This document shows, one piece after another, positions 1 to 48,708 of a DNA stretch of 48,708 nt (position 1 is its first letter; the number at the start of each line of letters is the position of its first letter). This DNA is from an uncultured Bacteroides sp. Its GTDB lineage: Bacteria; Bacteroidota; Bacteroidia; Bacteroidales; Bacteroidaceae. The stretch lies in assembly GCA_947074275.1 (NCBI GenBank), contig CAMTPA010000017.1:1-48708 (forward strand). Direction: 5' to 3'. Made by a program: the position numbers and the translations under genes. The notes under the pieces are model-generated. The model had not been told where the DNA came from. It saw only the letters and a program-made list of their open reading frames with translations, and searched no databases.

Positions 1-1
1 T

Positions 2-118
2 TTCTTTGCCTATTGTATGGTCGACCTGTTTTTTCTGGAAGATGAACGTTCGCAGATGGTGGATTACGGACAAGGATATTTTTACGAGAAACCCAAGAGT
101 GATCGGTTGGCAAATTGA
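2..118 (+). CDS. 3' end of an unidentified gene (5' part outside window)
   Basis: A frame open from the left edge encodes 38 residues and ends in TGA at 116-118. The visible tail contains FFLEDERSQMVDYGQGYFYE and ends in RLAN. The amino-acid mix is plausible for a real C-terminus, and the frame lies on the same strand as the antiporter 77 bases downstream. I do not recognise the family from so short a piece. Confidence 0.5.
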   Translation, partial: FFAYCMVDLFFLEDERSQMVDYGQGYFYEKPKSDRLAN

Positions 119-195
119 TGCTCAACCTTTTCACGTTGTGAAGCGTTACTTTTAGCGGTTGTTGCCATTTTTAATAATTACAATATTTCTGCTTT

Positions 196-2256
196 ATGAA
201 TAGTAGCGTGATTTCTTTGATGGTGTTTGTGGTGCTCAGCCTTTTGGTGGGCGTGGTGTTGAAACTGATACTCAAGCGCACTGCCATCCCCTACACCGTA
301 GCACTTTTCATTCTCGGAGTTATTTTTGGTGTGTGCTTCCGTTTCGATGTGATACACGTGCCCCACTATATGGATATTGCGCTCGACTCGGTGAGCAATA
401 TGGATCCCGAAATCATTCTCTACTTCTTTTTACCCATCTTGATATTTGAGGCGGCACTCAACCTCAACATACATACTTTTAAAAAGACTTTTGCCAATGC
501 CAACATACTTGCCATACCCGGGCTGGTGGTGGCTTTGCTGCTCACAGGTGCGTTGGTGATGCTTATCAGCCTCATATATCCCCATTATGCTCAGTGGACG
601 TGGACGGCCGCATTTATGTTTGGCGCACTTATCTCTGCCACCGACCCCGTGGCGGTGGTGGCATTGCTCGAAGAGCTGAAAACAAGCAAAAAATTCTCCA
701 CCCTTGTCGATTCGGAATCGATGCTGAACGATGGAACGGGCATCTTGTTTTTTATGCTATTCTTTGGCCACTTCACCAAAGCAGGCCTGCCTTTTAGTCC
801 GGTGGTCAATTTCATTGTCATCATCTTTGGTGCGGTGGCTGCTGGTGGTATCACGGGTGCGCTCAGTATGTGGCTTGCCAAGCGAACCAGTGGCGATGCG
901 GTGCTGCAAAGCACGGTGATGATTGTGGCTGCTTACATTCTTTTTTACGTAGCAAATAGCGTGTTTCAAGTTTCGGGCGTGATAGCGTTGGTCACTTTCG
1001 GACTTTACATAGCCTATCGAGGCACTACCCAGCTTCGCCCCAAGGTGAATGTTTTTATCCGCAATTTTTGGGAGCTGATGGGCTACATTGCCAATACGCT
1101 GATTTTTATTGTGGTGGGGCTGCTCATCGCTTTGAAGTGCGACCTCTATTGGCGCGACTTAGGCATACTTTTTATGGTTTATGTAGGGGTCAACGTCATT
1201 CGTCTGCTGATGGTTTTCCTTTTCTTCCCTGTGATGCGAAAAATAAACTATGGTTTGAAGGTGCGCGAGGCCATTGTGCTTAGTTGGAGCGGACTGCGTG
1301 GAGCCGTGGGGCTTACGCTGGCTCTGGTAGCGTTTTACACTCCTTCCATTCCAAGCGACATCCGACATCAGATACTTTTTCTCACTGGTGGCATTGTCAC
1401 CCTCACGCTGCTGATAAACGCCACCACAATGGGATGGTTTTTGAAGAAGATGAAGCTTGTTCCCAAATCATCGTCGAAAGAACTGCTGGACTACAATGTG
1501 AAGATGATTTATAGCCAGAAAGCGCAAGAGGCTCTCGCCGAGATGAAAACCAGCGACTTTATGGACGATGTGGATTGGGAAAAACTAAGCACCTATCTGC
1601 CACAACCCGGCGACAACCCCGTGCGACACGAAGATTTACCGCTGGAGTCGGTTGTTTCTACCATTCGCCGAAGATTGATGCAACAACAACTGGCCTACTG
1701 CTCTTATCTATATCAAGAGGGTGTGATAGGCCCCTTTGCGCTCAATGAAATATCCGACTTGGTGGAAGAGCTGGATGATAACGATGGTAAACAAGCTTTT
1801 ACCGCCATGCAGCCTTTCTTTAGCTCATTTGGCGCAAAAAGCGCACGGCAAACCAAACTGATGAACCTCAGCCATTTCTTTGTGAGCTTTTACCGTGAAA
1901 AAATAGAAGAGTATTACGATTTTCTGCGGGGCTTTATATTGGTGCAGCGCGACTCGCTCCGCACCGCTGCCGATTTGAAACAATCGCCCGACCTAAAAGA
2001 AGATGAACTGAAAAGCATAGATGATATTTGTCAAGAGATAAACAGCAACATAGAAGCTGCCAACCGACAGTTTTTGATACTCGAAACCAACTATCCCATA
2101 GCATTCAAGGCGGCAGTAAACCGAAAAGCAAAACGCATGCTGCTAAGCAAAGAACGTATGCTCATCAAGCAAATGTCGGTTTCGGGGATGATAACCGATG
2201 AAGACGAAGATGCGATGCTCGAAGAGGTAGGAAAACAGACGATGCCAAAAGGGTGA
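196..2256 (+). CDS. Na+/H+ (cation/proton) antiporter, CPA1/NhaP type
   Basis: An inner-membrane antiporter of 686 residues that exchanges protons for sodium or other monovalent cations. The first ~420 residues form about a dozen hydrophobic segments and carry the CPA1 signatures: FFLPILIFEAALNL near residue 80, the ion-binding TDPVAVVALLEEL near 148, and SESMLNDGTG near 172. A later SWSGLRGAVGLTLAL segment is also typical. The last ~260 residues are hydrophilic and charged, a large cytoplasmic tail like those that regulate eukaryotic NHE-type exchangers. The start is the first ATG. The transported ion cannot be told from sequence. It is convergent with the GH109 gene. Confidence 0.9.
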   Translation: MNSSVISLMVFVVLSLLVGVVLKLILKRTAIPYTVALFILGVIFGVCFRFDVIHVPHYMDIALDSVSNMDPEIILYFFLPILIFEAALNLNIHTFKKTFANANILAIPGLVVALLLTGALVMLISLIYPHYAQWTWTAAFMFGALISATDPVAVVALLEELKTSKKFSTLVDSESMLNDGTGILFFMLFFGHFTKAGLPFSPVVNFIVIIFGAVAAGGITGALSMWLAKRTSGDAVLQSTVMIVAAYILFYVANSVFQVSGVIALVTFGLYIAYRGTTQLRPKVNVFIRNFWELMGYIANTLIFIVVGLLIALKCDLYWRDLGILFMVYVGVNVIRLLMVFLFFPVMRKINYGLKVREAIVLSWSGLRGAVGLTLALVAFYTPSIPSDIRHQILFLTGGIVTLTLLINATTMGWFLKKMKLVPKSSSKELLDYNVKMIYSQKAQEALAEMKTSDFMDDVDWEKLSTYLPQPGDNPVRHEDLPLESVVSTIRRRLMQQQLAYCSYLYQEGVIGPFALNEISDLVEELDDNDGKQAFTAMQPFFSSFGAKSARQTKLMNLSHFFVSFYREKIEEYYDFLRGFILVQRDSLRTAADLKQSPDLKEDELKSIDDICQEINSNIEAANRQFLILETNYPIAFKAAVNRKAKRMLLSKERMLIKQMSVSGMITDEDEDAMLEEVGKQTMPKG

Positions 2257-2278
2257 AAAAGCTTCGCTCTCTCACCCT
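2250..2278 (+). terminator. possible hairpin terminator overlapping the antiporter stop
   Basis: AGGGTGA at 2250-2256 pairs perfectly with TCACCCT at 2272-2278, and the 15-base loop can form an inner AGC/GCT stem. It sits between two convergent genes. It is followed only by a pyrimidine-rich stretch with no clean T-run, so intrinsic termination is uncertain. Confidence 0.4.
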
Positions 2279-2301
2279 CTTCCTATATTGTAGATGCAAC
2301 C

Positions 2302-3840
2302 TTATTGTTGCGCCCACTCTTTAGCACCTCTTTCTTTCAGTTTAGCGGTAAATGCTTCAGCTTTGGCCATTGCTTCGGCTTCATCTTCGGGCGAAGCATA
2401 AGCGTGTTGATAGCCTTGCACCTTGTTCCAATCGCCACGTGTGAAATCGGGGAAAGCAACAGCCGCACAATTGTTGTCCATCGACAGTTCGCCAAGTTCT
2501 GCCAAGCAGCACCACTCGGCCAAGTCGTACACATCCATATCGAGTGGCAACCCGTTTTGCAAACAATATACCAAGCGCGCGTCCATAATAAAGTCCATAC
2601 CGCCGTGTCCACCTACTTTCTTCGCCATTTCGCCATATTTAATCAGGATAGGATGACGATATTTCTCAACCAAAGCATCCATATCTTCTTTCGCCAAAAA
2701 GCGGTGTGAATCTAAGTTGTCCAACACCGGCTTCACTCCGGCAGCATTCATCTGAGCCGCATCCAGCGCATAGCCCTGTGTGGGATATTTGTTGGCAAAG
2801 CCTTTTGTTCCGGTGAGCTGAAACAAACGATTGTAGGGTTGTGGTGTCATCACGTTGTGTTGAATCTCGATAACCTTTCCGTTTTCGGTGCGGATAAGTG
2901 TGGTGGTGTGGTCGCCGTTGCGAAAGTTTTCGCATACCTCGCCCGTACGCTCTTCTACCAGCTGCTTTCCTACTACCGACTTGGTATCCATAGCCACCAA
3001 AGTTTTCATGCGGTCGCCGCGGTGAATGTCGAGACACTGAGCTACGGGACCCAAACCGTGTGTGGCATACACATCGCCACGGTGCTTCATATTGTAGTCT
3101 AAACGCCAGCCCAATTTGTCGTTCTCATCTTTCTTCCAGTAATGATCCCAGTAAGGCTCTAAGTTGTGAATGTAGGCTCCCTGCGCACGAATCACATCGC
3201 CAAACACACCTTGTTGAGCCATATTGAGCGTGTTCATCTCGTACCAGTCGTAACAGCAATTTTCTAAGATAAAACAATGCTTGCGTGTTTTTTCGCTCAA
3301 ATCTACAAGTGCCCAGCACTCCTTCAAGTCCATAGCCGAAGGTACCTCAATGGCCACGTGCTTGCCTGTTTTCATAGCCAATTCTGCCACAGGAAAATGG
3401 TGAAACCAATCGGTAGCGATATATACAAGGTCGATGTCATTCCGCATACAAAGCTCTTCGTAGCCTTTTTCGCCACTATATACCTCAGCTTTGGGCATCG
3501 AAGCCTCTTTCAAGTATTTTTGGCATTTTTCGGCTGCTTCTTGGTTGTAGTCGCACAATGCCACTACCTCCACACCGGGGATGTGGGTGAAGCGTTTCAC
3601 CGCACCTGGGCCTCGCATACCCAAGCCTACAAACCCCACCCGAACGGCCTCTAATTTGGGTGCAGTCAGTCCAATCACGCTTTCTTGCCCCGGCGCACGT
3701 TGAGGTTCATCTATTACAATTGTTCCCTCTTGCCACGTCCATTGTGTTCCTTTGTCCGAAGTTTGCTTTTGTGAGCTTGTGCAGCAGGCCGATACCAGCA
3801 AGCACAATGCCAAGCCTACTACATAACTTAATCTTTTCAT
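2302..3840 (-). CDS. Gfo/Idh/MocA-family protein, probable GH109 glycosidase lipoprotein
   Basis: A 512-residue probable lipoprotein (signal peptide ending LLVSAC, Cys19) with an NAD-binding Rossmann fold. The dinucleotide loop is GFVGLGMRG near residue 63. HVAIEVPSAMDLKECW and ENCCYDWYE are the motifs expected of GH109 enzymes. These cleave terminal alpha-N-acetylgalactosamine by an NAD-dependent oxidation/elimination mechanism; substrate choice here is inferred from family. I chose the ATG at 3838-3840 because it begins a canonical signal peptide; an in-frame ATG 10 codons upstream would place charged residues before it. A long leader with a striking hairpin precedes it. Confidence 0.88.
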   Translation of the reverse strand: MKRLSYVVGLALCLLVSACCTSSQKQTSDKGTQWTWQEGTIVIDEPQRAPGQESVIGLTAPKLEAVRVGFVGLGMRGPGAVKRFTHIPGVEVVALCDYNQEAAEKCQKYLKEASMPKAEVYSGEKGYEELCMRNDIDLVYIATDWFHHFPVAELAMKTGKHVAIEVPSAMDLKECWALVDLSEKTRKHCFILENCCYDWYEMNTLNMAQQGVFGDVIRAQGAYIHNLEPYWDHYWKKDENDKLGWRLDYNMKHRGDVYATHGLGPVAQCLDIHRGDRMKTLVAMDTKSVVGKQLVEERTGEVCENFRNGDHTTTLIRTENGKVIEIQHNVMTPQPYNRLFQLTGTKGFANKYPTQGYALDAAQMNAAGVKPVLDNLDSHRFLAKEDMDALVEKYRHPILIKYGEMAKKVGGHGGMDFIMDARLVYCLQNGLPLDMDVYDLAEWCCLAELGELSMDNNCAAVAFPDFTRGDWNKVQGYQHAYASPEDEAEAMAKAEAFTAKLKERGAKEWAQQ

Positions 3841-3930
3841 AATAGTAATCTCTGTTTTATAGTTATACATTTAGTTTTAATCATCAATTTATCACAGACG
3901 CGAAAAACACATCTTCGTAATCTTAAAACC

Positions 3931-3967
3931 GGCAGAATTCAGTTGCATTTGCAAATTGAATTCTGCC
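3931..3967 (-). repeat. perfect inverted repeat in the GH109 leader (possible attenuator)
   Basis: GGCAGAATTCA (3931-3941) and TGAATTCTGCC (3957-3967) are an exact 11-bp inverted repeat. The 15-base interval contains a further TTGC/GCAA stem. Read on the minus strand the hairpin is followed by GGTTTTAAG, a short T-run. It lies between the putative promoter at 4014-4021 and the start codon at 3840, so it would be transcribed as part of the 5' leader. Confidence 0.6.
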
Positions 3968-4013
3968 TGTTTAAAGACTACCTCGTTAGCAATTCCATTT
4001 ATTAGATATGCCA

Positions 4014-4021
4014 CAAATATA
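4014..4021 (-). promoter_or_regulatory. candidate -7 promoter element for the GH109 gene
   Basis: On the minus strand this reads TATATTTG, a perfect match to the Bacteroidota TAnnTTTG element. No TTTG is found at the usual 19-21 base distance upstream. It would give a leader of about 170 bases containing the hairpin at 3931-3967. Confidence 0.45.
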
Positions 4022-4229
4022 AGCAACTATTGTCAACTGTAAAACGGGTAGATTATCGGATGCTTACATTATTTTCTATTTTGATTTTCTGCCCTCCTTT
4101 TACTCCCTTCTCAAACCAATCATAAACTATGCAGTATGCCTTCTTTTAAAAGGGAGGCATTTTTCTTGTATCTATCAATCTTTTCTAACTTCTAAGTTGT
4201 TATTTCAATAGAGTTTTAACACATCATTA

Positions 4230-6368
4230 TTGCAAGATACAATGATACAAATAAAGCAACTGAAATGGGGATTGCTGGCATTGCTGATGATGGGGGAGGT
4301 GCTTTGCGCCCAATCCTCTGCAACCGATGCCGACAAATTGATAAATGGATTGATGCAGCAAATGACGCTGGATGAAAAAATAGGGCAACTCAACTTGATG
4401 TCTGCTACCGACAGTGCGCTGCCAGCTGCTGTGCAGGCTGGTGGGGTAGGTGGTTTGTGTGGAATGACGCAGCTCGACGAGATACGGGCGATGCAGCAAA
4501 TGGCTGTGCGCCAAAGCCGATTGGGTATTCCGTTGCTGTTTGGTGTGGATGCTACTCATGGCTATCAAACGGTGTTTCCCATTCCGCTTGCTCTCTCTTG
4601 TACGTGGGATTTGAACTCCATAGAGCAAGCGATGCAAGTGTTTGCTGCCGAGGCAAGTGCCGACGGGGTGAACTGGTTGTTTGCTCCGATGCTCAACGTG
4701 CTACCCACGCCTTATCAGAGCAACGTGGGCAATGGCTTGGGCGAGAATCCTTATTTGGCTGGAATGATTGCGCAACGTATGGTGTGGGGTTTGCAGGGTA
4801 AGCAAAATCCGCTGAGTAGTGTCAATCAAGTGATGGCCTGTGCCAAATACTTAGCTCAAAGCAATGTAGATACAGATAGTTTGAGCCAACAAACACTTTT
4901 CAATGATTATCTACCTCCTTTTCTTGCTGCTGTGCAAGCGGGTGTGAGTAGTGCAATGTCTGTTTCGCCCGATAAATGGCTGCTGACCGATATTTTTCGC
5001 AATAGATGGGGCTTTCAAGGCTTGATGGTGTGGAGTGGGGAAGCGGATGCTCGTGAGATGATGAATGCAGGTGCAGATGCGGCGATAAACAAGACCGACT
5101 TCATTGCCTCTGTAAGGCAAGCGATAGAAAGTGGAGCTTTGTCGGTGCAGCAGATAGATAGTGCTTGCCGAAGGGTGTTGGCAGCTAAATATGAGTTGGG
5201 ATTGTTTGCCGACCCTTTCAAATACTGCAACAAGAATCGTCCACAGCGCGATATAAATACTTCGGGCAATCAGAAGAGTGCTCAACGCATAGCAGCAGAG
5301 AGCTTTGTGCTTTTGAAGAACGATGTACCCACCAATCCGCAGGACGAGGTGAAATACACCAATCCTTTGCTGCCCCTACCACCACAAGCTACCGTGGCGG
5401 TGATTGGCCCGATGGGGAACACACAAGCCGAGATGTTGGGTGGGTGGTGTTCGGCTGCAACGCCCAGCAACACCGCTTCGCTGATGGAGGGGCTGGAGGT
5501 GCTCAGTGAGCAGATGAACAATATGATGCTCGACCAAGTGAATGAGCCGTGGTATATCCCATTGGCCACTCACGGCACAGATATAAAACTGCTCTATGCG
5601 CAAGGGTGCAGCTTTGAGGGCGAGGTGGATGATGGAATGCTCGATGAGGCTCTTCAAATAGCAACCAAAGCCGACTACATTGTGGCGGCACTTGGCGAAC
5701 CTGCTGCGATGGGTGGCCAAACAGTGACAAGCTTGGGGCTTCCTGCCGTGCAGCAAGATTTACTGAAAGCTCTTGTGGCGACTGGCAAGCCTGTGGTGTT
5801 GGTGCTTTTCACCACTCGTCCTATGGCTCTCGACTGGGAAGCTGCCAATGTGCCTGCCATACTCAATGTATGGTTTGGTGGTAGCGAAGCCGCTTATGCC
5901 ATTGGTAGTGTATTGTTTGGCAGATACGTGCCCAACGGAAAGTTGACGATGAGCTTTCCGAGTGCACTTTCCGAAACCCCTCTTTATCCTTTTGGTTATG
6001 GACTCTCCTACACCCACTTTTCGTATAGCAATATGCAAATCAATGCTACCACGATGAGCCCTACTGATGAACTTTGTGTTTCGATGATGGTCACCAATAT
6101 GGGTACTTATCCAGGCACGGAGGTTGTGCAGTTTTACATTCAAAACACCGATGGTAGCAATCCCACCTATGGCAAGCGGTTGCAAGGTTGGCAGAAGATA
6201 CGCCTCGACCCCGGTGCGAGCGATGTTGTCACATTTACCATCTCATTGGAGAATCTGAAGTGTTATGACGAGGCACTCAACTACGTGGCACGCACGGGTG
6301 TGTATCAAGCGCAGATAGGCAAAAACAGCCGCGATGTGCAGAGTGTCACATTCACGGCTGTTCGTTAG
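4230..6368 (+). CDS. GH3-family protein, secreted, apparently catalytically dead
   Basis: A 712-residue protein with a signal peptide and the full GH3 layout: an N-terminal barrel from about residue 40 (MTLDEKIGQLNL, LGIPLLFGVDATHGYQTVFP), a C-terminal sandwich domain and a fibronectin-III-like tail (LYPFGYGLSYTHF). Residues that make a GH3 enzyme work are missing. The nucleophile motif VVSDWGA is here MVWSGEA, which puts Ser269 where Asp is expected. AKHF is AKYL (Lys206-Tyr207). The substrate-site DPRWGR is replaced by TPYQSN. The frame is intact and full length, so this looks like a conserved pseudoenzyme or binding protein, not a decayed gene. ATG 4242 is an alternative start. Confidence 0.85.
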   Translation: MQDTMIQIKQLKWGLLALLMMGEVLCAQSSATDADKLINGLMQQMTLDEKIGQLNLMSATDSALPAAVQAGGVGGLCGMTQLDEIRAMQQMAVRQSRLGIPLLFGVDATHGYQTVFPIPLALSCTWDLNSIEQAMQVFAAEASADGVNWLFAPMLNVLPTPYQSNVGNGLGENPYLAGMIAQRMVWGLQGKQNPLSSVNQVMACAKYLAQSNVDTDSLSQQTLFNDYLPPFLAAVQAGVSSAMSVSPDKWLLTDIFRNRWGFQGLMVWSGEADAREMMNAGADAAINKTDFIASVRQAIESGALSVQQIDSACRRVLAAKYELGLFADPFKYCNKNRPQRDINTSGNQKSAQRIAAESFVLLKNDVPTNPQDEVKYTNPLLPLPPQATVAVIGPMGNTQAEMLGGWCSAATPSNTASLMEGLEVLSEQMNNMMLDQVNEPWYIPLATHGTDIKLLYAQGCSFEGEVDDGMLDEALQIATKADYIVAALGEPAAMGGQTVTSLGLPAVQQDLLKALVATGKPVVLVLFTTRPMALDWEAANVPAILNVWFGGSEAAYAIGSVLFGRYVPNGKLTMSFPSALSETPLYPFGYGLSYTHFSYSNMQINATTMSPTDELCVSMMVTNMGTYPGTEVVQFYIQNTDGSNPTYGKRLQGWQKIRLDPGASDVVTFTISLENLKCYDEALNYVARTGVYQAQIGKNSRDVQSVTFTAVR

Positions 6369-6387
6369 CTATATGGTGGTGGATGGT

Positions 6388-8922
6388 TTAGTTGCTGCTG
6401 CCACCACCTTCACTGCCTTCGCTTTTCACGTCGTCGTTGTGTATGGTGCGCGATGCTTTCTTCACACTTGCTTTCAGTTCGCCAATGCGATAACTGATAC
6501 TTGCTCCATAACGCATTCTCGAATATTTATTGTCAAGGGTGTTTCTGAATCCCTCGCCATCAACAGTTTGTTTGTAGTGCATATACTTATTGATGAAGTT
6601 GGAAGCGAAGATGCTTGCCGTCAATCGCTTCTCTTTCAAGAACGATTTGTTGATACTGATTTGATAATTGTAAAAGCTGCTTCCTTTGCCTTGCAGATTG
6701 ATGGTAGGAGTAGCTCCCATCACATTGAGAGTGGCTCGTATGTCATACGGAAGTGTCTGCTGAATACCACCGTATGCAAAGATTGACCAACCGCTGTTTT
6801 TCAGATTCTGGGCGGGGCTTCTCAATTCCGAATAGTTGAGATTGAAGTTGACGTATATACGTGTTTTGGGCGAAGCGTTCCAATTCACATATCCATCCAA
6901 TCCAGCCACCTTGCTTTTGCCAATGTTTTCGTAGGTAGAAAACAAAAACTCGTGACCTGCCACTTCGTTGTTTAGTTCGGGCACTATTTCGCCTGTCTTC
7001 ACCAAGCGCGACACTTGCTGAATGCCGTTGTTGTTGAACGAATAGCGAAGTGAAAAATTCATATTAAACTTTTGTGTGAAGTTGCTATAACTCAAGGTCA
7101 CAGCGTGGCTTTTTTCACTTTCCAAGTCGGGATTTCCTTTCGATATGCTTGTAGGGTTAGCATCGTTCACATAAGGGTTTAGATACCATATTCCCGGTCG
7201 CCATATTCGCATATTGTAGCCTAAGCGCAAGTTTGACATATCGTTGAGCTTGTAGCCAACGGTGGCGGATGGCACCACGTCGTTGAAATTTACTTTGAAG
7301 TCCTCGCCCTTTCCTACCAAAAACTTCACGTGTTGCATTGTGTGCTCGTAGCGCACACCTGCTTTTCCCGAAAACTGGTTCACCTTGACCGAATAGCCCA
7401 AGTAGGCTGCCAATATATCGTTGAGGTGCTTGTAGTGGCTGCTTCGGTCTAAGTCGAGGTTGTATGCTCCCGTAGCAGTTTGTTCGTATCTCCAGTCTTC
7501 GCTGGTGTTGTTTCGTAAGATGTATTTCGCCCCTCCCTCTATGGTGTTGTTTTTGCCTATTGGGGTAGTGTAGTCTGCCTGCACTGTTTGCTCTATGGTC
7601 TTTTGTTTTCCGTCCAATTGCAGGTTGTTCAGTTGCAACAGCTCTTCCCATTGTGGCGATAACTCCTGCGGTGTATAATTGTAGTTGGTATATCCATCGG
7701 TGTTGCTGGGGCGTGCATTCACGTTGTACGAAAGGGTGAACATCCGCTCTTTGTTGCGCGACGAGACACGTTGATAATCAAGGTTTCCTCTTATCGAATA
7801 CCATCCGTTTTTGTTTCTGCTCTCCGAGCCATAACGATAATCGTAGCTACTTTCGGTCAATGGCACATCAGCCATCCAAAATTGGTTCTCTCCGTTGGAG
7901 TTGTTGTTTCCGCCAAACACACCAGCCGAAAGTGTGATGAGCCGCAATGTGTCAATTTCATAACTCGCCTCTACGTTGCCCCACTGAAAGGTATTCTTGT
8001 TTTTCAGATAGCCTTGCATTCCTATCTCTTTCTCCACATTTCCGTTTTCATCGATGTTTTCGCGCAGGTTGTTTATAAAAGATTTGGGTTGTTTTACGCT
8101 GTTCAAGCTGTAGTTCACCGTAAATGTGAGTTTGTTTTTCTTGATGGTGGCATACACGCTTCCGCCTCCACCGTTGTTGCCTCCGTTGGCACTAAATGTA
8201 GCGGTGTAGCCCTCGAATCCGCCGCCAATGGTGACGATGTTGAGAATGCCACCAATACCTTCTGCATCATATTTAGCTCCGGGGTTGGTAATCACCTCAA
8301 TGTGCTTGATGGAGTTGGCTGGAATACTTTTCAGCACCTCCGTTGGGTTATCGCTCATCATGTTGTTGGGCCTTCCATTCACGTGTACTTTGAAGCTGCT
8401 ACTACCGTTCACCTTGATGTTGTCTTCGCCATCTACGGTCACCATCGGCACCTTTTTCAGCATCTCAAGCAGCGAGTTGGTTTGCGAGTCGGGGTCGTCT
8501 TGTATGTTGTATTCTATCTTGTCGAGGTCTACCTTCACCAACGGTTTTTGCGCTACAATCTCCACTGCGCCCAGTTCGTTGGTGGCCTCTGCGCTATACA
8601 GTGTGCCTAAGTCTACCACCTTTTCTGTGGCCAAACTAAAATGGCGTACCACGGGCGATTTACCTATCGAAGTGATGTGAATAGTATATTCGCCCGAAGC
8701 GGTGGCGAAGCTTTCGTTGAAGCCTCCATTCATATCGGTCACGGCCATTTTCACCGCTTTGTCGGGGTTGTTTTTTGTCGCTATTTTTATGGTAGCGTAG
8801 GGTTCGGCCTCTTGGGTCAGTGAGTCTACAAGCATTCCCTTCACGGTGTATGTGGTGTTTTGTCCCAATACTCCCAATGCGAAAAAAGCGAAGAGTGATA
8901 AAAGTAACAATCTGTTTTTCAT
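6388..8922 (-). CDS. TonB-dependent receptor-like outer-membrane beta-barrel protein
   Basis: An outer-membrane protein of 844 residues. After a signal peptide (cleavage near ALGVLGQ, residue 21) comes a carboxypeptidase-regulatory-like beta-sandwich at about residues 27-110. A plug-like domain at about 125-230 contains VKVHVNG-type strands and IEVITNPGAKYDAEGIGGIL, followed by a long barrel with alternating aromatic strands. This layout fits the 'outer membrane beta-barrel family protein' group related to SusC/TonB receptors. No SusD partner is adjacent, so the cargo is unknown. The C-terminus is an acidic and glycine-rich tail instead of the usual terminal aromatic. Confidence 0.85.
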   Translation of the reverse strand: MKNRLLLLSLFAFFALGVLGQNTTYTVKGMLVDSLTQEAEPYATIKIATKNNPDKAVKMAVTDMNGGFNESFATASGEYTIHITSIGKSPVVRHFSLATEKVVDLGTLYSAEATNELGAVEIVAQKPLVKVDLDKIEYNIQDDPDSQTNSLLEMLKKVPMVTVDGEDNIKVNGSSSFKVHVNGRPNNMMSDNPTEVLKSIPANSIKHIEVITNPGAKYDAEGIGGILNIVTIGGGFEGYTATFSANGGNNGGGGSVYATIKKNKLTFTVNYSLNSVKQPKSFINNLRENIDENGNVEKEIGMQGYLKNKNTFQWGNVEASYEIDTLRLITLSAGVFGGNNNSNGENQFWMADVPLTESSYDYRYGSESRNKNGWYSIRGNLDYQRVSSRNKERMFTLSYNVNARPSNTDGYTNYNYTPQELSPQWEELLQLNNLQLDGKQKTIEQTVQADYTTPIGKNNTIEGGAKYILRNNTSEDWRYEQTATGAYNLDLDRSSHYKHLNDILAAYLGYSVKVNQFSGKAGVRYEHTMQHVKFLVGKGEDFKVNFNDVVPSATVGYKLNDMSNLRLGYNMRIWRPGIWYLNPYVNDANPTSISKGNPDLESEKSHAVTLSYSNFTQKFNMNFSLRYSFNNNGIQQVSRLVKTGEIVPELNNEVAGHEFLFSTYENIGKSKVAGLDGYVNWNASPKTRIYVNFNLNYSELRSPAQNLKNSGWSIFAYGGIQQTLPYDIRATLNVMGATPTINLQGKGSSFYNYQISINKSFLKEKRLTASIFASNFINKYMHYKQTVDGEGFRNTLDNKYSRMRYGASISYRIGELKASVKKASRTIHNDDVKSEGSEGGGSSN

Positions 8923-9072
8923 AATTCCAATACCTTTTTTTTATCTGAACTTTTATGATTTATCCCGTTAGACGTTCGGTTGGTATAGATAATTGCAGAT
9001 AGTACGCTGATTTAGTTAATGTTAACATAGAAGAGGCGTGCAGTGAAAAAAGGTATAGAAAGCTGTTTTGGT

Positions 9073-9160
9073 GGCAAGCCCTATCTACCGACCTGGCAAG
9101 GCCTACCTACCAAGCTGGAAAGGCCTACCTACCGAACGGAGAAGGCCTATCTACCAAATG
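9073..9160. repeat. tandem array of four 22-bp repeats (family A, locus 1)
   Basis: Four direct units begin at 9073, 9095, 9117 and 9139, exactly 22 bases apart. Each carries the core (A)AGGCCTAYCTACC, with the first slightly diverged (AAGCCCTATCTACC), followed by a 5-6 base variable tail. The array lies 3' of the DUF4010 gene and upstream of the TonB-receptor-like gene. The same core recurs at 26018-26097 and 33012-33097. Confidence 0.85.
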
Positions 9161-9188
9161 GGCTGTGTAGAGAGAGTAAACAGGGTGT

Positions 9189-10484
9189 TTAGAGCAGATA
9201 AAATAGCAACAGCAAAATGGCGTTTGCCCCGATGATGCTTCCGAAACCGCCCAATATCCACGGGCGAAGCGAACTGCCTTTGCCCGAAAAGAAAAGAGCG
9301 TAACACAGGTTGACTGCCACGTTGCTGATGATGGCTTGCATACAACACGCCGTGATGACCGTAGCCGCCACACTTCCGGGGTTTTGCAATAGATTGAGTA
9401 TGAATGGGGTGATGTCGCTGCATCCTGCCACAAACGAAAGGGCTTTCAGACCGCCTGTGCCCAAATAGAGCACTACGAAATGGGTGATGATGGTGAACAC
9501 CACAAAAAGCAAAGCAAATATCAATGCCACCTTAAATTCGAGTGGGTTGCTGCTGTCGTCCTCTTCATTCACAATGGTCACCTCACCACGTTTTTTGGCT
9601 TTGCCATAGATGAACCAAGCCACACCCCCCGACACGATAGCCATAACAAGTAGGTAGGGGTAAATATCGTGGAAGATGCGTCGGCTAAAGATGAACACCA
9701 ACACCAAAAAGCGGACAAACATCATACAGACTGCTATCAGCATAGCGGCGGTGTATTCGGCTGCGTGTCCATTGCCTGCTTTCTTGCTTTTGCGTGCCAA
9801 CACCGAGATAGTGGCCGTGCTGCTATACATTCCGCCAATGATGCCCGAAACCAATACGCCCGATTCGCGAAACACGTATCGCTTGAGCAAATAAGAAAGG
9901 TATGAAATGCCCGAAACCACCACCGTGGCAAGCCAAATGGAGTAGGGAGTGAGATTGATGCCGGGAATGATATTGGTGTGAGGAAGTATGGGAAGGATGA
10001 TGCCGCTGATAGCAAGAAACTTGGCAAGGGTTATCATCTCGTCGTTTTTCATTCGCTGCACCAGCTCGGTGAAGGTGTGTTTTAGCTCGGTGAGGGTGAG
10101 CACCACTACTACCACCAACACGTAAAACCACGAGGGTTGAGTGTCGACAATGGGAGCCAAGCAATAGGTGATGAGCGCAATGACAATGGTGGTGATGCCG
10201 AAGATGTGAAACTGGGTTTGCTTCACATAGTAGTTTATCGCCAGCAAGATGCCTAACACCAATCCGCCACCCATAAACAGGCGCATATCCTCCTTGTCGA
10301 GTATATAGAGCAGATAGCCCAATATACCGATAAAGGTAAAAGTGCGGTCGGTGCCAAAGTGTGTCGTCTCTCCTTCGCGCTTCAGAGTGATGCGCCTTTG
10401 CGACAGCCCGATGAGCAAAGCGAAGATAGTGACCAACACAAAGCTAACCAATTCGCGTGGCAGATAATCGAATATTTCATCCAT
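9189..10484 (-). CDS. MgtC/DUF4010-type integral membrane protein
   Basis: A 431-residue polytopic inner-membrane protein. The N-terminal ~130 residues resemble MgtC/SapB proteins (FALLIGLSQRR, GTDRTFTFIGILGYLL). The remainder matches DUF4010, with motifs such as VSGIIGGMYSSTATISVLAR near residue 215 and SFVAGCSDITPFILN near 355. About 12 hydrophobic segments are visible. Members are proposed to influence divalent cation or pH homeostasis but the activity is not established. A -7 promoter element lies about 28 bases upstream of the start. Confidence 0.85.
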   Translation of the reverse strand: MDEIFDYLPRELVSFVLVTIFALLIGLSQRRITLKREGETTHFGTDRTFTFIGILGYLLYILDKEDMRLFMGGGLVLGILLAINYYVKQTQFHIFGITTIVIALITYCLAPIVDTQPSWFYVLVVVVVLTLTELKHTFTELVQRMKNDEMITLAKFLAISGIILPILPHTNIIPGINLTPYSIWLATVVVSGISYLSYLLKRYVFRESGVLVSGIIGGMYSSTATISVLARKSKKAGNGHAAEYTAAMLIAVCMMFVRFLVLVFIFSRRIFHDIYPYLLVMAIVSGGVAWFIYGKAKKRGEVTIVNEEDDSSNPLEFKVALIFALLFVVFTIITHFVVLYLGTGGLKALSFVAGCSDITPFILNLLQNPGSVAATVITACCMQAIISNVAVNLCYALFFSGKGSSLRPWILGGFGSIIGANAILLLLFYLL

Positions 10485-10511
10485 ACATTGTTCGTCTTTT
10501 TACTATATAAA

Positions 10512-10519
10512 CAAAAATA
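10512..10519 (-). promoter_or_regulatory. candidate -7 promoter element for the DUF4010 gene
   Basis: Minus-strand TATTTTTG matches TAnnTTTG and would start transcription about 20-25 bases before the ATG at 10484. No clear -33 TTTG partner is seen. Confidence 0.5.
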
Positions 10520-10537
10520 AGGATAAATTGTGTGATG

Positions 10538-11005
10538 CTACCAGGTAGAAAATGGTTTTTTCATCAGTTGCGAGTTGTAATAGCGTCGGTCTCCCGTCAC
10601 CTCTTTGCCTATGAAACTGGGTTTCTCGAAACTGTCGTCGGTCGACTCAAGCTCTACTTCGGCCATAACAAGTCCTCGGTTATCTCCAGCAAACTCATCT
10701 ACCTCGAACACGTGGCGGCCGCTGCGCACCAAGTAGCGTATTTTGTCTATCACACCTCCCTCGCATAGCTTCATCAACTCTTGTGCGTCGGCAAGGGGTA
10801 TCTCCTGCTCCCACTCGTAGCGGCTCAGCCCATCGGGGGTAGATGCCCCTTTGATGGTGATATATCCTTTGTCGTTGCGGATGCGGATGCGCACCGTTCG
10901 GCCACGCTCACTGCATATATAGCCTTGCACAATGTGGCTATGTGCGTGAGCCATCGATTTAAACTCGCCTTCGACGAGAAACTTACGTTCTATTTCTTGT
11001 GCCAT
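10538..11005 (-). CDS. CYTH-domain protein (triphosphate tunnel metalloenzyme)
   Basis: A 155-residue single-domain CYTH protein. The hallmark EIERKFL at residues 4-10 (ExExK) starts it, followed by charged strands lining a tunnel: VRIRIRN near 37, YITIKG near 48, RYEWEQEIP near 63, IDKIRY near 88, FEVDEF near 99 and AEVELES near 114. Family members hydrolyse inorganic triphosphate or related phosphates using Mg2+ or Mn2+; the substrate is not predictable. The start is fixed by the N-terminal motif. The promoter sits so close to the ATG that the mRNA is probably leaderless. It is divergent from tspO. Confidence 0.9.
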   Translation of the reverse strand: MAQEIERKFLVEGEFKSMAHAHSHIVQGYICSERGRTVRIRIRNDKGYITIKGASTPDGLSRYEWEQEIPLADAQELMKLCEGGVIDKIRYLVRSGRHVFEVDEFAGDNRGLVMAEVELESTDDSFEKPSFIGKEVTGDRRYYNSQLMKKPFSTW

Positions 11006-11009
11006 AAGG

Positions 11010-11040
11010 CAAAGGTAGCAATTTCGTGTAGATGAACAAG
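11010..11040 (-). promoter_or_regulatory. promoter of the CYTH gene, abutting the start codon
   Basis: On the minus strand the -7 element is TACCTTTG (11010-11017), a perfect TAnnTTTG, with CTTG (11037-11040) as -33 element 19 bases upstream. The ATG begins at 11005, only four bases beyond the -7 element. Confidence 0.65.
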
Positions 11041-11083
11041 TTGCACCGTAGTTAGTTATTATAAGTAGAATGATTCGTATTGT

Positions 11084-11560
11084 ATGAAAATAGATAAAAA
11101 AACATCAATCAGCCTGCTTGTATTTGTGGTGCTTTGCTTGCTGATGGGCTATGTGGGCAGCCTGTTTCAAGAAGATGCATTGCTCAACTGGTATCCCACT
11201 TTAGACAAATCTCCGTTGACACCGCCCAGTATTGCATTCCCTATTGTGTGGACGATCTTGTACATAATGATGGGAGTATCTATCACCTTGATAGTGAATG
11301 GTAAAAACAAAAACCGCACGGTGTGCTACAAGGTTTTTTCGTGGCAGCTGATAGCCAACTTTATGTGGAGCATACTCTTCTTTCACTTTGAAAACCCGTT
11401 GTGGGGATTGGTAGACATTGTTGTACTCGATTTGTTGGCTATTCTGTATGCCTTCTTAGCATTCCGTTTCAGTCGGTGGGCTTCCATCTTGTTTGTGCCC
11501 TACATCGTTTGGTTGTTGTTTGCCACCTACCTCAATGGCTATATCTGGGCCTACAATTAG
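11084..11560 (+). CDS. tspO: TspO/MBR family protein
   Basis: A 158-residue, five-helix membrane protein of the TspO (peripheral benzodiazepine receptor-like) family. Visible signatures are WYPTLDKSPLTPPSIAFPIV (residues ~37-56) followed by WTILYIMMG, then NFMWSILFFHFENPLWGL near 88, and a C-terminal VWLLFATYLNGYIW. The tryptophan-rich pattern and length (about 160) are standard. TspO proteins bind porphyrins and cholesterol-like ligands and are linked to tetrapyrrole or stress signalling. The gene is single, divergent from the CYTH gene, and its stop is six bases from the convergent porin stop. Confidence 0.93.
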   Translation: MKIDKKTSISLLVFVVLCLLMGYVGSLFQEDALLNWYPTLDKSPLTPPSIAFPIVWTILYIMMGVSITLIVNGKNKNRTVCYKVFSWQLIANFMWSILFFHFENPLWGLVDIVVLDLLAILYAFLAFRFSRWASILFVPYIVWLLFATYLNGYIWAYN

Positions 11561-11566
11561 CAAGCC

Positions 11567-12625
11567 TCAGAAGCGTGTCATAAACTCAACCACAATTTTG
11601 TCTTGTTCCGAAGCCTTGGGCACACCACCCTTGTTGTAGAAATACTTTTCGTAGTTCAATCGTATGTCGGCCACAAACTTCTTAGAGAAACTGAAGGTGA
11701 CACCACCCGTGATGCGGTGACGGCCGTAGTCGGTAATGGGGAGTATGTAGGTGTCCTCGTCTATGTTTTTGCCATCGCTGTGGTCGGTCATCATATCGTA
11801 GCGCAGCCCCACCGACATTTGATGAAAGAATTTCTTTAACGGTATGTAGTAGCAGGCAAAGGTGTTGAGTGCGTGTACATTGTTGAAAGCCTCTCCGCTA
11901 TACGTCTTAAACAGGTATTCTGCCTCTACGTGTATTTTCTTATTGTTGTAATACATTCCTATATCGTACATCTGTATGCGCACAGCTTCGGGCTTTATCA
12001 TTTGGTTGCTCAAAGTCAAGTTGAACCCATCGGCAAACCAAAGCTGCCCCTTCACCGAGTAGTTGAGCGATTTGTGCCACTCCTTTTGGTTGGTAAGCCC
12101 CGCTCCGTTAAACAATCCCGCTTCGAGCACGAACGGCAGCTGGTAGTCCTTTCGCGAATAGGCCAATGTAGCTCCCACATCGCGCACATCGCCCACTTGC
12201 TTGGCTATGAAAGAGCGGTTTGCAAAAAACAACAAATGCGGCGAACGGTGTGCATCTATCGTAAACGGCACCCGCATCTGCCCAATGGTAAAGTCGACGT
12301 GCTTCACTGGAAATATGCGAGTATAAGCGTCGAGCATCCGAATCACCCCTTGGTCTGAAAGATCGATTTCAGCTTTGTAGGCCACTATGGGAAGCACATT
12401 CCCCGTAAGGCTAAAACGTGCGTTACGCACCTGAAAGCGGCTTTCGTTGGTAGCAGTTTGATATTCGTATTTTGCTCGGATTGTGCCGTGTATGGCTGGC
12501 ATATAGTCTTTGGTTTCCATCTTTTCCGTTTCCAGTTTTTTGCCATCCACCACCGATTCGCATACTTGGCTCTTTAGATTTACTGTTAGCAACAACAATG
12601 CAACAAGCGTTGTCCATTTATTCAT
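11567..12625 (-). CDS. Porin of the phosphate-selective porin O/P type
   Basis: A 352-residue outer-membrane barrel. A signal peptide (MNKWTTLVALLLLTVNLKSQ) is followed by IHGTIRAKYEYQT, then FQVRNARFSLTGNVLP and a long alternating beta pattern. It ends in the terminal phenylalanine expected for barrel assembly (FMTRF). The layout fits the OprO/OprP-like porins common in Bacteroidota; phosphate selectivity is not implied. I chose the ATG at 12623-12625 because it starts the signal peptide. An ATG 17 codons upstream would precede the promoter element at 12652-12659. Confidence 0.82.
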   Translation of the reverse strand: MNKWTTLVALLLLTVNLKSQVCESVVDGKKLETEKMETKDYMPAIHGTIRAKYEYQTATNESRFQVRNARFSLTGNVLPIVAYKAEIDLSDQGVIRMLDAYTRIFPVKHVDFTIGQMRVPFTIDAHRSPHLLFFANRSFIAKQVGDVRDVGATLAYSRKDYQLPFVLEAGLFNGAGLTNQKEWHKSLNYSVKGQLWFADGFNLTLSNQMIKPEAVRIQMYDIGMYYNNKKIHVEAEYLFKTYSGEAFNNVHALNTFACYYIPLKKFFHQMSVGLRYDMMTDHSDGKNIDEDTYILPITDYGRHRITGGVTFSFSKKFVADIRLNYEKYFYNKGGVPKASEQDKIVVEFMTRF

Positions 12626-12651
12626 TTTGTTATACCGTTTTAATTTGTTTG

Positions 12652-12659
12652 CAAAATTA
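12652..12659 (-). promoter_or_regulatory. candidate -7 promoter element for the porin gene
   Basis: Minus-strand TAATTTTG is a perfect TAnnTTTG, 27 bases before the chosen ATG at 12625. It supports that start over the longer reading. Confidence 0.6.
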
Positions 12660-12731
12660 GTTACACCGATATACACATCTGTGTCATTGACGTTACATTG
12701 AGGTTACATTTGCTCGGTGGGTATAAAAGCA

Positions 12732-12770
12732 GCAAGGATGTATTTGTCTTATAAACAGATACATCCTTGC
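12732..12770 (-). terminator. terminator of the 43-residue membrane protein gene
   Basis: GCAAGGATGTATTTGT (12732-12747) pairs with ACAGATACATCCTTGC (12755-12770) over 16 bp with one wobble, around a 7-base loop. Read on the minus strand it is followed by TGCTTTTAT. It lies directly downstream of the small gene and upstream of the porin promoter, separating the two units. Confidence 0.75.
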
Positions 12771-12793
12771 AACTTTTAGCTTCAGCCTTTTGG

Positions 12794-12925
12794 CTAATAA
12801 AAAGAGAAACCTACAATCATCACAATGGCAAGCACCACCAAGGAGATGAAAACGGCTCGTATCACTCTTTCAGCTTGTTTTTGTTCTTTTGCACTATGCG
12901 CAGCTTTCTTTTTGTTCTTTCCCAT
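12794..12925 (-). CDS. Small single-helix membrane protein, 43 residues
   Basis: Reading from the ATG at 12923-12925 gives 43 residues ending in TAG. A lysine-rich head (MGKNKKKAAHSAKEQKQAER) is followed by one hydrophobic helix (FISLVVLAIVMIVGFSFY) at residues ~26-43. This is the layout of a small tail-anchored inner-membrane protein with a cytoplasmic basic head. The frame is flanked by intergenic DNA and followed by its own terminator, which supports it being expressed. Function unknown. Confidence 0.75.
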   Translation of the reverse strand: MGKNKKKAAHSAKEQKQAERVIRAVFISLVVLAIVMIVGFSFY

Positions 12926-13059
12926 ACGTATTAGCTTTAAAGTTCAACACTAACAAAGTAAGGATAAAAAAGAGAGAAAAGCAAATGAAAAAGACGAAAT
13001 GTTTTGTGCGGAGGTGATTGAGATAGTAGCTACACTCACTACTTATCTACCCCTCTACT

Positions 13060-13443
13060 TTATTTCTCCACCTCTTTGCCTGCTTGCTGCCAAGCGTTGA
13101 AGCCTTTATCCAGTTCATACACCGTGAAGCCCTCTTTGGATAAGATGGCTGCTGCTTTTTTGCTGCGCTGACCGCTGCGGCAATACACTGCCACAGGTTC
13201 TTGCTTCGACAAAGTTTTATTTGCGATGACGGCAAACGAGCTGCCATTCACGTTGATGTTGGCGCTTTGTGGGATGTGCCCTTCGGCATATTCGCTTGGC
13301 GTGCGCACGTCTACCAATTGTATTTCACCCTTGTTGATGAGTTTTTCAAATTCATCAACACCCATCGATTGATAATCTCCCTTTTGCTGACAAGCGAAAA
13401 GAGAAGCAAGTATTGAGAACATAATGGTAAGTAAATAATTCAT
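13060..13443 (-). CDS. Rhodanese-domain lipoprotein
   Basis: A 127-residue protein with a lipoprotein signal (LASLFAC, Cys18) and one rhodanese domain. Domain marks are LVDVRTPSEYAEGHIPQSANIN near residues 43-64 and the active-site loop CRSGQRS with Cys88. It would face the periplasm and carry persulfide sulfur on Cys88 or act as a thiol relay; the acceptor is unknown. It is the last gene of the PASTA-rluD-ddl group, nine bases after the NigD-like gene. Confidence 0.9.
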   Translation of the reverse strand: MNYLLTIMFSILASLFACQQKGDYQSMGVDEFEKLINKGEIQLVDVRTPSEYAEGHIPQSANINVNGSSFAVIANKTLSKQEPVAVYCRSGQRSKKAAAILSKEGFTVYELDKGFNAWQQAGKEVEK

Positions 13444-13452
13444 AGGTTAATA

Positions 13453-14133
13453 TTAATCAGTTGTATCTTGCTGAAAATAGAAAGGGCCACACTGCTGAAG
13501 CTGGTTTGCTTCATCGTGATACTGAAAGTAGATGGCCAATTCTTTATTCACGTCGCTATAATATTGAGCTATTGGGATAGACGTGTATGCTCGCTTGGTG
13601 TTGTAAGCGTCGTTTCTATCAGCTCCTGCATCGTGGTATAGCAGAATTTTTACAGTCAGCACACCCGTTGCGTCTGTATAAACCTCTTGCTCTACCAAGT
13701 GAAAGTAGTGACTTGCTTGGTAGGTCTTCACGGTGAGTAGCATATTCAAGTAGTCATATCCCTTCCAAATGCTAAGTAGCGTTGCGGGGTCGGTTTTTAT
13801 GCCTTCCTCAAACACGGAGTTAGTGGGTGGCAGTGGAATGGGCGAGATGGTGGATGCCATTGCGTATACGATTGCTTTGTTGCCCGGTAGCAGTTCGATG
13901 TTGGCGGCGATGCGTGCCGTGCTATCTGCTTTAATCAGAGTTTGGGTTTTGTCTTCCGCTATCTGAAGCACTTCTTTTCTATCGGTGGTGGCCGACACTA
14001 ATGTGCCCGAGTGATTGGACGTGACTGTGAGAAACTCCAACTGAATGGATGGCGTTTTCACGTCGTCGTCATCGCAAGCCGACACCATCCAAGCGGTCAG
14101 CACTAAAAACAGGCAGGCAAGGTAGCTTCTCAT
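13453..14133 (-). CDS. NigD-like lipoprotein (tentative)
   Basis: A 226-residue lipoprotein with signal peptide ending AWMVSAC (Cys20), followed by an acidic DDDD stretch typical of surface or outer-membrane lipoproteins in this phylum. The body is beta-rich, with a segment YDYLNMLLTVKTYQASHYFH near residue 125 that resembles NigD-like proteins. That assignment is from memory of the pattern and is tentative. Its ATG overlaps the acyltransferase stop in an ATGA, so the two are likely translationally coupled. Confidence 0.6.
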   Translation of the reverse strand: MRSYLACLFLVLTAWMVSACDDDDVKTPSIQLEFLTVTSNHSGTLVSATTDRKEVLQIAEDKTQTLIKADSTARIAANIELLPGNKAIVYAMASTISPIPLPPTNSVFEEGIKTDPATLLSIWKGYDYLNMLLTVKTYQASHYFHLVEQEVYTDATGVLTVKILLYHDAGADRNDAYNTKRAYTSIPIAQYYSDVNKELAIYFQYHDEANQLQQCGPFYFQQDTTD

Positions 14134-15278
14134 TGCATTGCTATTAGGTAATTTTTCAATGGGTTGGCATACATCGTGAGGATGGATTCATATAAGAATG
14201 GGATGTCTTTGTTTTCCAAATCCACTCTTTCTATTTGTTGAGCCACGTAAGCTTCAAATTTTGCTTTCTCTTCTTCTGAATAGTGCGAAGCAAATTTATT
14301 GGTGCCATTCAGAAGGTCGTAGGCCACGTAGTTGCACGGATAGAAGCGGTAGTTTTGATGAATACACTTATCTATCAGTGCAGATACAGCCGCAAATATC
14401 TCTATTTTCGGGAGTGTTCTATCTATCAAGTCGAGTTGAGGGTTGATGCAAGGTGCCATTTGCAGATGTACTCTTCCTTTTTGCCCTACAATTCCTGTGC
14501 GCATATTCAGCATATCGTCTGCTGGCGACTTTTTGTGCTCGGGGTTGTCGCGCTTTTGCTGAAACTCTTTGGCTTTGAGGTAGTCGCAAGGGTCATATTC
14601 GTACGAGAAGGTAAGTGGAGCTATCTTTAGAGCCTTCAAGCGATCTATCACGTCGCCTTCGCCACCCATAGCCATCATTTTGAGCACGCTGTCTTGGGTG
14701 CGGTCGTCCGAGTTCTTGGCTCTTCCTTCGCGCTGGGCAATCCAGATAGATTCTTTCTTGTCGGCGATGACGTGGTGCATATAGCGCGACATACGAGCTG
14801 ACGACTCCAATATCTGGCGCATTGTCAGTCCGCGCTGCACGATAAACGATTTATTGGTGCGCACGAAGCGTTTTATCCAAGGATAAATCAGCAGATTGTC
14901 GCCAATGGCTATCTCTACCGTACCCATATTCAGGTCGATTAGTTTTACTGAGAGAAAGCTTGAGTCGAGCGTTATGTCGCGGTGGTTGGATAAGAATGTG
15001 TAGGCTTCATCGGGACGCTCCAATGCCGAGCAGTCGAGTGTCACACCATCGGTGTAGTTGTCGATAATCTTGCCAATTACCACATAGCATATTGCTTTTT
15101 GAAAATCGTTTTTATTCTTGCATTCTCTTATAATTTCGGATAGCTTCTCGAAAGGTATTTCGGGCAACACCGACTCTGCCATCTCTTTGAAAGCGGGGTC
15201 GGATATTAGCTCTTCAAATACTTGTGGAAGCTCTTCGTCGTGATAACAACGTATCTCATCAAATTCTTTTGTATCCAT
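14130..15278 (-). CDS. Acyltransferase of the glycerol-phosphate acyltransferase type
   Basis: A 382-residue soluble or peripheral protein related to PlsC/PlsB acyltransferases. The motif NHRDITLDSSF near residue 97 corresponds to the His/Asp catalytic block, but with five residues between His and Asp where the usual spacing is four. WIAQREGRAKNSDDRTQD near residue 174 corresponds to the substrate-phosphate motif (EGRxK). No transmembrane helix is evident. It would transfer an acyl chain to a glycerolipid precursor or another envelope lipid; the exact acceptor is not clear. It sits between ddl and a lipoprotein gene in an envelope operon. Confidence 0.75.
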   Translation of the reverse strand: MDTKEFDEIRCYHDEELPQVFEELISDPAFKEMAESVLPEIPFEKLSEIIRECKNKNDFQKAICYVVIGKIIDNYTDGVTLDCSALERPDEAYTFLSNHRDITLDSSFLSVKLIDLNMGTVEIAIGDNLLIYPWIKRFVRTNKSFIVQRGLTMRQILESSARMSRYMHHVIADKKESIWIAQREGRAKNSDDRTQDSVLKMMAMGGEGDVIDRLKALKIAPLTFSYEYDPCDYLKAKEFQQKRDNPEHKKSPADDMLNMRTGIVGQKGRVHLQMAPCINPQLDLIDRTLPKIEIFAAVSALIDKCIHQNYRFYPCNYVAYDLLNGTNKFASHYSEEEKAKFEAYVAQQIERVDLENKDIPFLYESILTMYANPLKNYLIAMQ

Positions 15279-15295
15279 AGCGTTTCTTTTCTGAT

Positions 15296-16273
15296 TTAGT
15301 GAAATTTATTTTCAATAATATCGGCCATTACTTCTTTCATATCAAGTCCGGCTGCGGCTATTTGCTGCGGAATGAAGCTTGTGGTGGTCATTCCCGGAGT
15401 TGTGTTTACTTCAAGCAGGTTGATTTTATCGCCCTGAGTGATGATGTAATCGATGCGTACAATGCCTTGGCAGCCCAATATATCGTAGATTGCCGAGGTG
15501 AGTGCCTGTATGCGGCGTGTGAGGTCGTCGGATATGCGTGCGGGGGTTATTTCATCTACCTGTCCGTTGTATTTGGCATCGTAATCGAAGAACTCGTTCT
15601 CGGTCACCACCTCGGTTATTGGAAACACGGTAGACTTCTTTTTGGTTTTATAGCAGCCGCAAGTCACCTCTGTGCCCTCCATAAACGCTTCAATTACCAC
15701 TTCTTCGGCCTCGTCAAAAGCTTTAACAATTGCGGGCTGTATTTGTTCTGCGCTCTTCACTTTGGTCACCCCAAAGCTCGAACCTCCCAAGCTGGGTTTG
15801 ATGAAACAAGGCAGCCCTATTTTCTCTATTACTTGCTCGTCGGATATAGATTGTCCGCTACGTAGCAACAAGGCTTCTGCAATGCGCACGCCAAAGCCTT
15901 TCAGGTATTGGTTGCAAGCAAACTTGTCGTAGGTGAGGGCAGCTGCAAGCACGCCACAACACGAGTAGGGGATGCGCAGCAAATCGAAATAGCCCTGCAA
16001 ACGACCATCTTCGCCCGGAGTGCCGTGAATGGTGATGTAGGCGAAATCGAATTGGGTTTTCTCACCCTTGTGTGTGAAGCTGAAATCGTTTCGGTCGATG
16101 GGTGCTTTTTCGCCTTCGGGCAAGTTTACCTCCCAGCGCAGCCCTTCCATCTCTACAATATAAAGGTTGTATTGCTCTTTGTCTATAAACGAATAGACTC
16201 CTTGCGCGCTACGCAAAGAGACGTGAAATTCGGAGGTGTCTCCTCCTGCTATGATAGCTATCGTACGTTTCAT
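15296..16273 (-). CDS. ddl: D-alanine--D-alanine ligase
   Basis: A cytoplasmic ATP-grasp ligase that joins two D-alanines for peptidoglycan precursors; 325 residues, normal for Ddl. Marks include IAGGDTSEFHVSLRSA near residue 7, IHGTPGEDGRLQGYFDLLRI near 83-102, the glycine-rich GGSSFGVTKV near 167 and the metal/substrate-binding LEVNTTPGMT near 291. Its ATG overlaps the RluD stop by one base (TAATG), so the two are co-translated. It is followed by the acyltransferase with a 17-base gap. Confidence 0.96.
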   Translation of the reverse strand: MKRTIAIIAGGDTSEFHVSLRSAQGVYSFIDKEQYNLYIVEMEGLRWEVNLPEGEKAPIDRNDFSFTHKGEKTQFDFAYITIHGTPGEDGRLQGYFDLLRIPYSCCGVLAAALTYDKFACNQYLKGFGVRIAEALLLRSGQSISDEQVIEKIGLPCFIKPSLGGSSFGVTKVKSAEQIQPAIVKAFDEAEEVVIEAFMEGTEVTCGCYKTKKKSTVFPITEVVTENEFFDYDAKYNGQVDEITPARISDDLTRRIQALTSAIYDILGCQGIVRIDYIITQGDKINLLEVNTTPGMTTTSFIPQQIAAAGLDMKEVMADIIENKFH

Positions 16274-17355
16274 TACTCTATATCTCGATTACTAATGTAG
16301 GTTTTCCATTTGTCTATCACTTGTGTCATATCGGCGGGCATATCGGCGTGAAAGTTCATCTCCTCGCCTGTGACAGGATGCACAAAGCCTAATGTCATAG
16401 CGTGCAAGGCTTGTCGGGGGCAGGTGTCGAAACAATTGTCGACAAACTGCTTGTACTTGTTGAAGCGAGTTCCTCTGAGCACCTCGTTTCCGCCATAGCG
16501 CGCATCGTTGAACAGCACGTGCCCGATGTGCTTCATATGAACACGTATCTGGTGAGTGCGCCCTGTTTCGAGCACACACTCCACCAAGCTGACGTAGCCT
16601 ATACGCTCTAACACCCGATAGTGGGTGACGGCGTGCTTGCCCATTTCGGGGTCGGTAGTCACCGCCATTTGCATACGGTCTTTGGGGTTTCGGGCTATGC
16701 TTCCTACGATGGTTCCTTCGTCGTTCTCCACGTTTCCCCACACTAATGCGCGGTATTTCCGTTTGGTGGTTTTATGAAAAAACTGATTGCCTAAATGCGT
16801 CTTTGCATCGGGTGTTTTGGCTATCACCAATAGCCCCGACGTATCTTTGTCGATGCGATGCACCAAGCCCAGTCGTGGGTCGTTGGCATCGTAGTTGGGG
16901 GTTTCCTTCAAATGCCACGCCAGTGCGTTCACCAATGTGCCGTGGTAGTTGCCGTGGCCCGGATGCACCACCATTCCGGCAGGCTTGTTCACCACCATCA
17001 GGGTTTCATCCTCATACACTATGTCGAGCGGAATATCTTCGGGAATGATTTCGTTTTCGTAGCGTGGCCTGTCCATCATCACCGTAATCACATCGTAGGG
17101 CTTCACCTTGTAGCTGCTTTTCACAGGCTTGCCGTTTGCCATCACAAATCCATCGTCGGCAGCAGTTTGTATGCGATTGCGCGATGCGTTGACGATGCGT
17201 TCAAACAAGTACTTGTCCACTCGCACGAGGTTTTGCCCTTTGTCCACCACCACTCTAAAGTGTTCGTATAGCTGCTCTTCGGCCTTTTCTCCCACGGGTT
17301 CTAAGTCGTCTAATAACTCGTCATCCAGTTCATCATCTCGAATATCGTCTGTCAT
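16273..17355 (-). CDS. rluD: Ribosomal large-subunit pseudouridine synthase, RluD type
   Basis: A 360-residue enzyme that isomerises uridines in 23S rRNA. An acidic N-terminus precedes an S4 RNA-binding domain (residues ~43-95, RVDKYLFERIVNASRNRIQ). The synthase domain carries the catalytic motif HRIDKDTSGLLVIAKT with Asp169, and TGRTHQIRVHM near 270. I start it at the ATG 17353-17355. A longer in-frame reading would run into the preceding PASTA gene and adds an unrelated, low-complexity leader. The 20-base gap to the PASTA gene and one-base overlap with ddl mark an operon. Confidence 0.95.
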   Translation of the reverse strand: MTDDIRDDELDDELLDDLEPVGEKAEEQLYEHFRVVVDKGQNLVRVDKYLFERIVNASRNRIQTAADDGFVMANGKPVKSSYKVKPYDVITVMMDRPRYENEIIPEDIPLDIVYEDETLMVVNKPAGMVVHPGHGNYHGTLVNALAWHLKETPNYDANDPRLGLVHRIDKDTSGLLVIAKTPDAKTHLGNQFFHKTTKRKYRALVWGNVENDEGTIVGSIARNPKDRMQMAVTTDPEMGKHAVTHYRVLERIGYVSLVECVLETGRTHQIRVHMKHIGHVLFNDARYGGNEVLRGTRFNKYKQFVDNCFDTCPRQALHAMTLGFVHPVTGEEMNFHADMPADMTQVIDKWKTYISNRDIE

Positions 17356-17374
17356 AGGTCTTTCTCTGTTTTTT

Positions 17375-18049
17375 TTAGAACCAAGAATGTTCTTCTTGCT
17401 TGGTGTGCGAGGTAGTGGTAGCTGGCACGGAGTGTTGTTGCACATCTATCTCAAGCGCATCTATCGAGTCGTTTTGCATAGACGGGTGTGCGTGTCCATC
17501 GCCCACAATGAGCGTGAGGGTAGCTCCAGCCGGCACTTTTTGCCCGTGTTCCAGCTCTTTGCCATTATATACCACTCCATATACCCAGTCTTTCTCGCCC
17601 GGAATCAGTTCATTCTCGGTCAGTTTGAATCCAGCCGCAAGCATACGTCCTTGTGCCTGGCGCACCGAACTGTTGTCTGCCACGTCGGGCACTGTAAACA
17701 AAGGGGTGCTGTAAGTGTTGATGGTGAGGTAGATGGTTCTGCCCTCTTTCACCTTGTCGCCCGCTGCTGGTGTTAGTTCCAGCACGCTGCCCGGAGTTTT
17801 CTCTTTGATGTAGTTCGAATCCGACACCATTGTCTCTAAGTTGTGTCGGCGCAAAAGCTCGGTAGCTTGCGTGGCACTTAGCCCTTTCACATCGGGCACT
17901 ACAATGGCCTGCCCGTGGCGCGTATAAATGTCCAGCCCCTTGAGTATGCCCCACACTAATAGCCCGGCTACGATGAACATACTCAGCAGATTCAATCCAA
18001 TATATTTACCAGTTTTCAATGATATAAATCTTTTATCGTTACTAACCAA
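17375..18049 (-). CDS. PASTA-domain membrane protein (TTG start)
   Basis: A 224-residue protein with one N-terminal membrane helix (residues ~17-40) and periplasmic PASTA repeats: VVPDVKGLSATQATELLRRH near 50, FTVPDVADNSSVRQAQGRML near 118, and a degenerate third near 165-182. A polar tail ends in HSWF. PASTA domains bind peptidoglycan fragments. No Ser/Thr kinase or PBP domain is attached, so it may be a scaffold or sensor. The reading frame has no ATG before the helix; TTG at 18047-18049 is the best start, with a promoter element 14 bases upstream. It leads the rluD-ddl operon. Confidence 0.85.
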   Translation of the reverse strand: MVSNDKRFISLKTGKYIGLNLLSMFIVAGLLVWGILKGLDIYTRHGQAIVVPDVKGLSATQATELLRRHNLETMVSDSNYIKEKTPGSVLELTPAAGDKVKEGRTIYLTINTYSTPLFTVPDVADNSSVRQAQGRMLAAGFKLTENELIPGEKDWVYGVVYNGKELEHGQKVPAGATLTLIVGDGHAHPSMQNDSIDALEIDVQQHSVPATTTSHTKQEEHSWF

Positions 18050-18062
18050 ACGTTACTGTCGA

Positions 18063-18070
18063 CAAATATA
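18063..18070 (-). promoter_or_regulatory. candidate -7 promoter element for the PASTA operon
   Basis: Minus-strand TATATTTG is a perfect TAnnTTTG. Transcription would begin about nine bases before the TTG start at 18049. No -33 TTTG at standard spacing. Confidence 0.5.
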
Positions 18071-18181
18071 CGACTTTCGACACAGAGCATCGCAGGGTTT
18101 TAGATACTTTTTGTGTAAAGAGGCGGTAAAACAAGGGGTAAACTCTATATTAGCTCTCTTGCAATGCTACATCTACCTACC

Positions 18182-18273
18182 ACAACACCCGGATGTTGTG
18201 ATAGAAAACACCCGGGTGTTGTGGTATAAAACATCCGGGTGTTGTGGTGCAAAACATCTGGATGTTGTGATAG
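18182..18273. repeat. tandem array of four 23-bp palindrome-cored repeats (family B)
   Basis: Four units begin at 18182, 18205, 18228 and 18251, exactly 23 bases apart. Each contains AACAYCYGGRTGTT; in the second unit this is the perfect 14-bp palindrome AACACCCGGGTGTT. The linkers are GTGGTATAA-like or GTGATAG-like. The array is preceded at 18172-18181 by TCTACCTACC, which resembles the core of repeat family A. Confidence 0.88.
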
Positions 18274-18341
18274 CTACATTTCTATATTGGTGATGAGCAG
18301 TGAACTGTGTGGAGTTTGTGGAAGAGGTGATGTTGCTCTAC

Positions 18342-18390
18342 AAAAAAACGCGTGCCGCACACCTCATAAATAGAGGGATGCGACGCGCGT
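18342..18390 (-). terminator. terminator of the efflux/TolC operon
   Basis: A long G+C-rich hairpin at 18348-18390 (outer arms ACGCGTGCCGCA and TGCGACGCGCGT with one mismatch and one wobble, inner CCTC/GAGG around a 7-base loop). On the minus strand it is followed by seven T residues at 18348-18342. It lies just downstream of the tolC-like stop. Confidence 0.88.
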
Positions 18391-18421
18391 CAACTAAAAA
18401 AACACACACGAAAATTATATC

Positions 18422-19732
18422 TTATTCTATCGGAACGCCTTTGTAGAAGTCGAGCACTTTGATGCGAAACAGATAGTCGTATTTGGCTTGCAATTGGTCC
18501 GACTCGGCTTTGGCTAAGTTTTGTTTTGCTTCATCGTATTGCAAAAGCGTTGCTTTCCCGTTGTCAAACTTCTCGCCTATCAACTGAAATGCGATGCGAT
18601 TGGCTTCTACGGCCACCGTGCTGCTGTTGTATTTACTTTCGGCGGCTACGGCGTTATACCACGCTTGCTGTATCTCTTTGTAGAGTGTCTTCTTGGTGTT
18701 GTCCAGTTGCAAGGCGTAATTCTGCTGCTGCAATCGGGCCGAGCGCACACGGTTGCGTGTGGTGAACCGATTGAATATGGGAACACTCAGATTGAATCCT
18801 GCATATTTGTTCAGGTTGTTTTTCAGTTGTTTGCCAAAGGCATCTGCCGACTGACCGCCTACGGTGTAGTAGCTGGTAGAGAGGTCGGCACTGAAAGATA
18901 GCTGTGGGTAGTAGGCACTCTGCGCTATGCGGATGCTTTTCTGGCTACTTTCCAAGCGAAGCTGCGCGGCTCTGATTTCGGGTTTGCAGGCAAGGGCTTC
19001 GGTATAGATGTCGTCGGGCGGAGTGAGTGGCGCAAATTCGGGCAATGCTTCCGATGTGTCGAGCGTGAAGCCTTGCGGAGTAGGGAGTTCGAGCAGCTGG
19101 CTGAGGTCAAGCAGAGAGAGCTGGTAGTTGTTGTTGGCTTGCACGGCGTTCATCTCGTCTTGCGCCAAGCGTGCTTTGGCCTCTGCTACCTCGGCAGGAG
19201 CAGCTTTGCCCACGTTGAGCAAGCTCTGCAAGCGGCTGTATTGCGATTGGCTAAGTCCCACTTGAGTTTCGGCCACTTTAAACAGTTCCCAGTTGAACAA
19301 TACCTGCAAGAAAGAGGAGGCCACGTTGATGGAAATATCCTGTTTCGCTTTGTTCAAGTCTTCTACGGCCGCCTGAAAAGTGAGTTTGGCATAATCGTAC
19401 TGATAGGGAATCTGCAATCCCGTGAAGAGTGGCACACTTGCCCCCAGTCGGAGCGAAGTGCTTGCGGTGTTCACATCGCTATATGTGTTGTCTACCGGCG
19501 AGGCCGCGCGCCCCCAGCTCCATCCTTGCCCTGCCGAACCGTTGAGGTTGGGCAAGCGGCTCCATTTGGCTGTGCTCACATCCACTGCCGACTGCTCGGC
19601 GTTGTTTTCGGCCTGCTTCACCGTGATGCTATTTTCGGTAGCGTAGTCGATGCACTGGCGCAAAGTCCATCCCTCTTGCGCTTGCATAGGCAACGCCAAA
19701 AGGCATATATATAGAAAGCTATATTTTTTCAT
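18422..19732 (-). CDS. TolC-family outer-membrane efflux protein
   Basis: A 436-residue outer-membrane channel subunit. A signal peptide (ALPMQAQ) is followed by WTLRQCIDYATENSITVKQA at residue ~22-41 and two repeats of long amphipathic coiled-coil helices with short strands. NFSVPIFN-type barrel strands and GKATLLQYDEAKQNLAKAES near 400 are typical. It would form a trimeric exit duct for the pump encoded just upstream. It is the last gene of the five-gene operon, 43 bases after the adaptor gene, and is followed by a strong terminator. Confidence 0.93.
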   Translation of the reverse strand: MKKYSFLYICLLALPMQAQEGWTLRQCIDYATENSITVKQAENNAEQSAVDVSTAKWSRLPNLNGSAGQGWSWGRAASPVDNTYSDVNTASTSLRLGASVPLFTGLQIPYQYDYAKLTFQAAVEDLNKAKQDISINVASSFLQVLFNWELFKVAETQVGLSQSQYSRLQSLLNVGKAAPAEVAEAKARLAQDEMNAVQANNNYQLSLLDLSQLLELPTPQGFTLDTSEALPEFAPLTPPDDIYTEALACKPEIRAAQLRLESSQKSIRIAQSAYYPQLSFSADLSTSYYTVGGQSADAFGKQLKNNLNKYAGFNLSVPIFNRFTTRNRVRSARLQQQNYALQLDNTKKTLYKEIQQAWYNAVAAESKYNSSTVAVEANRIAFQLIGEKFDNGKATLLQYDEAKQNLAKAESDQLQAKYDYLFRIKVLDFYKGVPIE

Positions 19733-19775
19733 CTTTCAATCGGATAATTTGGTTTTACGTTCAAGCGTGTCAGCT

Positions 19776-20873
19776 TTATTCCTTCTTTTCGGCTCCTCTC
19801 AGCTTGCTGCCAGATTGCACCCCTTCTTTCACCTCGATGTTTATGCCGTCGCTCATACCGATAGATACAGGCACACGGTCAAACTTCTGTTCGGGCACCG
19901 AGTCGGTGAGCACATACACAAATGTAGAGTCGCCGCTAAATTCAATCATCATTTCGGGCACGGTGAGCACCTTGTTGGCACGTTCGAGCACAATTTCTGC
20001 ATTGGCCGAATATCCTGAACGAATCACCACACTGTCGGGCACCACCACGGCCGCTTTAATCTCAAACTGATTTGCGCCATTTTCCTCCACTCCTTTTGGC
20101 GAGATGTATTCCAACACCGCATCGAATGTGAAGTTTTGCAACGCGCCGATAGTCAGTTTCACAGGCATCGATTCGTGAATGCGTCCCACTTCGGTTTCGT
20201 CTATCTTGCCACGGAAAATCAAATCGTTCATATTGGCCACGGTAGCGATGGTAGTACCATCGTTGAAGGTGTTGCTCATAATCACCGAGTTACCAGCCTT
20301 GACGGGCACGTCCAAAATAAGTCCGTCGATGGTAGAGCGAATCATTGTGCTGGAGAAAGAGGCTGTGTTTTTGGTAATCCCTTCCTTCACAATCTCCAAA
20401 GCATCTTGTGCCGCTTGCAGCTCTTCGCGGGCTTGTTTTAGTGTTACTTCGCTCTTTTCGTACTCTTCACGGCTCACCAATTGGTCGGTATAAAGCTTGT
20501 TCACCCGGTTGAAGTCGGTGTCGGCTTGTGTGTTGTTTATTTGTGCCAAGCGCACACGGCTTTCGGCTGCATTGAGCTGTCCCAATTCGGGTATTACCTT
20601 CACCTTGGCAATCACTTCACCCTTTCTCACCTTTTGTCCAGCCTCTTTATACACCTCATCGATGATGCCCGAAATCTGTGGTTTTATCAAGATTTCGTCT
20701 CGTGGTTCAATCTTTCCGGTGGCTACCGTTGTTTTGGTTAGGTCGTTTATCGAAGGCGACACAATTTCATAGACTACCACTTCGGGTTTCGACTTTTGAT
20801 AAAGGAATACAAAGGTTCCCAACAACAAGATGGCTATTATCACCAACAATGCGATTTTAAAAAACTTTTTCAT
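19776..20873 (-). CDS. Periplasmic adaptor (membrane fusion protein), MacA/HlyD type
   Basis: A 365-residue membrane fusion protein anchored by one N-terminal helix (residues ~5-25). It has a split lipoyl domain (VATGKIEPRDEILIKPQISG near 51-70 and STIDGLILDVPVKAGNSV near 180), a coiled-coil hairpin between them, and beta-barrel and membrane-proximal domains after it. It would link the inner-membrane permeases to the TolC protein. The coiled coil is short, as in MacA-like adaptors that serve ABC pumps. Confidence 0.92.
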   Translation of the reverse strand: MKKFFKIALLVIIAILLLGTFVFLYQKSKPEVVVYEIVSPSINDLTKTTVATGKIEPRDEILIKPQISGIIDEVYKEAGQKVRKGEVIAKVKVIPELGQLNAAESRVRLAQINNTQADTDFNRVNKLYTDQLVSREEYEKSEVTLKQAREELQAAQDALEIVKEGITKNTASFSSTMIRSTIDGLILDVPVKAGNSVIMSNTFNDGTTIATVANMNDLIFRGKIDETEVGRIHESMPVKLTIGALQNFTFDAVLEYISPKGVEENGANQFEIKAAVVVPDSVVIRSGYSANAEIVLERANKVLTVPEMMIEFSGDSTFVYVLTDSVPEQKFDRVPVSIGMSDGINIEVKEGVQSGSKLRGAEKKE

Positions 20874-20935
20874 CTGCGTTTTTATTTTATTTCTGATTAT
20901 TCTATCTGTTATTTCGTCTCATTACTCTCGGTGTG

Positions 20936-22180
20936 TCACTCATCGCGTATCGCCTCAATGGGTCTGATAGCCATAGCCCGATATGCCGGAGCCAATCCTG
21001 CGAGCATACCCAGCAACACGAGCAGAGCGCAAGTGCCTATCGCCATCCAAAAAGATACCTGAAACGGGAATATCTTTCCTTGAGCAGAAAAAATAGCCAC
21101 TTCCATTCCTTGCAGCACCATCACCCCAAACGAGATGCCAGCCATACCAGCCACGGTGGTGAGCACAATACTTTCCGAAAGAATCTGCTGCAAAATATCT
21201 TGTGGACGAGCACCTATGGCACGTCGGATGCCTATCTCGGTGGTTCGCTCTTTCACCGTCACCATCATAATGTTCGATACTCCAATGGCTCCTGCCAACA
21301 ACGTGCCCAGCCCCACCATCCATATCAAGATGTTGATGCCGTTGAACAAGTTGTCCATCATCGAAAACATCGCTTCGGTGTTGAGCAGCATCAAAGCCTG
21401 CTTGTCGTTGGGGGCGATGAAATGCGGCTCTTTGATGATGGCTTCAATCTTTGGCTGAATGTCGGACACTTTCACGCCGGGCTTCACGGTAAAGCAGATT
21501 AGCTCCACGTTTTTGCCCGTGTTGTAGGTGCGTTGCATCGTGGTGAATGGGATGATAATGCTCTCATCGTTGTTTCCTTGAATGTTGATGTTCCCATTCG
21601 ATTCTACCACTCCCACTACCTGATAGTACACTCCGTCGGCTTTGACGTATTTTCCTATCGGGTCGTCGTCTTTGTCAAAAAGCGTTTCGTATACACGCTT
21701 GCCCACCACGCATACTCTGCGGCCTTCTTTAATGTCTACATCGTTCAGCGTGCGTCCTTTCAGTAAGCGAACTTCTTCTATCTTGTTGTAGGCAGGATAT
21801 AGCCCTTTGATTATCATCGTGGTTTTTTTGTCTTGATACACTCCGTTGGCGTTCCAGCGAGTAAGGGTAGGAGTTATCACCTCCAGTTCTTCCACTCCTT
21901 TGCGTATTCGTTCCACATCGTCTACGTCCATACTCCACCAGCGTCCTTTGCGAAACCCTTTGTAAGCCTCGCCTGTGCGCTGTGGCCACAAGAACCCCGA
22001 GTTGGTAGCAAATCCGTCGAACTGTGATTGCATCATCGCCTGCATTCCTTGTCCACCCCCGATGAGTGCGATGAGCATAAAGATGCCCCAAAATACACCA
22101 AAAGCTGTGAGGAAGCTGCGGGTCTTATTACGTGTGATGGTAATAAGTATTTCTTCAAATATATCTCTGTCAAATCTCAT
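20936..22180 (-). CDS. MacB-like ABC transporter permease (second of pair)
   Basis: A 414-residue FtsX/MacB-type permease without its own ATPase domain. It has one N-terminal helix (FLTAFGVFWGIFMLIALIG, residues ~23-41), a large periplasmic MacB core domain (about 50-270) and three C-terminal helices. The coupling motif VKERTTEIGIRRAIGARPQD is near residue 313. It ends in the usual AIRPIEAIRDE. It probably forms a heterodimer with the preceding permease and uses the separate ATPase of the operon. Substrate unknown. Confidence 0.92.
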   Translation of the reverse strand: MRFDRDIFEEILITITRNKTRSFLTAFGVFWGIFMLIALIGGGQGMQAMMQSQFDGFATNSGFLWPQRTGEAYKGFRKGRWWSMDVDDVERIRKGVEELEVITPTLTRWNANGVYQDKKTTMIIKGLYPAYNKIEEVRLLKGRTLNDVDIKEGRRVCVVGKRVYETLFDKDDDPIGKYVKADGVYYQVVGVVESNGNINIQGNNDESIIIPFTTMQRTYNTGKNVELICFTVKPGVKVSDIQPKIEAIIKEPHFIAPNDKQALMLLNTEAMFSMMDNLFNGINILIWMVGLGTLLAGAIGVSNIMMVTVKERTTEIGIRRAIGARPQDILQQILSESIVLTTVAGMAGISFGVMVLQGMEVAIFSAQGKIFPFQVSFWMAIGTCALLVLLGMLAGLAPAYRAMAIRPIEAIRDE

Positions 22181-22190
22181 AATTCGTATA

Positions 22191-23450
22191 TTAATCGGCT
22201 CTAAGTGCTTCGATGGGACGTATGCGAACGGCTTTGCGTGCAGGGAAATATCCTGCCAACGTGCCAGCTATAACCAAAGTGAGTGTAGCTTGAATGGCTA
22301 TCGACAAATCTACCGTAGGGTCGTGAAACACGGTGGAAGACCACATCCCATTGTCCATTGTCTGATTGCCAAATTCCACGTTCATCCACTCGGTCACTCC
22401 AATGCCTGCTACCATTCCTAAATAGCCAAAGAAGGTGGTGATGACAACGCTCTCTACAATGATGAGCCAAAGGATGGAGCGTGGTTTTGCGCCCAAGGCT
22501 TTGCGGATGCCAAACTCACGTGTTCGCTCTTTTACCGTGATTAGCATAATGTTGGACACACCTACAATGCCACTCAGCAAGGTGAAGATACCGATGACCC
22601 ACAATGCTGTGCGAAGAATGCTCATAGCACCTTGACTTTGCAAGTATTGAGTGAAGCGATTCCAGATCCAAATAGAACTTTTGTCGGTGGGGTCGAAGCG
22701 GTGATTGCTGCCCATTATCTTGCGGAAGTTTTCTTCAAAAGCTTCGTTCACCTCTTCGCTCTCTAAGTTTTTGGTAGAGAACACAAAATTGTGCAGTTTA
22801 TCTCCTTTTCCATAAATGGTTTGCAAGGTCGAGAAAGGTATCAGCCCGTCGTTGTCGGCACTGGTGGCATCGTCGTTGTAAAGCCCCACTACTTGAAACA
22901 TCACTCCATTTACATTGACAAACTCCCCAATAGGTTCTTTCTTCGATTTCTCGAAAAGCACTTCGGCAGTACGTTTGTGTAGCACTATAACCTTGCGTCG
23001 TTGCTCCAAGTCGAGTTTGTTGATGAAGCGTCCGGCATAGCTTTTCGAGGCTTCCATCTCCAAGTAGTTGGGATAAATTCCGGCTAAGCCGATGTTTACG
23101 TACTCTTGCCCGAAGCTTACATTTTGCGAACCCTGATAGACGGTTGCGCCGATGGTTATCACATTGTTTTGAAAGTGCTGTTGGGTGGAGGTTATATCCC
23201 GATTGTCAAATTGGATTCGTCTTCCTTCTTTCAGCCCGTCAAACGATTTGGTGGTTCTGCCGGGGAATATCTTGATGGAGTTGTATGCTCTGTCGCTCGA
23301 TTCCATCTCGAAAGCGTGGATGATGCCATTACCTGCACCCAGTAGCACAATCAGCATAAAGATGCCCCACGCTATGGCGAAACCCGTCAGGCTGGTGCGA
23401 AGCTTGTTGCGCTTGATGGTGCTGTATATCTCTTGCCAAATATCTAACAT
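22191..23450 (-). CDS. MacB-like ABC transporter permease (first of pair)
   Basis: A 419-residue paralogue of the next gene with the same plan: helix at ~22-42 (LTGFAIAWGIFMLIVLLGAG), periplasmic core, three C-terminal helices, VKERTREFGIRKALGAKPRS near 310 and a terminal RIRPIEALRAD. The two permeases are clearly homologous but diverged along their length, so this is an old duplication, not a recent one. Only ten bases separate them, and 29 bases separate this gene from the ATPase. Confidence 0.92.
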   Translation of the reverse strand: MLDIWQEIYSTIKRNKLRTSLTGFAIAWGIFMLIVLLGAGNGIIHAFEMESSDRAYNSIKIFPGRTTKSFDGLKEGRRIQFDNRDITSTQQHFQNNVITIGATVYQGSQNVSFGQEYVNIGLAGIYPNYLEMEASKSYAGRFINKLDLEQRRKVIVLHKRTAEVLFEKSKKEPIGEFVNVNGVMFQVVGLYNDDATSADNDGLIPFSTLQTIYGKGDKLHNFVFSTKNLESEEVNEAFEENFRKIMGSNHRFDPTDKSSIWIWNRFTQYLQSQGAMSILRTALWVIGIFTLLSGIVGVSNIMLITVKERTREFGIRKALGAKPRSILWLIIVESVVITTFFGYLGMVAGIGVTEWMNVEFGNQTMDNGMWSSTVFHDPTVDLSIAIQATLTLVIAGTLAGYFPARKAVRIRPIEALRAD

Positions 23451-23479
23451 AATAATATGGTGTTTAAAAGAAAAGGGTG

Positions 23480-24196
23480 TTATTTCATAAATCCATTGAT
23501 GCCAAACGGCGAAGCGTCGTGATTGTGATTCTCTTCGATACGCTCGATAACACCATCTTTGATGTGAACTATCTTGTCGGTTTGATTGGCCACGCCGCTT
23601 TCGTGGGTCACCACCACGATGGTCATTCCCTGCGAGTGAAGTTCTTTGAGAATCTGCATCACCTCTACCGATGTTTTGCTATCCAGTGCCCCTGTGGGTT
23701 CATCGGCAAGGATGATGTCGGGGCGGGTGATAAGCGCGCGAGCTATGGCCACACGCTGTTTTTGTCCACCACTCATTTCATTGGGCATATGGTGCGCCCA
23801 CTCTTTCAGTCCCAGTTTGTCGAGGTATTCCAACGCCAATGCGTTTCGTTTTTTGCGGTTCACGCCTTGATAGAACAGAGGGAGTGCCACGTTTTCCATT
23901 GCGTTTTTAAACGAAATGAGGTTGAACGATTGAAATATAAAGCCAATCATCTTATTTCTATATTCGGCGGCTTTTGTTTCGCTCAAGTTCTTTATCAATG
24001 TGCCGTTCAAGTAATATTCGCCCGAGTCGTAATTGTCTAAGATGCCAAGAATGTTGAGCAAGGTAGACTTTCCCGAACCCGAAGACCCCATAATAGATAC
24101 AAACTCGCCTTTGCCGATGTGGAGGTCTATCCCTTTCAATACGTGTAGTGGCGCACCATTATAATAGGTCTTGTTGATGTCTTTTAAGTGTATCAC
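23480..24196 (-). CDS. ABC transporter ATP-binding protein, LolD/MacB type
   Basis: A 238-residue ATPase that powers the two permeases downstream. Walker [10 protein letters not shown] is at residues 37-45, the Q-loop [10 protein letters not shown] at 87-95, the signature [14 protein letters not shown] at 142-154, Walker B IILADEPT at 161-168 and the switch His198. The family exports lipids, peptides or drugs through MacAB/TolC-like assemblies. A histidine-containing tail ([10 protein letters not shown]) follows the core. It is the first gene of the five-gene operon, divergent from the glucokinase gene. Confidence 0.95.
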
Positions 24197-24372
24197 AATT
24201 CACTTGTTTTAGGTTTATTTTTCTGATAAATTATCTAATTAGACGACGATATAGTGTCAAAAGTTGCACCGAGGGCAAACTTTTTTAAAAAAAGATTTTA
24301 TGGTATCATTCTTCTTTGCGTAATTTGTAAGCTATAATACTATTATAAACTAACCCTTTTAAACAACAAGAA

Positions 24373-25350
24373 ATGAATTCAAACATGGAAAAACCCTACG
24401 TAGTAGGTATTGACATAGGCGGAACAAACACCGTCTTCGGCATTGTAGATGCACGAGGAACTATTATTGCAAACGGCTCTATCAAAACTCAAGCATACCC
24501 CACAGTAGAAGAATATGTAGATGAAGTTTGTAAAAACTTGCTTCCACTAATCATAGCGCACGGTGGAGTAGAAAAAATAAAAGGCATTGGCGTGGGTGCG
24601 CCCAATGGCAATTATTACAGCGGAACTATTGAGTTTGCCCCCAATTTGCCTTGGAAGGGAATCATTCCATTGGCAGCTATGTTTGAAGAACGTCTTGGCA
24701 TACCCACTGCACTCACAAACGATGCTAATGCGGCAGCGGTAGGCGAAATGACCTATGGCGCAGCTCGTGGAATGAAAGACTTTATAATGATTACACTTGG
24801 CACAGGTGTGGGTAGTGGTATCGTGATAAATGGCCAAGTAGTATATGGCCACGATGGTTTTGCTGGTGAATTGGGTCACGTTATTATGCGTCGTGGCACA
24901 GGTCGCTTGTGTGGTTGTGGTCGTCACGGCTGTTTAGAAACCTATTGCTCGGCCACGGGCGTGGCGCGCACGGCTCGCGAACTGCTTACAGGACGCACCG
25001 ACAAAAGTTTGCTAAGAGAGATTCCAGCCGAAGAAATCACCTCGAAAGATGTGTATGACGCTGCTATTAAAGGCGACAAATTGGCTCAAGAAATATTCGA
25101 GTTTACAGGCAATATATTGGGTGAAGCTTTGGCCGATTTTATCGCATTCTCAAGCCCCGAAGCGATAGTGCTGTTTGGTGGTTTGGCCAAATCGGGCGAT
25201 TACATTATGAACCCCATCCACAAATCGATGGATGAAAACGTGCTTGCCGTGTTCAAAGGAAAAACAAAACTTTTGGTTTCTGAGTTGAAAGACTCCGACG
25301 CAGCCGTGTTGGGCGCAAGTGCCTTGGCTTGGGAGCTAAAAGACTTATAA
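24373..25350 (+). CDS. ROK-family sugar kinase (probable glucokinase)
   Basis: A 325-residue cytoplasmic kinase. The phosphate loop GIDIGGTNTVFGIVD is at residues ~12-26, the sugar site LTNDANAAAVGE near 115, and GTGVGSGIVING near 142. The ROK zinc site shows as ELGHVIM with CGCGRHGCLE (about 165-190). The pattern best fits glucokinase, which phosphorylates glucose at C6 with ATP; activity on other hexoses such as mannose cannot be excluded. It is monocistronic, with its own terminator, and stands between two unrelated units. Confidence 0.92.
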   Translation: MNSNMEKPYVVGIDIGGTNTVFGIVDARGTIIANGSIKTQAYPTVEEYVDEVCKNLLPLIIAHGGVEKIKGIGVGAPNGNYYSGTIEFAPNLPWKGIIPLAAMFEERLGIPTALTNDANAAAVGEMTYGAARGMKDFIMITLGTGVGSGIVINGQVVYGHDGFAGELGHVIMRRGTGRLCGCGRHGCLETYCSATGVARTARELLTGRTDKSLLREIPAEEITSKDVYDAAIKGDKLAQEIFEFTGNILGEALADFIAFSSPEAIVLFGGLAKSGDYIMNPIHKSMDENVLAVFKGKTKLLVSELKDSDAAVLGASALAWELKDL

Positions 25351-25372
25351 GATATAAATGCAATAAATAGAG

Positions 25373-25404
25373 AGGAGAATGAGCTTGACTTGTTCTCCTT
25401 TTAT
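25373..25404 (+). terminator. terminator of the glucokinase gene
   Basis: AGGAGAA (25373-25379) pairs with TTCTCCT (25393-25399) around a 13-base loop and is followed by TTTATAT, 23 bases after the stop codon. Confidence 0.65.
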
Positions 25405-25497
25405 ATATAAAGTTCGTTACTGTAATTGAATAGCAGAGCACTCAGCCTGCTTCTATAAAAATACCCATATTAAAAATAAAAACTAAAGACTACACTT

Positions 25498-25938
25498 ATG
25501 AAAATGAAATCTTACGTATCCGTTCTTCTGTTTTCGCTGCTTGCGACAATCACAAGTTGCAGCAAAGATAGTTACACGGCTCCCGAAATCACCGTGGCAG
25601 CATCATCTACTTTCGTGATGGACGCAAATGCCTCTGTTATTATTCCTTTCACATCAAACCCCGCCGATGCCGACTTGTCTGCACTCACCATCCGTTGCTA
25701 TGATGCCACCGCAAGTGGTGCAATCACCCCCGGAATGGTATATGGCTTGAAGATAGCATCTGTTGGAACATCGAGCGCAAGCGGTGCTTATATGGCCAAT
25801 GTAGTGATAGTAGATGCCAATGGCACACGCTTCACCCCAGAACAAGGCAAAAGATACCGATTCACGTTTGCCGAATCATTCTTTTATATCAATGGCAGCA
25901 AAAGCGACGAGTTTGTAGTGACTTTCTCGCAAAACTAA
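25498..25938 (+). CDS. Small lipoprotein of unknown function
   Basis: A 146-residue lipoprotein (LLATITSC, Cys21) with a beta-rich, low-charge body from TAPEITVAA to the end, about the size of one immunoglobulin-like or BACON-like domain. I do not recognise the family. It begins 148 bases after the glucokinase stop, beyond that gene's terminator, and has its own strong terminator, so it is probably transcribed alone. Codon 3 is also ATG and could be the start. Confidence 0.75.
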   Translation: MKMKSYVSVLLFSLLATITSCSKDSYTAPEITVAASSTFVMDANASVIIPFTSNPADADLSALTIRCYDATASGAITPGMVYGLKIASVGTSSASGAYMANVVIVDANGTRFTPEQGKRYRFTFAESFFYINGSKSDEFVVTFSQN

Positions 25939-25960
25939 AAAGCCATTTTATACGAAATGT

Positions 25961-25993
25961 AGAGAGCATCATTCCCTGTTGCTCTCTTTTTTT
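25961..25993 (+). terminator. terminator of the small lipoprotein gene
   Basis: AGAGAGCA (25961-25968) pairs perfectly with TGCTCTCT (25980-25987) around an 11-base loop, followed by an unbroken T-run to 25993. A textbook intrinsic terminator. Confidence 0.92.
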
Positions 25994-26017
25994 GTGACTA
26001 CACGTTTGCCCTTTGCT

Positions 26018-26097
26018 GGCAAGGCCTATCTACCGCGCTGGCAAGGCCTTCTCAGGTCGGTAGGTAGGCCTTGCCAGCAAGCTACATAGACCTTGTT
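26018..26097. repeat. family A 22-bp repeats, two forward and two inverted (locus 2)
   Basis: Forward units begin at 26018 and 26040 (22 apart); inverted units begin at 26059 and 26081 (22 apart). GCTGGCAAGGCCTATCTACC (26015-26034) and its near-exact reverse complement (26059-26078) match at 19 of 20 positions and would form a very stable hairpin. The last unit is the most diverged (GCTACATAGACCTTG). Confidence 0.85.
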
Positions 26098-26189
26098 TCA
26101 ATCTTATGGCCTTATGTGCTGAGAGTAAGTGTGTTATGCTTACTTGTCTATTTGTTCTTGCACAATCTTTTGTGTCGGGATGATAAGGC

Positions 26190-26220
26190 AAAAAAAAGAA
26201 GGCTCATTGCTGAACCTTCT
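26190..26220 (-). terminator. rplS terminator
   Basis: AGAAGG (26197-26202) pairs with CCTTCT (26215-26220), extended by TCA/TGA across a mismatch. On the minus strand it is followed by a run of seven to eight T residues. It lies 27 bases past the rplS stop. Confidence 0.85.
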
Positions 26221-26247
26221 CTTTCTATCTCCAAACAGAGTTTGCGA

Positions 26248-26607
26248 TTATTTCGCTGTGTTAACTCTTTTTTCTTTGATTCTTGCTTTCTTACCAGTAA
26301 GCGCACGCAAGTAATACAACTTAGCGCGACGAACTTTACCAACTTTGTTCACCTCGATGCTGTCGATAGCAGGCGATTCGATTGGGAAAATTCTTTCTAC
26401 ACCCACAGTACCAGACATCTTACGCACTGTGAAGCGTTTTTTCTCACCGTGACCAGCGATTTTGATAACAACACCACGATACAACTGTACACGCTCTTTG
26501 TTACCCTCGATAATACGATATGCTACTGTTACAGTATCACCCGCTTTGAATTTTGGATGTTGTTTGCCGGTAGCAAATGCTTCTTCTGCAATTTTAATTA
26601 AATCCAT
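26248..26607 (-). CDS. rplS: 50S ribosomal protein L19
   Basis: A 119-residue ribosomal protein found at the 30S-50S interface. Recognisable segments are [20 protein letters not shown] near residues 20-39, [20 protein letters not shown] near 45-64, the conserved [18 protein letters not shown] near 68-85, and [19 protein letters not shown] near 93-111. Length and order are normal for bacterial L19. Here it is a single-gene unit with its own promoter and terminator, not part of the rpsP-rimM-trmD operon seen in many bacteria. Confidence 0.98.
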
Positions 26608-26690
26608 TTTTTGCTATTATTAAATTGTTTATCGTTACTACACAACATATCAGGCAACTCTCTCCTGACAGCGATTGTGCGAAAGCGGTG

Positions 26691-26721
26691 CAAAGTAACT
26701 AATTATTTGGCACACTACAAA
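26691..26721 (-). promoter_or_regulatory. rplS promoter
   Basis: On the minus strand TTTG (26718-26721) is followed after 19 bases by TTACTTTG (26691-26698), which matches TAnnTTTG at seven of eight positions. It predicts a leader of about 75 bases. It overlaps the divergent promoter at 26706-26739. Confidence 0.65.
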
Positions 26722-26739
26722 CTATTTTTAGTATATTTG
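26706..26739 (+). promoter_or_regulatory. promoter of the split 5'-nucleotidase genes
   Basis: TTTG (26706-26709) and TATATTTG (26732-26739) are 22 bases apart, a good Bacteroidota promoter. The start codon at 26761 is 21 bases beyond. This element sets the start, because a longer open frame from 26611 would lie upstream of the promoter. Confidence 0.7.
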
Positions 26740-26760
26740 TGGCAATATAAAGTTACGTAT

Positions 26761-27528
26761 ATGACACATATTCAGATGAAAACGCTTTTTGGGGCGATGA
26801 TAATCGCCATTTTTACCCTAACCTCTTGTCAGTCTACTTCACGAGTGACCCACGTGACAGGACGGATGATTCCTGTAGATGCCACTTTGGATGAGCAACC
26901 CGATAGCAGTGCAATAGCTCTGTTGGCTCCTTACAAAACACTTATAGACAGTATGATGTATCGCAAAATAGGCTATGCCGATGTGACGATGAAAAGAGTG
27001 GCGCGCGAAAGCCTTTTGTCAAACTTGGTATCAGACGTTCTTCGCCAGTCGGCAGCTGGTGTGATAGGAAAACCAGCCAATATTGGCGTGGTGAACTTAG
27101 GGGGGCTGCGCAACGACCTCACCAAAGGCGATATTACCATCGGAAATGTATTTGAAATACTCCCATTCGAAAACTCGCTCTGTGTGCTCACCGTGAGTGG
27201 CGACGTGCTGAACGAGATATTTCAGGCTATGGCCCAAAAGGGTGGTGCCGGGCTAAGTGGTGCGAAGCTCGAAATTTCAAAGAGTGGCAAACTACTTAGT
27301 GCTACCGTAAACAATGCGCCCGTTGAAATGGATAGGCTTTACACCATTGCCACCATCGACTATGTGGCAGACGGTAACGATGGTTTGTCGCCAATGGTGA
27401 AAGCAAGCAAAAGAATTTGTCCGCCCAATGCCACTCTTCGCCAGATTTTTTTGAACTATGTGGAGGTACAAACGGCAGCAGGCAAAGTAATCACCTCTAA
27501 AATAGAAGGACGAATCACAGTAAAATAA
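26761..27528 (+). CDS. 5'-nucleotidase C-terminal domain lipoprotein
   Basis: A 255-residue lipoprotein (FTLTSC, Cys23) consisting only of the substrate-binding C-terminal domain of UshA-like 5'-nucleotidases. Signs are NIGVVNLGGLRNDLTKGDIT near residues 108-127, the FEILPFENSLCVLTVSGD stretch near 131-148 and TIATIDYVADGNDGL near 195. It lacks the metallophosphatase domain, which is encoded by the next gene 18 bases downstream. The two probably form one envelope nucleotidase. ATG at 26776 is an alternative start. The start at 26761 is chosen for the promoter and signal peptide. Confidence 0.85.
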   Translation: MTHIQMKTLFGAMIIAIFTLTSCQSTSRVTHVTGRMIPVDATLDEQPDSSAIALLAPYKTLIDSMMYRKIGYADVTMKRVARESLLSNLVSDVLRQSAAGVIGKPANIGVVNLGGLRNDLTKGDITIGNVFEILPFENSLCVLTVSGDVLNEIFQAMAQKGGAGLSGAKLEISKSGKLLSATVNNAPVEMDRLYTIATIDYVADGNDGLSPMVKASKRICPPNATLRQIFLNYVEVQTAAGKVITSKIEGRITVK

Positions 27529-27546
27529 CACTCAATAGCATAAGTA

Positions 27547-28377
27547 ATGAAAACAAACCATATATCAGTTGTATTACTGCTCTTTGTAGCAGCAATGTTT
27601 GGCACACTGCAAGCTCAGCAAACCGTAACCCTCTTGCACACAAGCGATGTGCATAGTCGCATCGAGCCTATCGACCCTTCGGCCGATGACGATCACGCTG
27701 GGATGGGGGGCTTTGTGAGAAGAGCCACCCTCATCGAAAAGCTTCGCAAAGAAAACCCCGACGTTCTATTGTTCGACTGCGGCGACTTTTCGCAAGGCAC
27801 TCCCTACTACAACCTGTTTCAAGGCGAGCTGGAAATTGAGATGATGAACTTGATGCGCTACGATGCCGCTCTGATAGGCAACCACGAGTTCGACTTCGGG
27901 ATGGATAATTTGGCTCGTCTGTTTAGTATGGCAAATTTTCCTATAATATGTTCCAACTACGATGTGAGTAACACTATGTTGAAACCATACGTGAAGCCCT
28001 ACGTTATTATCGAACGTGGTGATTTAAAACTGGGTGTCATTGGTGTTTCACCCCAGCTCGAAGGCTTGGTGCAGGCCGACAATTATGCAGGAGTGACTTA
28101 CGAAGACCCAGCTAAGGCAGCCAACACGCTGGCAGCCACACTCAAAAACGAGGAAGACTGCAATGCGGTGATTTGTCTGTCGCATTTAGGGCTTAAAGAC
28201 GATGAAACATTTATCAGAAACACCAGCAACATCGATGTGGTGCTGGGTGGCCACTCTCATACTTGGATGGACGAGCACACCTTCTATTTGAATGCGTTAG
28301 ACGAAAAAGTACCCTTGCTACACACAGGAAGAAATGGTGTGTTTGTTGGCGAACTGACGCTTACTTTTGGTAAATAA
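27547..28377 (+). CDS. 5'-nucleotidase metallophosphatase subunit
   Basis: A 276-residue exported protein (signal peptide ending GTLQAQ) made of the calcineurin-like metallophosphatase domain only. All metal-ligand motifs are present: HTSDVHSRIEP near residue 31, FDCGDFSQGTPYYN near 75, IGNHEFDFG near 111, CLSHLGLKDD near 209 and VVLGGHSHTWMDE near 230. It should remove phosphate from nucleotides or related sugar phosphates in the periplasm. It follows the gene for the missing C-terminal domain, giving a UshA-like enzyme in two pieces with reversed gene order. Confidence 0.92.
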   Translation: MKTNHISVVLLLFVAAMFGTLQAQQTVTLLHTSDVHSRIEPIDPSADDDHAGMGGFVRRATLIEKLRKENPDVLLFDCGDFSQGTPYYNLFQGELEIEMMNLMRYDAALIGNHEFDFGMDNLARLFSMANFPIICSNYDVSNTMLKPYVKPYVIIERGDLKLGVIGVSPQLEGLVQADNYAGVTYEDPAKAANTLAATLKNEEDCNAVICLSHLGLKDDETFIRNTSNIDVVLGGHSHTWMDEHTFYLNALDEKVPLLHTGRNGVFVGELTLTFGK

Positions 28378-28421
28378 AACAAATACTTCGCATCTTTTTC
28401 AACACCACATCACTACCCCTT

Positions 28422-31400
28422 ATGAGAAAATTTGTCATAGTAAGCATTGTTCTGCTGATGCAGTTTGTTTCTGTACACTATGCAGGGCAACACCGAACAC
28501 CCTCGCTCAACTACTTGCTCGAGTCACCATCTACGCCACAAATCGCAAGTGGCATACAGCAGCAAGAGGCTTGTAAGCAATGGGTCGATTCCATTATGGA
28601 CAAGCTTTCTTTGAGAGAGAAAATAGGTCAGCTATTCATCTATACGATTGCGCCTTTAGACACCAAGCACAACTTGAACCTGCTGCACGAGGCCGTGAGC
28701 ACCTACGATGTAGGTGGGCTTCTTTTCTCGGGCGGACAGTTGCAAACACAGGCAGCCCTCACTAATCGAGCACAAGGGCAGGCCAAGGTTCCGCTTCTCA
28801 TCACCTTCGATGGTGAGTGGGGTTTGGCTATGCGCCTCAAAGGTACACCCAACTTTCCACGCAATATGGTGTTGGGTTGCATCACCAACGATTCGCTAAT
28901 CTACGAATATGGCAAAGAGATGGCGCGCCAGTGTAAGCAGATGGGAGTTCAGGTGAACTTTGCTCCTGTGGCCGATGTAAATATCAATCCCAAAAACCCA
29001 GTTATCAACACACGTTCGTTTGGCGAAGACCCACAAATGGTGGCTCAAAAAGTGATAGCCTACGGCAAAGGATTGGAAAGTGGCAATGTGCTTTCGGTAT
29101 CCAAACACTTCCCAGGACATGGCGACACCGACAAAGATTCTCACTATGCGCTTCCCGTGCTTCCATTTTCGCGTCAACGCTTAGATAGCATCGAGATATA
29201 CCCTTTTGATGCCGCTATCCGTGCTGGGTTAAGTGGTATGATGGTGGGGCATTTGTGCGTGCCTGCTTTAGAAAAAATCAAAGGTTTACCCGCTTCACTC
29301 TCACGAAGTATTGTCACCGACTTGCTTGCCGATGAGTTGGGTTTCAAAGGGTTGGTTTTCACCGATGCACTGGCTATGAAAGGAGTGGCCGGCAATAAAG
29401 ATGTGAGCCTGCTCGCCTTGAAAGCCGGAAACGATATGGTGCTGGCTCCGCGTAATATCAAAGAGGAGATTGATGCGGTGGTGCGAGCGGTGCATCAAGG
29501 CGATTTCTCGCGCGAGGAGGTAGATGCCAAATGCCGCAAGGTGCTGACCTACAAATATGCTTTGGGGCTGTATAATAAACCACACATCCAGCAATCGGGG
29601 TTGGAAAACAGAATTAACACGCCCTATGCGCAAGAGTTGGTGAAGCGGCTCAACTTGGCGGCAATCACGGTGCTGAGCAACAAGCAACATACACTGCCAT
29701 TACCCGTTGAGAAAGAGGGCGAAAAGAACACCATCGCTCTGCTCGAAGTGGAAGGGAAAACCTCATTGAACCCATTCAAGCAAACGATTGAAAAATATGC
29801 TCCATTTCGTTCATTCAAACTTACCAAAGCTTTGCCACTGGCCGAAAGAAAGCAACTTATCGCATCGCTATCGGGCTACTCTCAAATAGTGGTGGCTATC
29901 AGCGAAAACAACATTGCCGATTTTCAGAGCTTCTTCAATGAGTTGGCGGCTTCTCCATCACGCTTGTCTACCATTTACATTTGCTTTGCTCAGGGCAAGG
30001 CTCTTGCACAGATAGAAAAGGCGGTTGCTCAGGCTCAGGCGGTGGTGCTGGCTCATTCGCCCAATGTAAACGTGCAAACACAGGTGGCAAATGTACTTTT
30101 TGGCAAAGCTACTGCCGATGGTAGACTATCGGCAAGTATTGGAAACTTATTTACCACGGGCGATGGTGTGACCATCACTCCCGAAACCTCTGCGTATGTG
30201 ACACCCCGAAAGACCGAAATATCTGCTGTTTCGATGGATAGGGTAGATGCAATAGCTAAAGAGGGTATAGCGCAAGGTGCCTACCCCGGCTGCCAAATAG
30301 CGGTGATGAAAGATGGTGAGCTGATTTATCAGAAATCGTTTGGCACGCATCAAGGTGCTGGTAGTCAAGCGGTGCAAAACAGCGATTTGTACGATTTGGC
30401 TTCGCTCACCAAAACGAGTGCCACGCTATTGGCTTTGATGAAACTGTATGATGGAGGACGCTTCAACCTATCAGACAGAATCTCGCAACACCTCACTTGG
30501 CTAAAGGGTAGCAACAAGGAGAATATCACCATCCGAGAACTGTTGTATCATCAGTCGGGGCTTCCGGCCAGTATCACCTCTTATCAGAACTTGATAGATA
30601 AAGACTCGTATGCGGGCCGACTATACTCGAACAGACGTGACAGTAAATATACGGTGCAGGTAGGCAACACGCTTTGGGCGAACCCTGACTTTAAGTTTTT
30701 CGAGGGAATGACTTCGCTCACCCAAACCACCGATTGTTCGTTGCAAGTGAGCGAAGGGTTGTGGGTACACAAGAGCTTTGCCGACACCATCCGCAAGAAT
30801 ATTATCGAAGTGCCACTCAAGACGAAGCAATACAGATACAGCGATGTTGGCTTTGTGCTGCTCTATCAGTTGGCAGAGCAACTTGCTGGTGTGCCGATGG
30901 ATAAATACTTGCAGCAGAACTTTTATGAACCGATGGGGTTGGAAAGAACCACTTACTTGCCGCTCCAGCGTTTTGCGAAAGAAGAAATTGTGCCTTCGTC
31001 GCACGATCGCTTTGTGCGCAAGGAGGTGCTGCGCGGCTATGTACACGATGAAACAGCTGCCTTTCAAGGGGGGGTGACTGGAAGTGCTGGCCTGTTTTCG
31101 AATGCCGCCGAGGTGGCAAGTATCTACCAAATGCTGCTCGATGGGGGCGTGTGGCGAGGAAAACGCTACTTGAGTGAGGAGACGTGCCGCTTGTTCACCA
31201 CCGAGAAGTCGAAAGTCAGCCGCCGTGGATTGGGATTTGACAAGCCCGAACCGAATCCGCAGAAAACAGGACCTTGCTCGCCCTCTACGCCCAATTCCGC
31301 TTTCGGGCACACGGGTTTCACCGGCACTTGCGTGTGGGCCGACCCTTCCAATAATCTGGTTTATGTTTTCTTGAGCAATCGGATTTATCCAAGTATGCTC

Positions 31401-31481
31401 AATCGAAAACTGATGCAACTCGACATTCGCCCCAACATACAAGAGGCTATATACGAAGCCCTCGGCCGCAAAAAGAAATAA
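28422..31481 (+). CDS. NagZ-type GH3 beta-N-acetylhexosaminidase fused to a beta-lactamase-fold domain
   Basis: A 1019-residue exported two-enzyme protein. The N-terminal GH3 domain (about 50-400) has the NagZ-specific KHFPGHGDTDKDSHYALP near residues 227-244 and nucleophile Asp in VFTDALAMKGV near 314. It should cleave GlcNAc from peptidoglycan fragments. A GH3 sandwich-like linker follows. The C-terminal class-C-beta-lactamase-fold domain (about 605-1010) has the serine motif SLTK (Ser661, Lys664), a YSD motif near 806 and HTGFTGT near 964; such domains usually act as peptidases, esterases or transpeptidases. A transporter gene follows 33 bases later. Confidence 0.93.
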   Translation: MRKFVIVSIVLLMQFVSVHYAGQHRTPSLNYLLESPSTPQIASGIQQQEACKQWVDSIMDKLSLREKIGQLFIYTIAPLDTKHNLNLLHEAVSTYDVGGLLFSGGQLQTQAALTNRAQGQAKVPLLITFDGEWGLAMRLKGTPNFPRNMVLGCITNDSLIYEYGKEMARQCKQMGVQVNFAPVADVNINPKNPVINTRSFGEDPQMVAQKVIAYGKGLESGNVLSVSKHFPGHGDTDKDSHYALPVLPFSRQRLDSIEIYPFDAAIRAGLSGMMVGHLCVPALEKIKGLPASLSRSIVTDLLADELGFKGLVFTDALAMKGVAGNKDVSLLALKAGNDMVLAPRNIKEEIDAVVRAVHQGDFSREEVDAKCRKVLTYKYALGLYNKPHIQQSGLENRINTPYAQELVKRLNLAAITVLSNKQHTLPLPVEKEGEKNTIALLEVEGKTSLNPFKQTIEKYAPFRSFKLTKALPLAERKQLIASLSGYSQIVVAISENNIADFQSFFNELAASPSRLSTIYICFAQGKALAQIEKAVAQAQAVVLAHSPNVNVQTQVANVLFGKATADGRLSASIGNLFTTGDGVTITPETSAYVTPRKTEISAVSMDRVDAIAKEGIAQGAYPGCQIAVMKDGELIYQKSFGTHQGAGSQAVQNSDLYDLASLTKTSATLLALMKLYDGGRFNLSDRISQHLTWLKGSNKENITIRELLYHQSGLPASITSYQNLIDKDSYAGRLYSNRRDSKYTVQVGNTLWANPDFKFFEGMTSLTQTTDCSLQVSEGLWVHKSFADTIRKNIIEVPLKTKQYRYSDVGFVLLYQLAEQLAGVPMDKYLQQNFYEPMGLERTTYLPLQRFAKEEIVPSSHDRFVRKEVLRGYVHDETAAFQGGVTGSAGLFSNAAEVASIYQMLLDGGVWRGKRYLSEETCRLFTTEKSKVSRRGLGFDKPEPNPQKTGPCSPSTPNSAFGHTGFTGTCVWADPSNNLVYVFLSNRIYPSMLNRKLMQLDIRPNIQEAIYEALGRKKK

Positions 31482-31514
31482 ACCGAAAACACAACCCTTG
31501 ATATATCCATTACT

Positions 31515-32963
31515 ATGAGTCCACTTGCCGTTATTGTCACGATGTTGGCATACTTCGCACTGTTGTTCACTATCTCTTATTTTGCCGCACGCAAGGCCGA
31601 CAACGCCAGTTTCTTTACTGGCAATCGTAAACAGCCGTGGTATGTGGTGGCGTTTGCTATGATTGGTGCCAGCATATCGGGTGTCACCTATGTGTCTGTG
31701 CCCGGCATGGTGGCTACCAGTGGTTTCTCCTATTTGCAAATGGTGCTGGGCTTTGTGGCGGGGCAGTTTATCATCGCTTTCATCTTAGTGCCTCTTTTCT
31801 ATCGGATGAACTTAGTGTCCATTTACGAGTACCTCAACAACCGCTTTGGATTCTCCTCTTATCGCACGGGAGCTTGGTTCTTCTTCATTTCCAAAATGTT
31901 GGGGGCTTCGGTGCGTTTGTTCTTGGTGTGCCTCATTCTTCAACTGCTGGTGTTCGAGCCTTGCAAGTTGCCTTTCATACTCAATGTAGTCATCACCGTT
32001 GCCATCGTGTGGCTCTACACGGTGCGTGGCGGTGTCAAGTCGCTCATCTGGACTGATACGCTCAAAACCACCTGCTTGTTGGTGTCGGTCATTCTGTGCA
32101 TCTACTTCATCTCCTCTCGCCTCGATATGGGGCTGCTGCAAAGCATACGCTCTATTGGCGAAAACGATATGTCGCGCCTCTTCTACTTCGACGACTACAA
32201 TGACAAACGATTCTTTTTCAAACAATTCTTGGCAGGTGTGTTTACCGTTATCGCTATGACGGGACTCGACCAAGATATGATGCAACGCAATCTAAGTTGC
32301 AAGAACTTCAAAGATTCGCAGAAAAATATGATAACCAGCGGTGTGCTGCAGTTCTTCATCATTGCCCTGTTCCTGATATTGGGCGTATTGCTTTACAGCT
32401 TCGCAGCAAGCCAAGGCATCGGCTCACCGTCTAAAAGCGACGAGTTGTTCCCAATGATTGCCACGGGCCACTATTTCCCGATGATTGTGGGCATACTGTT
32501 TGTTGTGGGGCTCACAGCTTCGGCCTATTCGGCGGCTGGCTCTGCGCTCACCTCGCTCACCACCTCTTTCACCATCGACATTCTCGAGGCCAAAGATAAA
32601 ACTGAAACAGAAATCAAAAAGATACGCACCAAAGTACACGTGGGAATGGCCTTTGTGATGGCAGTCACCATCTTCGTGTTCGACCTGCTCAACAATACCA
32701 GCGTGATAGATGCCGTCTACATCTTGGCAAGCTACACCTATGGTCCCATCTTGGGGCTGTTTGCCTTCGGCATATTCACCAAGTGGCACGTGTGCGATCG
32801 CTACATTCCCGTGGTGGCAATCTTGTCGCCCGCCCTTTGCTTCATCTTGCAGCGCAACTCTGAGCGTTGGTTTGGTGGCTATCAATTTAGCTACGAGCTA
32901 CTTTTGTTCAATGCTCTGTTCACCTTCATCGGGCTTTGTTTGTTGGTGAAACGTAAACAATAA
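31515..32963 (+). CDS. Sodium:solute symporter (SSS family)
   Basis: A 482-residue inner-membrane protein with about 13 hydrophobic segments and the LeuT-like SSS signature: MIGASISGVTYVSVPGMVAT at residues ~52-71, the conserved GMTGLDQDMMQRNLSCK-type sodium-site region near 248, and LTASAYSAAGSALTSLTTSF near 335. It imports a solute driven by sodium. The substrate is not evident. Its place directly after a NagZ-like enzyme gene, with a 33-base gap, suggests uptake of sugars or muropeptide pieces, which is inference. Confidence 0.9.
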   Translation: MSPLAVIVTMLAYFALLFTISYFAARKADNASFFTGNRKQPWYVVAFAMIGASISGVTYVSVPGMVATSGFSYLQMVLGFVAGQFIIAFILVPLFYRMNLVSIYEYLNNRFGFSSYRTGAWFFFISKMLGASVRLFLVCLILQLLVFEPCKLPFILNVVITVAIVWLYTVRGGVKSLIWTDTLKTTCLLVSVILCIYFISSRLDMGLLQSIRSIGENDMSRLFYFDDYNDKRFFFKQFLAGVFTVIAMTGLDQDMMQRNLSCKNFKDSQKNMITSGVLQFFIIALFLILGVLLYSFAASQGIGSPSKSDELFPMIATGHYFPMIVGILFVVGLTASAYSAAGSALTSLTTSFTIDILEAKDKTETEIKKIRTKVHVGMAFVMAVTIFVFDLLNNTSVIDAVYILASYTYGPILGLFAFGIFTKWHVCDRYIPVVAILSPALCFILQRNSERWFGGYQFSYELLLFNALFTFIGLCLLVKRKQ

Positions 32964-33011
32964 AAATGCTAATCTGTAAATGCCTCATTATCAGTGCGCA
33001 ATGAAGCGTTT

Positions 33012-33097
33012 GGTAGCAAGGCCTACCTACCGCGGTAGGTAGGTCTTGCCAGCTTGGTAGATAGGGCTACCCACCAAGCGGAGTAGGCATACTTGTT
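33012..33097. repeat. family A 22-bp repeats with near-perfect hairpin (locus 3)
   Basis: One forward unit (GCAAGGCCTACCTACC, 33016-33031) faces an inverted unit (GGTAGGTAGGTCTTGC, 33034-33049), forming a 16-bp hairpin with one wobble. A second inverted unit starts 22 bases later at 33056 (GGTAGATAGGGC), and a poorly matched third may lie near 33078. The cluster is 50 bases after the symporter stop. Confidence 0.82.
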
Positions 33098-33161
33098 TCA
33101 GATGAGCTTTCTGACAAAGCAATATGAACTTTGTGACAAAAAACAAGTAATGGCTATGCCT

Positions 33162-33169
33162 TATCTTTG
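33162..33169 (+). promoter_or_regulatory. candidate -7 promoter element for the flavodoxin gene
   Basis: TATCTTTG matches TAnnTTTG and is 38 bases before the ATG at 33208. The nearest TTTG upstream (33130-33133) is 28 bases away, longer than standard. Confidence 0.5.
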
Positions 33170-33207
33170 CAAGAAAAGTATGATTCATCAACAAATAACT
33201 TCACGAT

Positions 33208-34008
33208 ATGAAGAAAAACATTTTAGCCTTAGTGATGATACTTTCGACCTTTGCTTTGCAAGCAAAAACGTTGATAGTGTATTATAGTTTTACGAACAAT
33301 GTGCGGACTGTTGTGCAAGATTTGGCTACACAGATTCAAGCAGATGTATTGCGTATAGAACCGAGAGAAAAAGGGCTTGACTATGCTGCCAACAATTATG
33401 CCATTGGCAGTGCATTGATAGCCGCTATCCGTGCCAATCCCGATGAAGCCTCCTCTTATCCTGAGATAGACCCTGTAACGGTCAATCTTTCGGACTATGA
33501 TGTTGTTATTGTAGCTGCACCGCTCTGGTGGAACAATATGGCTGCTCCATTGCAAACTTTTTTGTTTCATTACGGCGAGCAAATGTCGGGCAAAAACATA
33601 GGTCTTATTGTGTCGAGTGCCAGTAGTGGCATCAGCGGAGTAGAGAGTGATGCAAAGCGTCTCATATCGAATGGCCGCTTTCTTGAGCCAACTCTTTGGA
33701 TTCGCTCCTCCCAAACCTCATCTTGCCACACGATGATTGCAAACTGGCTGGACAATATAAACTACAACGACCTATCTACATCTATACACCCTGCATCCCT
33801 CAGCACAAACGTAGAGATACAATCGGTGCCGGGCGAAATTAAAATAGTAGGAACGTTTACTACTGCCTCCATCTACAACTTTTCGGGCAATAAGATTTTG
33901 GAAACTTCCGATGCGCTTATCCACACGTCCAATCTCAACAGTGGAAACTATGTGATTTATGTAAACAGCCCCAACGAAACCGTTACCAAAAAGATTTATA
34001 TTCAATAA
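33208..34008 (+). CDS. Exported flavodoxin with type IX secretion-like C-terminal domain
   Basis: A 266-residue protein. A signal peptide (MKKNILALVMILSTFALQA) is followed by a flavodoxin domain (about 20-180): TLIVYYSFTNNVRTVVQDLA holds the FMN phosphate loop, and VVIVAAPLWWNNMAAPLQTF near 94 is typical of the Flavodoxin_4 group. The last ~75 residues are a separate beta domain with SIYNFSGNKILETS, then LNSGNYVIYV and a terminal KKIYIQ, the pattern of type A sorting domains that direct proteins through the type IX secretion system. A flavin redox protein acting outside the cytoplasm is inferred; the partner is unknown. Confidence 0.85.
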   Translation: MKKNILALVMILSTFALQAKTLIVYYSFTNNVRTVVQDLATQIQADVLRIEPREKGLDYAANNYAIGSALIAAIRANPDEASSYPEIDPVTVNLSDYDVVIVAAPLWWNNMAAPLQTFLFHYGEQMSGKNIGLIVSSASSGISGVESDAKRLISNGRFLEPTLWIRSSQTSSCHTMIANWLDNINYNDLSTSIHPASLSTNVEIQSVPGEIKIVGTFTTASIYNFSGNKILETSDALIHTSNLNSGNYVIYVNSPNETVTKKIYIQ

Positions 34009-34026
34009 TAACTACACACAAAAAAG

Positions 34027-34064
34027 AAAAGAGGATTGGCTTTACAACCAACCCTCTTTTGCAT
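34027..34064. terminator. bidirectional terminator between convergent genes
   Basis: AAAAGAGG (34027-34034) pairs with CCTCTTTT (34053-34060), extended by TTGG/CCAA, around an 8-base loop. Each strand ends in a TTTT-containing tail, so it can serve both the flavodoxin gene and the barrel gene on the other strand. Confidence 0.8.
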
Positions 34065-34079
34065 TTATTTATATAAGGT

Positions 34080-34712
34080 TTAGAAAGCCACACCGAGTGT
34101 GAAACCGAAGTTGTTCAAACCAGATTCGTTGTATATCAACACATCTTTGCATTTGTTTGAAGCGTAGTTATAGTATATTCCAAGGTGTAAACCAGGACCA
34201 TACGACCAAGGGAATATGTTCAAGCCCACTTCGGGAGATGCGTAGAAGCCCCAAGTTTTATCTCTGGTTTCAAACACATTGTAGTCGGTTGAATATTTGG
34301 CGTAAGACGCACCGAGCTTCACTGCTACATAGGGTTGGAAAGCACCGCCGCGATTGAATTGATAGCGAACAGAAGCACCAAAAGGCAACTGGAAGATGGT
34401 GTGTTGTTGGTCGGTACACAAGCTTTGAGTGTTGCTAAGTTGAAGCACTTGCTTGGGCACATATTTATGAATACTGCTGTAATTCAAGAAAAGGCCTACA
34501 CCGATGTTGTCGGTCACAAAGTAACCACCTTCAAAATTCATACCCCAGCCGCTTGCTTTGTCGGCAAAGTCATTGCCAAGAGGTACATTAAATTTCCAGT
34601 CAACGTTGAAGTAGCCATTGTCTGACATTTGCGCCTTAGCCGGAAGGGCAAAGACAAGAGCAAGAGCCAACACGGCCAATACTCTGGTAGAAATATATTT
34701 TATTGTCTTCAT
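34080..34712 (-). CDS. Small outer-membrane beta-barrel protein
   Basis: A 210-residue protein with a signal peptide (FALPAKA) and about eight alternating strands: GWGMNFEGGYFVTDNIGVGL near 55-74, GASVRYQF near 113, and WGFYASPEVGLNIFPW near 155. The terminal residue is phenylalanine (FTLGVAF), as expected for barrel assembly. Size and pattern fit the OmpX/OmpW-like 'outer membrane protein beta-barrel domain' group. It is 29 bases after the DUF4136 lipoprotein gene and probably co-transcribed with it. Confidence 0.82.
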   Translation of the reverse strand: MKTIKYISTRVLAVLALALVFALPAKAQMSDNGYFNVDWKFNVPLGNDFADKASGWGMNFEGGYFVTDNIGVGLFLNYSSIHKYVPKQVLQLSNTQSLCTDQQHTIFQLPFGASVRYQFNRGGAFQPYVAVKLGASYAKYSTDYNVFETRDKTWGFYASPEVGLNIFPWSYGPGLHLGIYYNYASNKCKDVLIYNESGLNNFGFTLGVAF

Positions 34713-34741
34713 AATTTTCTAAATAATCTGGGTTAGTTGAT

Positions 34742-35371
34742 TCATTTTTTGATGTAAGTTGATTGGGCGAAAGCTTGGTTCACGCCTTTTACTGCCAATG
34801 TCGCATCGATAGAACTTGAGTAAGCAGGTGCTACCATATAAGCTGTCCACCACACAGGTAGTTTGGCTGTTGTGCCTTTGGTTGCCATCAAGTCCACAAT
34901 TTCGGTAATAAATGAATTGGTTGTCAAGCTATAAGTGAGTGAGTATGGATAGTAAAAACCACCACCCCAATAGTTGCCCCAGTAGCCAGGCCAGTAACCG
35001 CCATTACCCCATCCCCAGCTTGGATAGCCATAGTCGGTGAAGTAGTAAGTGCTTTGCACGTAGCTCACTTGTACACCAAGGTCTGCTGCATCTTCGGTTG
35101 CTGCTGCTGTGTATCCAGCTGCTTCCATCTTAGCTTTGATAGCTGCCAAAATCGCTTCAGCTGATGTGCCTGTCAGATATTTGGTTTCATCGCTGCTGCT
35201 CACTACAAGAATGTTTTCTGCCAAATAGTAGGTGCTTGCTTCTGAGAAGTTGGCACTTGTGTCATAACTGGTGTAAACCAAATAGTCATTGTCCAGCTTG
35301 TTTAAGTCAGGGTCTTTTTCGCAAGCAGCGAATGCAAAGACCGCTAATAAAATAGGAATTAATCTCTTCAT
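34742..35371 (-). CDS. DUF4136 lipoprotein
   Basis: A 209-residue lipoprotein (FAFAAC, Cys17) with the DUF4136 plan: DYLVYTSYDTSANFSEASTY near residues 28-47, ILAAIKAKMEAAGYTAA near 78, and a central glycine/tyrosine/tryptophan-rich stretch (about 118-145) with repeated GYW and GNYWGG. A conserved VDLMATKG segment follows near 158. The family is common in Bacteroidota envelopes and has no established function. It precedes the barrel gene, suggesting a lipoprotein/porin-like pair. Confidence 0.87.
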   Translation of the reverse strand: MKRLIPILLAVFAFAACEKDPDLNKLDNDYLVYTSYDTSANFSEASTYYLAENILVVSSSDETKYLTGTSAEAILAAIKAKMEAAGYTAAATEDAADLGVQVSYVQSTYYFTDYGYPSWGWGNGGYWPGYWGNYWGGGFYYPYSLTYSLTTNSFITEIVDLMATKGTTAKLPVWWTAYMVAPAYSSSIDATLAVKGVNQAFAQSTYIKK

Positions 35372-35760
35372 AATCAGTTATAATGTTTAGGTTAAATAAA
35401 AAAGTGCAGGCCTTGGTACCGCGAGGCTTACGATAAAAACAACAACTTCTTTTTTAAAATGTTCGTGGCTTACAGAGCAAAACTGTTAATCATTCTTATA
35501 TTACAAATATCGATTCTTAATATAATCTCTGACTTATTTAAAGCATTTAACTTAAACTTGCAAACAGCTTTGTGCAGGCAGTTTGTTGGCTTTGTGGTTT
35601 GTGCGTGCCGATGTGTTATCTTCTTATCTTCTTGTAGTCCATTTGTTTACATCTTTGTGTTTTGCTTTTGTGCCAGCGTGTAGATGCAAAAAAAGAGCGT
35701 CTGGCTCTGTTGTTGCAGAAAGCCAGACGCTCTTTTATATGTTCTTTTATTCAGAAAACC
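35372..35760. other. 389-base intergenic region
   Basis: No convincing gene. A plus-strand open frame at 35459-35683 is hydrophobic and cysteine-rich with no promoter or homologous pattern, and I left it out. The only clear element is the terminator at 35688-35736. A piece at 35405-35430 (CAGGCCTTGGTACCGCGAGG) faintly recalls repeat family A but does not match its spacing. Confidence 0.55.
35688..35736 (-). terminator. terminator of the glyS-FKBP operon
   Basis: AAAAGAGCGTCTGGCT (35691-35706) and AGCCAGACGCTCTTTT (35721-35736) form a perfect 16-bp stem with a 14-base loop. Read on the minus strand it ends in seven T residues at 35694-35688. It lies 25 bases past the FKBP stop. Confidence 0.93.
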
Positions 35761-36354
35761 TTATTCTTCTTCTTCGGCAGTGAGTGCTATGTTGTTCACA
35801 CGGAATAGCTGCATATCGAATATCAATGTAGAGTATCCTAAAATGCCAGTGCTACCACTTGTTCCATAACCGTAGTTCCAAGGGATGTAAACCTCCCAAC
35901 GTTCGCCCACGGTCATTCGTTGCAATATCTCCCACCAGCCAGTGATGACCGAACCGAAGTAAACACTAAAGGTAGCAGGCGAGTCGAACACGGTGGGCGC
36001 ATTGCCATAAAATCCGTCGAAGCGTTCTCTCAAGATGTTTGTACCTTTATAATATACGTCTACCGTGGTGCTTTGATCCAAAGGACGTTGGTTGGGGTTC
36101 AATACGTAGTCGGGCACCTCGGTCACTGCCTCAAGCTTCTTAAAGAAGATGTAGTCGGCAGGGGCTGTAAGCAAATGGATGCTGTCCAATCCGCCTCTGT
36201 CGGGCTGTGTAGTGAATACATTGTACAAAGAGTCGATGTATGCTTCATTTCGTGATTGCCAATTGTCGTACTTGCTCACCTCTTTCGTTTCCTCGCACGA
36301 GGTAAGGAACAGCAGCAGCAACAGCAACGGTGCTAAAAAGATTTTCTTATTCAT
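35761..36354 (-). CDS. FKBP-type peptidyl-prolyl isomerase lipoprotein
   Basis: A 197-residue lipoprotein (LLFLTSC, Cys20) with one C-terminal FKBP domain (about residues 90-190). Binding-pocket residues seem kept: VDVYYKGTN, FDSPATFSV, VITGWWEILQRMTVGERWEV, the YGYG loop and LIFDMQLF. It would catalyse proline isomerisation or act as a chaperone for envelope proteins in the periplasm. The tail is acidic (TAEEEE). It starts 11 bases after glyS on the same strand. Confidence 0.88.
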   Translation of the reverse strand: MNKKIFLAPLLLLLLFLTSCEETKEVSKYDNWQSRNEAYIDSLYNVFTTQPDRGGLDSIHLLTAPADYIFFKKLEAVTEVPDYVLNPNQRPLDQSTTVDVYYKGTNILRERFDGFYGNAPTVFDSPATFSVYFGSVITGWWEILQRMTVGERWEVYIPWNYGYGTSGSTGILGYSTLIFDMQLFRVNNIALTAEEEE

Positions 36355-36365
36355 TCGTGATTGGT

Positions 36366-37907
36366 TTATTGTAATGTTTTCAACAAAGATGTGATGCTCA
36401 CTCGCTCGGCAATGATGTTGCTCAAGTCGGCTATTGCTACACGCTCTTGTTGCATCGTGTCGCGATTGCGAAGTGTCACACAGTTGTCTTCCAATGTTTG
36501 GTGGTCTACTGTCACACAGTAAGGAGTACCGATAGCGTCTTGGCGGCGGTAGCGTTTTCCGATACTATCTTTCTCGTCGTATTGGCAGTGGAATTGGAAT
36601 TTCAAGCCGTCGATGATTTCGCGTGCTTTTTCGGGTAGTCCGTCTTTTTTCACCAAAGGCATCACGGCAAGTTTTACAGGAGCCAATGCTGCTGGCAACT
36701 TCAGCACCACACGGCTTTCGCCGCTTTCCAGCTTCTCTTCGCAGTATGATGCGCTCACAATGCTAAGGAACATACGGTCTACACCAATCGAGGTTTCGAT
36801 TACGTAAGGCACATACGATTCGTTCACTTCGGGGTCGAAGTATTTAATGTTTTTGCCCGAATATTTTTCGTGTTGGCTCAAGTCGAAATCGGTGCGAGAA
36901 TGGATTCCCTCTACCTCTTTGAAACCAAACGGCATCAAAAATTCGATGTCGGTAGCAGCGTTTGCATAGTGAGCCAATTTATCGTGATCGTGGTAGCGAT
37001 AGTGGTCGTCGCCAAAGCCGAGGGCTTTGTGCCATTTCAAGCGCATCTCTTTCCAGTTTTTAAACCATTCAAGCTCGGTGCCGGGTTTCACGAAAAATTG
37101 CATTTCCATTTGTTCAAACTCGCGCATACGGAAGATGAACTGGCGAGCCACAATCTCGTTGCGGAAAGCCTTACCTATCTGAGCGATGCCGAAAGGCACT
37201 TTCATACGGCCTGTCTTTTGCACGTTGAGGTAGTTCACAAAAATGCCTTGCGCTGTTTCGGGGCGGAGGTATATTTTCATTGCGCCATCGGCGGTAGAAC
37301 CCATATCGGTGCTGAACATCAAGTTGAATTGACGCACCTCTGTCCAGTTTTTAGTACCCGAAATAGGGCAAACAATCTCTTCATCGATGATGATTTGACG
37401 AAGTTCGTCGAGGTTGCTGTCATTCAACGCTTTTGCAAAACGAGCGTGAAGCGCGTCGCGTTTGGCTTGGTTTTCGAGCACACGAGGGTTGGTGCTGCGG
37501 AATTGAGCTTCGTCGAACGATTCGCCAAAACGTTTGGCAGCTTTCGCTACCTCTTTATTCATTTTGTCGTCGTACTTAGCCAGTTGGTCTTCAATAAGCA
37601 CATCGGCACGATAGCGTTTCTTAGAGTCCTTGTTGTCAATCAATGGGTCATTGAAAGCATCTACGTGGCCCGAAGCTTTCCAAATGGTGGGGTGCATAAA
37701 AATGGCAGAGTCGATGCCTACAATGTTTTCGTGGAGCAACACCATACTGTCCCACCAATATTTTTTAATGTTGTTTTTCAGCTCAACACCCATTTGTCCG
37801 TAATCGTATACCGCTCCCAATCCATCGTATATATCACTCGATGGAAATACGAAACCATACTCTTTACAGTGTGATACTAACTTCTTAAAAACATCTTCCT
37901 GTGCCAT
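36366..37907 (-). CDS. glyS: Glycyl-tRNA synthetase (alpha2, single-chain type)
   Basis: Class II synthetase that charges tRNA-Gly; 513 residues, the homodimeric form also found in archaea and eukaryotes. Marks are SSDIYDGLGAVYDYGQMGVE near residue 24, motif 2 FRNEIVARQFIFRMREFEQM near 240, and motif 3 SIGVDRMFLSIVSASY near 365. A C-terminal anticodon-binding domain follows. I use the ATG at 37905-37907 (MAQEDVFKKL), which matches the family N-terminus. An upstream in-frame ATG would add 21 unlikely residues. Confidence 0.96.
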   Translation of the reverse strand: MAQEDVFKKLVSHCKEYGFVFPSSDIYDGLGAVYDYGQMGVELKNNIKKYWWDSMVLLHENIVGIDSAIFMHPTIWKASGHVDAFNDPLIDNKDSKKRYRADVLIEDQLAKYDDKMNKEVAKAAKRFGESFDEAQFRSTNPRVLENQAKRDALHARFAKALNDSNLDELRQIIIDEEIVCPISGTKNWTEVRQFNLMFSTDMGSTADGAMKIYLRPETAQGIFVNYLNVQKTGRMKVPFGIAQIGKAFRNEIVARQFIFRMREFEQMEMQFFVKPGTELEWFKNWKEMRLKWHKALGFGDDHYRYHDHDKLAHYANAATDIEFLMPFGFKEVEGIHSRTDFDLSQHEKYSGKNIKYFDPEVNESYVPYVIETSIGVDRMFLSIVSASYCEEKLESGESRVVLKLPAALAPVKLAVMPLVKKDGLPEKAREIIDGLKFQFHCQYDEKDSIGKRYRRQDAIGTPYCVTVDHQTLEDNCVTLRNRDTMQQERVAIADLSNIIAERVSITSLLKTLQ

Positions 37908-38203
37908 TTCGATAATGTGATTTACGTGTTCGGAAGCGTGGTGGCTCTTGGCGCATCGCTTCTGCAACACTATGTTTTACTTTTCTAATTTATATTTACT
38001 CACACATTTTTTTGCTGCAAACCTCTGTTTTTGCAGCAATTTAAAAACGTTGTGTCAAACGTTCATATTTATGCCGCCAACTGTTAACGTGTATTCGGTT
38101 GGCTGTTAACATTCCATTTAGCAATTGTTTGCTGTTCATAAAGCATTCGTTTGCAACACGATAGAAACTTGTGAAACTTTTATTGAATCAACCTGCTTAT
38201 TTC

Positions 38204-38225
38204 CTAATACATAGAAGTGTATTAG
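38204..38225. repeat. inverted repeat upstream of the topoisomerase promoter
   Basis: CTAATACA (38204-38211) and TGTATTAG (38218-38225) are exact inverted copies separated by six bases. Position about 58 bases before the -7 element suits an operator, but nothing identifies a binding protein. Confidence 0.45.
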
Positions 38226-38282
38226 CTTGTTAGCACTTCATAAATAATGCGCAAAGTAAATGATTTTTTTGCAGATAATTTG

Positions 38283-38290
38283 TATTTTTG
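38283..38290 (+). promoter_or_regulatory. candidate -7 promoter element for the topoisomerase gene
   Basis: TATTTTTG matches TAnnTTTG, 70 bases before the ATG at 38361. A TTTG at 38268-38271 is too close to be the -33 partner. Confidence 0.45.
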
Positions 38291-38360
38291 CCTTCACATC
38301 ATCTAATAAATGGTGTAAAAAAGATAATTTGTTGTTAAAACAAGAGGAATATAGACCACT

Positions 38361-41024
38361 ATGAGTGACGAGATTAACGAAATACCTGAAGAACACTCCG
38401 ACTACAAACCGGCAGACACCCACAATGAAAACGTGAAGCATCAGCTCACTGGTATGTATCAAAGCTGGTTTTTAGACTATGCCTCGTACGTGATATTGGA
38501 ACGAGCCGTGCCACACGTGATGGATGGATTGAAACCTGTTCAGCGACGCATTCTCCACTCTATGAAACGCCTTGATGATGGGCGTTACAATAAAGTGGCA
38601 AACATTGTAGGGCACACGATGCAGTTTCACCCACACGGCGATGCCTCCATTGGCGATGCGTTGGTACAATTGGGCCAAAAAGACCTGCTTGTGGATTGTC
38701 AGGGAAACTGGGGTAACATATTGACGGGCGATGGTGCAGCGGCTTCCCGTTACATCGAGGCTCGTCTGTCTAAGTTTGCGCTCGATGTGGTGTTCAATCC
38801 TAAAACCACCGAGTGGAAGCTCTCTTATGATGGTAGAAACAAAGAACCTATCACTCTGCCCGTGAAGTTTCCTTTGCTTTTGGCACAAGGGGTAGAGGGA
38901 ATTGCGGTGGGTTTGTCGTCCAAAATATTGCCTCACAACTTCAACGAACTGTGCGATGCTGCTATCAGCCACCTCAACAACGAAGAGTTTAAGATTTATC
39001 CCGATTTTCAAACGGGTGGATCTATCGACGTGTCCAAATACAACGACGGCGAACGAGGCGGCAGTGTAAAGATTCGTTCCACAATAAGCAAGGTAGACAA
39101 CAAGACCCTTGCCATTACCGAAATTCCTTATGGAAAAACCACCTCGTCGGTGATTGAGTCGATACTAAAAGCGGTAGATAAAGGTAAGATAAAAATACGC
39201 AAAGTAGACGACAATACTTCAGCCAACGTAGAGATATTGATTCACTTGGCACCCGGTGTGTCATCGGATAAAACCATTGATGCCCTGTATGCTTTTACCG
39301 ACTGCGAGGTGAGCATATCGCCCAATTGCTGCGTGATTGACGATAATAAACCTCACTTCTTGAACGTGAGTGAAGTGCTTCGCAAATCGGCCGAAAACAC
39401 ATTGGCACTTTTGCGGTTGGAGTTGGAGATACGCAAAGGCGAATTGCTCGAAGCGCTTCACTTTGCATCGCTCGAAAAAATATTTATCGAAGAACGTATC
39501 TACAAAGACAAAGAGTTTGAACAATCGAAAGATATGGATGCTGCTTGTGCTCATATCGATAGTCGTTTGACACCCTATTATCCGCAATTTATCCGCGAGG
39601 TGACCAAAGAAGATATACTTCGACTGATGGAGATAAAGATGGGGCGCATCTTGAAATTCAACTCCGACAAGGCTGATGAGTTTATTGCCAAAACGAAAGG
39701 AGAGGTTGCCGAGATAGACAACCACTTGGAGCACATCGTGGCATACACTACCGACTGGTTTAAAATGCTGAAAGAGAAGTATGGCAAGAATTTTCCACGC
39801 CGCACCGAACTACGCAATTTCGATACCATTGAGGTGACCAAGGTGGTAGAAGCCAACGAAAAACTGTATATCAATCGTGACGAAGGGTTTATCGGCACTT
39901 CATTGAAAAAAGATGAGTTTGTGGCGAACTGCTCCGATTTGGATGATGTGATAATCTTCTTCCGAAACGGAAAGTATATGATAACTCCGGTAGCCGACAA
40001 GAAGTTTGTAGGCAAAAACATCTTGTACATCAATATATTTAAGAAAAACGACAAACGTACCATTTACAACGTGACTTATCGCGATGGGAAAGAGGGGACA
40101 ACCTACATCAAACGCTTTGCGGTGACTGGGGTGGTGCGCGACCGTGAATATGACATTACGATGGGCACGGCCGACTCACGCATTACTTACTTTTCGGCAA
40201 ATCCCAACGGAGAAGCTGAGGTTATCAAGATAACTTTGAAACCCAATCCGCGTGTACGCCGCATTGTGTTCGATCGCGATTTTAGTGAAATAACAATCAA
40301 AGGCAGACAAGCGCAAGGAGTGATTCTCACCCGCTTGCCTGTGCATAAAATTACGTTGAAACAACGAGGAGGCTCTACGCTTGGCGGACGAAAAGTGTGG
40401 TTCGACCGGGATGTGCTGCGTCTCAACTACGATGGGCGAGGTGAGTTCTTGGGTGAGTTTCAGAGTGACGACTCCATTTTGGTGGTGCTCAACAACGGTG
40501 AGTTTTATACCACCAATTTTGATGTGAGCAATCATTATGAAAACAACATCAGCATCATCGAGAAGTTTGAACCCAACAAGGTGTGGACAGCCACTTTATT
40601 TGATGCCGACCAGCAAAACTTCCCCTACTTGAAACGCTTCTGTTTTGAAGGCTCCATTCGCAAACAAAGCTATATGGGCGAAAATAAAAACAATCGCCTC
40701 ATATTGCTTACCGATGAATGTTATCCACGCTTTGAGGTGATATTTGGTGGTCACGACAGCTTCCGCGATCCGCTTGTCATAGATGGTGAGGAGTTTATCG
40801 CAATAAAAGGTTTCAAAGCAAAAGGCAAGCGAATCACCACTTATGCGATTGAGACAATCAATGAACTGGAACCCGTGAAATTTGCTCAACCCGAATCTGA
40901 TTCGGAATCGGCTCACGACGAAGAGTTTGAAAACGTAGACCCTGACAGAGATAAAAGCGACGAAGATATAATTGACGAAATGACAGGTCAGATGAATATT
41001 GGCTTTAAAGAAGAAGGCGAATGA
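38361..41024 (+). CDS. parC: Type IIA topoisomerase subunit A, probably topoisomerase IV (ParC)
   Basis: The DNA-cleaving subunit, 887 residues. The breakage-reunion domain has RAVPHVMDGLKPVQRRIL near 48, the helix HPHGDASIGDALVQLGQKDL near 92, and the catalytic tyrosine Tyr131 in AASRYIEARLSKFA. The C-terminal beta-pinwheel lacks the GyrA-box (QRRGGKG), having KQRGGSTLGGRKVWF instead, which favours ParC over GyrA. At the quinolone-contact Ser position of E. coli ParC (HPHGDS) an alanine stands here. The tail is very acidic (~residues 840-887). Its stop overlaps the next gene's start by four bases. Confidence 0.9.
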   Translation: MSDEINEIPEEHSDYKPADTHNENVKHQLTGMYQSWFLDYASYVILERAVPHVMDGLKPVQRRILHSMKRLDDGRYNKVANIVGHTMQFHPHGDASIGDALVQLGQKDLLVDCQGNWGNILTGDGAAASRYIEARLSKFALDVVFNPKTTEWKLSYDGRNKEPITLPVKFPLLLAQGVEGIAVGLSSKILPHNFNELCDAAISHLNNEEFKIYPDFQTGGSIDVSKYNDGERGGSVKIRSTISKVDNKTLAITEIPYGKTTSSVIESILKAVDKGKIKIRKVDDNTSANVEILIHLAPGVSSDKTIDALYAFTDCEVSISPNCCVIDDNKPHFLNVSEVLRKSAENTLALLRLELEIRKGELLEALHFASLEKIFIEERIYKDKEFEQSKDMDAACAHIDSRLTPYYPQFIREVTKEDILRLMEIKMGRILKFNSDKADEFIAKTKGEVAEIDNHLEHIVAYTTDWFKMLKEKYGKNFPRRTELRNFDTIEVTKVVEANEKLYINRDEGFIGTSLKKDEFVANCSDLDDVIIFFRNGKYMITPVADKKFVGKNILYINIFKKNDKRTIYNVTYRDGKEGTTYIKRFAVTGVVRDREYDITMGTADSRITYFSANPNGEAEVIKITLKPNPRVRRIVFDRDFSEITIKGRQAQGVILTRLPVHKITLKQRGGSTLGGRKVWFDRDVLRLNYDGRGEFLGEFQSDDSILVVLNNGEFYTTNFDVSNHYENNISIIEKFEPNKVWTATLFDADQQNFPYLKRFCFEGSIRKQSYMGENKNNRLILLTDECYPRFEVIFGGHDSFRDPLVIDGEEFIAIKGFKAKGKRITTYAIETINELEPVKFAQPESDSESAHDEEFENVDPDRDKSDEDIIDEMTGQMNIGFKEEGE

Positions 41025-41884
41025 AAAAACAAACCTGTATAATAATCCTCCTCATCGGGTGGCTTTTGTTTGGCTCTCAAAGTCCAGCAACTGCACAAAC
41101 AGACACTTTGAAAGCCAATCGCTACATCACCCGAGCCACGCTATACGGTGCAGGTTTCACCAATGTGTACGACACCTATTTATCGCCTCAAGAGTATAAA
41201 GGGGTGGAGTTTAGGCTATCTCGTGAAACGATGCGTATGACAAAATTGCTGGACGGCAATGTGTCGGTACAGAATTTGCTACAAGTAGATGTGAGTTATA
41301 CGCACAACCGGGTGCAAAACAACAATCAGTTCACTGGAATGATAAATTGGAATTATGGGTTGCATTATCAGTTTCGTATTACTCCTCAATTTAAAATATT
41401 GGCTGGTGCGCTGATTGATACAAACTTAGGTTTCATTTACAACCTGCGGAATACCAACAATCCAGCTTCGGCGCGAGCGTTTGTCAATCTCGATGCTTCG
41501 GCAATGGCTATTTGGCACACGCGCATCAAGAACTATCCGCTGACGCTGCGCTATCAAGCCAACTTGCCCTTTGTGGGAGCTATGTTTTCGCCACACTACG
41601 GACAGTCGTACTATGAGATATTTTCATTGGGCAATAGCAGTGGGGTGGTGCAGTTCACCTCTTTCCACAACCAACCATCGCTCAGGCAGTTTCTATCGGT
41701 CGATTTCCCGATACGCTACGCCAAGATGCGCATTGCTTATGTGGCCGACCTTCAGCAGTCGGATGTAAATGGACTTCAGACTCACGTCTACTCTCATATC
41801 TTTATGATAGGCTTTGTGAAAGAGCTTTATCAGCTTAGAACTAAAAATGGCTCGGTGCTTCCACCATCGATTAGCGCATACTAA
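41021..41884 (+). CDS. DUF3316 outer-membrane-type protein
   Basis: A 287-residue exported protein (signal peptide ending SPATAQ) with a beta-barrel-like pattern of alternating strands, for example INWNYGLHYQFRITPQFKIL near 108-127, and a run of SLRQFLSVDFPIRYAKMRIA near 223. It fits the DUF3316 family of Bacteroidota, whose function is unknown. The ATGA overlap with the topoisomerase stop means the two are translated from one mRNA, an odd pairing of a DNA enzyme and an envelope protein. Confidence 0.8.
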   Translation: MKKQTCIIILLIGWLLFGSQSPATAQTDTLKANRYITRATLYGAGFTNVYDTYLSPQEYKGVEFRLSRETMRMTKLLDGNVSVQNLLQVDVSYTHNRVQNNNQFTGMINWNYGLHYQFRITPQFKILAGALIDTNLGFIYNLRNTNNPASARAFVNLDASAMAIWHTRIKNYPLTLRYQANLPFVGAMFSPHYGQSYYEIFSLGNSSGVVQFTSFHNQPSLRQFLSVDFPIRYAKMRIAYVADLQQSDVNGLQTHVYSHIFMIGFVKELYQLRTKNGSVLPPSISAY

Positions 41885-41933
41885 AAAATCACAAGGTTGA
41901 TTTTAGTGGAGTGTTACTCATTATTAAAAAAAT

Positions 41934-42944
41934 ATGAAGTTAAAGAAACAATACTATCTCTACTTACTATTCATTCTTCCTTTTTTCACTTCCTGCATTC
42001 GCGAAGAGGTGTATTCTAACGACCCTTATGGGAATTTCGATCAGCTTTGGTCTATCATAGACGAAAAGTATTGCTATCTCGATTATAAGAACATCGACTG
42101 GGAAGCTATGCGTGTAAAATATCGCCAACGGCTGACCGATGATATGAGCAAGGAAAATCTGTTTGAAGTGATGGACAGTATGCTATACCAGCTCAAAGAC
42201 GGGCACGTCAACCTTTCATCAGCTTTCAACCAAACACGGTATGATTTCTGGTCGGATAGCCCGCGCAACTTTGTTGAGTCTATTATCGAAGGCAATCGAT
42301 ATTTGGGTACAGATTATCGTAGAGCAGCAGGCTTAAAATATAAGATACTCGATGATAACATTGGCTATATCTATTATGGTAGCTTTTCATATCCCATAGG
42401 CGATGGAAATATAAACGAAGTGCTCTCTTATCTTGCCGTTTGTAGTGGGCTTATCATTGATGTTCGCCAAAATGGTGGTGGCAATCTTTCGTACTCCGAC
42501 AAACTTGCATCCCGTTTCACGAACGAAAAAGTGCTCACGGGCTATATTCGCCATAAAACAGGAGCGGCACACGATGCTTTTTCCGAACCTTATCCCATCT
42601 ATTTAGAGACTTCCAATCACTTGCGGTGGCAAAAGCCCGTGGTGGTGCTCACCAATCGACACTCATATAGCGCAACAAACGATTTTGTGAGCCAGATGCG
42701 TATCTTGCCCAATGTGACTACGATGGGCGACACAACAGGTGGAGGGTCGGGCATGCCGTTCACCTCTGAGCTGCCCAATGGTTGGGGCATCCGCTTCTCG
42801 GCAAGTCCCCATTTCGATAATCAGATGCAGCACACCGAGTTTGGGATAGAACCTCATATAAAGGTGGATATGGATAGAGACGATATGCACGATGGCATAG
42901 ATACAATCATCGAAACAGCCCGTCAATATTTGGCCGTTCAATAA
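41934..42944 (+). CDS. S41-family peptidase lipoprotein
   Basis: A 336-residue lipoprotein (LPFFTSC, Cys21) of the C-terminal-processing/tricorn-core protease group. It has an N-terminal helical domain with LYQLKDGHVNL near residue 82, then the protease core: GLIIDVRQNGGGNLSYSDKL near 174 and TNRHSYSATNDFVSQMR near 240, where Ser246 is the likely nucleophile. No PDZ domain is evident between them, so it is smaller than classical CtpA. It lies 49 bases after the DUF3316 gene and may belong to the same transcript. Confidence 0.87.
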   Translation: MKLKKQYYLYLLFILPFFTSCIREEVYSNDPYGNFDQLWSIIDEKYCYLDYKNIDWEAMRVKYRQRLTDDMSKENLFEVMDSMLYQLKDGHVNLSSAFNQTRYDFWSDSPRNFVESIIEGNRYLGTDYRRAAGLKYKILDDNIGYIYYGSFSYPIGDGNINEVLSYLAVCSGLIIDVRQNGGGNLSYSDKLASRFTNEKVLTGYIRHKTGAAHDAFSEPYPIYLETSNHLRWQKPVVVLTNRHSYSATNDFVSQMRILPNVTTMGDTTGGGSGMPFTSELPNGWGIRFSASPHFDNQMQHTEFGIEPHIKVDMDRDDMHDGIDTIIETARQYLAVQ

Positions 42945-42980
42945 AATATTTGCGTAGATGCGATTTTTTATTCCTAAAAG

Positions 42981-43011
42981 TTTGCAGATATAGAAAATGT
43001 GCCTATCTTTG
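42981..43011 (+). promoter_or_regulatory. tRNA-Leu promoter
   Basis: TTTG (42981-42984) and TATCTTTG (43004-43011) are exactly 19 bases apart, a textbook Bacteroidota promoter. It predicts a primary transcript starting about 28 bases before the mature tRNA. Confidence 0.85.
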
Positions 43012-43043
43012 CACCGCTAAACAAAAGAATAACATTCGCGTTT

Positions 43044-43125
43044 GCGGCTGTGGCGTAATTGGTAGCCGCGCCAGACTTAGGATCTGGTGTCTCGCGACGT
43101 GGGGGTTCGAGTCCCTTCAGCCGCA
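43044..43125 (+). tRNA. tRNA-Leu, anticodon UAG
   Basis: An 82-base class II tRNA. The acceptor stem GCGGCTG pairs with CAGCCGC, with discriminator A at 43125. The anticodon arm CCAGA-CTTAGGA-TCTGG places TAG at the anticodon. A long variable arm and a GGTTCGAGTCC T-arm follow, as expected for tRNA-Leu. The CCA end is not encoded. Confidence 0.96.
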
Positions 43126-43129
43126 CAGA

Positions 43130-43177
43130 AAAAGCTTTTAAATACTGATAATAAGGTATTTAGAAGCTTTTCTTTTT
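43130..43177 (+). terminator. tRNA-Leu terminator
   Basis: AAAAGCTTTTAAATAC at 43130-43145 pairs with GTATTTAGAAGCTTTT (43156-43171) with one wobble, around a 10-base loop, and is followed by CTTTTT. It starts five bases after the tRNA. Confidence 0.85.
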
Positions 43178-43199
43178 AGGTGTTGCCACCTAATTCTAA

Positions 43200-43250
43200 A
43201 ATCAAAAATGGGGTATATCTAAATTGATATACCCCATTTTTGATTTTTTT
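43200..43250. terminator. second, perfect 20-bp hairpin terminator
   Basis: The arms 43200-43219 and 43226-43245 are exact reverse complements (they begin AATCAAAAATGGGG) with a 6-base loop. On the plus strand a T-run continues to 43250; on the minus strand TTTTAG follows. It can back up the tRNA terminator and also end the minus-strand operon whose last stop is at 43336. Confidence 0.82.
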
Positions 43251-43335
43251 AATATTTGTGGTTTTTTTGTAAGCTGTAAATTCTATTTTCAGTCGTCTGA
43301 GTTAAAATGCGAATATTGAATGTGTGTAAAGCTAA

Positions 43336-43749
43336 TTATCGATTAAACCAAAGAAATTTTCTCTTTTTTCTTTTCTTGGTTTCGAGAGTGAAAAAATCTT
43401 TTAATGTCTTTTGTTCACATATCAATCTATAAATATGTCCCCAATCTAAGAGTCCTCCAATATTTATATCATCTATAAACATATCGGCTTTTATTTTCCT
43501 GCTATAACCTTTTTCTTCGTGTCTTTCACCAGGATAACTCTCGTTGATAGCCCAGAAAAATAAACCGCGTTCTTTGCAAAAGCTAATGGCTTCATCTAAT
43601 GAACTGCCTTCACGAACAGTCCATAAAATAAGACTGTGTCCGTCTTTTTGGAGTGCCTTTAGCGCATCTATTGCAAAAGGTATTTCTTCTCCTATTTGGG
43701 GATAGCGATGCTCTACGATAGTTCCATCAAAATCTACAGCTATTCTCAT
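43336..43749 (-). CDS. Small HAD-family phosphatase
   Basis: A 137-residue cytoplasmic HAD-like hydrolase without a cap domain. The nucleophile motif AVDFDGTIVEHRYP is at residues 4-17, LILWTVREG (motif II Thr) near 40, and the acidic MFIDDINIGG near 89-98. The C-terminus is very basic (TKKRKKRKFLWFNR). It likely dephosphorylates a small metabolite. Its ATG overlaps the stop of the upstream LruC-type gene by one base (TAATG), so it is the last gene of that operon, an unexpected partner for surface lipoproteins. Confidence 0.85.
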   Translation of the reverse strand: MRIAVDFDGTIVEHRYPQIGEEIPFAIDALKALQKDGHSLILWTVREGSSLDEAISFCKERGLFFWAINESYPGERHEEKGYSRKIKADMFIDDINIGGLLDWGHIYRLICEQKTLKDFFTLETKKRKKRKFLWFNR

Positions 43750-45593
43750 TATTCAGAATAAGGATTTACAATGTGTTCTTGTATAAAACTTGTATACCAG
43801 TTCCAGTAACTTTGATCTTTTACGTTTTGTCCCCATTGTCCTATTATTGGATATGCGGTGGATATATTCGTTTTTTCTTTAGGCCACGCCCAATCTCCAG
43901 CTATACAAACAGCCTGTGGTACCCTATCATTTTGAAGATATGAATCTGTTGAAACTGTGACAATTGTTCCATCTTCTCTTGTTGCCTTTATTTTAAACAG
44001 GTTGCTATTGTCTGTCATAGTATATCCATCAGGCCAACTTAAATCACTGGCTATAACTACTGGTGCTATGCTGGCATTATCATCACTGGTATTAATCATA
44101 GACTTCTGAGGGACATTCATCGCTTCGTGTACTACGCATAATTGTTGATTGCCATAATACAGTTCGGTGTTAAGAGTACCTCCTTTTGCTAATAATTTTA
44201 CCTCTGCTGTGTGCAAATAAGTATTTGGAGTAACCTGAATCACTACGTCATTGAAATCAAAATCTTGCTCCATACCCATATCTTCATAGCCAATAGTCCA
44301 CGATTGCACTTTCATTGGTTTGTCTGAATAAGGCTGCCCATACTCGTTTAAAAGCCCAAAGGTTACATCATTACAATCCATATCACCCACTTTTGTTGCG
44401 TCATCCAACCCCATAAATGTAAAGTTGTCGTATGAACGCATACCGCTTCGATGCTGGCCTGCATTTCCTGTTGTGTTGAATGCCATATGTGTGAAATTCG
44501 TCTCTACATCAGGTAGTCTATCTGCGGGTACTCCTTCGTTTATCATATTTTGTCTTTGTTCGTTGGTGAAGCTTGTTCCTATTAACTTCAGATAAAAACC
44601 AAACTCTTTTCCTACTGGGACATCTACTTTAAAAGTTAAACCGCGCATAGCAGAAATTCTACTTTCGTATTCTTTATGGACAAGTAATGTATTGTAAGCG
44701 TTATCGCCTTGACGTGCCGTTTGGGTGGTTGTTCTTTTGTTAACGGATAACCCATCTCCATCTCGATAATCAAAATTGGCATCATACCAAATATTGGTGT
44801 TTCCATCCAATTGATATTGTACTTTAGCGAGTCCGTCAATGTAGTCGTATTTTAATGTTTCAGAAATATCTACATAAACAATGTCATCGTAGGTTCCTTT
44901 TGAATGATAATAATAACCTAAAACTCGGCTGCCGTAATTGCCTGTATATCCATATAAGAATGAGATATACATTGGCCCATTAGACTCAAATTCATAATCA
45001 TAAATAATATCACTGTTGTTTTTGACGTTTTGTCCCTCAGGCAATGCAGTTGCTAAAGATTCCCAAGCCCATCCCCCAAAAGAGGAGTATCCAGTGGTGC
45101 CATAAAAGCTGCTTCCATCAAGCGATGGATCGTGTGGTGTGGCACGGGATATAGTCTCTGTTGCGCTAACTGAACGTGTGGTCGCTTTGGTATCTACAAA
45201 TTTCGCATCTTCTGTGAAACTTTTCTCGCCCGTGAGGTAGATGCGTTTGTATTCAGTGTAACTACCGTTGCTACACATCAATCCAAAACTGTCGCCAATA
45301 CCTTGTGGTATATCCAATTTCATAACTCCATTTCCTTTCATCTCTTTTTGACCAAGGATAGTGGGTATCTCATCGCCGATAGTGAAGGCTGTTACCAATG
45401 AACCAGGTTCAGCTTCAATATTCAATTTCACGCTTACAGCAGTAATCCAGTCTTGGTTGGAGTCAGCTGTTACTCCAATCAGTTCTTCCCATTTGTTGTT
45501 AGGGCTACTCACTGTAATTTCGTCTTCACTACATGCAGTCATAAATAAGGCTGCTGTCATCATTGCTCCGCAAAATAAAATAGTCTTTTTCAT
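43749..45593 (-). CDS. LruC-type lipoprotein (second of tandem pair)
   Basis: A 614-residue lipoprotein (AALFMTAC, Cys21). The C-terminal half carries two acidic, calcium-binding-like blocks of the LruC/DUF4842 type: DMDCNDVTFGL near residue 403 and DFDFNDVVIQV near 443. A central FLYGYTGNYGSRVLGYYYHS near 215 and WYDANFDYRDGDG near 270 are shared almost word for word with the neighbouring paralogue. The protein probably sits on the cell surface and may be an adhesin or fimbrial accessory. Function is inferred from family company only. Confidence 0.82.
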   Translation of the reverse strand: MKKTILFCGAMMTAALFMTACSEDEITVSSPNNKWEELIGVTADSNQDWITAVSVKLNIEAEPGSLVTAFTIGDEIPTILGQKEMKGNGVMKLDIPQGIGDSFGLMCSNGSYTEYKRIYLTGEKSFTEDAKFVDTKATTRSVSATETISRATPHDPSLDGSSFYGTTGYSSFGGWAWESLATALPEGQNVKNNSDIIYDYEFESNGPMYISFLYGYTGNYGSRVLGYYYHSKGTYDDIVYVDISETLKYDYIDGLAKVQYQLDGNTNIWYDANFDYRDGDGLSVNKRTTTQTARQGDNAYNTLLVHKEYESRISAMRGLTFKVDVPVGKEFGFYLKLIGTSFTNEQRQNMINEGVPADRLPDVETNFTHMAFNTTGNAGQHRSGMRSYDNFTFMGLDDATKVGDMDCNDVTFGLLNEYGQPYSDKPMKVQSWTIGYEDMGMEQDFDFNDVVIQVTPNTYLHTAEVKLLAKGGTLNTELYYGNQQLCVVHEAMNVPQKSMINTSDDNASIAPVVIASDLSWPDGYTMTDNSNLFKIKATREDGTIVTVSTDSYLQNDRVPQAVCIAGDWAWPKEKTNISTAYPIIGQWGQNVKDQSYWNWYTSFIQEHIVNPYSE

Positions 45594-45604
45594 ACCGTTA
45601 TAAT

Positions 45605-47458
45605 TTATTGAGTTACATATGTTTCTGATTTAGGATATGAATACCAATTCCAAAAAGCCATTTTAGTTACATCTTTACTCCAATCGGGAAAAATACTATA
45701 AACGGTTGATATGTCAATACCCTCTTTAGGCCAGTTCCAATTGCCTGCAACCAGTATGGCTTGTGGCATTTCGCCAGGATTGCTATTAAGCGATATGATA
45801 TCTGTACACTCTTCACAACTTCCTCTTTTGATTTGGCAATAAAACCTTGCGGCATCTTGGTTTATAGTATATTCGATAGGCCAACTAACTGTTCCTATGT
45901 ATTTAGGCGGAACAATAACAATGCTTGAGGTTGTATTGATATATGTCCCACCGCCCAGAGCTTCGTGTATTTCACATAAAAGAACGTCTCCGTCAGGGCC
46001 ATCATAATAAAGATAAATAGCTTCTTCGCTGCCTGCAGCACAGACATATACATCCACTGTTTGTTTGTCGTAGTCAGGGGTTATACGAATCACTGCATCG
46101 TTGAAATCGAAATCTGCATTGCGCCCAATATCCTCAAAAGCTATTGTCCACGTCATATTATCGTACGATTGAATAATGGCATCTACATCTGGATAAGATA
46201 CTGTAGGTAACTCTTTTTCTAAATCCGCTCCTACTCCAATAATAATATCATTGCAGTCAAAATCACCGTTGCTGCCTGCATCTTCAAACCCCATAAAAGT
46301 AACTCCATCATTTTGATAATAGAAACTTCTTAATTTACCATCTACATTCAAGGCGTTTGCGGTAAAATTAGTCTCAACAAAATCTAAAGGAAGTACGTTG
46401 GCAGGTATTCCTTTCCCTATAATAGAAGAGCGTTGTTCTATATTATATTCTTCCGCACGCTTTAAATAAAAACCGATTCGGTATCCTTCGGGCACATCAA
46501 TTAGATATGATAATCCTCTTATTGCTGTAATTCTCTCACCGTATTCCCCAATAACAAGATCTATATTGTAAGCGTCATCTCCCAACCTGTCTACTAATCT
46601 TGTATAAGGAGGTGCAAAACCATCCCTGTAGTCAAAATTGGCATCGTACCATACATCAGTATCGTTGTCAAGTTGATATTGTAATTTTGCTTTTCCGTCA
46701 ATGTAGTCGTACATAACTGTTTCTGTTAAATCTACAAATGTCATATCTGCATAGGTGCCTGGTGAATGGTAGTAATAGCCCAATACTCTGGAGTCATAGC
46801 ATCCCGTATAACCATAAAGAAATGAAACATTGAATGGGCCATTCGAGATTAATTCGTAATTAACTTCCAGATTTTTGCTTTCGGCATTTATACCTTCTTG
46901 AACATTCTCTAATAAATCAAGTATTTTTGTTATATCTACATCGGTATATCCAATGTTTGGAGTGATGTCGTAACCATATAGCGATGGTGACGTGGCTGCT
47001 CTACTTGCTGCTTGCGCATTAACTTCAGTGGTAGGGAAGTTGATATCTATTACTTGTTGCGGAGCACCTGTAAGTGTAATCGTTGATGTTAATCTTCTAA
47101 CTCCATTGCTATATAATAGCATAATCCTATTTCCATAGCCCTGTGGTACTGTAAGAGTCACGATTCCATTTTGAGAAATTGTCTTTCGATCAAATAGAAT
47201 TATATTCTCAAGTCCAAAGGAGTATGCTATAATTTCACTTGCTCTATCGGTAGTGACGTTTATTCTCAATGAAATGGCTGTTTTCCATGACTGTACAGCA
47301 TCAATCTTTCCATCAATAAGATTGTTGAATTTTATAGAAGTTCGCTGATTTTCACTTGTTCCGTCATCGCTATTGCAAGATATTAGCGCAACTGAACAAA
47401 TTAATGTGAGCAGGATTCTTGATATGGTTCTTATATGTAGTTTATCTATTGTCATCAT
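45605..47458 (-). CDS. LruC-type lipoprotein (first of tandem pair)
   Basis: A 617-residue lipoprotein (SVALISC, Cys28) homologous end to end with the next gene: FLYGYTGCYDSRVLGYYYHS, WYDANFDYRDGF, the acidic blocks DFDCNDIIIGV near residue 397 and ADFDFNDAVIRI near 447, and a matching C-terminal VAGNWNWPKEGIDISTVY region. The start overlaps the OmpA-like gene's end by 17 bases, so they are translated together. ATG codons at positions 1 and 2 are both possible starts. Likely surface-exposed. Confidence 0.82.
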   Translation of the reverse strand: MMTIDKLHIRTISRILLTLICSVALISCNSDDGTSENQRTSIKFNNLIDGKIDAVQSWKTAISLRINVTTDRASEIIAYSFGLENIILFDRKTISQNGIVTLTVPQGYGNRIMLLYSNGVRRLTSTITLTGAPQQVIDINFPTTEVNAQAASRAATSPSLYGYDITPNIGYTDVDITKILDLLENVQEGINAESKNLEVNYELISNGPFNVSFLYGYTGCYDSRVLGYYYHSPGTYADMTFVDLTETVMYDYIDGKAKLQYQLDNDTDVWYDANFDYRDGFAPPYTRLVDRLGDDAYNIDLVIGEYGERITAIRGLSYLIDVPEGYRIGFYLKRAEEYNIEQRSSIIGKGIPANVLPLDFVETNFTANALNVDGKLRSFYYQNDGVTFMGFEDAGSNGDFDCNDIIIGVGADLEKELPTVSYPDVDAIIQSYDNMTWTIAFEDIGRNADFDFNDAVIRITPDYDKQTVDVYVCAAGSEEAIYLYYDGPDGDVLLCEIHEALGGGTYINTTSSIVIVPPKYIGTVSWPIEYTINQDAARFYCQIKRGSCEECTDIISLNSNPGEMPQAILVAGNWNWPKEGIDISTVYSIFPDWSKDVTKMAFWNWYSYPKSETYVTQ

Positions 47459-48708
47459 CTATAATTAATTTGTTGTTTTCGAAGTGCCAGTTAACATTTC
47501 CTTCCATTGCTTTAATTACATTAATCAAATACTGTGTGTCTTCTGTATCACCAGTTTTAGCTATGTATATTTTAGCATCTTTCAACTTCTTTCTTTGGAT
47601 ACAAGCACACGCAGCATTAAAATTGGCTGTATCGTCATTTGGATATTGTTTCGCTGCAATTATTAAAGCATCGAAATATCCATCGCTTTTTTCAGGGTAA
47701 GATGCTGCAACATAATATATCTCTTCCAAACTAAGAGCTTCGGGATGAGTGTATATCAATTTTCGTGCTTCTTCTACTGGATACTCTTTTAATGTATACT
47801 CTATTGTATAATCTGTATGTCGTAAAGCTGGGTAGACGTGGTCATATAGCCATTGGTATGGGATTCCATTGCCAACTCTTTTCAGCTCTTCTTCTTTGTT
47901 GTCGGGGTCGGAATCTTCGTCAATAACTCTTAACAACTCATTGCGATATGTTGACAGCGCTTTTATTTTTTGTGTGTTTACGCTGTCGGCTATAAATAAG
48001 CGTAGATTATTCCAATCTTCTGGAGTATATTGTGTTCTGAATTTGGTTTCATTCAAGCTATATTCGCTTTTTAAATAATTTAAAAGAGCCTCCGTTCTTC
48101 CTTTAGCCAATCTCTCATTGTTACTGTATGGACTTTCAGGTGACGCATACCCGTGAAGATTTATAGCGGTGATAACTACACTATTATCAAAACGAACTTT
48201 ATCTATGGATTGTTCAATTTTTTTTAGTTCTCGTGGATTGTTGCGATACGTTGGATATATAATCGTTTCATTTACGGGAAAATCTAAATAAGCTTGACCG
48301 CTCAATTGACGTTTTTTGTTTATTTCCTTCTCTGGAATAACCATTGGTAATTCGGGGGCAAACTTGAGACGGTTTGCATAAACTATGGGGGCTTTTAGCT
48401 TGTGTTTCTTTTTGCTTTTTATGTTCCAAGTGATTCCGATGCTTAAATTGGTCCTATTGTCTAATGGTGACTTGTGGTCAACTACCCCATTAAATTGGTC
48501 TTGTACCATTGTGTGTGAAAGCTCCGTCCCAATGCGGATACGATCGGAAAGTTTATAGGTTGCTGTTAAACCTGCACGAAAACCAAACAAAAGTTTGGTG
48601 TTTTTAGAATATGGATAGGTATATGAAAGAGGTTCTTCTTTGGGAAATCCGAGAGTCCATAAGCCACCAATACCCACAAAGGCTTTTAGGTTAAATTTTG
48701 ATTTAGAT
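47442..48708 (-). CDS. OmpA-like outer-membrane protein, DUF3868/DUF3575-like (5' end outside window)
   Basis: The frame stays open to the right edge, so the N-terminus is missing; 421 residues are visible. The first ~90 visible residues look like barrel strands (FGFRAGLTATYKLSDRIRIG). Next is a peptidoglycan-binding-like OmpA segment, INLHGYASPESPYSNNERLA near visible residue 180. The last ~150 residues are helical and may be repeat-like (YFDALIIAAKQYPNDDTANF). Such proteins are typical of Bacteroidota fimbrial loci, where they may anchor or assemble surface structures. An in-frame GTG at 48675-48677 is probably internal. Confidence 0.75.
   Translation of the reverse strand, partial: SKSKFNLKAFVGIGGLWTLGFPKEEPLSYTYPYSKNTKLLFGFRAGLTATYKLSDRIRIGTELSHTMVQDQFNGVVDHKSPLDNRTNLSIGITWNIKSKKKHKLKAPIVYANRLKFAPELPMVIPEKEINKKRQLSGQAYLDFPVNETIIYPTYRNNPRELKKIEQSIDKVRFDNSVVITAINLHGYASPESPYSNNERLAKGRTEALLNYLKSEYSLNETKFRTQYTPEDWNNLRLFIADSVNTQKIKALSTYRNELLRVIDEDSDPDNKEEELKRVGNGIPYQWLYDHVYPALRHTDYTIEYTLKEYPVEEARKLIYTHPEALSLEEIYYVAASYPEKSDGYFDALIIAAKQYPNDDTANFNAACACIQRKKLKDAKIYIAKTGDTEDTQYLINVIKAMEGNVNWHFENNKLIIDDDNR

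Follow-up and report, generated by a model that had tools for sequence, protein, structure and literature searches.

Why should a period of exactly 22 bp recur in short arrays between genes at unlinked places of one bacterial genome, and are such arrays read, moved, or merely left behind? The question arises from a 48,708-nucleotide stretch of an uncultured Bacteroides sp. genome (the window), in which an earlier note had described four units starting at 9073, 9095, 9117 and 9139. These units are present with their period of 22, and TRF finds the same array (9072-9155, period 22, 3.8 copies, 82% matches). The array is better delimited as an element with the ends TTTGG...CCAAA than by the original bounds of 9073-9160 (Table 1), and the core thought to be kept throughout reads AGGCCT in three units and AGCCCT in the first. 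Two further sites assigned to the same core also carry AGGCCT-like centres on a 22-bp lattice, but their orientation is mixed, so that they are not the simple direct repeats they had been taken for. All three elements, which we call family A, are intergenic by codon-based gene calls, in line with the earlier description.

Table 1. Coordinates of the array elements in the window and of the genes next to them
Feature	Position	Strand	Description
Family A element	9067-9158	+	Four 22-bp lattice centres: AGCCCT at 9077, AGGCCT at 9099, 9121 and 9143; all units in the same direction; ends TTTGG...CCAAA
Gene flanking the 9067-9158 element	6388-8922	-	
Gene flanking the 9067-9158 element	9189-10484	-	
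Family B array	18184-18273	+	23-bp lattice of four units, each made up of the palindrome AACAYCCGGRTGTT and a 9-bp spacer
Family A element	26012-26083		Three AGGCCT centres: 26022, 26044, 26066
Neighbour of the 26012-26083 element	25498-25938	+	ORF
Neighbour of the 26012-26083 element	26248-26607	-	L19 gene
Family A element	33009-33078		Centres AGGCCT (33019), AGGTCT (33041) and AGGGCT (33063); mixed orientation
Neighbour of the 33009-33078 element	31515-32963	+	
Neighbour of the 33009-33078 element	33208-34008	+	

Both of the downstream elements were trimmed: initial bounds to 26103 and 33100 had taken in weak fourth centres (AGACCT at 26088 and AGGCAT at 33085, respectively). The units of the 26012 element are inverted and produce a near-perfect foldback; the element overlaps by 33 bases a plus-strand ORF in the mechanical ORF list, where the L19 gene lies on the minus strand. 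Allowing up to two mismatches, the core matches 11 times in the window compared to 0.92 matches expected, and none of 100 shuffles reached 11. A fourth array in the window, family B, has a similar architecture and differs from family A in sequence and period. Elsewhere in the window, a single 1019-aa ORF at 28422-31481 combines glycoside hydrolase family 3 and Pfam Beta-lactamase domains.

The source assembly, a draft, comprises 161 contigs with 3.34 Mb in total and is 92.6% complete. The genome-wide search that the earlier note had recommended found 103 exact copies of the core AGGCCTAYCTACC (52 and 51 on the two strands), compared to 0 and 0 for the reversed control. From clusters around 100 of the 103 core places, fetched with their flanks, we assembled 96 candidate groups and retained 63 elements, after setting aside 30 groups with a single centre, which were probably chance matches, a false one in L126 (removed by hand) and two that had no strong centre. 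Counted from first to last strong centre, 32 elements span three lattice positions, 22 span four, seven span two and two span one. Two of the 63 lie at contig ends (L125 at the end of C85, L130 at the end of C124) and resemble foldback artefacts of library or assembly, and the L130 foldback continues into what we take to be an Illumina adapter; because both look like library foldbacks, they are to be discounted.

Family A keeps to the spaces between genes and shows little further preference in its siting. With gene calls based on codon usage and made for this analysis, all 63 elements fall outside genes, in loci that are 84.5% coding, and a cruder ORF list (at least 100 aa) gives an overlap for two of the 63. 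A called gene stands on both sides of 55 elements, and on one side only of the other eight. The 55 placed elements occupy 33 tandem, 15 divergent and seven convergent gaps, a mix not significantly different from that of element-free gaps of at least 150 bp (27 tandem, nine divergent and eight convergent). Within 29 tandem gaps of a second gene-caller run, no bias of direction relative to transcription was seen (13 elements with the genes, 16 against). Elements lie somewhat nearer 3' than 5' gene ends (median 108 versus 180 bp; 108 versus 144 in the 29 tandem gaps, paired test p=0.064). No binding protein or mover emerged from the best 25 of 152 families among 95 uncut flanking genes, where no family occurs more than four times; response regulators are commonest (four), followed by LuxR-type and sigma-70 domains (three each). 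Since that tally covers the best 25 of the 152 families, a lone transposase could escape notice in it.

The spacing of the units is rigid while their sequence is not. Scoring 192 centres singly and without assuming a lattice, we found that every one of the 121 neighbour spacings of up to 34 bp is exactly 22. Inside the 63 elements and up to 60 bp from them, 153 exact AGGCCT copies lie on the lattice and one lies off it (in L117, 17 bp from its neighbour and with poor arms); L072 holds a further off-lattice candidate. Sixteen bases separate successive centres, with the consensus ATCTACCGAGCTGGCA in one direction. Among the 54 elements with at least two inner units, 38 are uniform in orientation, 14 contain inverted units and two contain an undecided one; inversion about AGGCCT preserves the lattice because AGGCCT is its own reverse complement. 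Over the 22 positions of 132 oriented units (five of the 137 were undecided), the share of the commonest base ranges from 0.45 to 1.00 (chi-square 614), and at the most variable positions up to 55% of units depart from the consensus. C6, A8, C10 and G16 are conserved at 0.95-0.98, compared to 0.45-0.58 in columns 11-13 and 18, a contrast much less affected by site-finding than the CCT/AGG columns of AGGCCT, which it partly enriches.

Family A appears to be private to its species. The strict lattice, at one mismatch, occurs 119 times in the source genome and is absent from the 157 congener genomes searched, of which 92 are at least 90% complete with little contamination. The refuting condition given in the earlier note is thus half borne out: relatives lack the sequence and repeat only the geometry. 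The 13-base core alone has one further occurrence, in G011, among 60 relatives searched, and AGGCCT-N16-AGGCCT occurs once each in four relatives with different letters in between. Within the source genome, contig C4 and contig C49 each hold one member of a pair that matches without a difference for 88 bp, GTTTGG to TATAGCTA, between unrelated flanks. This single case, seen in a draft assembly, indicates that a whole element was copied. That exact periodicity shared by unlinked loci reflects selection or spreading, as first proposed from the window, gains support from this pair, from the uniform 22-bp spacings and from the genome-wide number of cores. A viral origin was considered and rejected: four matches to the lattice pattern in IMG/VR are single hairpins and form no arrays. 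These viral contigs (L263-L266) carry single AGGCCT-bounded 28-bp hairpins that are terminator-like, and two of them hold the same sequence in opposite orientation.

Arrays of comparable geometry are common in the genus. We sampled 100-140 kb from each of seven chosen congeners and found 46 of 322 intergenic segments to be self-similar, with the best lag at 21-23 bp in 30 of the 46 (22 in 17, 23 in 11 and 21 in two). The same script returned one self-similar segment of 113 in E. coli K-12 (lag 29, none at 21-23), none of 130 intergenic segments in mixed bacteria, and eight of 107 in other families of the order, three of them at 22-23. Block-shuffled controls gave no events in each congener, in E. 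coli or in mixed bacteria, and three in the other families of the order. From one congener to the next the unit sequences are mostly different, and some families are shared. At up to two mismatches, the family B palindrome on its 23-bp lattice occurs in 31 of 158 genomes of the genus (reversed control 0), with very uneven numbers of lattice pairs (1 to 63 per genome, 44 in the source genome), and TTCTCA-N6-TGAGAA on a 22-bp lattice occurs in 30 of 158 (13 in the source genome; reversed control 0). When spacing was left free, the few cases counted showed 22 only for TTCTCA (5/5) and GAAACA-N3-TGTTTC (3/3), 23 only for family B (three of three congener loci and three of three source loci), and both 22 (twice) and 11 (three times) for TGTGCCA; leaving out overlapping loci did not alter this outcome. 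This near-constant spacing across differing sequences suggests that spacing may matter more than letters.

Other properties of the wider class are less uniform. Unit palindromy is weak overall, with z of at least 2 in 15 of 79 arrays of period 21-23 compared to 5 of 74 arrays of other periods, in a count that extends beyond intergenic DNA, takes in two E. coli and four mixed-bacteria arrays of period 21-23 and counts two arrays twice from overlapping stretches. Gap types in eight congeners show no significant bias (48 arrays, two inside genes and five at stretch ends), and a cruder-ORF run gave the same result. The reversed-control pattern of the AGGCCT-spacing search matched 30 times in G028, mostly in 11-bp units TCCGGAGATGA, which in several places are arranged as inverted arms; G064 has a similar array. 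The source genome contains two more intergenic 22-bp arrays, at L133:5952-5999 (TGATAACTGTTAACAACCGACG) and L134:1704-1776 (TGAAACTTTTGTTTCAAGGAGG); as their sequences are again different, this genome has more than three array families. Outside the 22-bp class, G118 carries A/T-rich 8- and 16-bp tandem repeats (ACTTACAA and AACTTAAA) in several intergenic places (L169, L166).

Comparison of orthologous gaps indicates how quickly the letters turn over. The gap between the ROK-kinase and L19 genes, which holds the 26012 element in the source genome, contains TRF arrays of period 21-23 in 7 of 20 congener stretches, and their letters vary, with one array family common to G109 and G114 and another to G014 and G104. 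G109 and G114 form a close pair, 91.7% identical over aligned blocks, and in one convergent gap one of them has four 22-bp TTCTCA units and the other four TGTGCCA...TGGCACA units, between which blastn finds no match; a second gap of this pair likewise holds unrelated arrays. At 23209-23829 of the joined G109 stretch, about 600 bp of sequence are unrelated between the two genomes, each with a 22-bp array inside, and here the G114 sequence contains inverted arms that match exactly over 50 and 30 bases, whereas in G109 no exact arms reach 14. Events occur in 6 of 41 orthologous gaps of G109/G114 (four in both genomes) and in 10 of 42 of G014/G104 (three in both), several of them with other lags and possibly coding. 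In the L19 gap, all copies of one motif (GTTTC) changed together between G109 and G114. A species-wide shift of the GTTTC motif between the two was not borne out, counts of GTTTCCTCGGTG versus GTTTCCCCGGTG being 5 versus 2 and 3 versus 5, and given this mixed genome-wide tally the joint change in the L19 gap may be local.

Several explanations compete for these data. Structured RNA 3' ends or terminators, forming hairpins in transcripts, would agree with the position of elements nearer 3' gene ends and with folding that is far more stable than in shuffled sequence for either strand (mean z -4.36 and -4.25), but the AGGCCT palindromes alone would yield such energies, and a hairpin has no need of a fixed 22-bp period. 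The test that separates hairpin from duplex is arm-to-arm complementarity beyond chance, and family A half-arms proved less complementary than shuffled ones both across AGGCCT centres (3.83 versus 4.39 of 8, n=200) and across linkers (3.07 versus 4.36 of 8, n=137), with 0 of 1,000 shuffles as low in either case; the terminal arms show no excess (5.75 versus 5.67 shuffled). For the TTCTCA family, pairing within units is at chance (1.19 versus 1.23 of 3), while complementarity between neighbouring centres slightly exceeds that of shuffles (2.89 versus 2.51 of 6, reached in 5 of 1,000 shuffles), both over the 73 distinct rows listed, and one G014/G104 unit has, by eye, a paired C-G to T-A change that speaks for RNA and against a duplex reading. 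Further counts against hairpins in transcripts are the siting of 15 of the 55 placed elements between divergent genes, the indifference to transcription direction and the lack of any Rfam match to the arrays at gathering score (the only hit anywhere in the window, at 43044-43125, is a tRNA). The role in RNA 3' ends named in the earlier note is accordingly disfavoured, and we regard it as very unlikely. A phase without indels, half-sites without complementarity, both orientations and direction-blind siting together argue that the units are read as duplex DNA. A neutral minisatellite, grown by replication slippage with 22 bp as a frozen accident of common descent, has on its side the varying unit number between close species (two versus four units of a 23-bp array at one G014/G104 site, by eye, and about three versus one in G109/G114), as also described between strains for the BrickBuilt repeat in passages of PMC4596501. 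Slippage should, however, leave a unit closer to its neighbours in the array than to units of other arrays, and this is not seen: likeness is 11.16 of 16 within and 11.08 between elements, a value reached in 152 of 500 permutations, which counts against fresh local duplication. The 121 spacings without an indel and a period common to different families also weigh against it, and we think this account improbable, although inheritance of a frozen 22-bp period from one ancestor could account for the shared geometry without present constraint.

The remaining two alternatives concern the mover. REP- or BIME-type repeats mobilised by a RAYT (REP-associated tyrosine transposase) or its relic are, in passages of PMC3733652 and PMC3116915, short extragenic palindromic repeats present in many copies, clustered in opposite orientations and in some cases species-specific, and family A resembles them in its dispersed intergenic siting, palindromic centres, privacy to one species and mixed orientation. 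Of the 63 elements, 62 contain GTAG or CTAC, and CGTC-tagged REPs are described in Bacteroidetes in a passage of PMC3733652. Yet GTAG lies within the arms of family A and not as an unpaired end tag, CGTC or its complement (GACG) is found in 0 of 63 elements, the 22-bp phase is strict and the arms are anti-complementary, and Y1_Tnp (PF01797) has no match in the 92.6% complete source assembly compared to matches in 5 of 14 control genomes. REP sequences, in the same published passages, lie mainly between unidirectional or convergent ORFs, whereas family A shows no significant preference for convergent or tandem gaps; a RAYT-driven origin thus has little probability in our estimate. Somewhat less remote, though still unlikely, is a minisatellite riding in a MITE, as in BrickBuilt of Porphyromonas gingivalis, in which an IS5-type transposase would move the cradle element and the 22/23-bp array would travel along. 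The passages of PMC4596501 that we draw on describe BrickBuilt as an intergenic, dispersed, species-restricted tandem repeat of 23-nt units, variable in number, within a MITE whose leader and tail have IS5-type inverted ends and whose target site duplication is variable, and note tandem repeats of 41, 23 and 22 nt in P. gingivalis W83. In the ROK/L19 gap of G009 (L205), a 541-bp MITE-like insertion absent from G068, with the inverted ends GAGTCTGTTTAAATT and GAGCCTGTTTAAATT and a TTA duplication, carries one array with a period of 22 and one with 21; MITEs are thus the carriers of some arrays. For family A, 61 of the 63 elements had enough flank for the corresponding comparisons, and among these 61 no inverted ends were seen beyond the lattice (flank similarity 3.11 versus 3.19, 2.97 versus 3.34 and 2.93 versus 2.90 of 10). 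Target duplications were likewise not seen at these filled sites, whose exact ends are uncertain: the longest repeat in common came to 4.90 versus 4.78 shuffled, and the best of many fixed offsets gave a 2-base match in 11 of 61 compared to 3.4 expected. The copied unit is, moreover, the array itself, at about 88 bp.

Among described systems, BrickBuilt is nonetheless the nearest to family A, and its host belongs to the same order, Bacteroidales. Iteron and centromere arrays are phased at about two helical turns and bound by dimers, and they occupy one or a few loci per replicon; family A is alike in phasing but dispersed over some 63 recovered places. CRISPR arrays consist of identical short repeats with unique spacers, and family A shares the rows of repeats, while its units are contiguous, diverged and without unique spacers. 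With BrickBuilt, as far as the passages of PMC4596501 extend, family A has in common tandem units of about 22/23 nt, intergenic siting and restriction to one species, and it differs in its units of mixed orientation around AGGCCT, in its mostly shorter length and in its lack of a recognisable leader, tail or inverted ends across the 61 elements, the identical pair ending with the array. With REP sequences, as described in the passages cited above, family A shares dispersal and palindromes, and it differs in RAYT, end tag and siting. A search of openly licensed literature returned no description of 22-bp family A arrays, and passages of the BrickBuilt account (PMC4596501) make no mention of a genus-wide class that changes its sequence; there is a fair chance that a class keeping its geometry is itself new.

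Of the three roles first proposed for the array, protein-binding arrays and a non-autonomous mobile repeat remain the best, and the two are mutually compatible. Our preferred reading, held with middling confidence, combines them: family A may be a dispersed intergenic element, private to its species and not autonomous, with units that are recognised as duplex DNA, probably as phased sites for a dimeric protein. An element measures about 70-92 bp, mostly with three or four lattice centres 22 bp apart, and its units, bounded by the AGGCCT palindrome, each carry two half-sites CCTnnCYAS; it thus forms a series of pseudo-dyads spaced by about two helical turns. Adjacent dyads would be bound from the same side of the helix by a sequence-specific dimeric protein, and this would account for absent indels despite many substitutions, and copies would be spread as whole elements by a mover. 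DNA in the supercoiled state of the cell has about 11 bp per turn, so that 22-23 bp would fit two turns; because the period varies between families (21, 22, 23 and 11), 'two turns' is approximate.

We hold with similar, evenly poised confidence that family A is one of several families in a wider genus class of 22/23-bp, sometimes 11-bp, intergenic arrays. More tentatively, and with some doubt, we propose that this class conserves geometry over sequence, with dyad half-sites about every 11 bp, units of 22-23 bp and letters replaced wholesale between close species at one and the same locus. If so, co-evolving DNA-binding proteins, or one protein with changeable specificity, would assemble on helically phased arrays, and the arrays would belong to a chromosome-organising or anti-invader system so far undescribed. 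The BrickBuilt repeat of P. gingivalis might then be one member of such a class. Repeats between the genes of gut-type bacteria tend to be set aside as species-specific clutter, and these arrays pose questions that can be tested: what recognises DNA at intervals of two turns, and what makes the letters change so quickly?
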